DNA of 64,000 nt from Aurantiochytrium sp. KH105 (taxonomy: Eukaryota; Sar; Bigyra; Thraustochytrida; Thraustochytriidae): NCBI GenBank assembly GCA_003116975.1, contig BGKB01000132.1, positions 1 through 64,000 of the forward strand, given 5' to 3'. A program made the position numbers and the translations under genes. Positions 1 through 64,000 of this stretch are shown one piece after another; positions within the stretch are counted from its first letter, which is position 1; every line of letters starts with the position of its first letter. The notes below the pieces were generated by a model, which ran no database searches, was not told the origin of the DNA, and saw only the letters and a list, made by a program, of their open reading frames with translations.

Positions 1-567
1 GCCGCCCGCCTGAGCCTGAATGCGATCATGTTCTTGGCCTGGCTTGCGTACATCTTGTACAACTGCTTCCGTGCGTACCAGCAAACGAACCTTCAAGACA
101 AATTGAGCCAATGTAACTCTTGGGAGTCGTGGGCGTCGCTAAAGAAGCAAATCTCATTCGAGGACTTCCTGGTGGCTCTGCGCATCAACTTGAGTGGTCC
201 TGCTCAGAGTCTGAGTGCGTTGTTTGGAGAAGGAGGCGACGTCTGCCGGGAAGATGGAACTGCGGAAGCCCGGGAACCATGCGAGGAGGTCCCAAATATG
301 TGGTCATCGGACGACAGGAGCAAGCGCCTCCCAGGCATCATGGCGAACCGCACAGAAGGAGCACACATGCAAACATTGCTTGCCAAAGGCCGCAAATTCA
401 TCGTGCGCTGCGTCAAGTGCGAGCATGGCCAAGACCCGAGCGAGCATGCTAGAGAGCCTCACGAGACGCAAAAGTGCACGGGATACCAGGCTTCCATATT
501 CAAGTACTGCCATGCGCGTTTTCACTCTGCGGAAGGCGATAGATATGTAACTCACGCTGACGCATGA
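1..567 (+). CDS. C-terminal end of an unidentified membrane protein (5' truncated)
   Basis: The frame is open from the first base of the window to a TGA at 565-567, so the start lies upstream. The first 20 or so residues form a hydrophobic stretch (MFLAWLAYILYNCF) that could be the last membrane segment. It is followed by a hydrophilic tail of about 160 residues with scattered Cys (CVKCEHG, YCHARF). I recognise no family. An ATG at 28 sits in this frame, but the frame stays open upstream of it, so it is probably internal. Overlapping frames are open here too, so coding status is only moderately supported. The tail may alternatively be 3' untranslated sequence after an intron. Confidence 0.4.
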   Translation, partial: AARLSLNAIMFLAWLAYILYNCFRAYQQTNLQDKLSQCNSWESWASLKKQISFEDFLVALRINLSGPAQSLSALFGEGGDVCREDGTAEAREPCEEVPNMWSSDDRSKRLPGIMANRTEGAHMQTLLAKGRKFIVRCVKCEHGQDPSEHAREPHETQKCTGYQASIFKYCHARFHSAEGDRYVTHADA

Positions 568-1010
568 TGTTTATGTGATTCTGCACGGCCTGTCGTGGCG
601 CTTGGCGGGTCTCAATGGCATGTTTCGGGGGGATCTGGCGCACTTGCAAAAATTCGAACACGGCAAAACAGATTCTCCGAGCGCAACGCAATTTCTATTT
701 TGATTAGCGAAAAATACTCTAAGAGGGTCTTAGCCATATAATTCCCAATCAATTTCGGGTAGCGCCACTACCCAGACCTATTTCGATCAAATAGACCACT
801 TTCCTCGCTTCAAGCGCCAAACCAATCCCCTCTCAAATCTCGACCAAAACTAATCCTCGAAATTTCAAACTCTAGGACAACCATTCTCTTGGAGGGAAGC
901 CTGCATGGACAAATTTTTGAGTCACGCGGGAATATTTTGAAGGTGCTAGGACGAATCACAAGATCAAAATTTCGGGTAATTTTTCGGGTAGTTTGTGTCG
1001 CTAGCCAGGG
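568..1010. other. Intergenic, A/T-richer gap with no gene seen
   Basis: Short stop-riddled sequence between the truncated first gene and the minisatellite. Nothing recognisable. It should hold the promoter of the GT8 gene downstream. Confidence 0.5.
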
Positions 1011-1190
1011 TTATCCACGAGTAAAACATTCTCATTTGCGCCCACCGCAAGACCAAAGCCCTCCAAGCCTTTATCCACGAGAAAAACTTTCTCACTTGCG
1101 CCCACCGCAAGACCAAAGCCCTCCAAGCCTTTATCCACGAGAAAAACTTTCTCATTTGCGCCCATCGCAAGACCAGAGCCCTTCATGCCT
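1011..1190 (+). repeat. 60-bp minisatellite, three tandem units
   Basis: Three head-to-tail 60-bp units begin at 1011, 1071 and 1131, each starting TTATCCACGAG (units 1-3 differ at only a few positions) and containing the core TTGCGCCCACCGCAAGACC. The third unit diverges at its 3' end and contains the ATG (1185) of the GT8 gene. Because 60 is divisible by three, open frames run through it on both strands. Those frames are repeat artefacts. Confidence 0.95.
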
Positions 1191-2672
1191 TTCCATTTGG
1201 TGACCCTTCCTGCGCTTTGGGTGACGGTTCTCGACAAGCACGCAAAGACCGAACTTGGCGCAGCAGAATTCAAGCGTCACATGATCTCAAAACATATTCA
1301 AGGAAAAATTGCTTGGGAGCAAATGGCCGTCTTTGCAACTTCAGACGCCCCCTCCTCGCTCAAAGAATGGGCCACGTCTCTGGGAGTCTCGGTGCAAGAC
1401 ATCAGAGGCCTCTCCTGCAACAACAACACAGAAAGCCGTGAGCGCCTGTCGAGGATACAAGCCTGGTGCAGAAGCGGTCACGAACGCGTCGTCTACATGG
1501 ACACGAATACGATTGTTTTGGGTGACATACGCGAACTTCCCGCACTTTGCAGGAGCAACGGCGATTTTGACTTTTGCGGCACATCAGGGTCTTCGGGTCT
1601 TCCTAAATTTACGATCGACACAGGCGTTTTTGTGTCCAAGCCTTCAGATGACCAGTGCAACGCTCTCACTGCAAAGGTCAACGCTGCTGTTGGCAACGAC
1701 CATGAAATGTGTGATGTGCGTATTCTTAACGAGCATATCGACTTGGCGCATAGATCCATTGTGGACTTTCGTTACAATGTCATCGACACGGAGAGAAGAC
1801 CTACGCACCAGCTGAAGAACGCATTCGTCATCCAGTACGACTCCTCGAAACCATCGAGATCGCTGCGTACCATACTCACTGATCTGGATCGAATGGTCGG
1901 GAACATCGAAGCGCAGCTCGCAGGACCTTTGCCCAAGCGCGTGCTGTACGCCACGCTGCTGACTCCAAAGCCGGAAACGGAGCCAATCCACTCGGTGAAT
2001 ACTGAGTGGCTCATTCAGCATCATGTGAGCCTGTTTGTAAACGGCAAAATCCCATGGGAACAGCAAGCCTTAATTTACACCAAGGACGCGCTTCCTGAGT
2101 TCCGCAAGTGGCTAGAAGATCGAGGAGGCAAGACAATCGAGGTCGATCCCCTTCTTTGCCATCATCCTGACTGGCCGCGGTGGAAGTACCAGTTTACGAA
2201 ATTTCAGCTATGGAGTCTCTTAGAGTACGATACCATTGTTTACACTGATCTGGACACGGTCTTTTTGAAAGATGCTCGAAACATGTGGGCTTCTTGCCCT
2301 GGGGGTCTCTTTTTATGTGGAGTCTCAGAATCACAATTTTTTCCCCAAAGGCATAGTCTCAATGGAGGTGTCTTCATTGTCCGCCCCAATCACGAATTTC
2401 ATCAAGCGCTCTTGCAAGCTCACGAAGATCTTGGAGATACCGGATTATGCGAACAGGATTTTGTCAATAAAGTGCTCACATCCGAAAAATTTGGAGAGAT
2501 CGATCCGAAATTTAATGTCTTTAGTCACGAAATGGCTCGTAAGAGCAAGTTCAAGGATGCAATTGTGGTTCATATCGACAAACGCGAACCGCGTCTGACA
2601 CGGGAAGATCGCAAATTCATCGACCAAACCTTTGTTGATATCATGAAGGTCGCGGCGGACATGGGCCTGTAG
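1185..2672 (+). CDS. Tandem-domain GT8-like (glycogenin-type) glycosyltransferase
   Basis: 495 residues, ATG to TAG, no intron. Two GT8-like halves lie in tandem, about residues 1-235 and 245-490. Each has the family's metal/nucleotide-sugar segment. The second half carries a proper DxD in YTDLDTVFL (about 352-360), followed by LNGGVFIVRP, EQDFVNKVL and a terminal HIDKREPRL, as in glycogenin and galactinol-synthase-like enzymes. In the first half the matching segment reads YMDTNTIVL (about 104-112), so the second Asp is lost, although its IDTGVFVSKP is kept. The N-terminal half may therefore be structural. There is no signal peptide or membrane segment, so a cytosolic enzyme is likely, but a missing 5' exon is possible because the ATG sits inside the minisatellite. 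Substrate unknown. Confidence 0.85.
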   Translation: MPFHLVTLPALWVTVLDKHAKTELGAAEFKRHMISKHIQGKIAWEQMAVFATSDAPSSLKEWATSLGVSVQDIRGLSCNNNTESRERLSRIQAWCRSGHERVVYMDTNTIVLGDIRELPALCRSNGDFDFCGTSGSSGLPKFTIDTGVFVSKPSDDQCNALTAKVNAAVGNDHEMCDVRILNEHIDLAHRSIVDFRYNVIDTERRPTHQLKNAFVIQYDSSKPSRSLRTILTDLDRMVGNIEAQLAGPLPKRVLYATLLTPKPETEPIHSVNTEWLIQHHVSLFVNGKIPWEQQALIYTKDALPEFRKWLEDRGGKTIEVDPLLCHHPDWPRWKYQFTKFQLWSLLEYDTIVYTDLDTVFLKDARNMWASCPGGLFLCGVSESQFFPQRHSLNGGVFIVRPNHEFHQALLQAHEDLGDTGLCEQDFVNKVLTSEKFGEIDPKFNVFSHEMARKSKFKDAIVVHIDKREPRLTREDRKFIDQTFVDIMKVAADMGL

Positions 2673-4213
2673 CGTCTGCTGAAGTTGTGCTAAAGACGAT
2701 GGCATTTTGGACGCATAGTTGTTCCACCGCAAACACCGATGGAGGCTCAGCAGATTGTTAGCCTTGCCAACGGATAGTGATGTTCAATGTCATTTAGAGC
2801 TCACGATTACGCGCCGCGGCGTACCCAAATTTGCCCAGATTAGACCTACATCTGTGAGCAGATTAGGATGGGAAGTTCACAGGGTGCCCTTCCTCAGGAG
2901 CTGGAGCCATCATGACTTGCCCGTTGAAGGTACAGTAGGCCCAGCTAAAGTGGAACAGTATTTGTTTGTTTTTGAGACCGTCTGATTCCAACAGATGGTC
3001 ATCGCGATCACAAGTTGTGTGCCGAGACGAAAATCTCAAACGTGCTCTTGAGGCCACGCTCGCCGCAACAAATCCTTCAGGTATTGTCACATGGTGGAAA
3101 TGCAACCAGAGTGAAGATGAATTCAATCGGGAATTGCCGCTACACGCAGACCGAGTCTGCTCGCGACGTTTAGATACCCTAAACCTAGGCTTGAGGTGCG
3201 GCTCGCTTTCTCCCTTATGTCGTCCTTAACGTGTACACACCGACAGGATGCGCGCACGCGAGCGCGCGTACTCGCTCGATGGTGTGTACCTTGAGAAAGC
3301 GGGGACACTTCTGTTCGCGCAGCGGTATATGTCTCAACATCAGGAGCCTGGAGCGGGCGTGAAGAGGCCACGCAAATCGATATTTTTGTATTTTCGTTGT
3401 ATAAAGAAGGTTCGAGGCCTTGCCAAAAAATCTACGACAATTGCGGTGGTCCAATCTAAAATGATCGGATAGGGTATAGATTACTATGAGGCGAGCCAAG
3501 CTCTCGAAAGCCAGTCCATCTGAAGGAGGCCTCATTCTAGAGGATCGTAAAATGAAACAAACGAATTGAAGTGGACCAGGCGTCTCCGAGTTCTTGACTA
3601 GACTTGATCTCCAGCCTTGCTCTTGTAGAAACTTTCTCCACTACGCCTTCGCCTGCGCCTCCGGCCACCCCGTGCCTCTTCGCGCGGTGCAGCAGACCCG
3701 CCCATCCTTTTGACGTCCGCGAAAGCGGCAGATACCGCATCTCTATGGCACATGGTCGATCGCCACCGCGCTGTCAATGCTATGCCCGGTGCGCCCGCAA
3801 GCTTGATCCTGAAAGCAATCGCGAGCGCAAGCGAAGGATGGTGGTTAGGTTGCGCCTACGAGCATGACTTCTTACGTACCTGCAACAAGCGATACCGCGT
3901 CGGGAAAATAAAGTTACTTTGCGAAGGAGAACCGGGCGAGACTGGGGAGCACTCTGAACAGATTTCCTGAGATTTACCTAACCTCTTAGATTGACAGAAG
4001 TCTGTCTGTCAAACACGCATTCTTCTAATTTTTTCCGAGCTTTGAGTACGGTTTCCGTAAGTCTCCAGTGGCAGGTGAACCATCTGCCGGAAAAAGTAGT
4101 ACGCAGAGCTCACGATCACAGGATGCAGCACCACCCGAAAAGGCCGACTACTACCACTATGGTATAAATCCAGGAGCCTTCGAAGAAGGAGCGCAAAGCG
4201 CGAAAAGCCCGCG
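2673..4213. other. 1.5-kb intergenic gap with one dispersed repeat
   Basis: Only short, mutually overlapping frames occur and none resembles a family. The segment 3697-3985 is homologous to 24372-24656. An alternating purine/pyrimidine patch lies at about 3247-3270. The frame of the OTU gene is open back to 4100 without an ATG before 4214, so a short 5' exon of that gene could be hidden here. Confidence 0.5.
3697..3985 (+). repeat. Dispersed repeat, copy A (partner at 24372-24656)
   Basis: It shares an interrupted but clear alignment with 24372-24656 in the same orientation. The best block is GCAATCGCGAGCGCAAGCGA (3816-3835) against GCAATCGCGGACGCAAGCGA. Further matches run through CAAGCGATACCGCGTCGG, TTGCGAAGGAGAACC and GGGGAGCACTCT. 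By eye identity is around two thirds over 250-290 bp. Neither copy keeps an open frame. This looks like an old repeat family of unknown type. Confidence 0.7.
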
Positions 4214-5521
4214 ATGAGACTCGTCCTGCAAGGCGCCGACGCCGAAGCGGCGCTGGCAGCCTCGCGCGAGGCAGCGGCGGCCGCGGAGGCTGCACGGGCG
4301 AGGGCAAGAGCGCGCGATCGTGCCGGAGCGCAGGCCGCACCAGTCGCGGGTCAGGCCCTGCGCGCGACAGCTGCGAGGAATGGACCCGGACCTGGACATG
4401 GTGACACTCCCGCGAGCGCGGACCTCGAGGACCAGCGTCTGCGGGCAGCGAATGGCGGGAGGCACAAGCAGCAGCATGGCGGCAGACGGACAGAGCGCGA
4501 GGTGCCTGCAGCATCGAGAAGCCCGGACCGAGCCCTCGAATCAAAAGAGACGGTCCAAGGAAGCAAGGGGAAAACCTCAGAAGATGGTGACATGATTCAC
4601 TTTCTCACGCTCCTCAAGAAGCGTCGCGGCCTCGAGATTAGGCGCATGCGTGGTGATGGAAACTGTCTGTTTCGCGCGATTAGTGCTCAGGTTCTCGGAG
4701 AACCCGAGTGGCACGCCGAGGTGCGGGCCCGGGTCGTGGAACATATGACCAAGGACAAACATCACTTTTCTGAGTTTGCCTCGGGTAATTTCGACACCTA
4801 CCTGCAAACGATGAAACAGGACGGCATTTTCGGAAGTAATCTAGAACTACAGGCGGTCTCGGAGTTGTACAACAGGACAGTTCAGGTCTATCAACCAAAC
4901 GCTGAGCGCCCAGCTTCATCCGTTGCAGAGCCGACCGCTACTTCCAGAGACCCGACCAAGCCCATCAACATTTTTCAGACTGCATACAAAAGCAAAGATG
5001 CGCCCATCAGGCTGCTATACTCGAATGGCAATCACTATGATGCTCTCATTGATCCTTGGGAAGCCTCAGTCGGCGTCGGCCTTGGCCTTCCCGGCTTGGA
5101 GCCCGGCAAACTCGAGCGCGATCTACTCGAAGAGACTCGGAAAAGAAGTATCGCCGAACTTTATGATATGTACATACCTCGCCCGACCGACAGGGCGGCT
5201 GTTGATAAACCGGCTCAGTCGAGCTCTGCAGTTGCACCCACATCCTCGTCCTCGTCCTCGTCCTCTTCCTCATCGTCCTCCTCTGTTTCCTTTTCCTCAT
5301 CGTCCTCATCCTCTTCCTCGTCTTCCTCGTCTTCCTCCTCCTCATCTTCACCATTTCCGGTCATCACGGCGCCACGTCCGACGCTGCAGTCAAAGTCAGA
5401 AAGAAATGGTTCGGCAGTTCCTCCCGATTCGATAGAGATTGAGCAGGACCTTGCTGCAACAGAGATTGCGTTTCTCGAGGCGGCCCTTTGGGAGAGCACG
5501 AAGAAATCAAAGATGCAATAG
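4214..5521 (+). CDS. OTU-family cysteine protease (deubiquitinase)
   Basis: 435 residues. The OTU domain (about 138-282) has the signature RGDGNCLFRA, with catalytic Asp147 and Cys150, and the closing GNHYDAL with catalytic His273. This should cleave ubiquitin or a ubiquitin-like modifier from proteins. An Ala/Arg-rich N-terminus precedes it. After it come a charged segment and a Ser-only tract (about residues 344-378) encoded by TCC/TCG/TCA triplets, then a short tail. The single-domain layout with a disordered Ser-rich tail is like OTUD5/OTU1-type enzymes, but I cannot assign a subfamily or linkage preference. The first ATG after the upstream in-frame stop (4097) was taken. The 3' end converges on the next gene with 6 bp between stop codons. 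Confidence 0.9.
   Translation: MRLVLQGADAEAALAASREAAAAAEAARARARARDRAGAQAAPVAGQALRATAARNGPGPGHGDTPASADLEDQRLRAANGGRHKQQHGGRRTEREVPAASRSPDRALESKETVQGSKGKTSEDGDMIHFLTLLKKRRGLEIRRMRGDGNCLFRAISAQVLGEPEWHAEVRARVVEHMTKDKHHFSEFASGNFDTYLQTMKQDGIFGSNLELQAVSELYNRTVQVYQPNAERPASSVAEPTATSRDPTKPINIFQTAYKSKDAPIRLLYSNGNHYDALIDPWEASVGVGLGLPGLEPGKLERDLLEETRKRSIAELYDMYIPRPTDRAAVDKPAQSSSAVAPTSSSSSSSSSSSSSSVSFSSSSSSSSSSSSSSSSSSSPFPVITAPRPTLQSKSERNGSAVPPDSIEIEQDLAATEIAFLEAALWESTKKSKMQ
5243..5347 (+). repeat. Serine-codon triplet repeat inside the OTU gene
   Basis: A run of TCC/TCG/TCT/TCA codons gives the polyserine tail of the OTU protein. The opposite strand reads as an acidic Glu/Asp run, which produces spurious antisense frames. 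Confidence 0.9.
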
Positions 5522-5527
5522 CAATTG

Positions 5528-8500
5528 CTACTTTAATTTGTTGCGGCGGCGACGCCGAAAACTTTTTGAAAATCCCTCGTTCAAATTCGCGTCATCCGAG
5601 GCAGTCTCGCCATCATTTTCCCGAATCAGCTTGTAAAGGCTTGGAGAGATAATCGCAACTGCAAAGCTTGCTGCGTTGAGCGTTCCATACTTGTCCCACG
5701 GGGCCTGCAGCTGCTTCGCTCGCAAATACTCGCCAAAGCGCGTAAAAACGCATTCTGAAGGTGCCAGTGCTTTTCGCGTTGTCCGGGGAATGAATGACTT
5801 GACGCTCTTCAATGCAGACATCGTTGGCGCCCCTGCTTGATACAAGAGGCCGATGCTGGTGCGTTGAAAATCCTCAAACGTAGGCGTGCACAGTATGGTA
5901 CTAGGTACGGGTCCTGGTTGCGCACGGGGCAGAAGCGGAATCGCTGGCTCCGTCGTTGTGTACACAAAAATCACATTCTCCTCATCAAGCTGTACTTTTT
6001 TGAGTCCGCACGTGTCGCTGACTTTCGAGCCGAGCACGTGATGAAAAAGACTCATGCCAGGTTTTGCCGAATTTGAAGCACTTGCAAGCGCTCTGGCCTT
6101 CAGTGAGCTTTCGTTCGAGGCAAAGGTGTACATACGGTCGGTCATCACCCGGTACCGCTTCTTTTCGCGCGAAGCGTCTCGCAGTTGAATTCCTAAACTT
6201 TGAAGAATGGCATGCCTTTGCTTTTCCTCCTCTTCTTCGTCGCGCTTCACAAGAACGGAACTGTCTTGAATTCGTTGAATGCTCTGACCATGATCGGCGT
6301 CAGATCCATCCCGATCCTCCAGAATCTGAGGCACAAGATTCTGCTCCGCTGTCGGTGATGGCGTGGAAACCTCCGCTGTTATAATATGGGGCTCCCAGCG
6401 AGAGCCACCGTCTGTGGCTTGCGTGGTTGGCTTCCAGAGAGATTGTTCGGATTTGTATAAGAGACGTCGCTGTTGCATGGGAGGGCGCCGCTTCCGGCCC
6501 GGCCTATTGGCAAGTGATGATTCCTGAGGAACTGGCCGAGCTGGTACGTAAAGATGGTTCCGGAAGCTGCTTTCTTGGAAAGCCGCAGACATCCAGTCCT
6601 GATATTCTACGCGAATCGACGTCGTCGTGGTTTGCAAATCTTGACATCTGCTTTGATTCTTTTCTTTCAACGAGTCTTCATCATCCTCGATGGTCCACGG
6701 CAGCTGATGCGTTTCAAATGCAAGACTGGCGTCCATTGAAAGACGCAACTCATTTTGGTAGAAAAGAGTGCGATTCTTGTGGTTTGACTGAAGGGCAGTG
6801 ATGATCTGGGAGAGACACCGCTGCAGATATTGCTTGTGGTGGCTTTCGGTGGATTTGCTTGCCCTCTTTACCAGCTTCTCCTGCTTCTTGTTCTTCTCCT
6901 CCTCCTTCTTCTCCTCCTCTCTCTCCTCCACTTGCTTTTCTCCTTTTTTCCCCTTCTCTTGGACGCCAGACTCGGAGACAACCGCCACGTGCTTGGCTAA
7001 AAGAATGAGCTCCAATAACGCATCCCGCGCCAGAGCTATCTGGACGGTCTTGTATTTTGTGGAAAGCTCGAGCAACGCTCGCAGTCCCTCTTGACGAGCA
7101 ATCGCATTGCGAGATTGCCAGGCCATTTCGACAAGAGCGCGGAGGCCGGAAGCTGCAACGAAGGTCTGCGTTGAAGTTGCGCCAGTCCAAGCCCCGTGCG
7201 AAATAAATTGAGCCCCAATAATCTGCAGCTTGAGGTCTTCAGTGTCCAGCAACGCCAAACAGGCGACTAAGGAAGCATCATCACCATCAGAGACAAGCCC
7301 GAACAGTTGTCGCCTCCTCGTGTTGCTAACCTTCAGGGCATCTTTGCGAAGGAAAAGATCTAATAGCATATTCGCGCAGGCTTGCCGCTGTGTGAGCCCA
7401 AGTCCTGGCTGAATTGCGCCATAATAGACAATGGAGAGGAGCTGACCGTCAGCTTCAAGGTTGGATCCGGCTCGGACGAGTTTCCAAACGAGCCGCATGC
7501 ACCCATCGGCGAGGTCACCAAAGACCTCCAATGCCGTGTCTTGCGCTTGCAAATAGAGGGCCGCCTGGACAATGCAGGAAATTTTCTCAAGTTGCGAGTC
7601 CAAAATGGCAATGCCTTTTTCTGACTGTGCGATTGACTCGATTGCATGTAGCAAATTCCCGAAACTTTTTACGCCAGCGCGAAGGCACCCTGTTGTCGAA
7701 TCGAGAAGAACTCCTGTGGTAGCACGATCAAACCCGCTCAATAAATGTTCAGTCGCACAGAACATTTGTACTGCATTTGATAGAGACTCGACGACCTTGC
7801 TCGAATCATGCTCGCGTCCAGTTTTTGATGAGCCCCGTAGCACTTGGCAGAGAAGGCCAATACTATCCGTCGAAGGAAGCGTACAATCTTGCACATTAAC
7901 ATCCCATGCGTCGGGCCGAAGGTACAGAGAAAAACAAGGCTCGTCAAAGTCGTCTCCTAAATCCATGGATAACGCGCCAAATCGATCGAGAGTCTTGTGT
8001 GCGGAGAGTCGGTCAAGCCCGCGGGCCCAGCGCATCCACTCCGCTTTTACCGTGCTTGTTTCTAAAAATTCCGACGCTTTGTTACTCTGCTCTGACCAGA
8101 AGTCATCGCGCACAATGTGGCTTGAGAATTTTTCCACAGCGCTTGCAAGCAGAATGCAAACCTCGCTGTCTTGAGCGGCTTCTATATGCCGTAATAAGGT
8201 GCAGAGGCCGTCGTTTCTCATGCACAAAAATTTGCATCCCCAAGGACTCGAACAGAGACTGTGCAAAAGAATAGCCACATTGCTGTTGTCATGATATTTC
8301 GCGTCCTGAATGATTGATGCGAGTCTTACCGCACATTGGGAAGGCATCACCTCCATAAAGTTCTCAAGAAAGCAGCACCCCGCAAGAGTTTGTAGAGCGC
8401 GTTCGCGTAAAATGGGTGCTACGTCAAAGACAAACATGAGAAGCCTCCAAAGAAAGACTAGCGTGCCCGGTGGTGGAAGGATCTTACTACGGCGAGCATG

Positions 8501-10282
8501 CTGTATCGCGAGTCCTTGCAGCGCCGCGAGACATTGCTCAGCAGCCAACTCGCGATAGAGCCTGTCAGAATCATCCTGATTGTCATGTGCACCATCGAAA
8601 CAGCTATGCTTCGAAAGCTCTGCAGGCAGTCTCCAGGTGTCTTCTTTCAATGGGTCGTCAAAGTCTTGTTGCAAGTGTGCACTCAAGCAAAAGTGCAAGC
8701 ATCGTGCCAAGTGATACATCATGCTCAGATTGACCACTTGATAGCCTTCGTGTCGCGAGTGAGAGCTGCCAGACACCAAAGAAAGGTATATTCCTGAAAA
8801 AAGATCAGCCACTGCCCCTTGCTGCGACCTCACGCATTGCGCAGCCATATCCACAGCAGCGAAGCGATCCTGGTCCGTTGCGCATTCATTGTGAGTAATG
8901 ATACTGAGAAGGCTACAAAGAATGAGACTACAGCGATTGTCTACTATACTGGCAGTACCAGAAGACCGAGAGAAACGCTCTGGGTCCAGCCAAGTGCACA
9001 GAGTTTGCATTAATGCTCTGAAAACCTTGGGTCTTTGTGTTTCTTGCATCACGCAAAGAACAAAGTTCCCGTACTTATGCAAAAGGCATTCAGTCTCCAT
9101 GGCGTCGGGCCCTGGTAAACAATTGCTTAATGCCGCGGCCAAGCTGCATAATGTATCGGCCGCGCTTGCGTCCGCGTGCTGACTCTTCCCGTTCGCATCT
9201 TCATGATCCACTAGACAGGCTTCCATGCCGAGATGACTAAGCGCTTCAATGCACTTGGAAAGAGCCCGCATTCGATGCAGTTCCAATATAAACTCTTCGC
9301 GGGCAAGCTCACAGCAAAGATTGACAAGCGCGCTTCCTGCTGCTTGTTGCACGCGCAACAAACTGGTTTCCCCTTTCAAGGTACCTCGCGCGTAGATTGC
9401 TTTTTCATCGGAGAGTGCACAGACGAGCGCTGCCGAGACTCCGGAGGCGGTCTGCATCGTCAGTCTGTTCCCTTCGCAGACACTCAGATCCCAAAGGGCG
9501 TGCACCGCAAGTGTGCAGCTTGGGTCCTCCATCTTTGAGCGTATCTGCACAAGCTGGTTCAGATAATTTTGCAAGCGAGCAATATACTCAGGGCCCCGTT
9601 GATAATTCCACGACTCCACGGCCGCTCGAAGATCGAGCGGCGCACGGAGCTCTGTCCAGCCACGCGTGCCGCTTGGCTGGGCCATAAATCGCGCTGACCT
9701 TCCTTGAGGCTCGACGGCATACCGATGGACTGGTGGCACAAGCTTTGCTACGTTTCTCATGAACCGTGATCGCAGCCCTTCAAGAGGGCTCAAATTCGAT
9801 ACCTTGAGCTGGCCCACATCCAACGCAGTGGCGCTCTTGGGTGTGCTTGCACTTGCATGATTCGGAAGGCCTCCCTTTCGCGAACGTAATTCTCGCGATC
9901 CCTGGGGAAGAGTCTCGTGTGTAGTTGTTAAATAGTCACTGTCAAAGATGGTTTCGAGACTTATGTGTTGCCGCAAGGTGCGATCTGCTTCTTGCAGCGC
10001 GAGAAGACCTGGGGCAATAAAGCACTTGGCTGTCGTGACAATCTGCCGCTCTTCAGCTTTTTGCGTTGTTGCTTTTGGCGACGTATGCGCTTCTTGGCGA
10101 GATGAGCCTCGATCTGCATCACAGACTGTACTCGTTCGCACAGCAGGGTCTGGCTCGCTGATTGATTCTTTCCGCGCTAAACTCGGTGTTGCGTTGTGCT
10201 GCTGTGCTGTTTGCCTGGAGTCAGCATTCTCGCCATCGGCAACCAACAAGATTGCGCGCGACGCCGGATTTTCCTGTACCAT
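5528..10282 (-). CDS. Large armadillo/HEAT-like repeat protein, function unknown
   Basis: 1584 residues in one uninterrupted frame, from the ATG at 10282 to the TAG at 5528. Residues 1-200 look disordered. About 210-1100 is a long run of amphipathic helices of ARM/HEAT type, for example AVHALWDLSV, AAGSALVNLCC, AASGLRALVEMAW and GLRALLELS. A Lys/Glu-only linker follows (about 1107-1140), then a low-complexity region and a basic C-terminus ending RRRRRNKLK. No catalytic motif is visible, so a scaffold role is likely. The segment FTRFGEYLRAKQLQ near the C-terminus is compact and may be a small domain. The gene diverges from the RCC1 gene across a 392-bp shared promoter, and its 3' end nearly touches the OTU gene. 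A ciliary or cytoskeletal role is possible but only a guess. Confidence 0.8.
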   Translation of the reverse strand: MVQENPASRAILLVADGENADSRQTAQQHNATPSLARKESISEPDPAVRTSTVCDADRGSSRQEAHTSPKATTQKAEERQIVTTAKCFIAPGLLALQEADRTLRQHISLETIFDSDYLTTTHETLPQGSRELRSRKGGLPNHASASTPKSATALDVGQLKVSNLSPLEGLRSRFMRNVAKLVPPVHRYAVEPQGRSARFMAQPSGTRGWTELRAPLDLRAAVESWNYQRGPEYIARLQNYLNQLVQIRSKMEDPSCTLAVHALWDLSVCEGNRLTMQTASGVSAALVCALSDEKAIYARGTLKGETSLLRVQQAAGSALVNLCCELAREEFILELHRMRALSKCIEALSHLGMEACLVDHEDANGKSQHADASAADTLCSLAAALSNCLPGPDAMETECLLHKYGNFVLCVMQETQRPKVFRALMQTLCTWLDPERFSRSSGTASIVDNRCSLILCSLLSIITHNECATDQDRFAAVDMAAQCVRSQQGAVADLFSGIYLSLVSGSSHSRHEGYQVVNLSMMYHLARCLHFCLSAHLQQDFDDPLKEDTWRLPAELSKHSCFDGAHDNQDDSDRLYRELAAEQCLAALQGLAIQHARRSKILPPPGTLVFLWRLLMFVFDVAPILRERALQTLAGCCFLENFMEVMPSQCAVRLASIIQDAKYHDNSNVAILLHSLCSSPWGCKFLCMRNDGLCTLLRHIEAAQDSEVCILLASAVEKFSSHIVRDDFWSEQSNKASEFLETSTVKAEWMRWARGLDRLSAHKTLDRFGALSMDLGDDFDEPCFSLYLRPDAWDVNVQDCTLPSTDSIGLLCQVLRGSSKTGREHDSSKVVESLSNAVQMFCATEHLLSGFDRATTGVLLDSTTGCLRAGVKSFGNLLHAIESIAQSEKGIAILDSQLEKISCIVQAALYLQAQDTALEVFGDLADGCMRLVWKLVRAGSNLEADGQLLSIVYYGAIQPGLGLTQRQACANMLLDLFLRKDALKVSNTRRRQLFGLVSDGDDASLVACLALLDTEDLKLQIIGAQFISHGAWTGATSTQTFVAASGLRALVEMAWQSRNAIARQEGLRALLELSTKYKTVQIALARDALLELILLAKHVAVVSESGVQEKGKKGEKQVEEREEEKKEEEKNKKQEKLVKRASKSTESHHKQYLQRCLSQIITALQSNHKNRTLFYQNELRLSMDASLAFETHQLPWTIEDDEDSLKEKNQSRCQDLQTTTTSIRVEYQDWMSAAFQESSFRNHLYVPARPVPQESSLANRPGRKRRPPMQQRRLLYKSEQSLWKPTTQATDGGSRWEPHIITAEVSTPSPTAEQNLVPQILEDRDGSDADHGQSIQRIQDSSVLVKRDEEEEEKQRHAILQSLGIQLRDASREKKRYRVMTDRMYTFASNESSLKARALASASNSAKPGMSLFHHVLGSKVSDTCGLKKVQLDEENVIFVYTTTEPAIPLLPRAQPGPVPSTILCTPTFEDFQRTSIGLLYQAGAPTMSALKSVKSFIPRTTRKALAPSECVFTRFGEYLRAKQLQAPWDKYGTLNAASFAVAIISPSLYKLIRENDGETASDDANLNEGFSKSFRRRRRNKLK

Positions 10283-10674
10283 ATGGCGTTGGCACGGTCC
10301 TCCTGCTCGCGGTGGCCGTGCCTGGAAGCCAATTCAGCTTTGTGCGGCTGGCTAGCATCGCTCCACATCAAGCCGAGCAAGTTTCCTTGAAAGGCAAGCA
10401 TTGAGTCGGCAGTCGCCATCGCCCCCCTTATCAGTAAAGGGGCTATCAAAGGGATCCGTTAGTATTTCCCATGACTCACGGTCACATTCTTGAACGGTGT
10501 GCGTCCACTGGCCAAGCTGATGGGGCTTTATTGCTTGCTGCCCACGGCATCTCATCGCTTGACAGCCACAAGTAATCCACGCCAAACGATCGCGTTCAAG
10601 AATAGGCGCGTGCGCGTGCGCGCGCGCATGTGCATGCGCACGCGAGCGCGGCGCGGCGCCGTGGGAAGCGCAAG
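10283..10674. promoter_or_regulatory. Shared divergent promoter (ARM protein / RCC1 protein)
   Basis: 392 bp between the two oppositely oriented ATGs must supply both 5' UTRs and core promoters. It includes a perfect 39-nt alternating purine/pyrimidine tract (10606-10644), about 30 bp before the RCC1 ATG, followed by GCGGCGCGGCGCC. No TATA box is evident. Confidence 0.6.
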
Positions 10675-13600
10675 ATGTCGGTCGAAAGGAAACAGGCCAT
10701 GCCCAACCTGCACCGTTTTGCTCAGACGCAAGTGAAGGAGAGGCAGGCCGACGTCGTGCAGACATCCAAAAGGGTACGTGCAGCAGGATAAATGACAGAC
10801 AAAGAGGCGCAACAGCGTGTATACGGAGACAGCTAACTTTGTCCAGTACGCAGATTTCGGCCAAGCAACGCGAGCTCGATCAGCGAAAATGGACCTCAAA
10901 GGAGCTCCTCAGTCGCTTCACTCCGGTCCTCAGTCTTGGCAAGTCACGAATACTCCACGTTGCAGCAGGCCATCACCACACGCTTTTACTTGACGAAGCA
11001 GGACAGGTTCTCTCCTTTGGCGAAGGCTCTCATGGCCAACTTGGTCATGGCGACAAGAGAAATCTCGCATCCCCACGTGTTCTTGCACGTCTTCAGCGCG
11101 AAGTGCTTGGGAAAGAAAATAATGTGGTTGCCCTCGCTGCGGGCATGACATTTAGCATCGCGCTGACGAGTTCTGGCAGGCTGTTGAGCTGGGGTTATGG
11201 ACCTTATGGCGAGTTGGGCCGTGGGGAACAAGCGACCAGCTCCAGCCTGCCTCAGGAACTCATCCAGGTGCCCACGGCAATAGGCGAATGCGGATACTCT
11301 GCTGTCACCTGCGGAGCGCATCACGTTCTTGCCTTAAGTGCGTCAGACTCCCGAACGCTGTGCGTTTGGGGTCGCAACGAGTTTGGCCAGTTGGGAAATG
11401 GGACTCGACGCAACGTTTTTGCACCCGAAACGCTCAATCGAGCAGCGACCTGGTGGACATGCTCTGTCATTTCCATGTCTGCGGGCGATCGCCACAGTGC
11501 GATCATCACAGAGGCCGGCGATTTATGGTGTTGGGGACGCGGGCGGCATGGTCAGCTTTGCCAAGCTGTGCCGAATCGTGGGGAAAAGACGCCGGACACG
11601 GTGACGCCGATTGTTCTCGATGACTTGCGGAATCAATCGTTCTTGCAGGTTACATGCGGAGCGCGACATACCGCACTTCTTGAAGAAAGTGGTGCAGTAA
11701 CGCTCTTCGGAGGGGCTGCCCTTTCAATCGATGCTCGAGGATTGCATCTCGACTTTGGTGGGGCAGGAGCGGGCACAATCGTTGAAATTCAGAGTGGGGG
11801 CCCATACCTTCTTGCGCGAGACGACTGCGGACGCGCGTTCTCAGTTCTTTGTGAAACGCAAGCAAACCTTTTACAGCGAGACGCGGCCCTTTTCAGTTGC
11901 AGCGATGCCGATGGACAGGAGTCACTGCAGAGCGATTTGCACCCCAAGCCTCTTTGCGTGGTTCGCATTCGCGAGCCTGCCGAAGATGTCAAGCATTTCG
12001 ACGAGCTCGTCGACGATATGCTCATTTCCGTCGATGAAGATGGCGCCGCACAGTGCAGCGAGGCTCATAACGCGTGGGATGCAGGACAGCTTGTGAGCAC
12101 GAGCCAAGTGGATATTTTACGTGACGGCATCGCGCAACCCGTAGATACCCTGCTGTTCGCGGGCCGATCTCCCTTTTTTGCGCCCGGTCAGCTCCCCGCG
12201 CGAACGCTTTCGCCAGGAGCAACGGCACGGCGCGCCCGCGAATTCAGTGAAAAGTTTCAAAAGCAGTACAAGAAGGACATTCCGCCCGTGCTCGTGCGGC
12301 GCAAGACGCAATACCTAAAGCGAAATATCGATTTCAAAGGAGCCAGCGCCATGGAAAAGTACGAGAGCATTATTGCCAAGCACGCAGCGGAATGGGGAGA
12401 CATTCTCGAGGAGCAAGGCTGGGCACGAGAGGTGGACAGCGGGAATTACATTCCTTACAAGACATTGTACGACCTCCAGGCGTATGGACGCCGTCTTGAG
12501 GACGACAACACGATCCTGGAAATGAGGAGAATCTTCTTCCATTTCGACAAGGATGCGTCTGGAGAAATTGATGCATACGAAATGTGCGTCGCCATGCAGC
12601 AACTTGGCTACAATGTTAGTGTGCGACGCGCAAAACGCATTATCAAGAGGTACGACAATGACAAGAATGGGACAATTTCCTTGGAGGAGTTTCTGGACTT
12701 TTGCTATGCAGAAATCATTCGCAAAGGCCGTAGCATTGGTTGGCTTCGTCGTTTATTCAATCGGCGGCAGGTTGTCGCGAGAACAGACCCACCGCCTGCA
12801 GTACCCTCGAAACTACCTCCTGCCAAACTGCACCGTGAAGAGCGCGAGCGTATGCTCTGGTTTAAATACAGACGACGGCTCCGCGCGCCAGGCCGCGTTT
12901 TCCCCGACACATATGCACGTTTCGTGAAGGCTTTCATGCAAGAGTGCGTGGAGGCAGAAATTTGGAATACCATACCAGCACGATTACGAAAGCAGCTATG
13001 TGTGCCCAACTCGCAGCCGCTGTATCATATTGGCGAGATCGACCTGTCCGAATGCGATGTAACAGATGCCTACGTTGACGCCTTATGCACGGCTCTGAAG
13101 TGCGCTCCGGTCGTCCGACGTCTTGACTTGCGGCACAATCACATTACTCACGTTGGCGCCGAGCTTTTACAAGAGGTCCTTTTGCGGCATGACGAGCTTG
13201 CTGACTATCAGGATTGCGCCAAATGTCTTGCATGTGGCGACCTTTTGGCCTTTGACGATCCTCGGGATCCACGAACCCCTTCCCAGAGCTGCGGATGCAG
13301 CCCTGGCTCGCGAGGGGGTCGACTCTACCAGCTCCCTGTGTATTGGTTGGAGCACGTTGTTATCGAGGATCCCATGACCAAGGCACAACGTCAGGCTTCT
13401 CACAAAGTTGGGCTAGCGCTTGAACTTGACGCATTCACAGCAAGAGCTCTGCGAAAGCAGCTCTCAATGCGCATGTTCTTGCACGGACACATTTCCAAGG
13501 TGCGTGAGGATGATCCTGAGACCGACGCGAACTCGCAGCCGACCAAGACCTTTCGCGAGCGAGATTTCGAGGGCTGGATAAAGCAACGCATTGCTCGCGC

Positions 13601-14447
13601 TCAAAGTGATCTTGAAAGGGCTCTCACGATGCACGTCGACAACGACGTCAAGATCCGAGAAATCAGGCGCGTTTTTGTTGAAGCTGACAAGGATAACTCT
13701 GGCTACTTGGACCAGAAAGAGCTGCGGAGATGTCTCACGCACTTGGGCATCGACCGCAAGCTTGCCAAAGAAGTTTTCCAAGAAATTGACAAGGACAACA
13801 ATGGATTCGTCACGCTCGACGAGCTTGAGCAATGTATCGATATGCTCATCTCTCGCTCAGACGTCAAGTTCTTAGGACGCAAACGTAAAAATGCTGTGTC
13901 TGAGAAGGAGCTGCAACGCGAAAAAGATGAAATTACGTCACTCATTGAGGATCTTGGTCACTTCGGGGCCATGATGTGGGAGCGATTTCATATTTTGCAA
14001 TATCGATCCCACGCCAATGGACGTCTACAGAACAACACCTTGTCGCTGAAGCGCAAGTTCTTTAATGCAAGTCGACAAGCCTTCCATGCGAGTGACCCAC
14101 CTTTGCACGAGAATGCCATCCTTGGCATGATTGAGGACGCTCGAGTCAAGTGCTGGAATGACTTGAAGTCCTCGTTCCCGTGGTCGGCCGAAAGCGAGAC
14201 GTGGAGTGCTTGTGAGGCCTCACTGTTAAAGTTCTCAGACATTCTGAAAATGCACTATGTCTCTCTGAATCGCCAGGTATGTGTCGTGGAGGTATGCCCT
14301 GGTTTGCGGCACGCCGTTTTGCTCACGCAGCGCCGAATCCCTTGGATTCGTGGCTACCAGGATGATGGCAAGCAAGAGACAAGGCATCTCTGGAATGAGC
14401 GGATTGTACATGGTATTCAAAGTTTGGACACTGTACTTGCAGATTGA
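10675..14447 (+). CDS. RCC1-repeat / EF-hand / LRR fusion protein
   Basis: Two exons, 10675-10773 and 10854-14447, give 1230 residues. Exon 1 starts at ATG in AAGATGTCG and encodes 33 residues ending SKR. The 80-bp intron has GTACGT, a branch-like GCTAAC at 10832 and ...CAG, and rejoins at ISAKQ in phase. The frame 5' of the acceptor lacks any ATG. Order: RCC1 blades (about 55-350, e.g. LSFGEGSHGQLGHG, LSWGYGPYGELGRG, VWGRNEFGQLGNG); an EF-hand pair (about 590-655, DKDASGEIDAYE and DNDKNGTISLEE); a short LRR-like stretch (about 760-815, RRLDLRHNHI); a second EF-hand pair (about 970-1040, DKDNSGYLDQKE and DKDNNGFVTLDE). The canonical DxDxSG/NG loops predict Ca2+ binding. A calcium-controlled RCC1-type scaffold is inferred; an exchange-factor role is unproven. 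Confidence 0.9.
10774..10853 (+). other. Spliceosomal intron of the RCC1/EF-hand gene
   Basis: 80 bp, GTACGT donor, GCTAAC branch-like site about 20 nt before the CAG acceptor, phase 0. Splicing restores the frame and supplies the only plausible start codon. Confidence 0.8.
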
Positions 14448-15147
14448 GTTTGTGTCGATGGAGAAGGACGTTGATTTCGAGAGACTATTCTAGCAGCTTT
14501 AGAAACTTATTAGGGAGACTGTTTTTCTCTCCGACTCGGTATGTTCTTCTCGAGGGCTTTCTGTAGCTCAACATTATCATGAGCAACTGTCTTGTGCAAA
14601 GCAATGACAGGTTCTAATCTGTATTTTCTTTTCTCGGCTGCTGCATGCGTCTGAAATCGCAGAGCTCATGCTGCAGAGAAAAGAACTCAATGCTCTGATT
14701 GACTTTCTTTCGGGAAAATGTGATTCGGAGACAAAGCGTGACAGCCAGCACTTTTGCTGCTCTTGTTTCTTTCTACTTCTTGGCTGTGACTACTGTGCAG
14801 GCAATCTGGGCGTGACACCATTATTCAAAAGACGATTCATCAGGCCGCACTCTGCGCTGGTCGCTGGCTCGTGGAGGTAATTTCGAGAATCTAGCAAGCT
14901 CCAAGTCACTAGCATTGCCTTCTGGGCGCAGCGTATACTCTACTGTTACAACCTAAAGCGGCGCTCACAACTGATTCCTCCGCAAAAGGTTTTGAGAGGC
15001 GATTTGAGGTATCGCCGGAAACTTTGGCAAATTAGAGAATGTTTCAACGTTTTATCCCCTCGATACGTAAATTTTATACCCACCTAAGACTGAAGGTGCT
15101 TCTACTATCGTATACCACCACCATGCCAGCGAGCTTGTCGCTACGTT
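14448..15147. other. Intergenic gap, nothing recognised
   Basis: 700 bp between two genes in the same direction. One 70-codon frame (14668-14880) has no recognisable content. The region holds the 3' UTR of the RCC1 gene and the promoter of the UNC-93 gene. Confidence 0.5.
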
Positions 15148-16572
15148 ATGTCTACGCAGGCAATGCTCGCAGAGGATAACGAAACAGACCTGCGACCGCC
15201 CGAGGAAACGGCGCAGCAGCCCCTGCCAAGCTCCCCCTCGCTGCCGCGTCACGTCGCTGCGCGGAACCTGCAGGTCCTGGCATGGAGCTTCTTTCTGGTC
15301 TTTCTGGCCTTTGGGGCGACGCAAAACCTCGAGTCCAGCCTGCACCCGGGTGCAGCTGCGAGTTCGTCGCTGGGTGTACTCTACGTCGTGTTCACAGCCG
15401 CAAGTCTTCGTGCGCCTGAAATCGTCGAGCGACTTGGATCTACGAAAAAGGGTATCTCCCTTGGGCTCGCGACATATGTCCCCTTTATTGTATGCAACCT
15501 GCAACCAAGATGGTGGACCTTGCTGCCCTCGGCAGCACTTCTTGGTGCTGGCGCAGCCGCTCTGTGGAATGCGCAAGGCGTCTTTCTGAGCGTGTTGAGC
15601 ACAACCAAGGAAGAGGCTTCTGCAGCGTCTGGAACTTTTTTCACAATCTATCAGCTCGGTCAGCTTCTCGGCAACCTCGTTGCTTTCTTTGTTCTGCGGA
15701 GTGGGGATCACCAAGGCCAGCAAGCCGATGTCAGTCGTGCAGTTGAAGTTGTTCTCTTTGTCATCTTCTCAGTGAGTGCGACTGCCGGTGTGCTCTTGTC
15801 GCTGCGCCTGGACAATATTGACGGCTCCTCGTATGCGGCTGTTCAAGTCAGCACGAATGAGCCAAACGCGACCCGCGGGTCCATCGACGAGAATGGAACT
15901 TCGAGACTTTCGGACGACTCGATCACTTTAGACATGCGTCCAAGCGCGGGCGAGGAAAATCTGCCCCCCGTACCCCTGGGCATGATCTCGGTGCTCTGGC
16001 TGGACAAGACACTGCTCATGCTGGTGCCTCTCTTCATCTATAGTGGGACGCAGTCAGCATGGATCTGGAACGAGTTCACTGGCTCTGTGATTAAGCCTGC
16101 CTTGGGCACAGAAATCGTTCCAATGGTGATGATGTTCTTCTGTCTCGGTAATGCCGTCTTTAGCTGGGCCTTGGGAAAGTTTTCCGGCGGAACTCCGCGA
16201 CGCCGGAAAGCTCTTCTTGTGTGCGGCATGGCGACCGGAATGCTGATCGTCTCCTGCGGTGGCGTTGACGTCTTTTCGGATCTTCAAAATGACAGCAAAG
16301 GTCTCGGAATTAGTATTTTCACTGGTGTCATGCTCGGATTTGCCGACGCCACATGCAACACACTCATCACAGCGATCCTGGCGTCTCGCAAAAGCGAGCT
16401 TGACAGCCGCATTACGCAGCTATCGTTTGCTCATTTCAAAGTATGGCAAAGCCTTGCGATTGCGCTGCTCTTTTTTGTGTCTGCACATTTGAGACTAGCC
16501 ACAAAGAGTGCCGTGACAACGGGAATTGGTGTCGTCTCCATCTCTCTCCTCTTTGCCACGACAGACCTCTGA
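15148..16572 (+). CDS. UNC-93-like major-facilitator-type membrane protein
   Basis: 474 residues with about 11-12 hydrophobic segments. Features of the UNC-93 family are the N-terminal NLESSLHPGAAASSSLGVLY, the segment GAGAAALWNAQGVFLS and the following GTFFTIYQLGQLLGNL. A hydrophilic loop (about 235-275) separates the two six-helix halves, as usual for this fold. The length matches the family. Animal UNC-93 regulates a K+ channel and UNC93B1 traffics Toll-like receptors; the role of protist members is unknown, so no transport substrate is proposed. The chosen ATG is the first in this frame. An earlier ATG at 15123 is in another frame. The 3' end converges on the carboxypeptidase gene, with 187 bp between stops. 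Confidence 0.85.
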   Translation: MSTQAMLAEDNETDLRPPEETAQQPLPSSPSLPRHVAARNLQVLAWSFFLVFLAFGATQNLESSLHPGAAASSSLGVLYVVFTAASLRAPEIVERLGSTKKGISLGLATYVPFIVCNLQPRWWTLLPSAALLGAGAAALWNAQGVFLSVLSTTKEEASAASGTFFTIYQLGQLLGNLVAFFVLRSGDHQGQQADVSRAVEVVLFVIFSVSATAGVLLSLRLDNIDGSSYAAVQVSTNEPNATRGSIDENGTSRLSDDSITLDMRPSAGEENLPPVPLGMISVLWLDKTLLMLVPLFIYSGTQSAWIWNEFTGSVIKPALGTEIVPMVMMFFCLGNAVFSWALGKFSGGTPRRRKALLVCGMATGMLIVSCGGVDVFSDLQNDSKGLGISIFTGVMLGFADATCNTLITAILASRKSELDSRITQLSFAHFKVWQSLAIALLFFVSAHLRLATKSAVTTGIGVVSISLLFATTDL

Positions 16573-16759
16573 CCTCTACTTTTCCGAATCCACATGCTAT
16601 TCTCTTCATGCTTCTGGGCTACCTCTGGCTTTCCCTTCTTTTTCTGGCGTTGAGTTGATCATGAGATGAGAACGAAGAAAAAAGACTTTTTGTTTATTGG
16701 AGTAATCATTCTTTTGAGCGTGAATGCCTTGCCCGGGCTGCGAAAGGGGAAAAGAGGCT

Positions 16760-18579
16760 CTAGGGAAAGGAACCGCCCGAAATGAACGTTTCGAACATTG
16801 CCTTTGCTGCCTCGGGCTGATCGAGAGGCACCATGTGGCCGGCCTGGTATACCTGAAGAAAGGTAAAGGGACCATGCGAGCGAGCCTTGCCAGCCTCGCT
16901 GTCGCCAACCATCCAGGGCTTCTCGCCAGCATCGTTGAAGCCATCCTGGCCACTCCAAGGAAGCTTCATGGTCCAGGCTCGGTTGCCAAGCCAGTTGCAA
17001 ATGTAGTCGCAGTCGCCGGCATAAATAAGGCCGCGGATGCCAGCTTCGAGCATGGGTGGGACCAGCTGCTGGTAGCGACGCTCAAAGTCACCCGACATTT
17101 GCTGATTCACCTGCATGTTGCACGACTCCCACTTTTTCTGCACACCAAGGTACTTTTGCACGCGCGCGCTGTTGAGGTATTTGTCAACCTCGCTGAAGTC
17201 ATAGCACAGCGGCGGCACCTCGCACTTGACCCGCATGTCGTAAACGTTGTAGCCGGTCGACGTGTACGGCACCACGAGCATTTGGTTGCACTCCATGAGA
17301 GCAAGCTGGCACTTGAAACGAGGGTGTTTTTTGGTGTTGCACTCTGCAATGAGATCAATGCAGGTTGACGTCTGGCGCACCATGTTATGGTAGACACGCT
17401 CGCTCACACGCGAAGGCGCCGTCGTGGAGTTAAACGCCATTTGTGCATAGTACTTGTACTGCTCCACAGGATCAGTGAGACCCTATGTTCCATCAAGCGA
17501 TTTAGAGTGTCAGTTATCCAGACCCTTTCTCTCCATGTGCGCGAACTCTTCCAGCTTTTCGCCTGTGGCTAGATCTTATGGTGTCTTCTCACCAGGGATC
17601 ATAGGAAACGATCTTATAATCGTGAGGCCAGGTCTCTTCTAGCTTTTTGCCTGTGCCCAGGTCCTCTTATATCTTCAAGCTAGGGATCAAGGAAGCCATC
17701 TCATAATCATCAGGCCAGACTTGACGTGGATTTCTTCAAGAGCTGAGAAGCTACGATCTCTCTCTCTCTCTCTCTCTCTCTCTACTCTAGAGTCGTGTGC
17801 CCCTCACCGTCCGAGAGGACGAGAAAACTTACGTTGCCAACGCCAAAGCCTTTGAGGTTGATGTGGGGAACGCCCTCAGCGCGATCCTTATTCTCATTGA
17901 AGATGCGGTTCGCGAACGCAGGCACGTAATGGCCACCATACGATTCGCCGACAGTGTAAAAGTCATTACCGCTGTACTTGTCAAACTTCTTCATGAACTC
18001 AGTGATGAAGATGTACAAATCCATGGACACGCCAGCCTCGTCGATGTCGCCGTCGCCGTAGCTGAAACCGGTCTCGCCGGGCTGGTCAATGAAGACCATG
18101 TTGGCGTTTGCGTTCCAGCTATTGGGATTAAGATGCGTGCTTGCTCCGTCCTTGTTGACCTTGCACGGCCCAAGCTCGTTGAAGAGACCCACCATGCCCG
18201 AGCAGCCGGGTCCGCCCGTGAGCCAAACGGCCACAGGATCTGACTCCGGCTTGTTGCGGCTCTCGAAGAACCAGAAAAAGTAGTGTTTGTTCTGCTCCGC
18301 CAAGGTCAGATATCCAGCCACCTGACCGACATTCGGGTCACAGAGGTTTTCTTCGCCCTCGAGACCGTTAGCGCCGAGGGCTTCAGGTCCGAGTTCGGCC
18401 CTTCCGCCCAGAGTGTTGAGGGTAATGGTCAGGTTCATGCCGGCGCGGCGGCTGGCCAGCGTCGACTTGACCATTTCTCTGGACACTTCCTGTCGTCCCT
18501 CCGCCTCGGCGCTGACCATGGCGCTCGCAACGGCCGCGAGCACAAGTGCGGCCGCACGCATGAACTTCGCGGGTCCCAT
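16760..18579 (-). CDS. Serine carboxypeptidase, family S10
   Basis: Two exons (17833-18579 and 16760-17482) joined in phase 0 give 489 residues, the usual family length. Residues 1-25 are a signal peptide. Family hallmarks are WLTGGPGCSGM (oxyanion region, about 119-129), VGESYGGHYVP (catalytic Ser213), the NGLTDP-type join across the exon border (GVGN|GLTDP), AGDCDYICNWLGN (catalytic Asp near 408) and QAGHMVPLDQP (catalytic His near 465). All three catalytic residues and many Cys are present, so it is probably active in a lysosome/vacuole or secreted, removing C-terminal residues from peptides. The upstream GTG-initiated extension was discarded. The final SGGSFP gives no retention signal. 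Confidence 0.95.
17546..17720 (+). repeat. Two diverged tandem copies (about 87 bp each) inside the intron
   Basis: 17546-17632 and 17634-17720 align end to end. Shared blocks are CTCTTC(C/T)AGCTTTT, GCCTGTG, AGGGATCA, ATCT(T/C)ATAATC and AGGCCAG. This is an old local duplication. Confidence 0.75.
17757..17783 (+). repeat. CT dinucleotide microsatellite
   Basis: Uninterrupted (CT)n tract near the donor end of the carboxypeptidase intron. It reads as GA on the coding strand. Confidence 0.95.
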
Positions 18580-19291
18580 TTTTTTTCCCTTTCTCTCTCT
18601 CGAGCTCGAAGCGCCTCCTCGTCCGGCCCGATATCGAGGCTCGCTACGATGCAAGAGCTCGCTCGCCGCTCGTGCGTGCGGCTCGTCCCTTCCCCCGCGG
18701 TCTCCGCTGCGCCCTCGCTCTCCTGCGCGCGCCGCACAGAGGTCCTTGCTGTTTTGCTTTGTTTTGCTTTTGCGAGCCTTGTCCTGGCGAACCCGCCGTA
18801 TCTTTCCTTTCCTTTCTTTCTATCTTTCTGCCGTTACACATCCGTTGCGGTTTCGCCTACTCTAAGAAGGAGAGAGAGAGAGATAAATCGATCATGATCA
18901 GAGTGGGGAACAAGCGCTGCAGCTGCGAATGATGCAGGGCCTAAATAAGGCCTCACAGGAAGAAGGGGCCGCTGGCAAGGTTGAGAGAAAGAGAAAGCAA
19001 CACGGTAAATCAAAACGTCAAAGTGGACAGTTTATGCAATCATCTTGCATCATCTCACGTCTTAGGAAGATGGAAACGAAATCTCGCGGGCGAGGACAGA
19101 ACAAATGAGTGAACGAATGAATGAATGAATGCATGCGTTCCTTTTTTTTTTTAAAAAATCAAAGGATGAGGAGAAAGGCAACAAAAGAAATCATAGCAAA
19201 AGAAACAAGCAACCAGAAGAGATTATTCTTTGTTTTCTGTTTTCCTCTTTTCCCTTTCATTTCTTGACCAAAACCTGCCAGTGCGAGAAGA
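18580..19291. other. Intergenic gap, upstream region of the carboxypeptidase gene
   Basis: Contains a purine-rich/pyrimidine-rich 5' flank, a GA run near 18870, GAATGAATGAATG near 19110 and a T13A6 run at 19142-19160. The GC-rich frames around 18430-18900 overlap each other and match nothing. No gene seen. Confidence 0.5.
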
Positions 19292-20719
19292 TTAAATCAT
19301 TTCACCCATCTCCTCCAGAAGCATGAAAGGAATGGCGTACGATACCATTTGCGTATTCATTGGCGTGATTTTTCGCAAAACAGAAACGTCAGCGACATGA
19401 ATCTTCTTCAGTCCGTTGACCTGGAGAGTCGCAGGGTCGACGCAAGTACCGACGCTGAGCGTACAGGAAAGGTGCCAATTCGGGCTGAGCGGCGCCGTCT
19501 TTGGTTTGACGACAATACCAAGGCTGCCGAGAAGAGCGATGAGTTCTGAAAGGGAGCTTTGGTAGGCTTGCATGTCGTCCGCGCCAACGGGAAGATAGGG
19601 CTCGAGCTGGCCATCAGCCGCGAGCACGAGCTGACCCGGATTTTTGCACGCTGTCGTTGCGAAACTCACGAGATTCTTCCCGAGGAGCTGCAATTTGCCA
19701 AATCCCATCGCCACATCCTTGTACTGGTGTTTGTACCCAAGAATGTGGGGGTAGAGCGTCTCATAGGTGTAGATTGAGGGCACCTCGGCAGAGGCACGCC
19801 CGACCCAGTGATCCTGCAAGTTCATACCAATGTGTTCGTTTGCGAGAACGAGCTTGCCTTGATCCGAGGCTTTCGCCGAAGACTTTGCCATTTCGTGAAT
19901 GATATCAGCCGGGCCGACTCCGGATTTGATGAGTATCTTCGGGGACTCGAGTGCTCCGGCACAGAGGAATGTCCGTCGTTTGGGGGTGATTGCAAACACT
20001 CCTCCGTTGCAAATAACACGCTGAACGGTTTTGGAGGCATCGTCAATTTCAAGGCGATCAGCATGACCTACAACGACGGTGACATTGCGAAGCCCGCGAA
20101 AAAGATCTCCCGGGTGGATTCGGCGAAAACCATCGGAGAAGACACGAATGCGGCTTCCCTTGACCCCACGCTCATTGAGGTCTTTGCTGAGGCGTTCGAG
20201 GCCAGGTGAAGCGAGGCAATCTTTGCTGAGGCGTTCAATCTCTGAGCCGCTAGCAAATTTATCAAAGTGGGATGCCAAATCCGAACCAAGGCAAGACTCG
20301 ATCTCCTCGCGAGTCGGGACTGGGCCCACCGCAGCGTTGATATTGGTGTTGCCTCCGATGTAGGTCGCGTTGGCAAATTGTCGTTTGTGCGAGCGCAATC
20401 TGTATTGGAGCCTCGGCACCAGCCACGGCAGAACGACCCCTATCAAGTTAACAAAGTATATTTTCCAAAACGAAGGCGGGGCGCCGTCGCGATTGATGAT
20501 GCACACGCTGCGGTCCGGGAAGCGCTCTGCGAGAAGCCTTGCGAGGTAGCACCCGCTGGGGCCGGCACCGATGATGACATAGTCGTGGCCAAGGGTAAGG
20601 GGCCCCGAGCGTTCTAGTCTGCGCCTTTCACGATGGCCTGTGAGGCCGACCAGCCAGGCCGCTGCGGCGCAAGCTGCACAAGTGAACGCTGCAGCGCACG
20701 CCCAAAACGTGGGCCCCAT
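19292..20719 (-). CDS. GMC-type FAD-dependent oxidoreductase, membrane-anchored
   Basis: 475 residues from the ATG at 20719; the longer frame starts with GTG at 20764. The N-terminus (about 3-26) is a hydrophobic Ala/Cys-rich segment, probably a membrane anchor. YVIIGAGPSGCYLA (about 47-60) is the FAD-binding dinucleotide motif. GGNTNINAAVGPVP fits the GMC N-terminal substrate loop. AGALESPKILIKSGVGP matches the second GMC signature. The C-terminus has WHLSCTLSVGT (His of the active-site pair) and ITPMNTQMV (the conserved Asn). It should oxidise an alcohol or similar group with FAD; the substrate is unknown. At 475 residues it is somewhat shorter than typical 550-600-residue members. Its 5' end diverges from the Nudix gene. 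Confidence 0.88.
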   Translation of the reverse strand: MGPTFWACAAAFTCAACAAAAWLVGLTGHRERRRLERSGPLTLGHDYVIIGAGPSGCYLARLLAERFPDRSVCIINRDGAPPSFWKIYFVNLIGVVLPWLVPRLQYRLRSHKRQFANATYIGGNTNINAAVGPVPTREEIESCLGSDLASHFDKFASGSEIERLSKDCLASPGLERLSKDLNERGVKGSRIRVFSDGFRRIHPGDLFRGLRNVTVVVGHADRLEIDDASKTVQRVICNGGVFAITPKRRTFLCAGALESPKILIKSGVGPADIIHEMAKSSAKASDQGKLVLANEHIGMNLQDHWVGRASAEVPSIYTYETLYPHILGYKHQYKDVAMGFGKLQLLGKNLVSFATTACKNPGQLVLAADGQLEPYLPVGADDMQAYQSSLSELIALLGSLGIVVKPKTAPLSPNWHLSCTLSVGTCVDPATLQVNGLKKIHVADVSVLRKITPMNTQMVSYAIPFMLLEEMGEMI

Positions 20720-21256
20720 TTGCCGTGCCGTGTGCAGTGCGCGACTCACGATCGAGCTCCACACTCCAGACTCAGATAGACTTTACCTGACGCTACTCGT
20801 CTTTCGAACTACGCGTGGCGGAAAATGCGTAGACGAACGTGCTATGTTTGAGAGCTGCGCTCTGCTGCGCAGCCCCGTCGAGTTCGGGCTTCTCTTAACC
20901 CGTGCCCCAAGAGCATGTGGATGCGTCCGCGACTCACACAGTCAAGTTGACGCAAGTTGCTATTTCTTTGCCCTCGACTGCTTGTTTGTAGAATGCTGGC
21001 CATGCCGGCCAGCGGCAGGATGGTTGTTTGCTTGTTTGTCGGCCATTGTTTGGTTGCCATTGAAGTGCAACTTCTTGCTTGCCACACAGTTTTTTATAAT
21101 GGAAACAAATGGAAAAGAGAAAGCGGTTTCAGGATCCGAGGCAGAGCCGGGAGTTAAACGTTTCATAACGTCGATTTGTTAGTCTGTCTGTTTGACTGAT
21201 GACAGCGACCATGACTGCCCGAGAGACTTCGCGGCACCCGAAGCAAACGGAGAACC
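20720..21256. promoter_or_regulatory. Divergent promoter region (GMC oxidoreductase / Nudix)
   Basis: 537 bp between divergent ATGs. Several GTTTGTTTGTCGGCC-like T/G-rich stretches lie at 21020-21060, and a short TTTTTTATAATGG patch lies at about 21090. No gene seen. Confidence 0.5.
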
Positions 21257-22154
21257 ATGCGCTTCTCGCCCGAACTGCTGCAGCAGCTCAAGGGCGCGGC
21301 GCGTGCGCTCCCGCGGCGCAGCTACGACAAACATCTCCCACGGCGCCTGCAGCGCGACCCAGAGGAGTATGCACGGCGCATGAACAGAGGTGCGTCCTAT
21401 CTGGCAGCTAGAAGGCCCAGACTACGAGTAGCAAAGAAGAAAAGTTGGTCGTGCGGAGGATGTCGGACGTTGTGGCGGTTCTTGTCCGAGCGTAGAATTA
21501 CTTGCGATTATCATGGTGGATTTGATGTGTGCCGCTTGAAGGTCTGTAAATGTCGTGTGGAAAGCAAGGATCGGAGGCTAATGATGATGGTGACGCTCGC
21601 TTTACGATGCAGAAGCGGCAACATGCGTGGCGCTGTGCAACGTTGACGGTGAAGCCGCAATGCTGCTGACGCTTCGTTCGCAGGCGGTGAGCACGCACGC
21701 AGGCCAGGTTTCCTTTCCCGGAGGGCACATTGACCAAGGCGAAACGCCCGAGGAAGCTTGTATTCGTGAACTCCATGAGGAGACGGGGCTTCGCAGTCAA
21801 CCGTTGGCGCGGTGGCACAATGTGCGTGCGGTCACAGGAACCATGGTCACGCCAGTGCTGTGCTACATAGATCCAGGCGAATTATCGAGCGATGATGTCA
21901 AGACCGCCTCGGATGTTAGCGTTGAGGTAGACAAGTGTTTCTCGGTCCACGTCTCAGACCTGCTCGACGAACGCCACCGGTCGCTTGAAGAGCTCTCTGG
22001 TCGTTGGTCGATGCCGCGCTTTGAAATTGGCGATAATCCGCCGATTTGGGGACTCACAGGGTTCATGGTTGACGGAATCATGCGCGACCTCTTAGCACCC
22101 CTCTTTGGCGTCACAACGTACCCTTCCTTTGCTGGCACGAAACAGCATAATTGA
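21257..22154 (+). CDS. Nudix hydrolase, CoA pyrophosphatase type (NUDT7/8-like)
   Basis: Exons 21257-21389 and 21613-22154 give 224 residues. Exon 1 encodes an Arg-rich leader (MRFSPELLQQ...YARRMNR), which could be a mitochondrial or peroxisomal targeting region. The intron (223 bp, GTGCGT...TGCAG) is phase 1 and joins to EAATCVALC. LLTLRS followed by HAGQVSFPGG is the CoA-pyrophosphatase-specific motif next to the Nudix box, whose GX5EX7REUXEEXGU pattern is met by GETPEEA and RELHEETGL. It should hydrolyse CoA or acyl-CoA to phosphopantetheines and 3',5'-ADP. The second-exon frame taken alone has only a GTG start, which supports the splice model. Confidence 0.92.
21390..21612 (+). other. Spliceosomal intron of the Nudix gene
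   Basis: 223 bp, donor AGAG|GTGCGT, acceptor GATGCAG|AA. Phase 1, restoring a Glu codon. Confidence 0.85.
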
Positions 22155-22567
22155 GAGCTCCTCTGCGCAGAGGCAAGTAATTTTTTCTTTTTTAATCTGA
22201 TCCTCACTCTTTCGATCCGACGTCATTGCAAGGCTCGTGTTGCATGAAGCAAAAGAGAGAAACACGCAAGAGAGAGGGAGAGAAAGTGCTTATGTAAAAG
22301 GCTGGCGATTCGATTACGCTCCAAGCTAATAAGACTTGTAGTTGTTACAGCAAGGCAACAGCAACATTCTCTCTTGCGAACAGAACTACGCAAATCGTAT
22401 ATGCGGAAGCCAAGTGACACTGATGTACATGTTGACAACATCAAAGAGCGCGTCTAGTTCGACTCCATCTCCTTCACTGAGATCTGGACGAGCTCCCTCG
22501 TTCTCTCGAAGGAAAGTGAAAAAGGTGTGAATTACTCAAATGGCGCCAAAGACAAAAAAAAGGTCAG
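22155..22567. other. Convergent 3' flank (Nudix / UPRT)
   Basis: 413 bp between two convergent stop codons. It contains GAGAGAGGGAGAGAAAG and A-rich runs expected of 3' UTRs. No gene seen. Confidence 0.5.
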
Positions 22568-23368
22568 CTACATTGTGCCAAAGTATCGATCTCCAAAATC
22601 CCCGAGACCAGGCACAATGAACTTGTCATCATTTAGCCCCGGGTCCACGGCCAAAGTGACGATCGCGACTTGAGGAAAGGCGTCCGCGAGGGCTTGAAGA
22701 CCTTGGGGACAAGAGATGACATTGAAAAAGGTTACATTCGATGGTTGGACACCTGCATCCTGGAGAACACGGAGCGCTCGTATAGCGCTCCCACCGGTGG
22801 CAAGCATTGGGTCGCAAAGAACAACTTTGCGTTCCTTGATGTGGGGTGGGAGCTTGGAGTACAAGAGTTGAGCCTTCTTTTCAGGGTCATTCTCGTCGCG
22901 TTGAATGAGTATCTTACCCGTGCTCGCGGCTGGATTGAGACGGCGCACAGCCTCCGCTAAGATGTCTCCCGAGCGCACAATGCTCACGATGCAGATCTCG
23001 CCAGCTGCTGAGCTGCGCAAACCTCGGCAGGTTCCGCAGGGCGTCTTCACAAGCGTCTCTACGACAAGTCGTTCGTGAGCGAGGCCTTCTTCCGCGAGCA
23101 GCGTACATGCTCGGTCTGCGTGAATTGCAAAGCTTTCGCTGTCTGTCTCCGCGTCGCGTAGCTTGCTGAGTCTGCGAGTAGTTCGTCGAGCGCTCGTCAG
23201 CCGCTCAGCTTGGCCCTGGCGCGACCTTCCGCAAGATATCTTCAGGCCATCGTCTGCTACGTCCAGAGATACTTCAAGCCATCTACATCCGAAAGATCTT
23301 GCGTGAACTTACAGCGCCGTGGCGGCGCGGCCAGGCACCACCGACACGGTCGTCGGAAGGCTCGCCAT
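22568..23368 (-). CDS. Uracil phosphoribosyltransferase
   Basis: Exon 1 (23313-23368, MASLPTTVSVVPGRAATA) and exon 2 (22568-23171) give 219 residues, close to fungal UPRT. The 141-bp intron has GTAAGT and CGCAG and is phase 2. Exon 2 opens LSKLRDAETDSESF, aligning with the family's IIRDxxT region. Diagnostic stretches are IVRSGDILAEAV, KILIQRDE, the PRPP loop LCDPMLATGGSAI and the C-terminal uracil-binding PGLGDFGDRYFGT. It salvages uracil plus PRPP to UMP. Exon 2 alone would start with GTG and would lose the N-terminal helix, so the spliced model is preferred. The exact acceptor (23172) is chosen from phase and family alignment; alternatives a few codons upstream exist. Confidence 0.92.
23172..23312 (-). 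other. Spliceosomal intron of the UPRT gene
   Basis: 141 bp with a GTAAGT donor, a CTGAC branch-like site about 27 nt before a CGCAG acceptor, phase 2. It contains two similar blocks of about 33 bp, each with GATA(T/C)TTCA(A/G)GCCATC on the plus strand. Confidence 0.75.
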
Positions 23369-24371
23369 CGAGCTAGCGTCCACCGCTTGACTGCAAAGCG
23401 AAACTTGAGCGTGCTTTGAAGGTTCGGATTAAGTCGCCTTGATTCGACCTGTGTATCTACAAAGAGGCAGCCAGGGGTATCGCTCTCCTAGTCACGTAGG
23501 GCCATACATACGCCTGGCTTGGGCGGGGTCCAAGTTGCCGACCTACTATGGACGATCGCTCTCGCCGTTGACCGCACGGCAATGTAAAAGAAATCCTACG
23601 TAGATTGGAGATTTGTTGAGAGAAAAGGAGCTGGTTCGAAAACATCGCTCACAACCTACTTCGCATAAAGCTTGCAAAGAGTGTCGGCTATAGATCCGAG
23701 CGATGGATCACCTCGCTGTCTGCTCGAAGCATCGCAAAGGAGTTGCAGGCAACCTTGAGATAATAGCACGAGCTGCTTGGTTATATACCGAATCTTGACG
23801 AAAATATCGGCATCAAATAAGTACACAATTCGTCGTTTTCGTCGTACTACGCCGACAAACTGCTACGATCCAGTAGGGCGCAAAAGCACCGTCGCATCAT
23901 TGTGCGTCCGTCATTTGCGCGCCACCACGAACGCTACATGTTTGAGATGTGCACGTGGCCTCTCTTCCTTTGCTGGAAAAGAGACCGTTTCTTTCTCACA
24001 TTCATTGACAGTGATAGAGTGGCGGCCCTGTAACCTGGAAAAACGCAATCAGAAATGCAATCAAATCCGAACTTTCCGCAGTGGCAGGCCTTCACTCTTG
24101 CAAGTCCTAAATCAGCGAATTTCATGCTGGCAGTTGAAGCTTTTTTGGCCTATAGGCCTATACACCAAGGTGCTCGCTCCTTCATAGGCCTATTCGCTAC
24201 TTTCTGTAATCATTTTTGAGCACATAGTGGGTATGGAGAAGTGGTCTATTTGTGTTTCTCCGGTTCAAGGGGGCACAAGTAAAGACGACATGATATTTTT
24301 AGCGTAAACCCTAGAAACCGGGATTGTGTGTCCTTCGGGAAGTCGGGAAAACTAGAAGTGGTGCCACGTCA

Positions 24372-24656
24372 TGCCATCGTGTTCTTCGTCCGTCCACATG
24401 AGCATCGGACACGGTATACCCAGGCGACGCATTTAATCTTTGCCTCGCCGCAGACGCTACGCCCCGCCTGCACGCGAACCTAATTCAATCAGTAGCAGCA
24501 ATCGCGGACGCAAGCGAAGGGTGGTCGTCAGGTTTCCCTGTACGACCTTTGCTTGCCTGCTGCGCCAAGCGACACGACGTCGGAAAAACCGGGTTGCTTT
24601 GTGAAGTTGAACCAGGCCAACCTAGGGAGCATTCTAGGAAATTTCCTTGAATTTTA
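24372..24656 (+). repeat. Dispersed repeat, copy B (partner at 3697-3985)
   Basis: It aligns with copy A through GCAATCGCGGACGCAAGCGA, GCCAAGCGACACGACGTCGG, TTGTGAAGTTGAACCAGGCC and GGGAGCATTCT. It ends about 90 bp before the inverted-repeat element. The downstream flanks of the two copies differ, so that element is not part of the repeat. Confidence 0.7.
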
Positions 24657-24744
24657 ACCGAGTTCATCAAACATGAATTCTGCTCGTTTGGAAGCTTTGA
24701 TTGCCTAAAGCCTTGAATAGACCTCATCGGGAAAGCCTTTTTAA

Positions 24745-25410
24745 GACCGTCTTTTTATAAGAGCAGGAGCAAAAATATACGGAGATTTGACAGACCCGAA
24801 AATCCGCACTTGCGTTTCGCAGACCGCGGCGAGGACGCCTGGCTTCGGCTTGGCCTGGAGAGCGCGAATCTGGTCTTTTCGAGCCACGAAATTTCGTAGA
24901 CGGAAAGTTATCGCGTTTGCGGGCCGCGTGGGGTGGTGGTAATAGGCGCTAATATGGGCAGAGAGTTCCCAGTCGTAATAGGGCAAAGGTAGACGCAAAA
25001 GCGCCAAATAAGGTACCAATGACTGTTGAAATTCCCAGCATCCTGAACAAGCTCCTGGTGTAGTGAGCGATGACGTCTTGTTCGAGGGACCGCTTTGGGG
25101 AGTACACTTGCTAAATGTGTTTTGTTGTGGCACATTTCTTGGTCCTCGTCGGCCTGGGCGTCATGCTTCAACGAGCGGTGCANCTGGTCCATCGTCGATG
25201 ATTAGACGCAAGAGGTGAAAAAAGGGGGGTGACACAACTTTACAACGAAGGCTTGCACGGCCGTGCCGCCGGGTGTTCTGGGCAGCCAGGCGGCGGCGGA
25301 GCGAGCCTGCGCGCCGGCGAGGCGATTGACTGAAGTGCGGAATATAGCGAGTGCCAAATCTCCGTACACCAATATGGGAAATCGTCTCCTGGTCTTACGT
25401 GGAGACGGTC
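24745..25410. mobile_element. MITE-like element: 666 bp with long inverted ends, flanked by TTAA
   Basis: The left end begins GACCGTCTTTTTATAAGAGC and the right end, read in reverse complement, begins GACCGTCTCCACGTAAGACC. Both continue through CAGGAG, TACGGAGATTTG and TCCGCACTT over about 75-85 bp, with a roughly 10-bp gap in the left arm. TTAA lies immediately outside each end (24741-24744 and 25411-25414), as in a TTAA target-site duplication. The interior has no transposase frame, so the element would be non-autonomous. TTAA duplication is typical of piggyBac-type elements, but the terminal bases are not the usual piggyBac CCC, so superfamily is open. Confidence 0.7.
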
Positions 25411-25660
25411 TTAAAAAACAAAAAGATTAAAAAATTGCACAAAACGAGGTAAATGATGACGTCGAAGACCCGATAAAAGAAAAACAGGCCAACGCGGTGC
25501 AGCTTGAAGCCCCCAAGGACCTCGAAAGCGCGCGCAAGGTGGAGGCGCGATAGAGGGACGAGGGGCGCGTGACAGCTCTCTCCTTTTCTAGACGCCCTGT
25601 TGTTGGCCGACTCGCAGTTTGTGCGGAGCAAGCGTGGTCTACTCTGCCAACCAGGCAACC

Positions 25661-26740
25661 ATGGCGACCAAGCTCACACTCGGGCAGCTAGTCTTTGCCT
25701 TTCTCGCAACCCTGACAGCAGGTCTTCTCCTCGGAACCTACATAGGGCCTACAAGTGGGCTCTTTGGTCTTCTGAGAGGCGACAACGTGTTTCCAAGCAA
25801 GTCGACTCGTCCGATACTTATCCCGGATCCATCTACGCGACCACACGTCAAACTTGTTGTTTCGGTCGGCTCTGCGCCAAACAAAAGGCCACTCCGTGAC
25901 GCCATCCGTGAGACTTGGGGCGCATGGTTGCGTGAAAAGGGCGCTCACCTCTACTTTTTTACTGATAATACTCCCGAAATGCTCGAAGAATCTAATGAGC
26001 ACGCCGACCTTGTTCTGCAAACGGTGCCTTCGGGGTACCGCAACTTTCTATCGCGCTTTTTCTTTCAGATGGAATGGTTTCTCGAAAGGTACGACGCAGA
26101 CTATATTCTTAGGCTGGATGATGATGGATTCCTTTGTGTCGAGCAGCTTTTCAGCCTTCTCGAAGTCTTCCCGCGCGAGCGCTTTTTTTATGGAAAATAC
26201 TTTTGCGCGAGTGCGAAGCGCGTCGCTGACGAGAATATCATGCTTTTTTCGCAAGATGTCGTGAGAAACCTATCATTAATGCGACCTTTGCTTCGTGTGA
26301 ACGCGCGCGCTACGTTTGCGGCGCACTTTGGAATGTGGCAGCACTTTCTCGATATTGACGTTTTCGACGACCAGATGCGAATTGACTCCCAGGTCAACGG
26401 CCCTCGAACGGATTACATGCACACCGACCCGCCTAAGCCGGGAGAGGAGTTTGATTACGCGGCAAACTCCACATACGGGGACTTTTGCAACAAGTTCGTT
26501 TGGGCACACCACGTTCATGACCCATCAGTTGTTCGCCGAGTGTTTGACAATATCAATAAAACTGCGAGCGTTAACTACGACCCTGTCGCAGAACCTCTCA
26601 ACAGCATTTGCTATGGGCATCCCGTCGAAGCTCAAAAGTCAATCTTGCGACCCACACAGACCACTTTGGGTGGCAACTTCCCGACCATTCAAGCGAGTCC
26701 TTCGTACGGATATGGAAAGCATCTAACGAACAAGCACTAG
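25661..26740 (+). CDS. GT31-like beta-1,3-glycosyltransferase, type II membrane protein
   Basis: 359 residues from ATG in ACCATGGCG; the frame extends upstream only with a TTG start. A single hydrophobic segment (about 9-30, LVFAFLATLTAGLLLGTYIG) followed by a Ser/Pro-rich stem makes a Golgi type II topology. Galactosyltransferase-family markers are LRDAIRETWGAWLR (about 76-89), the metal-binding DDD in YILRLDDDGFL (about 148-158) and FFYGKYF. A later region with HVHDPSVVRRVF is compatible with the catalytic core. It probably adds Gal or GlcNAc in beta-1,3 linkage to glycoproteins or polysaccharide. The acceptor cannot be told. Confidence 0.88.
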   Translation: MATKLTLGQLVFAFLATLTAGLLLGTYIGPTSGLFGLLRGDNVFPSKSTRPILIPDPSTRPHVKLVVSVGSAPNKRPLRDAIRETWGAWLREKGAHLYFFTDNTPEMLEESNEHADLVLQTVPSGYRNFLSRFFFQMEWFLERYDADYILRLDDDGFLCVEQLFSLLEVFPRERFFYGKYFCASAKRVADENIMLFSQDVVRNLSLMRPLLRVNARATFAAHFGMWQHFLDIDVFDDQMRIDSQVNGPRTDYMHTDPPKPGEEFDYAANSTYGDFCNKFVWAHHVHDPSVVRRVFDNINKTASVNYDPVAEPLNSICYGHPVEAQKSILRPTQTTLGGNFPTIQASPSYGYGKHLTNKH

Positions 26741-27311
26741 TCACTACCCATAATTCATGGCCCTCGAGTTCCTCGTACACATCTTTGAATTATTATTCAC
26801 AATCAGTGGTCCTGTTTCGTGGCAGATATTGAAGAGCAAGCGCCCTGATCTGATTGAGGAAGCACGCAGACTCTGATCGAGGTCTTTTTGATTAAAAAAT
26901 CCAAAAGCCCCGCCCACCCAAAACGCTCTTGCTCTTTTACTCTCTTGCTCCCTTGCACTTTTCTTTTTCTCTTTCTTTTTTTCTTTACTTTCGTGCACGA
27001 ACACGGCCGCCTCGAAGTCAACGTGGAGGAGCCGCAGATCTTGATCTACCACCACTACGAACTGAACGAAAGCGAATTCTGTTCATCAATTAGCGGCGTC
27101 TACTCTTAGGCGGGGCAGAGTCCATCGAGACAGGCGCGCGCAGAGCGTCTCCGCGCGGCCGTGAGACCGAGCACGCGCAGCGCAGCGCCGCGCGCGCGAC
27201 GCGGAGGCCGGCAGGCCGGGGGGGCAGCCTGGCCGCGTGCGGGGTCGAGCGAGCGAGCGAGCGAGCGAGCGAGAGCCGCGGCGCGGCGAGGCGAGGCGGG
27301 CCGCGCGAAAG
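26741..27311. other. Intergenic gap with GC-rich 5' flank
   Basis: 571 bp between GT31 and the transporter gene in the same direction. It moves from an A/T-rich 3' flank with T-rich runs (26940-26995) to a very GC-rich leader with (GCGA)n at 27248-27275 just before the transporter ATG. Confidence 0.5.
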
Positions 27312-27345
27312 ATGCCGCTCACGGCGCGCGCGACGGACCTGGAGC

Positions 27346-27379
<34 letters not shown>

Positions 27380-28487
27380 GGAGGGCGCGCTCCTCGTGGG
27401 TAGCGGCGGCGAGCGGGCCACGGTGGGCGAGGGCCCCGGCGCCGCGGCCGGCCTGGGCGTCTTCGATGGGGGCAAACGCGCCAAGCCAGACGCGCAGTCG
27501 TCGGGGCTCCGGCAACGGCAGCGGTCCGGAAGCAACGCCAAGACCAAGTACTCGCTCGTGACGATGGCGCTGCTCTCGGCTGTCTTTCTCTTCTCTGGGC
27601 CAATGCTCATCATGAGCAACAAGTTCATCCTGCGGACGCTGGAGTTTGAATTTCCCCTGACGCTCACATTGATGACGCTCGTTTTCTGCAGCATCGTCAC
27701 GTGGATCTTTGTGCACGCACGGGGCACGAAGCTCCGTCACGAGCAGATGATCACCAGAGAGTTTTACATGTACCGGATCTGCCCAATAGGGGTGTTATCT
27801 GCAGGAACGATTGTGCTCGGCATGACGAGCTACCTGTTCTTGACCGTGGCTTTTGTGCAAATGCTCAAGGCCTTCACGCCCGTCATGACCTTGGGAGGCT
27901 TGGTGCTTTTCCGGCTGACAAATCCCTCGCGCAAGGTAGTTGCGAGTGTTTTGGTGATTTGCATTGGCACTGCGATCGCTGGAGCCGGGGAGCTCAACTT
28001 CAGCATTGTCGGAATGGCGTGCATGCTACTGGCGCAAACCTGCGAGGCGCTGAAATTGATTTACACTCAGGTCGTCCTCCAAAATCTTCGATTCGATCTT
28101 GCCGAGACCCTGTACTATATCACCCCGACGAGCGCTGTCTTTGTCTTCGTTTTTGCTCTTTTCCTGGAATTCCCGTACATGACTGCGGATCACTGGGCCA
28201 TTGTCTTCGAACACCAGCAGTCGTTCTTTATGAGCTGCATCTGCGCCATTGCGACAAACGTCATCAACACCTTTGTCATTCAGTTCAGTAACGCCCTCGT
28301 TCTCAAACTCGTCGCGACTGCGCGCAACGCTGTCTTGGTTTTGGTGAATGCAATGTTCTTCGGGGAAATTGTCACGACGCAGCAGTATGTTGGGTACTTC
28401 GTCTCGCTCGGTGGCTTTGTTGCGTACAACTACATCAATTACAAGGATGCGCAACAAAGGAAACAACAAGCGAGTTCGTCCAAATAA
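27312..28487 (+). CDS. TPT/SLC35-type sugar-phosphate or nucleotide-sugar transporter
   Basis: 391 residues from ATG (MPLTARATDLER). A polyglycine run (about residues 14-25) and a disordered Gly/Ala head precede about ten membrane helices. The DMT/TPT fold shows in MSNKFILRTLEFEFPLTLT, the paired helices SYLFLTVAFVQMLKAFTPVM and the C-terminal KLVATARNAVLVLVN, ending LGGFVAYNYINYKD. The Lys in VQMLKA and the Lys-rich C-terminus are usual for Golgi/ER nucleotide-sugar or GDP-sugar antiporters; plastid triose-phosphate carriers share the fold. It could feed the Golgi glycosyltransferases encoded nearby. The substrate is unknown. A GTG-initiated upstream extension through (GCGA)n was discarded. 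Confidence 0.88.
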
Positions 28488-28517
28488 ATTCTTTTTCTTC
28501 ATTCTTTGTAAGGCTTC

Positions 28518-28520
28518 TTT

Positions 28521-28600
<80 letters not shown>

Positions 28601-28602
28601 TA
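28518..28602 (+). repeat. CT then CTTT microsatellite
   Basis: (CT)n runs into about 16 copies of TTTC in the 176-bp gap between the stop codons of the transporter and the basic protein gene. Confidence 0.95.
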
Positions 28603-28663
28603 TCTGTTTATACATGTTTGCATTGATTTTCGAGAGCCGGAGATAGAAGAGTCAGGTTCAAGA

Positions 28664-29515
28664 TCATTGCGACACCCAATCAAAGTCCACGTGGTGCTTG
28701 CTTTCGACAAGGCTCAGCGAGACCTTGCTCAGCGATGAAAAGGTAGACAGCTCGGACAACGAGCGCTTCAGTGCAATGCCCTCATTGCCTGCAGGCTCTT
28801 GCTTTGAAAGCATTGTCTTTCTCTTTTCGCATTCTGTTTCGTTTGGCTGCGTTGCCTGTGCGAACTGCGCGCAAGGACTCAGCGAATCGAAAAGCCAGGT
28901 GGGTTTCCGAAACAGTCCACGAGTCATCGAGGGAGATTCACAAAGAGAAGTTGCGTGTGTTTCATCGTCCATGTTTGGTTCAAAGTCAAAAGTGAACTCA
29001 TCTGCTTTCTTCGATCGTGCTTCGCGCGGATCCCCTTCAACGTCTGCGTGAATAAGACCGCCATCTTCTGCCTCCATTGTAGCGCGCGCGGAGGGAGGCG
29101 ATGATTCAGCCGCTATGAATTTATTGAGAGCCGCCAAGCGCGCTCCACGAGCCCCGTGAATCAGATCAAAGCATGCTATGCTACCTGTTGGTGCCTCGTG
29201 CGACAAAAGAGTTGTCGTCTCTGTGCCCTTTTTTTCCATATCACCACAAATAAAGTCGCTGGATTCCAAGGCGTCGAGCCTTGCAAGGGCCTTGGCCACT
29301 TTGGAATCCAGCAAGTCATCTGCCGTGCGTGTCGAAACGCCCGCTTCGACGCGAGCCCGCTTCTGCGTGGCACGCGGCCGCTTCCCTTCCCCCCGGGTAC
29401 GTTTTCCACCGCGCTCACCTGCGCTCGCTCGTCTTTGAGCTCTTTCCGCTTTTTCCCTCAGCCGGCGAGGCCTTTCCGGCGTCGCCGGCTGCGTCGCGCT
29501 TCTTGTGCAGGCCAT
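28664..29515 (-). CDS. Basic hypothetical protein, probably nuclear
   Basis: 283 residues if translation starts at the ATG at 29515 (MACTRSATQPATPERPRRLR). The frame is open another 880 bp upstream, but that part is Ala/Arg/Gly-rich and lies in the divergent promoter. Residues 1-80 are strongly basic, with several KR/RR clusters that could act as nuclear localisation signals. The middle is mixed. The C-terminal 100 residues are acidic, then Ser/Leu-rich (LKRSLSELSTFSSLSKVSLS). I recognise no domain. It is transcribed away from the mRNA capping gene. The coding call rests on frame length and on composition that differs from the promoter part, so it is tentative. Confidence 0.5.
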   Translation of the reverse strand: MACTRSATQPATPERPRRLREKAERAQRRASAGERGGKRTRGEGKRPRATQKRARVEAGVSTRTADDLLDSKVAKALARLDALESSDFICGDMEKKGTETTTLLSHEAPTGSIACFDLIHGARGARLAALNKFIAAESSPPSARATMEAEDGGLIHADVEGDPREARSKKADEFTFDFEPNMDDETHATSLCESPSMTRGLFRKPTWLFDSLSPCAQFAQATQPNETECEKRKTMLSKQEPAGNEGIALKRSLSELSTFSSLSKVSLSLVESKHHVDFDWVSQ

Positions 29516-30348
29516 CTCGAGGTCCACAAACCCAGGCACGATTGATTTTGTCGGCTTGCCTTGGGTTGCTTTTCCTTGCTTTGCTTGCCAGCTGAAACGA
29601 GCAACGACGTGGTGTGACCTGGGTCTTGCGCCGCGAGACCACCCCGTCCCCCGTCGTCTTTCGCGCGGTCGCGTGCTTGCTTGCTCCCTTATCTTTTTTT
29701 TCTTTTTCCCTTCGCGCGAGCTTTGCCACGCACGCCGCTCTCGCCGCGCTCCCGTCTCCTCGCTCTCCGCAGCGCGCTCTGCGGCGTCCCGCGCCGCGCC
29801 GCGCCGCGCCGCGTTGCGCCGCCCGCGCGCTCGTGCGCCTTGGTCCCCGTCTCCACGGCGGAGCGTCTTCCCTCGTGCCTCCTTGTTTCTCGTTTCTCGA
29901 GCCTCGTTGTTTCTCGTTTCGGGTCTGCCGCCAGCGCCGTCCTTCGCTTTCCCCTCGCCCGTTCTCTCCGGAACGGCCCCGAGCGGCCGGAGCCCATTTC
30001 GAATCGCCGGCACCGCGCACGGAGCCTGCGCGCTGGAAGCCACCGGGTTGCGCAACGCGTCGCGCAACGGATTCTGCAGCGGTTCCTCGACGGTTCTGCA
30101 TGTTTTTTTGTTTTTTTTCTTCGAAGCAACAGCGAGCAACAGTGACAGCGAGTGACAGCGGAGCCAAGGCAGCAAGAGCGAACTGCAAATCCTGCTTTCC
30201 CACGCGCGCGCGGCGGACGCCAGACCTGCCCGCGTGCGTGCTAGCGCGTCTGGCTCGCCCCCCTTGCCGGGCCCTCCGCCGCGCCGCGCCGCGCCGCGCA
30301 GAGGCGCTGCAGGAGACGGAGCAAACGGCGAGGTCAGGAAGGGCGAAC
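29516..30348. promoter_or_regulatory. GC-rich divergent promoter (basic protein / guanylyltransferase)
   Basis: 833 bp between divergent ATGs. It is rich in GCCGCGCCGCGCC runs (about 29788-29815 and 30278-30297) and in pyrimidine tracts, and is open in several frames on both strands because of composition. These long frames are unlikely to be coding. Confidence 0.55.
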
Positions 30349-31638
30349 ATGTCGGCGAGCGCAGAGCAAATGGTCCAGCACGCCAAGCGCGTCGCACTCA
30401 ACCCGGACAATCCGGGAGAGGTGGTCCGCGATGACCAGCTCAAGCACGAGCTCAAGTCGGTGTGCCAGCGACTCTCAGGGAGCCCTCACATGCACCGATT
30501 TCCGGGCTCGCAGCCCATCTCGCTGCTGCGCGAACACATGGGGGAGCTCTCGGACAAGCCGTGGTTGGTTTGCGAAAAATCGGATGGCGTCCGCTACCTT
30601 TTGCTGATTCACAGAATCAACTTTGTTGTGCACGACCGGCCATCTTGCTGGGACAACGTGCTCAAAGGCGGCGTCGGGTCCTGCTACCTCGTGAACCGCA
30701 AGTTTGAGTTCATCGCCATCCCCACTCTCGACAACTTTCTCGGAGAGCGTCTTTTGCGTAGCCTCGATGGCACACTCTTGGACGGTGAGCTTGTCTACGA
30801 CGAGGTCCCACTCCCACACATGGATGGCGAGGATGAAGAGGCAACGGCGCCGCGTCCACTGCGCCTGCAGTCCACCTTTCTCATCTTTGACGCGCTCAGC
30901 GTGCGTAACACCTTTATCGGGGACCTTGATCTCTTTGACCGCCTGCGTGCCGTTCAAGGCGAAATTATTTTTCGGGTGCGTAACGAGCATCCCATGCCGC
31001 CACCCGTGGTTCCCTGCGTTCTGACGCTCAAGCAAATGTTCGCCACCGCAGACGTTGACTTTGTACTCAATGAAGTCATCAAGGGACCTCAGGGCGGCAA
31101 TCTCCCGCACGAGAATGATGGCCTCATTTTTACGCGAATTGACAAACCATACAAATGTGGCAAGACCTCGGACATTCTCAAGTGGAAACCACGGCACCTC
31201 AATTCGGTTGACTTTCAGGTCATTGGTATGTGGGGTCGCAACGACCGAGGCGAAGCGAGTATGCGCTACTGCTTTCTCAATGCTGCCAAGCACGGTGTTA
31301 GTTTTGGGTACACCTCAATTTGGCTCGATGATGAGCAGCACGAGATGCTCGAGGCAAAGTACGAGGGTCGGCCCGCCATCATCGAGTGTGTTCTCGACGA
31401 CAACTGGATTCAGTTCCATCCGCCTCAGGACCAATCGATGCCATGGTCTTCGGCCAAAAAGGTGCCTGGCCAAGCCTGGAAATTCCTGCGCGTCCGCGAA
31501 GACAAATACATGGCCAACGATATCAAAACTGTCGACGGAGTTCTAAAGAGCATCCACTCTGGCATCACCGAATCAACACTCATCCAAGCTCTTGGACGCT
31601 CGCGCGACGCCCATGTGAGCGGCTCCTCACGCTCCTAG
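30349..31638 (+). CDS. mRNA capping enzyme, guanylyltransferase subunit
   Basis: 429 residues from ATG (MSASAEQMVQ). The nucleotidyltransferase core has the catalytic motif I KSDG (Lys77 in VCEKSDGVRYLL), then LDGTLLDGELVYD (motif III, about 142-154), ENDGLIFTR (motif IV) and LKWKP (motif V, about 277-281), followed by an OB-fold region to about residue 405. Lys77 forms the GMP adduct that is transferred to 5'-diphosphate RNA. No RNA-triphosphatase or methyltransferase domain is fused, so those activities must be encoded elsewhere. The longer frame back to 29614 is low-complexity and was not used. The final 20 residues are Ser-rich and may be disordered. Confidence 0.95.
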   Translation: MSASAEQMVQHAKRVALNPDNPGEVVRDDQLKHELKSVCQRLSGSPHMHRFPGSQPISLLREHMGELSDKPWLVCEKSDGVRYLLLIHRINFVVHDRPSCWDNVLKGGVGSCYLVNRKFEFIAIPTLDNFLGERLLRSLDGTLLDGELVYDEVPLPHMDGEDEEATAPRPLRLQSTFLIFDALSVRNTFIGDLDLFDRLRAVQGEIIFRVRNEHPMPPPVVPCVLTLKQMFATADVDFVLNEVIKGPQGGNLPHENDGLIFTRIDKPYKCGKTSDILKWKPRHLNSVDFQVIGMWGRNDRGEASMRYCFLNAAKHGVSFGYTSIWLDDEQHEMLEAKYEGRPAIIECVLDDNWIQFHPPQDQSMPWSSAKKVPGQAWKFLRVREDKYMANDIKTVDGVLKSIHSGITESTLIQALGRSRDAHVSGSSRS

Positions 31639-32506
31639 CTTTGACGAGCAACCTGCTGGCTTCCATTGGGCTGCTGTTCTTTGCTGACCTTTGCTGACTT
31701 ACTCTGCTGCCGGCGCTGGTGCTGGTGCTGGTCTTGGTGCAAGTCCTTCGGATGACCATTGCAGGCTTGTCCATGTATGTGAGCATGGATTAATAGGGCG
31801 GCTCCGTACTCTGAAAATAAAGTTGGCAAATCGCGCAATTTGCTGACAAATCGAACGCGCAGCGCTCGTCTCGCTAATTTGAACAGTGCGCTCGCATTTG
31901 TAAGCTCCATTAAAGCCATGCTGGCCATTCTCTTCTTTCGGTTGAAGGCAAGTGCAGATCGATTCCCCATCTCGCAATGCGCACAGAAGAGGCGAGTTGG
32001 ACGCTACTATATAATATACTAAGCAGGTGAGTGCTGCACATTCACGTTCATCTTGGTCCCCTCCCCTCGTATGATCAATGGTCATTCATGTTATCCGTCA
32101 GTAGGCCTATCGCAGTTCATGAAAGCTTACTTTCCTCTTAGTAGAAAAAGCAACATCTTGGTTGCCTTGGTTGGTTGCCTTGGATGCAAGGGGGAAAGAA
32201 CAATGTTTTCGGTTCGCACGCTCAGCACCATCTCATGGCCACGCCCGATAGGCCCGGCTCGTACATCTTGCTTGCAGGGGCAGGTTCCAAAAAGCAGAGA
32301 GCTCACGCCATGCCACCGTGAGTCCTAAGCTGACACGCTCACAGACGGCCCACTCGACGTGGATCGGTCTCTTCTCCTCATTGGCTCCGTGCGGCGGCAG
32401 CGGCCATAGCCGAAGAAGTTACCCGGGTCCGCGTTGCGCGCGTGCTCGTTCTCCTGCTCGCTTCATCTCTCGAAGCGAGTGGTGCGGCCGAGCTGAGCTC
32501 GACTTC
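31639..32506. other. Intergenic gap, nothing firm
   Basis: Holds the 3' flank of the capping gene, a GCTGGTGCTGGTGCTGGTC triplet run near 31710, and one TAGGCCTA palindrome at 32102. No supported gene. Confidence 0.5.
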
Positions 32507-32905
32507 ATGGCGCCAACGAATGCAAATCGTTTCATTGTTTATGAATATTTGTGGGGCGAGCGTGCTTCGGAGACGCAAATGCATATTCTCTCGCACGACT
32601 TCTCCGCTGTTGGTCGCTCTGGCTGTGCCAAGTATCTTCGAGTCTGCTCTTCCGATGATCCGGGGCGTGCGGCCAAGCTCAAGCTGTTTTCTACAAGCTT
32701 CGTTCGAAAGGTATGACGAATCAGGGCAATTTGACCTACTCTTCGAAGCGATTGTGCTTTGGTCGATCGCGACGAGATCGTTCAGACATTGCGCGTCGCC
32801 GAGGCGATACAGCTTTTGAACATTGCTGGGCGGAGGCCAAGAGCGTGTGCCTTGCATCGAGAAAGCGTTGATAGGACCTGGTTTAAGTTCAATGAAAGAT
32901 TTTGA
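32507..32905 (+). pseudogene. Frame-broken coding remnant, family unknown
   Basis: Three successive frames read like protein with almost no gap between them. First 32507-32710 (MAPTNANRFIVYEYLWGERA, ending FSTSFVRK). Then about 32700-32755 (FERYDESGQFDLLFEAIVL). Then about 32759-32905 (LVDRDEIVQTLRVAEAIQLL to WFKFNERF and TGA). There is no room for introns at the two joins, so either two indels have broken a small gene or the assembly has errors. A 271-codon antisense frame overlaps it, so coding direction is not certain. Function unknown. Confidence 0.35.
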
Positions 32906-33301
32906 TACTGCATAAAGTTGGGCCCTATACTTTTTTCCTTGGAACGATATAATTCGAGGCGAAACGTGAAACCATGTGGATTTATCTTCAACAGAAGAGC
33001 GAGCTCTCAGGAGGTGCAACATTTGATTCCTTTTTCTGCGACCTGTGACAAGCTTTGTGAGCTGCGTACCTGAAACCCGCCAACAGGACACGAAAAGACA
33101 GAAAGCTGTCTCTGAAGGCCAACTTTGAACAGGAGCTCGCGCTGACGAATTGCTTTTCCAGAGAGCGACTTTACGGGATAAATCTTTCAACATTTAGCTT
33201 TACCTTTACTCTTCATATGCTAATAATGCGTGCAACTCAGCCGATTTCTTGTGTGTGTGTGTGAAGGAGGAGAGGCGGCTCTGCTCGGGAGAGTGGTTCC
33301 A
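32906..33301. other. Intergenic gap downstream of the LIM gene
   Basis: About 400 bp. It is open only on the minus strand as part of a 271-codon frame (32378-33193) with no recognisable content. A GTGTGTGTGTGTG run lies at about 33251. Confidence 0.4.
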
Positions 33302-34138
33302 TCAATTGCGCGCCTGCTTGAGGTGCGCAGCGTCGTAGTTCTTCATGCATTCAGCACTACAAACAAATTGACCATCGAAAGACACGCGCTCGGACTTGTC
33401 TCGAGGCTGACTTCCGCACTGCGCGCAATGCAAGCAGCGCAAGTGGAAAACCTTGTCACGCACCGTCATCCGATCAAGAGCAGAGACCTCTTCGTTGCAG
33501 ACAGTGCAGATATGCTCGTCCCGCGTGGCCAAATTGTCCCGCACGTACGAGCGTCCAAGACGTTCGTCTTGCGCGACGTCCTTAAAGTTGACATCACCAG
33601 CGCGAAAGACATTTCCGTGATCGACCTCGTATTCTTGGTCCCAGAACTTGTCAAGGAGCGTAATGCGCTCAGCATCGTGTGTTCCCTCGAGAAAAATCTC
33701 GGGTGCAAAGTCGATCTCGCGCTCGCGCTTGAGATTTTGCAGGACGCGATTCAGGTTTGCAATCTGGCCGTCGATGTGTCGAAAGAGGTCTCCAAAGCAG
33801 CACGAGTCGCCATCGCCGTCCTCGCAGACCGCGCGCAAAGCTGCACGGGTTGCTCGGACATCATTCTGGAGTCCCGCCGAGAAGTTGTACTTTTTCCGGT
33901 CGCTCTGGCCCGAGATCTTCGCCTGCATCACGGCCGGGTCCAGCGCCTCTCTTGCCGCCTTCTCGAACGCTGCAATCCGCGCCCGTAGCCCGCCGGCGCC
34001 GCCGGCGCTGCTTCCCGCGCTCGGGGCCGCCCCGTCCTCGGCGTCGGGCGCGACGTCCCTGGGCTCGTCGCCATCGTCGCCATCGGCGCCGTCCCGCCGC
34101 TGCGAGGCCCCGCTCAGGCGTCGCAGCAGCGAGGCCAT
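33302..34138 (-). CDS. Single LIM-domain protein with coiled-coil-like N-terminal part
   Basis: 278 residues from ATG (MASLLRRLSG). The C-terminal LIM domain (about 207-270) has the full ligand set: CTVC, a spacer of 17, HLRC, LHC, AQC, then a second finger closed by VCSAEC. It should bind two Zn2+ and mediate protein contacts. The N-terminal half is acidic and Ala/Gly-rich (about 10-60), then helical with charged residues (about 65-190). A spacing of FWDQEYEVDHGNVFRAGD-like residues precedes the LIM. The frame is open another 60 codons upstream to an ATG at 34318 that directly follows the stop of the next gene. The 34138 ATG was chosen because the extra segment is Arg/Ala-rich and leader-like. 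Confidence 0.82.
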   Translation of the reverse strand: MASLLRRLSGASQRRDGADGDDGDEPRDVAPDAEDGAAPSAGSSAGGAGGLRARIAAFEKAAREALDPAVMQAKISGQSDRKKYNFSAGLQNDVRATRAALRAVCEDGDGDSCCFGDLFRHIDGQIANLNRVLQNLKREREIDFAPEIFLEGTHDAERITLLDKFWDQEYEVDHGNVFRAGDVNFKDVAQDERLGRSYVRDNLATRDEHICTVCNEEVSALDRMTVRDKVFHLRCLHCAQCGSQPRDKSERVSFDGQFVCSAECMKNYDAAHLKQARN

Positions 34139-34318
34139 CTCGGCCGGCCGACAGGCCCGCGCCCTCGCCTCTGCGCTCGCCCCGCGTCTCCGCGGCGCCA
34201 GGGGCTCGTCGCCGCGCGCGTGCGAGACGCCCTCTGCACTTGTTTGTCGATGTGCGTCCTTGCCTCTGCGATTATTTGCGAGGCGATCGAGGCGATTTGC
34301 GATTTGCGAAATGCGCAT

Positions 34319-37300
34319 TTAGATGAGTTCGCTCGAGGCGGCCGCGGCTGCGAGCGCGTGGCGCAGGTCGCCGAGGCGAGCGGCGGCGAGGGCGCGGTGC
34401 GCTCGGAGCACGTCTCGCGCGGTGCGGTCCTGGAAAGCCGCCAGCAGAACCACGAACACGAGGTAGAGCGTAAGGGTGCCGAGGACCAGCGCGAGGACCA
34501 GACGCAGGAAACGTGCCGCGCGCTCGAGGGCAGAGGGCTTCGACGGAGGCGCGGGGGGCTCCTGCTCGGTCTTGGACTTCTTCGCTGGCTTGGCCGTGCG
34601 GGACTGGCGGTTCTTGGCCAAAAGGTAGTCCCTGAGCATCTTGATCTCGTGCGTGTAGGCGTCCGTGTGGCCGCTCTTGACTCCGCTCAGAATGAAGCCC
34701 TTGATGGGAAAAGTAGGAGGTGGCTTGCCTTCGTAATAGCGGACCTCGCCCGAAATGCAGACGCGCGATTCGGTCGGGCTCACGTAAGCAACAGCGAACT
34801 GTACATGCACGTAAAAACGCTCACCGTAGGGGACCCCTGGGGTCTCCCCGGTGCTCGTAAAGATGAAGCCGCCCGGATCCATCCGCACAATGCGCTGCAC
34901 CTCGGTGCAGACACTGGACTTGGTAAGACTCGACGCCGGAATCGTAAACGTAAGCGTGCGCGTGGGATAGGTTACGGAATCGACGATCTTGCCAGCTTGC
35001 ATGGCGTGTATTGACTCCTGACGGGCCAGTGGCGGTCTGGACTTCGAACCTTCACCTCGAGAAGCCTCCTTTGCGACCTCGGGAGACGCGCTCGTCTTTG
35101 TTGAGGGCGCCTTCGATGAACCTTGGTTGCCTGTTTTACCTGCCTGATTGTTGTGACCTCGGTTGCGATCATTGGCAGAACTCGGCGCTGCAGAGACTGG
35201 GTCGCTCGGACTGCGCGCGATCTCGTCGCCCGGCATGAGTTGGGCTTCACTTTTGGCTTTGTTCCTGCCTGCCGTGTCGTCGTCATTATCGTTATCCACG
35301 CGAATCGTTTGCTCGGATCTTGTTGTGACGCTGAGCGGTCGGCGAGAGGCTGCGGTCGACGATGCCTTTTCCTTGAACATGCCTCGAATGGAGCCTTCCG
35401 GGAGATCCGTCAGCGAGGATTCGCTGTCGTTTGTGTCCTTTTCGGATTCTACGTTTGCCGAAGCGTTTGAAGCCTTGCCTACAGATGCTGTTTCATGTGC
35501 GGGGTTTGCGAGGCGCTTGCTCCCTGCTTCTGCGTCCGTTTCCTCTTGCTCCGCTGTATTCTTGCCGTCCGTAGCGTTGCCTTGGCCGTCACCGCCACCC
35601 CCTGCATCTTGCGATTCATCGTCAGGAAGTTTCCAAGGGCCGACCACGACATTGGTGTTTTTCCGTTCCTTGGCGAATTGCATGGCAAACTTGGAGTTGG
35701 TTCCAAGAAGGGCCAAAGCAATTTGTTGCACGGTACCTGGGACGGTCTCATCCACGTAAAGGTTAGTGAGCGGCGCAGGAATCTCGATGGGCTTAGGTAC
35801 ATCATCTGCGTTTGTTGGAACAACTGCTTTCAAGGCGTCTTCAATATCGATGTTGGCGTCCTGTGCCGGGTCAACGATCGACAAGGATTCATCGATGTCA
35901 AAGTGGTCTTCGTCATGAAGGAGCGGACGCATTTTGGCGTAGCAGTAAATCTGGCCGCACTTGATTTTGATGTTTCGCTTAAAGGCTGCCTGCTTTCGAA
36001 GAACGACAAAATGAGCGTCCTGGTGGGTCGGGTCAATGGGAGGTTGCGGCTTGAGATCATCCACGGAGGGAATCTGGGACTTGTCGTCTTCGTCACCGAC
36101 TGTCGACCCGCCCGAAGTAGGGAGAGAGTCCTGTGTTTTTGACGGGGCAAGTCGACGTTGCAAACCAACGCTGTCAAGATCAACCTCGCTCCGGTCAAGG
36201 TCGACCTCGGTTTCGACACGAGTAATGACGCCGTCCTCATCATCGTCGTCGAATGCACTGTCATCGTCATCGGCATCGGAATCAGAGTCAGAATCGAGGT
36301 CCTCGGTGCGACGAATGTACTGAAGATTCATTTTCCCGCGACCGCACACGACGCTGGTCAAAAGGTCTTTTCTCCGTACAAGGCGGAACTCAAGAATTGT
36401 GTACTTTGCAACATCATCAGGAATGGGAAGGTTGACAGCTCCAGCCTTGACGACGGGGCGGCCGTCTTTGGGCCAGAGAAAGCGCGGAGAGCGCTTGCGC
36501 GCAATGACGCCCGTGTCATTTTCCATGTCCCGTCGCTTGCCCTTGGATGCCTCGGCGCGCCGTTTGGCAAGGTGCGCGCTACGTTTTGGAGAGTGGGCGA
36601 GGACTTCGATCCAAGTGACTGTTCCCGGCGCAACGTCGGTCACGTCCCGGATTTCGAGCGAAGTGATGCACGTTTGCCAACGCTCGACAGGGACAGAGAA
36701 TTCTTGTGTCTGTGCTGCATTGCGCGTGTTCTGATCGGGCGAGGCAGCTTTTGCTTTGCGTGACACCGTACTGGGCTCATGTGGCTCTTGTTGGGCGTCA
36801 AGAAGAGCACGCTGCGCATAAATCTCCTTTTCCGGACGGCGGTCCACGTGCTGGTACTGCATAACGCTACGCGGAAGGGTGCTTGGGGAGCGGTCCCGGT
36901 GATGGTCCGAGTCGAGTCTAGAGTGAGCTTCTGGGTCCACCGTATCTTGCGGGGAGTGCACTTCCTCTCGCTTCGGACGGCATTCGTCGTGAACAGTGGC
37001 GTCGGGCGTGTCGACTATATTAGTGATGACCTGGAACTCGATCTGCAGCTCCCCGCCACGGACCTCGTCTGGTTCGCGAGCCGTCGCAGGCGGGAGCAAC
37101 GGGTGCCAGGACAGCCATCCGGGTGCGTCTTGAGCAAAAATAGGCGGAATGCGGTCGGCGCTGACACGGCACTGCTTGAGAATGCGTTTGGTGGGGACGC
37201 AAACAACGCCGAGGGGAAAGGACTCGCCAAGCTCACGAAAGTCGAAGACCTTGATCCAGACCTCGTCGTGACGCGGGAGCGTGTAGTCGAAGTAAAATGT

Positions 37301-38125
37301 AAAGGATTCATCCCACCTCGGCTCGCTGGTTTTTTCTTCGACAGAAGTATTTGCAGTGATGCTGCCAAGGGTGACGCTGGCGAGCGGGGCGATGCGCTTG
37401 GGCTCCCAACGGCCGAGAATGCGGTTGTGCCGGGTGTAACGGAGACCGCGGCCCGCTACAAGGCGGACAACGAGCTTGTACTTGGCAAAGGCGCCGACGT
37501 TAAAGGTATAGAGCGCGCCCATGCTATACTTTTGCACGCCGGTCTGGTACCAGTCGAGCTGTTTGCGGCGGCGCCATTCGGCGAGACTAGGCGCCATGCT
37601 GTGAATGGCGCTATTCAGCAGCGGCTTGGTGTGGTCGATGCGCAGAATGATGCGTCGGTACAGGAGGTGGCGCAAGACATTTTTCGCGTCTTCTGGATCC
37701 GTACAGACCGAGTTGGACACCAGCCATGAGACGGCGTCAACGCCGCGGAAGCAGTCCTCGTAGGCGTGGATGAGTCTCCGGTGAACCGAGAGATGGAGAC
37801 GCGCACGCAGCAGAACAGCGAGGCGGTCGAGTTCCCGACGGTCGACGTCAAAGTTCAAAAGAGCATGCTTGCGCTTTTCGTCAAGGGCACGGATGATGTG
37901 CAGGTCGTTCGCCGTGAGATCTCGGATCGAGTTCTTCATGGCCTCGTCCTTGCCGAGTTTCCGGTCCGAACGCGACCACAAGCGGTGGTGCCTCACGGAC
38001 CCTGCCAGCGACCCTTCGTCTTCGTGGTAGTGTTCCTCGTCGCTCGAGAGCCGTGACTCGCCTCGCCCCGTTCGCGCCGCGGCGTCGTCGCCGCTGCCCG
38101 TCAAGTTCAGGAAAGACCGCATCAT
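34319..38125 (-). CDS. DEP-C2-VASt membrane protein, candidate contact-site lipid transporter
   Basis: 1268 residues from the first of two adjacent ATGs that lie in frame (38125 and 38122); the longer frame begins with GTG. Order: DEP domain (about 98-175, CFRGVDAVSWLVSNSV); C2-like domain (about 212-320, VRLVAGRGL, EPRWDESFTFYF, VWIKVFDF); a second divergent C2-like stretch (about 480-600); an Asp/Ser linker; a VASt-like lipid-binding domain in two pieces (about 780-835, LYVDETVPGTVQQIALALLG; and about 1048-1172, GERFYVHVQFAVAY and ISGEVRYYEGKPP) separated by some 215 disordered residues; a C-terminal membrane segment (about 1206-1230, LRLVLALVLGTLTLYLVFVV). The VASt-plus-C-terminal-anchor plan is that of GRAMD1/Lam/VAD1 sterol transfer proteins at ER contact sites, but with DEP and C2 in place of GRAM. 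Function is inferred from this plan. Confidence 0.8.
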   Translation of the reverse strand: MMRSFLNLTGSGDDAAARTGRGESRLSSDEEHYHEDEGSLAGSVRHHRLWSRSDRKLGKDEAMKNSIRDLTANDLHIIRALDEKRKHALLNFDVDRRELDRLAVLLRARLHLSVHRRLIHAYEDCFRGVDAVSWLVSNSVCTDPEDAKNVLRHLLYRRIILRIDHTKPLLNSAIHSMAPSLAEWRRRKQLDWYQTGVQKYSMGALYTFNVGAFAKYKLVVRLVAGRGLRYTRHNRILGRWEPKRIAPLASVTLGSITANTSVEEKTSEPRWDESFTFYFDYTLPRHDEVWIKVFDFRELGESFPLGVVCVPTKRILKQCRVSADRIPPIFAQDAPGWLSWHPLLPPATAREPDEVRGGELQIEFQVITNIVDTPDATVHDECRPKREEVHSPQDTVDPEAHSRLDSDHHRDRSPSTLPRSVMQYQHVDRRPEKEIYAQRALLDAQQEPHEPSTVSRKAKAASPDQNTRNAAQTQEFSVPVERWQTCITSLEIRDVTDVAPGTVTWIEVLAHSPKRSAHLAKRRAEASKGKRRDMENDTGVIARKRSPRFLWPKDGRPVVKAGAVNLPIPDDVAKYTILEFRLVRRKDLLTSVVCGRGKMNLQYIRRTEDLDSDSDSDADDDDSAFDDDDEDGVITRVETEVDLDRSEVDLDSVGLQRRLAPSKTQDSLPTSGGSTVGDEDDKSQIPSVDDLKPQPPIDPTHQDAHFVVLRKQAAFKRNIKIKCGQIYCYAKMRPLLHDEDHFDIDESLSIVDPAQDANIDIEDALKAVVPTNADDVPKPIEIPAPLTNLYVDETVPGTVQQIALALLGTNSKFAMQFAKERKNTNVVVGPWKLPDDESQDAGGGGDGQGNATDGKNTAEQEETDAEAGSKRLANPAHETASVGKASNASANVESEKDTNDSESSLTDLPEGSIRGMFKEKASSTAASRRPLSVTTRSEQTIRVDNDNDDDTAGRNKAKSEAQLMPGDEIARSPSDPVSAAPSSANDRNRGHNNQAGKTGNQGSSKAPSTKTSASPEVAKEASRGEGSKSRPPLARQESIHAMQAGKIVDSVTYPTRTLTFTIPASSLTKSSVCTEVQRIVRMDPGGFIFTSTGETPGVPYGERFYVHVQFAVAYVSPTESRVCISGEVRYYEGKPPPTFPIKGFILSGVKSGHTDAYTHEIKMLRDYLLAKNRQSRTAKPAKKSKTEQEPPAPPSKPSALERAARFLRLVLALVLGTLTLYLVFVVLLAAFQDRTARDVLRAHRALAAARLGDLRHALAAAAASSELI

Positions 38126-38943
38126 GCCGGCCTCCGGCGGCACACGGCGAGGCTCGCGCGTGGCCGCGCCTCGCGCCTCGCGCCGTGCCTTGCCTGCCCG
38201 CCGCCTCGCCCGCGGCTCCTGCAGCTCCTGCGCCGGGTCTCGTCTGGCTTGCCTCGCCTCGCTTGGCGTTCTGGTCTGCTCGCGTTCGGGTCTTCAGCTC
38301 CGCGCTCAGGCTCACTCACGACGCGCTCCCTCCCTCCCTCCCTCCGCTGCGCCCTCGCGCCTGCGGCTCTGCGCGCCTGCGGCTCTGTACGTATGCGTTC
38401 TGCGCGTTTACGTTCTGCGCGTCTATGTTCTGCGCGTGTGCGCGACTGCTCTGCGAGAGCACGTGCGCAGACGTGACGGCGTTTGGGCCTCGGAATGGAT
38501 GGATGGATGCGATTTTGATTGCCGCTGACGCTCGGCCGCATCGAGCTGGACGCAGAGGCAGACCGCCGTGCCTCGACGCAGGCACACCGCGGCACGGCTT
38601 GCTTGCTTGCCTTCCTCTTCTTTCGTCAGCAGCAGGCTGACTCTGCCGAGCTGCCGGGGTCGAGGAGCGAGGCGTCAGTCACGACGAGGGAGTACGAGCC
38701 GCAGCGGGAAAGGCGGATCGGGAGTACTACGTATACTAGCGCGTTCTATAAACTAATTAACCGTAAGCCTGTTGTGCAGTGCAAACGAAGTGATGTCGAG
38801 GCGAGCGACCGCCGGTAGGAAGATTGACTTTGGGCGCTAAGCGGTAAGGAAGGTATAAAGAGCAACAATTTTCTTGAATGGGATGTAGAAGAATACCGAC
38901 AAAGGTGTAGAACGTGCCATTGTCCTGCGCGTGGAATGGCGGA
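38126..38943. other. Intergenic gap with very GC/CT-rich leader
   Basis: 818 bp: the 5' flank of the DEP-C2-VASt gene, with CTCCCTCCCTCCCTCCC at 38330-38346 and repeated TTCTGCGCGT units at 38398-38440, then the 3' flank of the TIR gene. Overlapping frames here are compositional. Confidence 0.5.
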
Positions 38944-40287
38944 TTACGGACAGGCACTTTTGATCCGTTTGACCAAATACTTGAGGTTAGACTTTTGCTG
39001 ATCGGGAGTGGAGAAATCCACAATGATAGGATCCCCAAGATCAAAATTCAGGGGCCCCTGCCAAGGCCACTTTTCTCCCCCAGGAAGCATCGAGGGCTCG
39101 AGAACAACCGGAATAACCGTCTTACCCCTTTTGATGGCGTATTTAAACTCTTTGGCGGAGTAGGAACCTTCAGAGGAACTTGTCCCATCGGTGCTCGCGC
39201 TTGCATCGCTTTGCTCAGTGGCCACGCTGTCGCTGCTTCCTGTGCTGCAAGGACTCCGAGGAAGTCGCTCAGAACGCATGAGTTTCAGCATGTACCGCTC
39301 GGTGACGAAAACGATGAATACGTGCGACGCATCGATACCAGCTGCCATTTCCTTGGACAACGAATGCTCAAGTTCGTCGCCATCAAACCAGGTCTTCACC
39401 TTTTTCTTCTTGAGTCGATCGTTGATTTTTCGAACAAGTTCGTGCGTTTCCTGGTTCATCCCCCAATTGTGTGAAAGGAAGGCATGGAATACTTTGCCTG
39501 AGGACGAGTCTTGACGCAGCATCGTCGTACGAAAATACGATTTTCGAATCGAGGAGCCGCTATGAGACCGTCCATTTGGACTGGGATGAAAGTGACCTAG
39601 GAAACTTTGAATTTGATCCGACCCCATCCCAAACCTCGCGAGGTCTTCCCTGCCGAGCTCACGGCAGTTCTCCGTCGTGCGCACGCCGTGTTCATATAGA
39701 CAGACGATTGCACTCCGTGGCAGGGTCGATCCGAACGGTGCAGCGAGATCTGTTTCTTGGCCATTCACGAAGGTGAGAAAGCTGACAACCTCTTTGCACC
39801 CGTGGTGTTTGGCAAGCTTGAGAGCGTCAAAACCATTCGCTTCGCGCAAATTTGCATCCGCGCCGCTGGCCCAGCAAACTTTGACACACTTGGCCAAGTC
39901 CTCTGCTTTGTGGTTTTCCTCGAGAGGGTCACACGAAGCAAGCATGAGAGCCGAGTAGCCATTTTTGGTGCGCATAGAAAGGTCTGCGTTATTCGTCTCG
40001 AGGAGGGCTACGATCTCGTGCTGACCTGACCGTGCGGCGAGCATGATTGCGGTGAAGCCGTCCCTAGACTGGATGTTCGTCTTGGCGTGATTGCGAATGA
40101 GAAAGTTCGCAGCTTGGGGGTGTGCGTACCGACAGGCGTACATGAGCGCAGTCCACCCGTCTTCGTCTTGCGCATTGAGAGTGAGAGGGTCATGGGCAAA
40201 GATGCTCTCGATCTCCTGTAGCTCGACGCTTCGCCCGCGGTCCAGCGCGCGCATCAGGGGGGTCTGGGCTTGGTCTGGGCTCGACAT
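38944..40287 (-). CDS. Ankyrin / SAM-like / TIR domain protein
   Basis: 447 residues, no intron. About 8-175 is four to five ankyrin repeats (DEDGWTALMYACRYAHPQAA, SRDGFTAIMLAARSGQHEIV, TKNGYSALMLAS, NGFDALKLAKHHGC). About 185-235 is SAM-like (CLYEHGVRTTENCRELGREDL). About 264-446 is a TIR domain: VFHAFLSHNWG, VKTWFDGDEL, ASHVFIVFVTERY, then a Ser/Thr-rich insert (about 340-373), then YSAKEFKYAIKRGKTVIPV. Glu380 sits where TIR NADases have their catalytic Glu, before the strand VIPVVLEP. The protein could be an NAD+-consuming TIR like SARM1 (ARM-SAM-SAM-TIR), with ankyrin as sensor, or a TIR adaptor. No signal peptide or membrane segment, so cytosolic. Confidence 0.88.
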   Translation of the reverse strand: MSSPDQAQTPLMRALDRGRSVELQEIESIFAHDPLTLNAQDEDGWTALMYACRYAHPQAANFLIRNHAKTNIQSRDGFTAIMLAARSGQHEIVALLETNNADLSMRTKNGYSALMLASCDPLEENHKAEDLAKCVKVCWASGADANLREANGFDALKLAKHHGCKEVVSFLTFVNGQETDLAAPFGSTLPRSAIVCLYEHGVRTTENCRELGREDLARFGMGSDQIQSFLGHFHPSPNGRSHSGSSIRKSYFRTTMLRQDSSSGKVFHAFLSHNWGMNQETHELVRKINDRLKKKKVKTWFDGDELEHSLSKEMAAGIDASHVFIVFVTERYMLKLMRSERLPRSPCSTGSSDSVATEQSDASASTDGTSSSEGSYSAKEFKYAIKRGKTVIPVVLEPSMLPGGEKWPWQGPLNFDLGDPIIVDFSTPDQQKSNLKYLVKRIKSACP

Positions 40288-40838
40288 GCTGCCGCTTTTC
40301 TCTCTTTGATCGAGCTTACGTGATGCTTACTCGCTTACAGTGCGCAGGCTTCTTACCGCCGCACTTCAGGCCTGGCACGTTGAGGGTTGCTTGATCCAGA
40401 CTTTCTGCTCCTCCGTTCTGCTCAAGCCAGACGCCCCACCCGACGGCGACCCGTGCTCGCGGTCGCGACGCCTCCTCAGAAAGAAATTTGGCCAGCTGCA
40501 GCGAGCGACATCACGTGCACACCGGTTCCAGACGATCTGGAACGGTCAGGTGTTCTTAGGCCTGTCTTGCAAAAAAAGGAAAAAAAACACGGGGACGAGG
40601 ACGAAGACAAAGACATGTCTCTTGTTTCTCCCTCCTCAAGAGTAAAGAGCAGAAAGATCAACAAGAGCAAGAAGATCACTTTTAATGTTCACTTTCGGCT
40701 CTCTCCTCTCATGACATACACATTTATACTATGGCTAACTGTACATAACGAATCTGTATTGTTTGTACTGGTCCCGATCTTTCCCTACGCGCGATGCGCA
40801 CGGCTATCAATAAGTTGATCTTTCATTTGGTCATTCAC
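40288..40838. other. Intergenic gap, no gene seen
   Basis: 551 bp upstream of the TIR gene and downstream of the sulfotransferase gene (both minus strand). It has A-rich runs near 40570-40600 (GACGAGGACGAAGACAAAGAC). Nothing identified. Confidence 0.5.
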
Positions 40839-42107
40839 TCATGTGAATTTGGAATCCGCGAGATCCTCTCGCCAACACCCGCGTCTTGGCGCGCAAAGCT
40901 GACGCATCTTCGCCTGCTCTTTGCTGGGGAAGTGCTTCTCCCAATCTGCTGCTTGCGTGACATCCCACGTGGAACCGCGTCTGTCAAGCTTGTCCCAGCA
41001 AATGACATCCTTGTCGCAGCAGAACGGGGTTTTGTTATAAAATGGGTCAGAGCTGTCAGCGCGCATCAGGTCCACCATGATGCGGTGATGTTTAAGAGCG
41101 TGTTTGTAGAGCTCGATGTCGTACAGATTGTGTTCTTCGATGACTTTTTGTGCGCGCGCGCTCAGTTTCTTCTCGTACTTGTTGTAGTTAAAGGCAGGCA
41201 CATGATGAACGAGGTCCGAGCCAAAGATATACGAGAAGAGCTCAAAAGATTCTGCGAGTTCGTCCATAAAGAATGTCCGACTCAAGACGGAGGTAAGCCT
41301 TTGCTTGGCAAGCTCGAACTGCCTTTTGGGGTCGTCGCGTAGCTCAGGAGCGAGAAAATTGACATAAACGTTGAATACTCCCCGGCACTTGTCGCGTTCC
41401 TCGCGTGGGAGACGAGCCCAGTTTTCGATTGATAAATCGGGATCTGCTGCGATGTTACGTCTCGCGGTTGAGTTTACCGCGCACACAAAGTGCACACCGT
41501 CGCTCCGTCCGGTCGATGTGTAGAATGCAGAAACAAAGCGAGAGACGGGCTCCCGGATAGCGTACATCCAGCGCCTGCAAAAGGTTTCCGAAGTGGCTTC
41601 GCATGTAAACGAATCGCACCGCAGATCTCGAGCGAGCTGCACAAAGTTGCGATGAGCAGTCTTCAGTGTGAAATTGTGCGTTCGTGACCTGGACTCGAGC
41701 GAAATGTATCAGTATCGTACATCCGTCCTCAAAACGTCGACGGCATTGAAGGTCATCTCGAGGCTTCGTCCGCCAGCCTTGGGCACATGAGGAAAGACGA
41801 ATTCAAGGTGAGCATTTGTGGGACAACAACGCTGCAGGATCATCTGAGACATGCGTTGCAAGAGAGCAACGTCCTCCGGGTTATGGACTTGTGTCGGGAG
41901 AGTGCTTTCGCCAAACGAATTGGTCACTTCCACCGGCAAAACCATCGACAGTGAGCTGATATCTTGTGGCCCGAGAAAGAAAGCCATGGCGCCGACAAGG
42001 ACGCATAACATTGCGCAGAAGAGCACTGCGGGCGCCAGGAAGGACTGCCTCGTCATCGGGTACTGCGCCTCTCTCGGCGACGAAACTTGTCTCTGCGAGA
42101 GAGGCAT
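40839..42107 (-). CDS. Type II membrane sulfotransferase (Sulfotransfer_2-like)
   Basis: Exon 1 is 41721-42107 (129 residues). Exon 2 ends at 40839, and the whole protein is about 394-402 residues. An N-terminal hydrophobic anchor (about 27-46, APAVLFCAMLCVLVGAMAFF) follows a short cytosolic tail, giving Golgi type II topology. FPHVPKAGGRSLEMTF (about 103-118) is the 5'-phosphosulfate loop and IREPVSRFVSAFY is the 3'-phosphate segment; both bind PAPS. Later FNYNKYEKK and many Cys fit glycan O-sulfotransferases such as those acting on sulfated polysaccharides. The acceptor is unknown. Both halves lie in the same frame separated by one TGA (41706-41708). A GTACGA donor at 41720 and a phase-0 acceptor at 41661 (60 nt) or 41637 (84 nt) would remove it. 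Which one is used is unresolved; a real nonsense codon is the alternative. Confidence 0.82.
41661..41720 (-). other. Inferred short intron of the sulfotransferase gene
   Basis: GTACGA donor with CTGAAG acceptor (60 nt, phase 0). The alternative acceptor GTGCAG at 41637 gives 84 nt and a better pyrimidine context. It removes an in-frame TGA. Weakly supported compared with the other introns. Confidence 0.45.
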
Positions 42108-42776
42108 CTTGTCCTCTGGCCCCTTTGGCGACTTTTCTCAAGTTTGTTCTCCCGCGCGGCCTGGTACCAGCATACCCGTGTACAAACGCTTTCCAACCCC
42201 GTCCCGCCAAGGCAACGTTCGCTCTCGCACTCGCAGTCGCCGTCTCTCGATTTCAGCCTCGCCCGAGGATGAGTGTCTCCGCGTTGCAGTTTTGATACTC
42301 GGCCGTTGTCGCCTCGCTCGGCAGCTATGCGCCCATCACCTTGGCCTGAAGACCCGGCCGTCGCGAGCGACGGCGGCGAGATCCCGTGCAGTGCGTACAG
42401 TGTGGTGCGAAGGGCGCCGCATTGGTGGAACGAATCCCAGCTGTCCGGCGGAGTCCTGGGCCCGGGGCGCAGGACGCGATAATGGACCGCGACAGACCGG
42501 AAGACACTTTATGGATTTGTCAGCTGCAGGTATTCTGCTGGACTGCAGCTCTGTCAGCCTGCACAACTTACACTTCAGATCTTCATCACAAGTTCGGGCT
42601 TGCATTTAGCTATTTACTGCGCTACAAAGGTCGACAGCTCACCTCTGCAAGTATGGCACACCAACGCACTCCTGCTCGCAAGGCACCCTCATCCCCAAGG
42701 GCAGTATCGATGACGGAGAAAGTAAATCGGCGTCAATTACCATGACAGAGTGCGCGCGACGGCTACAACAAATTTT
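42108..42776. other. Intergenic gap, nothing recognised
   Basis: About 670 bp upstream of the sulfotransferase gene. Overlapping short frames only. Confidence 0.45.
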
Positions 42777-43967
42777 TCAAGCAAGCCATCGCGGATATTG
42801 ACATGTGGCTCGACTTCTTTCTTTCTCAATGGACGGTAATTGAAAAGAGTGACTCTGCCTGTCACTGCTACCACCCCCAGTCCTTGCAAGCCCGTGCAAT
42901 GACACGCTAAGGTCCGTGAACTGGATGCATGGCATCTTCCAGAACGAAGCATCTTGCATCGTGTGTGACGCAAGAATATAATCAAGATCGCGAGCGAAAT
43001 TGCACATCAGAGTCCCAGAGACTAAAAGTTTCGCTTACCATTCTCGCACCGGTTTTTTGCCAATCGACCTCACTAATCACTTTCCATGAGACTTCCTCCA
43101 TCTTGGCGCTGGTATACACTTCTGCACTCTCGCTGGGAACTTCAAGTTCTCAACTCTTGTCGTCTTCAATTTTTTTAAAGGGTTCTCCACATCAATACGA
43201 ATACTGTGCACAGGCACGTACGTGGGTGTTCCAATCTTGCATGAGGCGAGACAATCTTAAGAAAAAGCGCCGGGTAACCGCCAGAAACATTTATGGTGAA
43301 ACGCATGACGGCCGCCACCCCCCAGACAAGACGTTCTGTGCTGGGCGAGATGGCAAAGCCATCCCTCTGACCCATTTTCGGCTGTTTGGAATCCTCAGAA
43401 GCAGTCGGGGAAGAGGTCGGGGAGCAATTGCTCTGATGCAGAGAATGATTGTTGCGCGCGCCGGCATCTGATACACGTCGTCCAGAAATTGAACACCATC
43501 AATGCAGAATTTCGACGCATTTTTCGTCAACGCATGCATGTTGACGGGAAATCCCGCAAGTCTGTTAGACTTCGGGTCAGATTCAAGCCGTTGACCATAG
43601 CTTGGTTTGAGCAGAGAAGAGAAGGCGGCCGCAACGATCAGCGTATTTGAGTCTCCTGCAAAAGAGTAGATTATGTCCCGCCCTAACATTGCTTGCCTCT
43701 CTCTCTCTCGGGGTAAAAAATATGAAAGTGAAGCATTTTCCAAGAGGTGGTCAGCCCAGGCCCACTTGCGACCGTTGATTGCAAGAGCGATTGGAGAATG
43801 TCTTGCAGTGCTCTAGATCGGATTGGACCCAATCTTCCCTGACGATATCGTCCGGGCACGCCTCTCGAAAATAACGATGGGCAGGGCCACGCATAGGGTC
43901 AGCATTCGGAACCGCGCCGTTTGGGGCAAGGCTGGTGCAAGCTGCAGCTGCTGCAGCTGGCCGCGGA
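42777..43967 (-). pseudogene. Frame-broken remnant of a PC-esterase/SGNH-like protein
   Basis: Five protein-like runs follow one another on the minus strand in different frames. They are about 43967-43740 (RYFREACPDDIVREDWVQSD), 43800-43450 (AINGRKWAWADHLLENA, then GRDIIYSFAGDSNTLIVAAA, which carries a GDS motif as in PC-esterases), 43470-43200 (MRFTINVSGGYPALFLK), 43150-43030 (EVSWKVISEVDWQKTGARM, with two in-frame TGA just before) and 43007-42777 (DLDYILASHTMQDASFWKMP). The joins leave no space for introns, and one strong splice-like acceptor (TCTTTTGCAG) does not fix the frame. Decay of a once complete gene is the simplest reading; assembly indels are the other. Family call is tentative. 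Confidence 0.45.
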
Positions 43968-46002
43968 CAGGATCAGTGATCCTCGCTGGCGATACTACTA
44001 TACCCGTGGTATTACACAGAAAAGGCTTGCGAGACGCAGTCATCCATCAGAAACTCCCAAGGGCAGCCAAGCCAGCAGTCTTTGTACTACAGACGCAGTC
44101 GCCCACACCAAAGCAAAGCAAAGCCTGAAAAAAAAAAAAAAAAAAAAGGCCGAAAAAAAGTATAGGCCTAGGCCTAGCAGAAAGCGAGCGAGGGCGTCGT
44201 CCTCGGCCACTGCCTTTGTGCCAGTCCAGTGGCGTGCAGAGGACGCCAAGCGCGGAACCGGGGCGCGACGACGCGGCGCGCTGCGTCATCCTGTGGAACC
44301 GGGCGAGTCTGCGACCGGCGGCGAGGCGCGGCAGCGGCAGCGGCAGCTACGAATGCAAATGACGCGGCAGCCAAACCCGTAGCGTCTCCCGGCGCAGTGG
44401 ACCTACCATGGTTACTGTGGCCCGCAGCGCACAGAATTTTCCCCTTGTCGCCACCTTATATCACTGCCTCTATGATATCTTAGTGGCTCACAGAGAACCA
44501 ATGTGGCAGCTGCGGCAGCTTGGGGGACACCGAGACCGAGGCCGACCCCGACAATGACACTGACAACTCTCCTATCTCTCTCATAGCTGCGTGTCTCGAG
44601 GAGCCTTCGTGCAATGGACTGCGGGGCACCGCGGGCGATGACGCAGCGCGGTTCCGCGCAGTTCTTCCGCATGTCCCGCTACGTCGGCTCTTTGTCCGCC
44701 CTCCCGAGGCTTGGGCTGCTAGGCGTTTATGGTAGAAGCCGTGTGGGCAGAAAGTGGTTTCCTCGCGCGGCAAGACCGATACGAGTCACTATGAAATATA
44801 AATTTAACTTGCTGTAAGGGGCTCGATGATGCGGCGCGCGTCGACGCGGCGCTAGACTTCTCGGTATTGGAGCCAGGCAGGCTGCGGGCATAGCAGCGAG
44901 CAAAGGGGAGCCGACTGAGAGGGCGTGGCGAGTGGCAGTGGAGTCGGGGGGCAAGCAAAGTGGCCACTGCGGGCAGTACTTTCCGAGTCCGCCTTTTGCA
45001 CCACTGGCCCACAGCGTGCGCGTGGCCGATTTTTGACTTGTTGCCGCCGTCCGTCCACTTGTCGCCCGCGGTTCTCTACTTGCCGCGCGCCGCGGCCGCG
45101 CGCAGGCGTTCCGCGGTGTCTCGCGCGTCTCTCCCCAGACACCGCGTGAATTATGGTTATCGATACTACGCCTAGTCTGTGTCCGGTTTTTTGGCGCCGC
45201 TGTCGGGGACACAGAACCGGGATCTCCAGTGCCAAAGTATCCAGGAAGAGCGATGGAGGAAAAGGAGCCCCGCCAACGACGCGCCGCACCGAGACTGCCC
45301 GGCCGGCGCGGCGCTGCGCGAATTCCCGGTCGGTCGGGCGGCCGCCGGTCTGCACTCGCCGGTCGGTCCCGGAGGATACAAGCTTCTCCAAATACGCGCG
45401 AGCTGGAGCCCAACTCGGAGTTCGAGTTCGAGTTGGAGTTCGAGTTCGAGCTCAAGTTCGAGTCCAGCCAGGCGGAACGAAGTCCAAGTCCGAGGCCTGG
45501 TTATCTCGCACCAGCCAGACAGACCAGCGGCCATGCCGGCAGAGGCGCGCGGAGGACGCGGCGATCGCCAATCTGCGCAACGCAAATTCGAGTGGATCGG
45601 CGCCGCCTGTCTTTCACGCGCGCCACCCTCGCGGCAGGCGGTGCGGACGCGGCGCGGCTGCGGCTCCTCGTGAATGAAAGAAAGCACTGGAGCCGCGCAG
45701 AGGCCGTCGCCTCTGCGCGGAACAACTGGGGAAAATGGAGCGCGGAGCGGGTTTGACTGCGATGATTGAACAGGGCTTCCTTCTTTCGCGACGGCGTGCC
45801 GCTGTGCAACTAGCCAGCCAGCCAGCTGTCCATTTCCGCCGTTGCCCTCCTGCAGCCGCCACTGGCCCGCAGTGCGCCCGCAGCGCGAGTGTGGAATCGT
45901 GGACAAGCGGGGACAGGCGGCCGAGGTCCAAGGGCGGCGCGGTCATGCCACCTGGCCAGTGCGGGGCGACGCCGCGCGATCAAGGGCAATCCAATCGGCA
46001 TT
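43968..46002. other. 2-kb non-coding stretch
   Basis: GC-rich with many overlapping chance frames on both strands (242 and 244 codons at most, Arg/Ala/Pro/Ser-rich, no domain). It has a 20-nt A run at 44128-44147, two overlapping TAGGCCTA palindromes at 44163-44176, a (GAGTTC)n tract at about 45417-45466 and a perfect hairpin at 45693-45720. No gene supported. Confidence 0.55.
45693..45720. other. Perfect 12-bp hairpin
   Basis: CCGCGCAGAGGC and GCCTCTGCGCGG flank the 4-nt loop CGTC. No T-run follows. It sits in non-coding sequence. Confidence 0.8.
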
Positions 46003-46176
46003 ACAATGCAATGCAGGTGCAATGCAGTGCACTGCAATGCAATGCAATGCAATGCAAGACGCAATGCGAAATGCAATAACGCGAAAGAAGGCAGAAAGAG
46101 GACGGGAAAAGGACAGAGATGGAGAAGAACTGGAGGAAAAAGAAGAAAGGGAGAAAGAAGAAAGGGAAAGAAAGGA

Positions 46177-46236
<60 letters not shown>

Positions 46237-46939
46237 AGCGGAGCGACGCGGCGGCCAGGCAGACAGAACCGCAACGACCCCCGTCGCGGAGCGCGTTGCG
46301 TAGCGTAGCGTAGCGTTGCGTAGCGTCGCGGAGCGCCGCGCCCGAGAGCCCCGGCTCAGGTACGTGCTGTGCTGTGCTGGCCTGCGTGCGTGCGTGCGGG
46401 CGGGCGGGTGTGCCGCTCGCCCGCCTGCCTGCGCGCAGCGACATCGCGCCGCGAGGAAGCGAGGATCTGAAGGGAAGGAAAAAGAAGGAGCCAAGAACTG
46501 ACGAACGAACGAGCGGCACTACTACTACTACTACTACTACTATTACTTGTACTACTATACTACTACTACTGTTGAATGGAAATGGATGCGTGTTTGAATG
46601 AATGGGTGAATGGATGTGTATATGATGCAACGGCGACGACGTCGGCGACGCCTTGGGACGCTCTGACGCGACGACGCATGTGACACGGACGGACGCGCGC
46701 TTCGGTACGATGCAATGGGTATGGAATGGAATGGAATGGAATGGAATGGAATGGAATGGAATGGAATGGAATGGAATGGAATGGAATGGAATGGAATGGA
46801 ATGGAATGGAATGGAATGGAATGGAATGGGATGGAATGGAATGGAATGGAATGGGATGGAATGGGGCGCATCTGTTCGGTCGGGGTTTGGTCGGTTGGCT
46901 CGGCTGGTGGATAACATCTGATTGAACGTGCTCAAACAA

Positions 46940-46970
<31 letters not shown>
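46003..46970. repeat. Microsatellite cluster, several motifs in about 1 kb
   Basis: In order: (AATGC)n at 46003-46060, (GAAA)n at 46160-46237, TAGCG repeats at 46297-46327, TGCG repeats at 46384-46400, (ACT)n at 46518-46570, (ATGGA)n at 46721-46865 and (CAGA)n at 46944-46970. They end 26 bp before the ATG of the perilipin-like gene. Long antisense frames through the block (repeating HSIPF) are artefacts of period-5 repeats. Confidence 0.9.
46721..46865 (+). repeat. (ATGGA)n pentanucleotide satellite, about 29 units
   Basis: Nearly perfect tandem array with only two A-to-G changes, both in the last third. The same pentamer, in the register GGAAT, makes up human satellite III, but that is motif coincidence, not homology. 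Confidence 0.95.
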
Positions 46971-46996
46971 ACAGCAAGAAGAAGAGGGAGGCAAAG

Positions 46997-48157
46997 ATGC
47001 CTGCAGCAACCATGAACGAGACGGACGTGCTCCAAGAGCCGCACAATGGCCCCGTCGGCAAGCTGATTGACATGAGCCTCGAGCAGTACTCGGGTGCCAA
47101 GGACTTGCTCGCCAAGAATCAGGTCATTGGCAAGCGCCTGACACCCTTTGTTGACTGGACCGAGAACACCACCAAGGCGATCCTCAGAAAGTCCCCTGTG
47201 GCCGTCGACAGGGTCGTCACCGCCGTCGATACCCGCGCAGAGGCCGTCGTGAACTTTACCTCCGAAAAGGTGCAGGTCATGCGCGAGACGCCCAAGAATA
47301 CTCTTGGCTACGTCCACGGCAAGCTCAAGTCCCTGCGTACCGAGCCCTCGGCCGAAGACGACGAGGAACCCGGCGTGCGTACCATTCTCGTCACCGGCAA
47401 GTCTGCCGCTGCCGAGCGCCTCAATGTTCTCCTCGACGCCGGCGAGGGCTACCTCAAGCAGTACCTGCCCATTCCCGAGAACGAAAAGTCTCTCGTCATT
47501 CAGGGCCCCAAGTCGGAGATTCGCACGGTCGCCACCCGCACCGTTAACCTTTCCAAGGTCGCTGTCACCAAGACCCTCGAGCAGGCTCTTGCCAAGGCCG
47601 GCGAGATCAAGGCTCGCACCAAGGAGACCATCCATGTCGACCTCATTCGTTACAACGAGTGGCTTGACATGAATGTCAAGACCCCCGTCTCCAAGCGCCT
47701 CAAGATTGTCGATGACAAGCTTGCCATCTCTGAAAAGGTCGACAAGGTTGACCAGAAGCTCATCAAGCCCCTCAAGTCCTCGGTCTCCCGCCGCGTCGAG
47801 CTCATCGACGCCAAGGTCGTCACGCCCGTCAAGGAAAAGTTCGTTCTTGTCGTCACCCGCGTCTCGGACACCTACAATGCCAAGGTCGTCGAGCCTCGTG
47901 ACCAGATCATTCAAATGTTCCGCGAGGAACTCAGCCTTCAGCAGGAAATTGCCAAGAGCAAGTCTGGCGAAGAGGAGCTCACCATCAGCGCCGGCCTCTC
48001 GGCCGTCATTGCCGCTGCCCGCTCTCGCCTTGAAAAGGAGTACGAGGTCCGCGTCTCCCCGACACTCTCCCGCTTCATGGGTCGCGACAAGGAGGAGGAG
48101 ATGGAGGACCAGTCGTTCGGCGACGAGGACGATGAGGATGTCGATGAGACCTACTAA
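46997..48157 (+). CDS. Perilipin-like lipid-droplet protein
   Basis: 386 residues from ATG (AAAGATGCCTGCA); an earlier frame start at 46922 runs through the CAGA repeat and is not used. The protein lacks a signal peptide and catalytic motifs. It is built of amphipathic repeats with evenly spaced Val/Ala and Lys/Asp (VGKLIDMSLEQYSGAKDLLA, SPVAVDRVVTAVDTRAEAVV, VSRRVELIDAKVVTPVKEKF), as in the PAT/11-mer region of perilipins, and ends in a Glu/Asp tail. It would coat oil bodies; thraustochytrids do carry abundant lipid-droplet proteins of this kind. Codons end in C or G far more than in neighbouring genes, a sign of high expression. The assignment is from pattern, not alignment. Confidence 0.7.
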   Translation: MPAATMNETDVLQEPHNGPVGKLIDMSLEQYSGAKDLLAKNQVIGKRLTPFVDWTENTTKAILRKSPVAVDRVVTAVDTRAEAVVNFTSEKVQVMRETPKNTLGYVHGKLKSLRTEPSAEDDEEPGVRTILVTGKSAAAERLNVLLDAGEGYLKQYLPIPENEKSLVIQGPKSEIRTVATRTVNLSKVAVTKTLEQALAKAGEIKARTKETIHVDLIRYNEWLDMNVKTPVSKRLKIVDDKLAISEKVDKVDQKLIKPLKSSVSRRVELIDAKVVTPVKEKFVLVVTRVSDTYNAKVVEPRDQIIQMFREELSLQQEIAKSKSGEEELTISAGLSAVIAAARSRLEKEYEVRVSPTLSRFMGRDKEEEMEDQSFGDEDDEDVDETY

Positions 48158-48530
48158 GCTTGCGCTCTACATGCAACTTTCAACGCTACCTCGAAATTCT
48201 TTTACTTACTTTGACCTGCTCGAGGTGCGAACGTACTAGCCGAGTGGCTCTCCTGACTGACTACACAGACGGAGCTCTCACCCGTTTTTACAAGTAACAA
48301 AGTCTTTTCCTTTCCCTCCTGTTTTCCTTTTTATTTGACGGACCATCATTACTCATTACTTCATCTTGCGTCAAGGATAGAAAGTGTGGTTTACACGTGG
48401 CATCGAGCTGTGCTAGCTTTCTTACTCTCTCCTGTCTCTCGCCGACCTTCATGTGGTACTAACTTCATCATCTCTCAAAAACGAAGCCAACTTACGATTT
48501 GTTTTCAAAATTTCAAAACGATTAGGCCTA
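48158..48530. other. Convergent 3' flank (perilipin-like / RUNKEL kinase)
   Basis: 373 bp between stop codons. It carries T/C-rich stretches and one TAGGCCTA palindrome (48523-48530) directly abutting the kinase stop codon. Confidence 0.55.
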
Positions 48531-51500
48531 TCACTCCGTTGATGATAAATGTGAAAGAATACGCGTCACTGCATCACGAAGCGGGCCAGCCGGAAGAGCA
48601 TCGAGTACGGCTTCCAGCGGACCTCTGCATGGTAGCAAGAAGCTCTGACGTCGTGCACGCGAACCTTGATCCGCATGTTCAAACCTTGTAAGAATGCCCA
48701 AAAGGTCCACCACATGCGTTCGTGCAGCGATACGACATTGCGCGTCCTCCGAAACGCCCCCATTTCTCATTGATGCTCGCAGAACCGAACGTAATAACAT
48801 CACAAAACGTCTGTGCTGAAGCATCCGACGCTGCGCACGCGACGAGCGCGGAAGAGTCCCAGCGAGCATCGCAAGACACGCGCACGACTTCTCCAAAAGC
48901 ACGGCCAACTCGCCCACGATTGGCACCGAATGCTGCTCAAACTCGTTGTCGGCGCCATCTCCTATCATTTCTCCGGCTGCTTCATCGTGGCCACCTACTC
49001 CTACTCCTCCTCGCGGCCCGTCCGTCATCGGAGAGCCGTCCAATGCAAGTACAGCATCGATATCATTGACGCGATCGCCGCCGCTACCAGGCTTTCCGTC
49101 TCGCCCAGAGACCCATGCAGCCCACGGGCTGGTAGACATCTGCGTTGTGCTCGGTAATATGCCCACGGAATGCTCCAGCGCTAACGCCAAAATGGCTAAC
49201 AAAGCGCCGTCGTCCAGAGATTGCGATACTTTGTCGAGAATGGTCCCAGCCAGCTCGACGTCGCCAATGACTCGAAGCAGCGGGAAGACCAAGTCTACCA
49301 CTGCCTCGACCTGCTGCTCCTCGTGCTGAGATCGAAACTGTGTCGATATGAGCGCACGCGGCCTCCCAGTCTGCCGGAGCCTCACTTCTTCATCGCTTGT
49401 GATCGAGGCAACTACCATACGTCCAAAGTGCGCTGCGCGCTCTCCCATTGCGCACGGGGCCGAAAACAGCATGTCGGCATCTAAAAGCGAACCTCCCGCG
49501 TAAAGAATTGAAGACACCAACTTTGCACCCGCGAGAACCCGCGCATCTACCTCTCTTGGCGCCTTCATATCGTTGTCTGGAGCACGTGCCCCCTCGGCAG
49601 ACACAAACGTTTCATGCGGTGATTCTCTTGGTAGCTGACTTACATAGTCCGCAAGAAGACCTAGATCCATCATCACGCGGACGAGACTCGGCCGCTTGGA
49701 GACTGCAAAGCAGAGCAAGTTCACTACCAAATGCGGCACAGGAGCTTCCTCTTCCAATAGGCTTGCGGTCCGCGGCAGCACGCGGTTTGCGAGGAAATCT
49801 AGCACGTATTGGTCCACGGCCTGCAAAAGAGCCACACGCTCGTGAAAGGCCTCGTGAGAAGCATCTTTGCCGTACACAGCGTCTTCGAAGCGATAAAAAT
49901 CCAAATCACGATCGCTTTGCTCTCTCGCTATCCTTTCCTCGGCTACGTTGTGCGCACCAGCATTTTGCGTCGACTTGCACAAGACATCAATTGCGAGTCG
50001 AAGACACCATGTCCTCGTGTCTGATGATACACGGCGCGCCACGCTGGCTGCCCAGAGCGCTGGCAGGACGTCTTGACCCACGGCCAGTGCTACCTCTGGC
50101 ATGCGCAGCGCGTCGGCATTCTGGCTCAAACTCTCGGCGAGCATCAGAATGTGACGTTGATACTCCTCAAAGCCCTCCGTAATAATGTTTAGATTCACGC
50201 GAATCAAAGTGGACAGCGCTCGCAGCAAATCAGCGCTGCAGCACACGAACCCCGAGAGGGATCGACTTGCGCTGAGCTGAAACAAAACAGGCAAAGCCTC
50301 GCGTCCCAGCCCCTGCAATAGCCCGGCCTCGGGGGACGATGCAGTGACCGCCCGCCCCGACGCTGAAATCGGGGCAAGCTTTCCAGCGGCTTTGGTCACG
50401 GATGCGATCGCTGCATCGGCAACCATTGCCACTCTGTACACCAGCGCATGCAAGCACCTACGCATCATTAGCGTTCCATTAGTCCCACCTTCACGTGCAA
50501 TCAAATCCTCCACTCTCGTGGCCCCGCGCCGCGTGCTGTTCCCACCCGCCGCACCTCGTTCGGCCTCCCGTATTGACGGAGCGTCGCTCCCAGCACCCGC
50601 CCTCGGTAAATGCGATTTCGACGTCGACGCAGTTGACGACGAGGACAAAGACAATAATGCCTGCCGCAGACGCGCATGCATACGATCAAAAATCGGCACC
50701 AGCTTGTTGTCAAGCAGAAGGCGAAGCTCGCTGGGATAGTGCTGCAAAAACAGCGTCAGCGTCACACTCGCCTTGGAACGAACAACAAATGTCTGTCCAT
50801 GGCTCAGGAGCTGCACGAGAGCCCGCAGCACGCCTTCCTTCACCGCGCTGCGTCGTCCGAACAAGGCCTCTCGCGTTGTTCGTTCCGCGCCGAGTCGCGT
50901 TGCAGCTGGCATGCTGCGAATGGGAGACGGGGGCATTGGCGTGTGCAGCGCCTCCGTCGAAGAACCACTCGAGTGCAGCACGAGGTTCAAGATGTTCAAA
51001 AACGCCTGCTGTACGCGAGGCGATCCGTGCACGGCCTGCAGACCGCTCACCATAAATCCCCATGCATCATGTTCCGCCAGTCGAGGCAAAAGGCGTCTGT
51101 TCACACGCACGAGATGTGCCAGCGCCATGGCGCATGTCGATCGCAAATGCTCCGCCTTCTCGCGCAATGTTGCATGCAACAAACGGGAGGCAACCTCGGC
51201 TGTCGCGAAACGCAAACTCGTGGCGTTCGCACCTTGAGAAACCTGCTCTGCAGCCGGCGCCAGGCTCAAAACGTTTTCGAATGTCTTGGCCGCGTAGAAT
51301 CGAATCGTCTCGTCGTCCGCGTGAAGACAGCTCAAAAGTTGCTTGAGAGCCGCGCCCGAGATCTTCCACTGATCGTTGATACTACTTGTTCCTGGCATGC
51401 CACCTCCTTCGCCGCCCTGCCAAGGGCTCGATGATCCGCTTACCACAGGATTAGGACCCCTCGAGGGTGAAGGCGATGGTGGCAGCGACGGCGGCGGCGG

Positions 51501-54500
51501 CAGCGGCGGCGCGTTAGCGGTAATGTAAAACAGAAGCTCTCCAAGTCCTGCCGAACCGTATCGACGAATGGGAAGCACATCCTCCTCTTGTGAAAAAGAA
51601 GTAAAGGCCTCCAAGAGACCTTCGTCGTTGAGTCGTGGCGAGATAAAGGTAGCGTGACGAATCAACACCGCTAGTACGATGGTCACTCGTACGCGCAGTT
51701 TGCGGATTTGTGACTTGAGCGATGGTTTCTTTGCAGAGTTCGAAATCGACGACATGGAGAGCGCGGCAGAGGTTGCATAGTATGATGAATCAACAGCACT
51801 TAATCCATGTGTTCCTGGCCCCACTGACGCGGCCATCGTCGGCGCGGCCGTTGAGCCTACAGGGCTCACAAGTCGCGCCATGTCGGATGACAATGCGCTC
51901 GAGGCATGCTGCGATCCGGTTAGCTCTGACATCTGGGCCAATGCGGCGGTTGGCGGTGAGGGAGGCGTCATGGGTCTTCTCAATGCCCCTCCCATCATTC
52001 CGCGAGTTTGCCCGCTCACGTCACCGCGTGGTGTACGCGGCGATCGTGGTGGCGATCGCATGCCCGCTCCTCCTGCGCCTTCGCCGCCGAGAAGGATGCT
52101 CTCCGGCTTTGTCCCAAGCCTGATGAGCAGAGCCACCAAGGACGAGCTAACAATCACATTGGCCAGACGTGGCGTCGTGCACAGGGAATACAGGTACCCC
52201 AGCGTTTGTGTCACTTGCATCGCAGAATTGTCAGGTCCCGATGAGAGTGCACGAAACACTTGAGAGAAAAACTGCTCAAGCTCTGGGCCATCTAGCCGAG
52301 CCGCATCGTGCGCGGTCAGATTCGGAAACGGGAGCATCCGCGGATTGTACTTGAGCACCGGGAGGGCCGTTGTGATTGGATTTCCAACAATGGGTCGCAC
52401 CACATAGTCATGAGGTTCCATGAGTAAATTTTGAACCTCCCCAGCTCCCCGAAATTCCTGCTCCGCCAGTTCAGGGACGAGAACAAGCCTCTGCTGTTCG
52501 AGCAGCTCATAGGTGCGGTTCAATCCGGCTTCGTTGGCCTTGCGTTGCAGATCGGCATCAACCTCGAACGATGGCTCCGCAGCAGATTCGGGGATACCCT
52601 CGGCACCAAGCACAATCCGCTTGCTCTGAGGCGAAACCAGCGCGGAAGAAGGCGAGATCGTGAGCGAAGAAGTTGACGATCGCGGTGAGACAGCTGGTGG
52701 AGCAAGCAATGGCGAAGGTGATCCGGGTGGTGTATTGGGGCTGAATTCAGAAAGGTTGTCCTCGTCTGAATTGCTTTGATCCTGGAGTTCTGGCGTCTTG
52801 CACTTTTGGTCTTTTGGTCCATTTGAATGTTGGCCTCGTGCCTCGTTTTGATCTGAATACCGTGTCTTGTTTTGATCCTCTTCTTCAACTTGTTCGTTTT
52901 GATTTCGCCCAAAAGACCTTACCGCCACTCCTTCGGCTTTCCTCATCTTGGCGTCAGAGCGAGTGGGATCCGCAGACGCATTATCATCATCTCTACTTGC
53001 CTCCTCGCCACTACTGGCATCGTCAACGCTATCGTCCTTGCTGTCGTCACCTCCCTTGTCGTCTTCTTCAGAATCCAAAACGAGCGCGAGCACGGCTGCT
53101 GCTGCCTCTTGAACGCTCGGTCGCTTTGCTGATGCTTGCACGGTGCCGTCTACTTTGGCGGATGGAGACCCAGAACTCTGGCGGCTCGGCTCGGCGATTG
53201 CTGTGCGAACTGATAAATTAGCCGGCGTTGCCAACTGTACAGAACCTGGGTTCCCTTCCGGGCCGGTCGAATCTGCGTTCTCTTTTGCGCCAGCCGAATC
53301 TGTAGTTTCGTGCGTTACGCTTCGCGGCCGTTCCAGTACCGCAACCACCGACGTCTCGCCTCCCCGCGTCTCGTCTTGTTCCGCTTTTGGAGCTTTCTCT
53401 CCACGAAGGGAGGAAAGATGTTCAAATTCAACCATTTCGTCGTCGAGACCTTCTTTGACGGGCTTATTTTCTCTTGCGCTGCCAGCGTGCTTTGCATCAG
53501 GAGCCTTGCCTCGCTGAAGCTTGCCATCCTTGGGCATCGGCTGCGGAGCTCTCGTGTCCTCTTTGCTATGGTTCCCGTCTGCATGCTCTGCAGTCATTTC
53601 GCGCGCACGTGTGTCTGACGGTGTGTTCGTTTGAGAGTCTGATTGCTCGTATACATCGTTAGCTTCGGCGGCAGACACAGCGAGCAGTTTCTCACTCGGT
53701 CGACCTTGGGGTGGCTCGGATTCTAAAACGTTGTTCGTGGCTCGCGGTGCTTCCTTCGCTTCGTCCTCGCGAGTTGCCTGCAAGCGCAATGCACCTACGC
53801 CATCTGAGCGATTTCCTTGGTCTTCATCTTCGTCCTCGTCGCCCTCAATTGGCGTGTCGGGTCTGTATTCAAAATTGAGAACAGTGTCGGTATTTTCAAG
53901 CTGAAGATCTCGAAGGTGTGCGGTCGGGCCCACGAGCGCTCGTTCCTTGTTTGTTTGTGGGATTGGTGAGATGGGCCCGCGACCTTTCGGAGTAGATGCA
54001 TTCGGCCCTTCTTCTTCTGCGTTGAAAGATCCAATGGCACATGATTCTTGAGCATCGGTCTCGCCAACGGGGATAAGTGGCGAGTTCGCCGGAATGGAGC
54101 GACGCACGTACGAGAGATTTGTTGAGTCGAGGCTTTCCCGCAAAAGATTCCGCCGCGCGTTCGTTGACATGCGCAGGGAGTCTCCTTCAGGCATGCCACT
54201 TTGTGTGCTCTCGTTCGCGTCGTCCATGTCCGGGTCCGAATCCTCTTCAATGCAAGACGGGATATACTCTCGCGTCTCCATATAACGCTGATATGCAGTA
54301 TTGGCAGGAATGCGCGAAAAGGCTGGCATCGGCATTCCGTCCCAAAATTCATGCGTGAGCAATGCTGACCACGTTATTCGCTTGGCTGGGTCTTTACGCA
54401 AGAGTGAGCGCAAGAGGTTTTTAAACGGAACACTAAGCTCATCGCCTGCTGGGAGCTCCAGAGGAGAGGTCTGGGCAAGGTGTACGAGCTCTGCGAAGCT

Positions 54501-55106
54501 GCGCGAGACAAACGGCGGCGTTCCCATAACAAGCTCGTAGAGAACCACGCCAAGCGACCAGAGATCAGAGGCCACCGACGGCACGCCCTCGTCCGTGAAG
54601 AGCTCGGGTGCCATGTAGCATGGAGTGCCTCGACGCTTGGACGTATGGGCCATTTTGGACAGCTGATCAAGCGTCATGGAGAGCGCAAAGTCACTCAGCT
54701 TGAGCACGCCGTACTCGTTAAGCAAGACGTTCGAGGGTTTCAAATCGCAGTGAAGAACTCCGTTCGAGTGAAGGTACAGCAGACCATGCACCAAATCGGC
54801 GCCGAAAACACGGACGGCGCTCTCTGGTAGCTGACCATCGTGTCTGAGCAACTCGAGCAAACTCCCCCCCGTGGCAAATTCCAAGATGAGCCAAATATGG
54901 TGGCGCGTCTCGTACCACTTGAAGAACCGCAGACAATTTGGGTGGTTGAGTTTGTGCTGCACACGGACCTCTTGCAGCACCTTTTCGATCTTCGACTTGT
55001 CCACCGATTTAATCGCCACGTACTGGACCGTCTGTTTCTCCCTGCCCTTGTACACCAAGCTGTGCTGACCGCGGCCGATCTCCTCGTATATGTGATACCT
55101 GTCCAT
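48531..55106 (-). CDS. RUNKEL/ULK4-type protein kinase with long HEAT/ARM tail
   Basis: 2191 residues from ATG in GCCATGGACAGG; the frame runs on upstream with a GTG start only. Kinase domain 1-260: GRGQHSLVYKG (Gly-rich loop), VAIK with Lys33, HCDLKPSNVLL (Asp121, Lys123, Asn126), LSDFALS (Asp139; DFG is DFA here), GTPCYMAPEL and SDLWSLGVVLYE. The opening MDRYHIYEEIGRG and the KSVDKSKIEKVLQEVR block are typical of plant RUNKEL and animal ULK4. About 290-900 is Ser/Asp/Glu-rich disorder. About 960-2191 is helical HEAT/ARM repeats with Pro-rich inserts. Plant RUNKEL acts in cytokinesis through the phragmoplast, and ULK4 in microtubule and ciliary assembly, so a microtubule role is likely. Active-site residues are intact, unlike animal ULK4. 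Confidence 0.93.
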   Translation of the reverse strand: MDRYHIYEEIGRGQHSLVYKGREKQTVQYVAIKSVDKSKIEKVLQEVRVQHKLNHPNCLRFFKWYETRHHIWLILEFATGGSLLELLRHDGQLPESAVRVFGADLVHGLLYLHSNGVLHCDLKPSNVLLNEYGVLKLSDFALSMTLDQLSKMAHTSKRRGTPCYMAPELFTDEGVPSVASDLWSLGVVLYELVMGTPPFVSRSFAELVHLAQTSPLELPAGDELSVPFKNLLRSLLRKDPAKRITWSALLTHEFWDGMPMPAFSRIPANTAYQRYMETREYIPSCIEEDSDPDMDDANESTQSGMPEGDSLRMSTNARRNLLRESLDSTNLSYVRRSIPANSPLIPVGETDAQESCAIGSFNAEEEGPNASTPKGRGPISPIPQTNKERALVGPTAHLRDLQLENTDTVLNFEYRPDTPIEGDEDEDEDQGNRSDGVGALRLQATREDEAKEAPRATNNVLESEPPQGRPSEKLLAVSAAEANDVYEQSDSQTNTPSDTRAREMTAEHADGNHSKEDTRAPQPMPKDGKLQRGKAPDAKHAGSARENKPVKEGLDDEMVEFEHLSSLRGEKAPKAEQDETRGGETSVVAVLERPRSVTHETTDSAGAKENADSTGPEGNPGSVQLATPANLSVRTAIAEPSRQSSGSPSAKVDGTVQASAKRPSVQEAAAAVLALVLDSEEDDKGGDDSKDDSVDDASSGEEASRDDDNASADPTRSDAKMRKAEGVAVRSFGRNQNEQVEEEDQNKTRYSDQNEARGQHSNGPKDQKCKTPELQDQSNSDEDNLSEFSPNTPPGSPSPLLAPPAVSPRSSTSSLTISPSSALVSPQSKRIVLGAEGIPESAAEPSFEVDADLQRKANEAGLNRTYELLEQQRLVLVPELAEQEFRGAGEVQNLLMEPHDYVVRPIVGNPITTALPVLKYNPRMLPFPNLTAHDAARLDGPELEQFFSQVFRALSSGPDNSAMQVTQTLGYLYSLCTTPRLANVIVSSSLVALLIRLGTKPESILLGGEGAGGAGMRSPPRSPRTPRGDVSGQTRGMMGGALRRPMTPPSPPTAALAQMSELTGSQHASSALSSDMARLVSPVGSTAAPTMAASVGPGTHGLSAVDSSYYATSAALSMSSISNSAKKPSLKSQIRKLRVRVTIVLAVLIRHATFISPRLNDEGLLEAFTSFSQEEDVLPIRRYGSAGLGELLFYITANAPPLPPPPSLPPSPSPSRGPNPVVSGSSSPWQGGEGGGMPGTSSINDQWKISGAALKQLLSCLHADDETIRFYAAKTFENVLSLAPAAEQVSQGANATSLRFATAEVASRLLHATLREKAEHLRSTCAMALAHLVRVNRRLLPRLAEHDAWGFMVSGLQAVHGSPRVQQAFLNILNLVLHSSGSSTEALHTPMPPSPIRSMPAATRLGAERTTREALFGRRSAVKEGVLRALVQLLSHGQTFVVRSKASVTLTLFLQHYPSELRLLLDNKLVPIFDRMHARLRQALLSLSSSSTASTSKSHLPRAGAGSDAPSIREAERGAAGGNSTRRGATRVEDLIAREGGTNGTLMMRRCLHALVYRVAMVADAAIASVTKAAGKLAPISASGRAVTASSPEAGLLQGLGREALPVLFQLSASRSLSGFVCCSADLLRALSTLIRVNLNIITEGFEEYQRHILMLAESLSQNADALRMPEVALAVGQDVLPALWAASVARRVSSDTRTWCLRLAIDVLCKSTQNAGAHNVAEERIAREQSDRDLDFYRFEDAVYGKDASHEAFHERVALLQAVDQYVLDFLANRVLPRTASLLEEEAPVPHLVVNLLCFAVSKRPSLVRVMMDLGLLADYVSQLPRESPHETFVSAEGARAPDNDMKAPREVDARVLAGAKLVSSILYAGGSLLDADMLFSAPCAMGERAAHFGRMVVASITSDEEVRLRQTGRPRALISTQFRSQHEEQQVEAVVDLVFPLLRVIGDVELAGTILDKVSQSLDDGALLAILALALEHSVGILPSTTQMSTSPWAAWVSGRDGKPGSGGDRVNDIDAVLALDGSPMTDGPRGGVGVGGHDEAAGEMIGDGADNEFEQHSVPIVGELAVLLEKSCACLAMLAGTLPRSSRAQRRMLQHRRFVMLLRSVLRASMRNGGVSEDAQCRIAARTHVVDLLGILTRFEHADQGSRARRQSFLLPCRGPLEAVLDALPAGPLRDAVTRILSHLSSTE

Positions 55107-55944
55107 GGCCCACGTTTCGGCGCGAAGCGTGCGATCGCCACGTCTTCTGCTGCCTTGGTCTACACTCTCGGCGTGCTCCTCGCCCGGCCTGTGCTCGACG
55201 TGCGCTCGGCCTGTGCTCGACGTGCGCTCGGCCTGGCCCGGCCCGGCCCGGCCAATCTTTGGTCGGTCGTTGGGATTCTCGTTTTTGAATTTTTGATTTT
55301 TTTCGGCCCGTTTGGGTGGGCCCCAGATCTTTTTGTGCGGAGGGCTACGGCGCGCCAGCGCTGGTGCGAAAGAGTAAGCCACGTGTATGCAGTTCGTTAG
55401 AGTTCTTTTTCTTCAAACGAAGCGGAAGAATCTTTCAGTCCTGGTGGCAGCGGATACAATGTCAATTTGAACTGGAATCGAGATGAATATTCAGCCTGAG
55501 CCCCAGGCCATGGCCGGAAATTACTCCATTTATCTCGCAACTTCACGAACCCGCATTTCCTGCGCAGTTTTGTTTGTTTCGTAGGGGATGCTCCGTTTAC
55601 AAAAATGAACAAGAATCCTTGACATGGGCCCGATTGAAATCCTCTTTTTCCTGAGAACGCGTCAATTTCGACCCTCTGTCTCTCAATGGTGACAGAGATT
55701 ATTTGTTCAAGACAGTGCATGCAGATTGTTGCATTCGAGAGAATTTTAAATTTTGTATACAATAGACGTAAAACACAGGCCTATCATGCAAGCTATAGAG
55801 ACTTTTGTGCGAAGCTTGCAAAAGCCAGAACGCGGTTTCCGTTCCCGGACTTTCGGCCTCAAATTGCGGAAATGTGACATAATCTGGAAACTAGTCTGCA
55901 CGACCTGAATGGCTGTCTGGCTGCCCTTCCAAATAGAAATGTCT
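55107..55944. other. Intergenic gap, 5' flank of the kinase gene
   Basis: 838 bp. It has GGCCCGGCCCGGCCCGGCC at about 55232-55250 and repeated GTGCTCGACGTGCGCTCGGCC units at 55190-55232 just upstream of the kinase. The rest is A/T-richer with no supported frame. Confidence 0.5.
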
Positions 55945-58900
55945 CTACATGCGTTTTGCCACCAGACTTTGCCTTCTTGACTTGCGTTTTTGCGACACAT
56001 TTCCAAGCTTGGTGCCGCCAGGCGGACCGCCAGTGGGATTCCGGCCATATTCAAGAGGCACACGGCGAGCTGCACCAAGGCTTTGACGAGGACGAGCATC
56101 CTCTGCATCAGCAATTGCATGGTGGCGAGGGCTTGATTGCGGAAGGCCGTCGTCTTGCAGCATAGCTTCGCGCTCCAATCTCTCCCTCGTGGCTCGCAAA
56201 ATACGAATTTTGCGCAAAGAAAAGTCAAGCTCAAGCTCAATTTCCACAAGGTGCCGTTCACGTCGTGGGACTTTGCGAGAACCTGGGGGGGAACCATAGT
56301 GTGACTTGGCTTCATCCACGAGTGGTTGTCGCTCGCTTCCGTGGTCTGCTGACTCAGAGACATCTTCCTTCTCGCAACAACTTTCTGACTCAGCTGATGT
56401 GCGCAAGGGCCCGACAAGCTGACCAAACTCGCTTTCTAAAAAACACAATCGCGATCGGAAAAGCGATGATGGAGTTGAGTCCACAAAAAGGGCCTCGCGC
56501 TCCTCGTCAAGAACACGATATTCCTGCCGAATAATCTCGAGCTCGTCTCGTGGAAAGTAGTTCAAGTTCGACATCTTCTCAAGTTCTTGCACAACCTGAG
56601 CTTCCGCCGCACTCACCATTTGCGCCAAAGCGAGCTCGGCTTGCACTTTGCGCTCTCGCTGTTGGCTCGTGCGCAAAAGGTCAGCCGCTGAGGGAGGCGC
56701 CCTCGCTTGACTGGACTTGCGCCGCGGCTTTGCCGTGTTTGCAGCACGTGCGCAGAAACCCTTGACAGTCGACGCCAATTTGTTTGTGAGCAGTTCCGAA
56801 ACAAGAGAGCTGGCTTTTATTACCATGGCGTGATCGGTTTTCTTTCGCAGGGTCTCCAGACTTTGTCGCGGAAGATGGCGCTTTATCTCTTGACTACTGT
56901 TGGCATCAAGCCGAACAAGCGCCACGTGCATCTGCTCGTGATGACCACAAAGCCCCAAAGCGTTTTCCGGTGTCCGATCTGCGTTGCACGCTCGCCATAG
57001 GCATGCTCGAGTGAGAGTATCGGGTGCTTCTGATGATTCAGATACCCTGCTCTCGTCCGATTCGCTCCTTGTCCTGCAGCACACAAGAATTGCATGGTGT
57101 GGAGCAGGCCCTGCCTCATCATCTTTTTCTGCCGCAAATGTTGTTGGAGCAGCAGTGGCTTGGCCTCGGGGTGCACTGGATAAGGTTGATGCATTGCCGC
57201 TCCATCCTCGCTTGCTAACAGTACGTTTCTCACTTCGCGCTGCCTGCACTTCAATATTCGCACTGCCGGTGCCAGGCCCAGGTCGAGAAGGAAAGGCAAC
57301 ACTGTAAAATGCATCGCTTTCTGCAAGGTCGAGGGCCGAGTGTATTGAAGACGTCTCCGTCGTGCGGACGAGATACGTCCGGACAAGCTCCTCGATCGCC
57401 GAACGGGGCACGGCTACCATTTGCAATTGTGCAAAGGTCTCGTCTTGTATTGGCGCCATGTTGTCAGCAACGCAAGCGTCACTCGCGTTCCGCAAGGGCA
57501 TCGCGACGTAGAGGTGATTCAAAGCCTCATGAGCGACATGGCCAAAAAAGCTGCGCATATCTGCACGATCTTCCGCAGAGAAACTGTTGCGACTCATTTC
57601 AAAAAAGGTCCGCGACGCGAGGAGCTCGCGAAGTGTTGCTGGCACAAAGTGTAGTGAAGGTTGCGAAGTCGTGTAAACGTCCGGGCAAGATGTTACAGCG
57701 CGCAAGGTCGCCTCTTCTTTGAGTTGTGACAGCGAGTAGTGCGCTCGGTGCCTCCCCTCGGCCCTCGTTACGCGCATTCCGTGCGTTGGCCAACCCTTTC
57801 TCTCGGCCCTTGGTCCTCTCCGCAAAACGTCCAAGTCATCATTGCAAATATTGCTCTGATGCTGAGGTGCCAAGTAGATTGACCCCAGAGTCGAACAGCG
57901 CGCGTCACGTGGGCCATGATGCGCCAAGCGCTCTTCCAAACAGAAATAAATTCGAAGGTCCACAGGCGACTGTCCCTGCGAGGGCCATAGCAGCCATGTC
58001 AGAGCCCGTGCTGACAGGAGCATATCTAGGTCGCAGCAATTTACTCGCCGCGCGTGAAGCACCCGTCGGCGGTCGAAACCCAGAATGCCATTGCATTGTT
58101 TAGGTGATGACCTGGACACCGTCACGGAGCCGGGCGGAGCCTGACTGCGCCGTTTCGAAGATGGCTCTTCTGAAGTCAGATTCTCTCCGCTTCTCGCGGA
58201 ACCAGATCGGATCGAAAAATCAGCGACAAGCGGGTTCTCACTGCGGATGCCCGCGTCGCCGAAGATTGCGGCAAGCGATGCAGCAAGACTCCCTTGTTCG
58301 CTGTCGAACACCATCGCGCGGCGTGAAATATCTGTGCGGGGACCATCACGTCCAACAGGAGGTGTGCGCGCAATGGTGCTCCCTGATGCAGGAACCCCAA
58401 ACTTTGGAGTATAGGTAATACTGGCCAGCCGTTCTACGCATAGATTTGCATCAAAACGCCGCACTTCATCGTGGCACAAACGCCAAAGCGCCTCTTGTTT
58501 GCCTTTATGTCTGGGCGCACGGAGCTCGTGCGCAGAAATCACGCAGAGGGCGTCTTCCTCGAGACGCCGCAAAAGAAATTTCCATTGGAGGGCTTCGCTT
58601 GTGTTCGCCAGCCGCTCTCGGAGTTCCCTATCTCGAAACTTGACGCAAGAGTGCGCCCGCTCCAGGGTCTTTTCGGTCTCGCCGAGGGACTCGAACACGA
58701 GCTCCTGTAGACGTCGCGTCGCTGTCTCTTCCTGGCTACGCACTCGTCGCTCAAATGCATTTTGGCGCAAGCGCTGTCGCGCAAGTGCAGCGTCCACATC
58801 GGCGTCAAATTGCCTCGAGCGGGCTTTTAGCGCATCGATTCGCGTCTCGCGCTGTTTGCGGAGGCACTGTAAGCTTGCCTCCAGTCTGCGTACGCGGGTT

Positions 58901-59190
58901 CGTGCTTCATCTCGTAGGCGACGCACCTCCCGCTGCGAAGATTCCCGATTTTGTGCAGACGCGACAATTTCGTCCAAGCCTTGAAAGCCGGCATTCCTAA
59001 GCCCGTGGTGGAGCACCGCATTCCCGTCTTTGGCTTCCTCCCTCCCTTCCTCCGCCTCCTCGGCTACATCCCAAGCCATCTGCGCGCGCTTGCGAAGCCT
59101 CGAATTAATGCCCTCCAAGGCATTGCCAAAGACGTCGAAGTGCGGCGCTTCTTCTTCAACAACACTCACGGGGCCATCGTGCCCCAACAT
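55945..59190 (-). CDS. Coiled-coil hypothetical protein
   Basis: 1081 residues, ATG to TAG, no intron. About 25-215 and 830-960 are rich in Glu/Arg/Lys/Leu heptad-like helix (REVRRLRDEARTRVRRLEAS, RKVQAELALAQMVSAAEAQV), probably coiled coils. Between them is a long Ser/Arg-rich part. A Cys/His segment at about 725-765 (CLWRACNADRTPENALGLCG, then HHEQMH) could bind metal but fits no named finger. The C-terminal 60 residues are basic and Gly/Pro-rich (SLGAARRVPLEYGRN). No signal peptide or membrane segment. I do not recognise the family. A structural role at the cytoskeleton or centrosome would fit the coiled coils but is not shown. Confidence 0.75.
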   Translation of the reverse strand: MLGHDGPVSVVEEEAPHFDVFGNALEGINSRLRKRAQMAWDVAEEAEEGREEAKDGNAVLHHGLRNAGFQGLDEIVASAQNRESSQREVRRLRDEARTRVRRLEASLQCLRKQRETRIDALKARSRQFDADVDAALARQRLRQNAFERRVRSQEETATRRLQELVFESLGETEKTLERAHSCVKFRDRELRERLANTSEALQWKFLLRRLEEDALCVISAHELRAPRHKGKQEALWRLCHDEVRRFDANLCVERLASITYTPKFGVPASGSTIARTPPVGRDGPRTDISRRAMVFDSEQGSLAASLAAIFGDAGIRSENPLVADFSIRSGSARSGENLTSEEPSSKRRSQAPPGSVTVSRSSPKQCNGILGFDRRRVLHARRVNCCDLDMLLSARALTWLLWPSQGQSPVDLRIYFCLEERLAHHGPRDARCSTLGSIYLAPQHQSNICNDDLDVLRRGPRAERKGWPTHGMRVTRAEGRHRAHYSLSQLKEEATLRAVTSCPDVYTTSQPSLHFVPATLRELLASRTFFEMSRNSFSAEDRADMRSFFGHVAHEALNHLYVAMPLRNASDACVADNMAPIQDETFAQLQMVAVPRSAIEELVRTYLVRTTETSSIHSALDLAESDAFYSVAFPSRPGPGTGSANIEVQAARSEKRTVSKRGWSGNASTLSSAPRGQATAAPTTFAAEKDDEAGPAPHHAILVCCRTRSESDESRVSESSEAPDTLTRACLWRACNADRTPENALGLCGHHEQMHVALVRLDANSSQEIKRHLPRQSLETLRKKTDHAMVIKASSLVSELLTNKLASTVKGFCARAANTAKPRRKSSQARAPPSAADLLRTSQQRERKVQAELALAQMVSAAEAQVVQELEKMSNLNYFPRDELEIIRQEYRVLDEEREALFVDSTPSSLFRSRLCFLESEFGQLVGPLRTSAESESCCEKEDVSESADHGSERQPLVDEAKSHYGSPPGSRKVPRRERHLVEIELELDFSLRKIRILRATRERLEREAMLQDDGLPQSSPRHHAIADAEDARPRQSLGAARRVPLEYGRNPTGGPPGGTKLGNVSQKRKSRRQSLVAKRM

Positions 59191-59930
59191 GTTCGCACGC
59201 GATTTGCGCTGTGTCGCGTGTGCGCCTTTGATCCCGCTCTCGACCTCGCTCTTCCCGCACGCGCTCTCCCGCGCCGCACCGCTCGTGCAGGTGGTGGCTG
59301 CCGGACTTCGCGATCTTTGCAGGCTTTGTAGGCTTTTAGCAGGCTTTTAGCAGGTTTGCAGGTTGCTGTCGGCCGCGAGCGGAGTGAAGCGCGTTCGCTC
59401 GTGCTCCCTCCCGCGTCTGCCCGAGCTCTCCAGGCACACTGTGCCCCCGAGACGGGTCGGGCTCTCAGGTCTGGACGGCGCGACACGAGGCGGGCGGCCT
59501 TGGCCGGATAACCGTTAGGATTAAGCTGAGCGGCCTTTTGCTCGGCCTTACCAAGAAGGTGCCAGTGTCGGTCAACAATAACCTAGAATTGAAAGGCTGC
59601 GGCCAACGGCACACCACCGGCACGCCAGTGCAGCCCTTCTAAGCGCATGATTCTGCGCAGCGCAGCCACACTCCACGGCACCGAAGCTTTGCAAAGCAAA
59701 GCAAAAAAAATGGATGTTCCCGATGTTCCCGGATAAGCCCTGGCACGCAAGGTGCAGCGACTTTGTTGTCGAGTGAGCTGGGCCAGATCGCAAACACACG
59801 AACGGCAGAATAGAGAAGGGGGCGAAGCGGTGTCGGCGCGGACCTGATCAACCGTGCGTGCGAGGGTCTGGCGCTGCTCTCCTTAAGCGTCAAGGCCCTT
59901 CCTTTCTTTCCTTCCTCCGGGTGCTTCACA
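59191..59930. promoter_or_regulatory. Divergent promoter (coiled-coil protein / NAGLU)
   Basis: 740 bp between divergent ATGs. Direct repeats of AGGCTTTTAGC at 59317-59362 and GGATGTTCCCGATGTTCCCGG at 59711-59732 lie in it. No gene seen. Confidence 0.55.
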
Positions 59931-62618
59931 ATGAAGGCTGGCTCACGGGTCTCTCTGTTCGTACTCTTGCTCACACTCGGGATCCTGCTCGTGACACCAC
60001 CCTCACAGGCTTACGGAAAGATTACCGTCTATGAAGCGAAGAAAGCCAACGAATTTGGCCTCCTTGCAACAGCGTATAATGTGCTCGCTCGTGTTTTGGG
60101 CGACGAAGTGGCCGCGTGCATTGAACTTGAGCAGCTTAACCGGGAAGGAGGCGGCAAAGACTCCACAAATTTTGAACTTTCACGCTCGGAAGATGGTCAG
60201 AAACTGAAGATTTCCGGCAAAGATGGCGTCACAATGCTTTCAGGTGCCTATCATTATATGCGGTGGCGCATGAATGCCTCGGTGACATGGTCAGGTCTCG
60301 GGAATGATCTTATTGTAGAAAACCCAATCCGAACACGCGACGCCTTTGTGGAAACACTGGTCGGGCTGAACACGCCTGTACGCGTCTCCGCAAGAGGTGA
60401 ATGGTCCTACTACATGCAGCCGTGCACCAACAGCTACAGCAGCGCCTTTTGGACCGCCGAACGATGGCTCCAGGAAATAGACTGGATGGCTCTGCATGGC
60501 GTGACACACCCGACCATGTACATGGTCTACGAGCCCATTTGGCAACGAATCCTCGACGATCTCAACGAGACATCAGCGTTTCCTGGGCCTGCGTTTCTTG
60601 GATGGTTTCGCATGGGTAACATGGAGGACACCTGGGCCGGACCGGCGCCACGGACATATATCAATCGACAAGCAGGCCTCGCACAAATCCTCCTTCGTCG
60701 TATGCGTGCACTCGGCATGTTTCCTATCCTTCCAGGTTTCTCGGGGAGCATACCATGCTCTTTACGTCGGCACTTTCCAAATGCAACGATTGTGTCAATG
60801 CCATGGGAAGGTTTCCGCGCCTCTTGCTTCCTTGATGGGCCTTCGTCGAGCGCAACATTTGAGGATATTGGACAGCGGTACTACCACACGCTGCAGGAAC
60901 TTTTTGGCTCCGAGCACGTGTACGCAATTGATCACTTCAACGAGATGACTCCGGTTGATGGAAGTACCAGGGCTCTGGCTCGTACAAGCGAGCTCACATA
61001 CCAGGTAATGAGCGCTGCGGACTCGAGTGCAGTCTGGGTAATGCAAGGCTGGTTCCTTCGAGAGCGATACGGATGCAGAAAAGCAAATCGATGCAACAAG
61101 GTATACTGGAATCAGCAACGTCTTGGTGCGTATTTTAGCTCAATTCCGCGGCAACAGCTCGTGGTCCTCGATTTGAATGCAAGCGAGCAGTCACTGTCCT
61201 ATGACACGTACGGCTTTCTTGAACACTATTTCTTGACTTGCATCATTCACGTATTTGGGGGCAACCGCGGTATCCACGGTAATCTAACTTCTCTTGCGAC
61301 GCTGTACGCGACAGCGCAAAGAGATTACCCAGCAAATGCTCTTGGCGTCGGGCTCGCCATGGAGGCGATCGAAGCCGATCCCATTGTTTTTGAGATTTTC
61401 AGCGAATCTCGATGGGGCACGCCAGGAACATTTGGACTTGCGCAACAGACGAAATTGCACCCAAAGACGCCGCCAAATCTAACATTTCCCCTCGCCTTGT
61501 ATGTGGACAATTGGGCTAATTCTCGCTACAGCGCAGATGTAGATGCACGCGTGGTGCACGGTCTGAGAATGCTCACCCACGCGGCGTGGGGGCTCTACTC
61601 CTCTGCATATGATAACTCGGACAGTGGCGCAATTGTGAGTTTTCCTTTCGGACATCGAGGATGCTGCTCTGCGAACCCAAACATTTTGCACCTGGTCCCC
61701 GGTCAAGTCTTGAAGCCCCAGCACCCCGGAGGTCAGCGTCATGGGATCAAGGGTGAAGCCAATGCAAGCTGGGCTTTCTCTTCGGCCAAAGAGATTGTTC
61801 ACGGTGCAAGACAGACTACGAGCCCGCTCACACGCGGACTGGAGTATGACTTGATTGATCTCGTGAGGCAAGTCATGGATCACATATTCTGGGACCTTTG
61901 CAGAATATGGGAAGCTAGCGTGGGCAGGCGCGATCACCACGAAGCCAGAAGTCTTCGCGCAGCTTTGTTGGAGCAAATTGACGAGGCCGATGAGCTCCTC
62001 AGCTCAAGTCCAGACTGGTTGCTTGGACGGTGGATCGCCCGAGCACGCGAATATGGGACGGCCAATGTGCAGGATGCCAACCTTTTTGAATACAATGCCC
62101 GAAATCAGGTCACTCGCTGGGGACGCGATGCGCAGCATTCTCTAAATGACTATGCGCGAAAGTATTGGGCTGGTTTGCTCAGTGGGTTTTACAAGATACG
62201 TTGGGACATTGCGACGAACGAGGCGATTTTTGCAATGCAATTTAATCGCACCGTCGACATTGATGCGGCGCGCAAGCGCTGCGAAGAGTTTGAGGTTCGT
62301 TGGCAGCGCAATTTTCATGACCAATATCCCAATTCGCCGCAAGGAAATGCTCTCGCCATTGCGGGGCGCTTCTTTGATAAGATTAATGCGCATTCGCTCA
62401 CTAGCAGACTTCAAGGGTGGACAATGGCACCCTCGGCGCGCTTAACAGCGCAACCAGCATGGCACCGAAACCACGAGGTGCTTTCGTACTTTTGTGACAT
62501 GATGCGTTCGTGCGCTGGATTTTCGACCGAGGGCTACTTTTTCTCGAGTACGCAGTCGAGCTTGCGTATTCCGGCTCCTGGGGTCGTTCTCTATGTAAAA
62601 ACTGCCAGCACGTTCTGA
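59931..62618 (+). CDS. Alpha-N-acetylglucosaminidase, family GH89
   Basis: 895 residues. A signal peptide (about 1-27, VSLFVLLLTLGILLVTPPSQA) targets it to the lysosome or outside. GH89 marks: YHYMRWRMN (about 107-115); EIDWMALHGVTHP (about 182-194); GFSGSIPC; DHFNEMTP with the acid/base candidate Glu338; and AMEAIEADPIVFEI with the nucleophile candidate Glu478. W/F-rich stretches such as MQGWFLRERY and HVFGGNRGIHG also match. It should remove terminal alpha-linked GlcNAc from glycans, as in human NAGLU, which acts on heparan sulfate. It is longer than the human enzyme by about 150 residues, with extra loops and a tail after residue 840. The first in-frame ATG was used. Confidence 0.95.
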   Translation: MKAGSRVSLFVLLLTLGILLVTPPSQAYGKITVYEAKKANEFGLLATAYNVLARVLGDEVAACIELEQLNREGGGKDSTNFELSRSEDGQKLKISGKDGVTMLSGAYHYMRWRMNASVTWSGLGNDLIVENPIRTRDAFVETLVGLNTPVRVSARGEWSYYMQPCTNSYSSAFWTAERWLQEIDWMALHGVTHPTMYMVYEPIWQRILDDLNETSAFPGPAFLGWFRMGNMEDTWAGPAPRTYINRQAGLAQILLRRMRALGMFPILPGFSGSIPCSLRRHFPNATIVSMPWEGFRASCFLDGPSSSATFEDIGQRYYHTLQELFGSEHVYAIDHFNEMTPVDGSTRALARTSELTYQVMSAADSSAVWVMQGWFLRERYGCRKANRCNKVYWNQQRLGAYFSSIPRQQLVVLDLNASEQSLSYDTYGFLEHYFLTCIIHVFGGNRGIHGNLTSLATLYATAQRDYPANALGVGLAMEAIEADPIVFEIFSESRWGTPGTFGLAQQTKLHPKTPPNLTFPLALYVDNWANSRYSADVDARVVHGLRMLTHAAWGLYSSAYDNSDSGAIVSFPFGHRGCCSANPNILHLVPGQVLKPQHPGGQRHGIKGEANASWAFSSAKEIVHGARQTTSPLTRGLEYDLIDLVRQVMDHIFWDLCRIWEASVGRRDHHEARSLRAALLEQIDEADELLSSSPDWLLGRWIARAREYGTANVQDANLFEYNARNQVTRWGRDAQHSLNDYARKYWAGLLSGFYKIRWDIATNEAIFAMQFNRTVDIDAARKRCEEFEVRWQRNFHDQYPNSPQGNALAIAGRFFDKINAHSLTSRLQGWTMAPSARLTAQPAWHRNHEVLSYFCDMMRSCAGFSTEGYFFSSTQSSLRIPAPGVVLYVKTASTF

Positions 62619-63017
62619 AGGACGAAAAAATAAAGGAAAGAGGAAAAATTTTGCTTTTGGTGATCACAATGGGCTTTCATGACCGCTGCGAAGAATTGTT
62701 CCCTTGCAGTCGCACTTTTGCTTTAAAGTTGGCTGTGCTGCCCTTTTTGTTTTATAAAAAAGAATTGGGAAGACGAAAAACTCGTTGTGCACGCCGCGGC
62801 GGCTAGTAGTAGTACTAGCCTAGTGACCTATTACTATTGCTGGCTGCAATCTCGCAGCCTAATTGAAAAATCTGCGTGCGGCGCGTGCGACGCGCGCGCG
62901 CGCTACGTTTTGTGGTGGCACAAGTCTGTCGTCGGCGTTACGCGCTGCGTGACGTGGCGCGGGTGGCAGATTGCATCACCGTGCCAAGCGCGCGCTAAGC
63001 ACCGAGGAGCTTTCATC
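62619..63017. other. Intergenic gap between NAGLU and the GT32-like gene
   Basis: About 400 bp. It has TAGTAGTAGTACTAGCC at 62804-62820 and a GCGCGCGCGCGC patch at about 62892. Contains the promoter of the next gene. No gene seen. Confidence 0.5.
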
Positions 63018-64000
63018 ATGAAGGCCTGTCTGGGGTGCGCGAAAGACTGCGTGGCAGGCACGAGTTTCCGATGCAAGGTCGCGACGATATTCAGTATCGT
63101 TACGCTCGTGCTTCTTGCGTGGCAAGCCTCCATTCTCTCATCGATAACAAGGTCGCAGGGAAAGCCGGTGGAGATGGCGGGCTACTTTCTTGCAAGCCCA
63201 GCTTCAAGACCTGCTATTGGTCTTGCAAGTGCCCGAACACTGGATCCCCAGGAGGACCTTGGTTTTGATGGCTTCTGCCCTCGGAGATTTCCTGCAGGTC
63301 ACTGCCGCTCCCCGCCCTGCGAAGACCCTGTCAACGTTTTTCTCGTCTGGCGTGGTCGTGATTTCTTACCCTTCATGTACGAAGCGGGCCTTGTCTCTAC
63401 AATGAAGGTATTTGGTGCGGATTATCGTGTCATTATCATCAGTGATTCGCTGACTCAGGTAAAGAGCTGGTACCCAACAATTTGGCGAGTAGGTCTCGAG
63501 GATTTTGTAAAGCAGATTATCAAGCAGGTTCCTGCCTTGTCAAGGCCGAGAACCTGGAAGCGCTTCATTCAGCGGGTCAATTCAAGTCCGCATGTTGGCG
63601 CTCACACTGCAGACTTTATCCGAATTGCCGTTTTATACCTTTGTGGAGGAGTTTACAGTGACTTTGATTCGCTCTGGCTAAAGCAACCACCGGCAGACTA
63701 CATGAGTGGAGGGTTCGCGGTTGGCAAGTACAAGCATGAGACTTTGTCCAATGGCGTCATGGGTTTCCCCCAGGGCAATGGCGTTCTGCTTAAAGTGCTA
63801 AAAAAAATCCTGATAGCTTACAATCGAAACTCTTGGGAAAGCATCGGAGGGCCGCTTCTTTATGAGTGCTACAAGGCGTGTGAAGATATGGACTGCCGTC
63901 TGGCCGGGTTTTTCTCTCATTGGTACATGTATTCGCTATTCCCAGGGCAAGCCGAGCAATACTTTTCCAATCCGACACCCGCGGATGATTCTGTTTTACG
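63018..64000 (+). CDS. GT32-type (DXD) glycosyltransferase, 3' end cut by the window
   Basis: The frame opens at ATG 63018 (MKACLGCAKDCVAG) and continues to the last base, 327 codons, without a stop. A hydrophobic segment (about 22-42, VATIFSIVTLVLLAWQASIL) after a Cys-rich start gives type II membrane topology. The catalytic part begins near residue 100 (PVNVFLVWRGRDFLPFM). The GT32 sugar-binding signature is ADFIRIAVLYLCGGVYSDFD (about 197-216), whose SDFDSLW holds the DxD. FFSHWYMY follows. Sugar and acceptor are unknown; mannosyl-, galactosyl- and GlcNAc-transferases share this fold. It joins GT8 and GT31 as the third putative glycosyltransferase in the window. Because it lacks a stop in the window it is easily missed. 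Confidence 0.9.
   Translation, partial: MKACLGCAKDCVAGTSFRCKVATIFSIVTLVLLAWQASILSSITRSQGKPVEMAGYFLASPASRPAIGLASARTLDPQEDLGFDGFCPRRFPAGHCRSPPCEDPVNVFLVWRGRDFLPFMYEAGLVSTMKVFGADYRVIIISDSLTQVKSWYPTIWRVGLEDFVKQIIKQVPALSRPRTWKRFIQRVNSSPHVGAHTADFIRIAVLYLCGGVYSDFDSLWLKQPPADYMSGGFAVGKYKHETLSNGVMGFPQGNGVLLKVLKKILIAYNRNSWESIGGPLLYECYKACEDMDCRLAGFFSHWYMYSLFPGQAEQYFSNPTPADDSVL

Follow-up and report, generated by a model that had tools for sequence, protein, structure and literature searches.

A 447-codon frame in the window, as the whole analysed stretch of 64,000 nucleotides from Aurantiochytrium sp. KH105 is called here, is, to judge from its sequence, a real gene for an ankyrin-SAM-TIR protein, and in sequence alignment its Glu380 falls on a residue of an NADase active site that has been examined by mutation. 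The larger point concerns the genome as a whole, which has hardly any NB-ARC domains and holds a very large set of TIR domains on ankyrin-SAM and Roc-COR frames. The likeliest reading of the window gene, held with moderate confidence, is that of an intracellular receptor-type NADase, whose function would lie in immunity or cell death.

Domain composition of the window protein

The original prediction placed ankyrin repeats, a SAM-like block and a TIR domain in one 447-codon frame, and this composition is confirmed, with Ank_2 and TIR_2 recognised by Pfam and the SAM block by family profiles (Table 1). The TIR_2 match (PF13676; residues 270-402, E 9.6e-11) reaches 42.7 bits against a curated cut-off of 28, which assigns the domain to the TIR superfamily, while Pfam finds neither NB-ARC nor NACHT in the window protein, which is thus not of the TIR-NLR type. 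A pattern search locates ankyrin units that start at residues 44, 77 and 110; the last of them is irregular.

Table 1 Location of the ankyrin-SAM-TIR gene and its features in the window
Feature	Position	Strand	Basis
ANK-SAM-TIR protein, 447 aa	38944..40287	minus	ATG at 40287, TAA ending at 38944; single open frame
Ankyrin-repeat region, residues 1-175	39763..40287	minus	Pfam Ank_2, E 6.5e-20
SAM domain region, residues 170-236	39580..39780	minus	family profile against PDB, leave-out profile, Pfam on relatives
TIR domain, residues 264-446	38950..39498	minus	Pfam TIR_2, alignment A3, profile against PDB
Ser-rich insertion, residues 341-372	39172..39267	minus	alignment A3, comparison of three close copies
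Glu380, candidate catalytic glutamate	39148..39150	minus	aligned to Cat1 E74
Ser272-His273	39469..39474	minus	aligned to Cat1 active-site S7-H8
Asp302 of WFD motif	39382..39384	minus	aligned to Cat1 active-site D33
Ser377	39157..39159	minus	Cys at the same column in 23 of 26 TIRs

The window protein alone has no SAM match in Pfam, and the identity of the block comes from its relatives. In an alignment of the window protein with ten relatives, a close copy among them, SAM_1 and SAM_2 each match four of the 11 members, with a best E of 0.0089; the SAM_1 cut-off of 23 is barely reached by the relative C234, and only together with its frame neighbours (23.1, as against 22.6 alone). A profile of the block built from ten members, window included (A2), matches the ARAP2 SAM domain in the PDB at E 2.7e-6 and yields 13 matches up to E 10, 11 of which are taken to be SAM-domain proteins, the exceptions being YME1 and NLRP2. 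When the window row is left out, the resulting profile recovers window residues 190-223 with 25.9 bits; this is the one SAM stretch counted in the protein, whose TIR domain starts at residue 264. By this family evidence the SAM-like block is a SAM domain.

A candidate NADase site around Glu380

Glu380 had been proposed to sit like the catalytic glutamate of TIR NADases, and a sequence profile agrees, its column aligning with Cat1 E74. The profile was built from 26 TIRs of this genome, drawn from ANK-SAM-TIR, kinase-TIR and Roc-COR-TIR frames and including those of the window gene and its two close copies. Its best match in the PDB is Cat1 (E 5.7e-9), followed by bacterial TIRs; AbTIR is found at E 3.4e-5 and the plant TIRs Roq1, RPV1 and RUN1 at 6e-4 to 0.05, Roq1 at 6e-4. 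In the profile alignment, with letters counted by script, Cat1 S7, H8, D33 and E74 fall on Ser272, His273, Asp302 and Glu380. The His273 and Asp302 columns are invariant (His and Asp in 26/26 TIRs), the Glu380 column has Glu in 25/26, and the Ser272 column has Ser in 15/26 and Thr in 9/26. Cat1 is the sole solved structure against which the glutamate is placed, because the other printed alignments, those to bacterial TIRs and AbTIR, stop short of it. A control with a profile of the C-terminal TIR half (A5; 15 rows, window row excluded) failed, as its PDB matches were all chains of the 26S proteasome (best E 0.0096) and none was a TIR; this counts against the NADase reading.

According to the accessible text of PMC12162218, S7, H8, D33 and E74 line the NADase site of Cat1, and the alanine mutants N10A, D33A, S68A, E74A, K121A and Y122A are all defective in growth arrest; in vitro, D33A shows a partial and Y122A a full loss of activity, the test shown there being of these two and not of E74A. 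Several points speak against a NADase site in the window protein: Cat1 S68 falls on Gly374, N10 on Gln279 (N9 and N10 aligning, after a gap, with Asn278 and Gln279), the Cys found at one column in most TIRs is Ser377 here, and a Ser-rich insertion lies beside the site. Cat1 K121 and Y122 are outside the aligned stretch. Glu380 presumably also corresponds to the catalytic glutamate of SARM1.

In the receptor-type NADase reading, the ankyrin repeats would bind or release a partner, the SAM domain may help several copies to assemble, as SAM domains do, and assembly would join the TIR domains into an NADase whose putative site, positioned by alignment, comprises Glu380, His273, Ser272 and Asp302. 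The protein would act as part of the large TIR set, probably in defence against invaders such as viruses or in regulated cell death. Of the ankyrin-sensing, SAM-assembled cell-death or immune-like enzyme originally proposed, three points have stood: the order of the domains, the identity of the SAM and the placing of Glu380 at a mutation-tested NADase position. The ankyrin sensing, the assembly, the enzyme activity and the immune or cell-death role keep the standing of a model.

Alternative roles for the TIR domain

One ANK-SAM-TIR homologous pair (L055, C187:92700-94260, and L059, C4:415540-415990) carries Ala at the Glu position in an open frame. The TIR of this pair has a dN/dS of 0.28 on ten changes, next to 0.29 and 0.39 in two Glu-bearing pairs, C4 being one of two members with the Glu-to-Ala change and chosen for it. 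The Ala-bearing pair shows no sign of lost constraint, and since it is about as constrained as the Glu-bearing pairs, some TIRs of the family may work without NADase activity. This lends support to a somewhat unlikely alternative, in which the TIR domain is a protein-protein signalling platform, as in MyD88, that recruits the kinase-TIR and other TIR proteins to an assembly scaffold, Glu380 being structural. In the TIR tree, the kinase-TIR at C229 falls inside a ten-member group otherwise made up of TIRs from ANK-SAM-TIR frames (support 0.98), which would mean that one TIR type serves different partners and so also favours a scaffold; the same tree has several weak branches, and the placing of the window's own group with the Roc-COR-TIRs has a support of only 0.75. 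Moreover, not every TIR keeps the glutamate or hydrolyses NAD+, and association is still needed, according to passages of PMC9153377. However, 25 of the 26 TIRs have all three of the Cat1-site residues Glu, His and Asp, which scaffolding alone would not demand.

It is improbable that the TIR enzyme, instead of draining NAD+, makes a signalling compound such as an isomer of cyclic ADP-ribose, so that the outcome is signalling and not death. The residue three positions before the glutamate is Cys in 23 of the 26 TIRs, presumably the same as a Cys that serves 2',3'-cNMP synthesis in a plant TIR, which would suit such a product, but the window gene and its two close copies have Ser (Ser377) there. 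In its favour, plant and bacterial TIRs are described as often producing such isomers (in the accessible text of PMC10022894), and a Cys near the catalytic glutamate of a plant TIR as important for 2',3'-cNMP synthesis (in that of PMC9153377).

Duplicate copies and selective constraint

The genome looks largely duplicated; domain searches return many pairs with equal scores, and C132, from 15127 onwards, runs collinear with the C8 segment from 195 to 274 kb (C8:195000-274368), the blocks being 86-95% identical (93.7 to 94.1% for the four longest) and the two segments either uncollapsed haplotypes or two subgenomes. The homologue of the window gene on C8 (C8:248552) keeps the whole frame intact at 90% identity, with dN 0.050, dS 0.116 and dN/dS 0.43, and for this reason the window frame is not a chance one. 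The ratio is above that of most long frames in the table compiled for frames of at least 200 aa and coverage of at least 60%; four frames are higher still (0.61 to 5.5) and are taken as spurious overlapping frames. Divided by parts, the two intact copies give 0.24 for the TIR domain, 0.58 for the ankyrin region and 0.59 for SAM plus linker, on 23 to 35 changes each. Purifying selection is strongest in the TIR domain, as would be expected if the output is conserved while the input changes.

That the gene belongs to a multigene family in decay and is no longer under selection for any role is very improbable. A third close copy (C8:77590) is frameshifted and matches at C41 and C100 are interrupted by stop codons, but both the window copy and the C8 homologue have kept their frames and are constrained, above all in the TIR domain.

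The frameshifted copy lies in a segmental duplicate (36853-40510 of the window, corresponding to C8:75520-79142) that also takes in part of the neighbouring gene. This neighbour (34319-38125) has VASt and C2 domains, with a DEP match below threshold; further along, at 48531-55106, a long frame encodes a protein kinase that has HEAT repeats of ULK4-like type.

The Ser-rich insertion, which like Ser377 is absent from the original prediction, comprises 32 residues directly ahead of the Glu380-bearing stretch; it is confined to three close copies and has no counterpart in the other 23 TIRs of alignment A3. Over these 96 bases the window copy and C8:248552 are identical, and the third copy does not differ either; overall, 83 of 1341 coding bases differ between the window copy and C8:248552. 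Gene conversion, constraint and an in-frame intron are possible explanations: an intron could account for the insertion by its length, and gene conversion or constraint fits the identical bases equally well.

TIR domains across the genome and the frames that carry them

The window protein is one of many TIR proteins in this genome. All 150 scored stretches exceed the Pfam cut-off for TIR_2, which makes at least 150 (108 of the 258 first-look candidates being unscored), with both homologous copies counted, so that a haploid genome has fewer, by our estimate perhaps half. TIR proteins in such numbers are known only from plants and some invertebrates. NB-ARC gave two weak matches across the genome. 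With the window protein as query, at least 137 matching stretches were obtained (94 of 528 candidates scored), many of them matching by ankyrin only.

TIR domains occur in the architectures ANK-SAM-TIR, Roc-COR-TIR and kinase-TIR, and also after an unassigned N-terminal region. For at least 67 of the 150 TIR stretches, the 4 kb upstream contain a same-strand match to Roc, counted among the best 150 of 381 Roc candidates listed. Pfam recognises Roc, COR-A and TIR_2 in L026 (C137:190875), and COR-A and TIR_2 in L010 (C16:579190); the nine other Roc-COR-TIR rows of the alignment are labelled by likeness to L010 and not by Pfam scan. A single Roc-COR-TIR query gave weak matches to TIR and SEFIR domains (best 0.001), together with chance matches (antibody, hedgehog, others). 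The kinase-TIR, L056 (C229:9000-10900), joins a protein kinase, a cysteine-rich stretch that is RING-like by eye (no Pfam match) and a TIR in one frame. L009 and L011 (C8:194982 and C132:99039) have a TIR in a frame of 639 aa whose N-terminal part resembles helical repeats by eye; in L009 this part has no Pfam match, and the two are possible armadillo-TIR proteins.

Stretches of the ANK-SAM-TIR type are found near the starts of several contigs (C34, C68, C90, C28, C41 and C343). Those that begin no more than 12 kb from the start of a contig make up 11 of 23 family stretches in a hand-picked list (5.8% expected), 11 of 33 distinct loci at 51% identity or more in a recount among the matches listed, and 22 of the 150 TIR_2 stretches; both limits, 12 kb and 51%, were set once the list had been seen, and the counts cover contig starts only. 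A subtelomeric location is not claimed, as neither of two telomere patterns occurs in the assembly and repeated families also break assemblies.

The large TIR gene set suggests home-grown receptors of an immune type. Tentatively, it may represent an NLR-free immune repertoire, in which ANK-SAM-TIR and Roc-COR-TIR proteins replace NLRs, TIR NADases are a shared, swappable output, and members without the glutamate act as regulators or decoys. If true, the frames that carry TIR domains in numbers like those of plants or some invertebrates would here be ankyrin-SAM and Roc-COR and not NLR. The 150 or more TIR stretches and the naturally occurring Glu-to-Ala pair would make the genome well suited to sorting enzymatic TIRs from others.

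Comparison with known systems

Ankyrin-TIR proteins are already in print for oomycetes, some of which share uncharacterised proteins of this kind (PMC9153377), and in composition the window gene is a variation on them; ankyrin and TIR are common to both, no SAM domain is named in the sentence that mentions them, and the comparison is by description only. For the ankyrin-SAM-TIR architecture itself, no description was found in the accessible text of the open-access papers returned by searches for it. Six clades of the TIR atlas are eukaryote-only and uncharacterised, as stated in passages of PMC13142454. Searches with short exact patterns for relatives gave five matches in IMG/VR and three in the GTDB genome set, none of them confirmed. 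The TIR half of the window protein matches the PADLOC profiles of two candidate defence families, PDC-S66 (1.3e-6) and bSEFIR (0.0097), in each case over part of the profile only; both are bacterial, and any TIR-like domain may give such a match.

With fungal NLRs, as described in the accessible text of PMC4986451, the family shares many shuffled architectures with ankyrin repeats and, in some relatives (L006, L008, L058), near-identical repeats (best pair 0.93-0.98 nucleotide identity). It differs in that fungal NLRs have a nucleotide-binding domain, which is absent from the window protein, and that the window gene's own repeats have diverged (best pair 0.46 nucleotide and 0.27 amino-acid identity), so that the high internal repeat conservation of the fungal proteins is not seen in it. 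The plant TIRs Roq1, RPV1 and RUN1 are matched by the genome's TIR profile, and the window protein differs from them in having no NB-ARC. Cat1 (PDB 9mud), a CRISPR-associated TIR protein, gives the best structural match, with S7, H8, D33 and E74 aligned; it is prokaryotic, however, and has a CARF sensor and filaments built by cyclic oligoadenylate, according to the accessible text of PMC12162218.

In layout, the window protein resembles SARM1/TIR-1, with helical repeats followed by SAM and by a C-terminal TIR with the catalytic glutamate (SARM1 layout as given in part of PMC8635717). It departs from the SARM1 family in two features: the repeats are armadillo in SARM1 and ankyrin here, and SARM1 has a tandem SAM where the window protein has one. 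A TIR profile excluding the window row (A6) matches the SARM1 orthologue tir-1 at E 0.056, and tir-1 is absent among the matches of the 26-TIR profile, so that the TIR profiles of this genome are closer to Cat1, bacterial and plant TIRs (5.7e-9 to 0.05) than to tir-1. The likeness to SARM1 is thus best regarded as an analogy, shared descent as a unit being unsupported; if the receptor-type NADase reading is true, a SARM1-like layout of repeat sensor, SAM and TIR NADase would have been assembled from other parts in a eukaryotic microbe.
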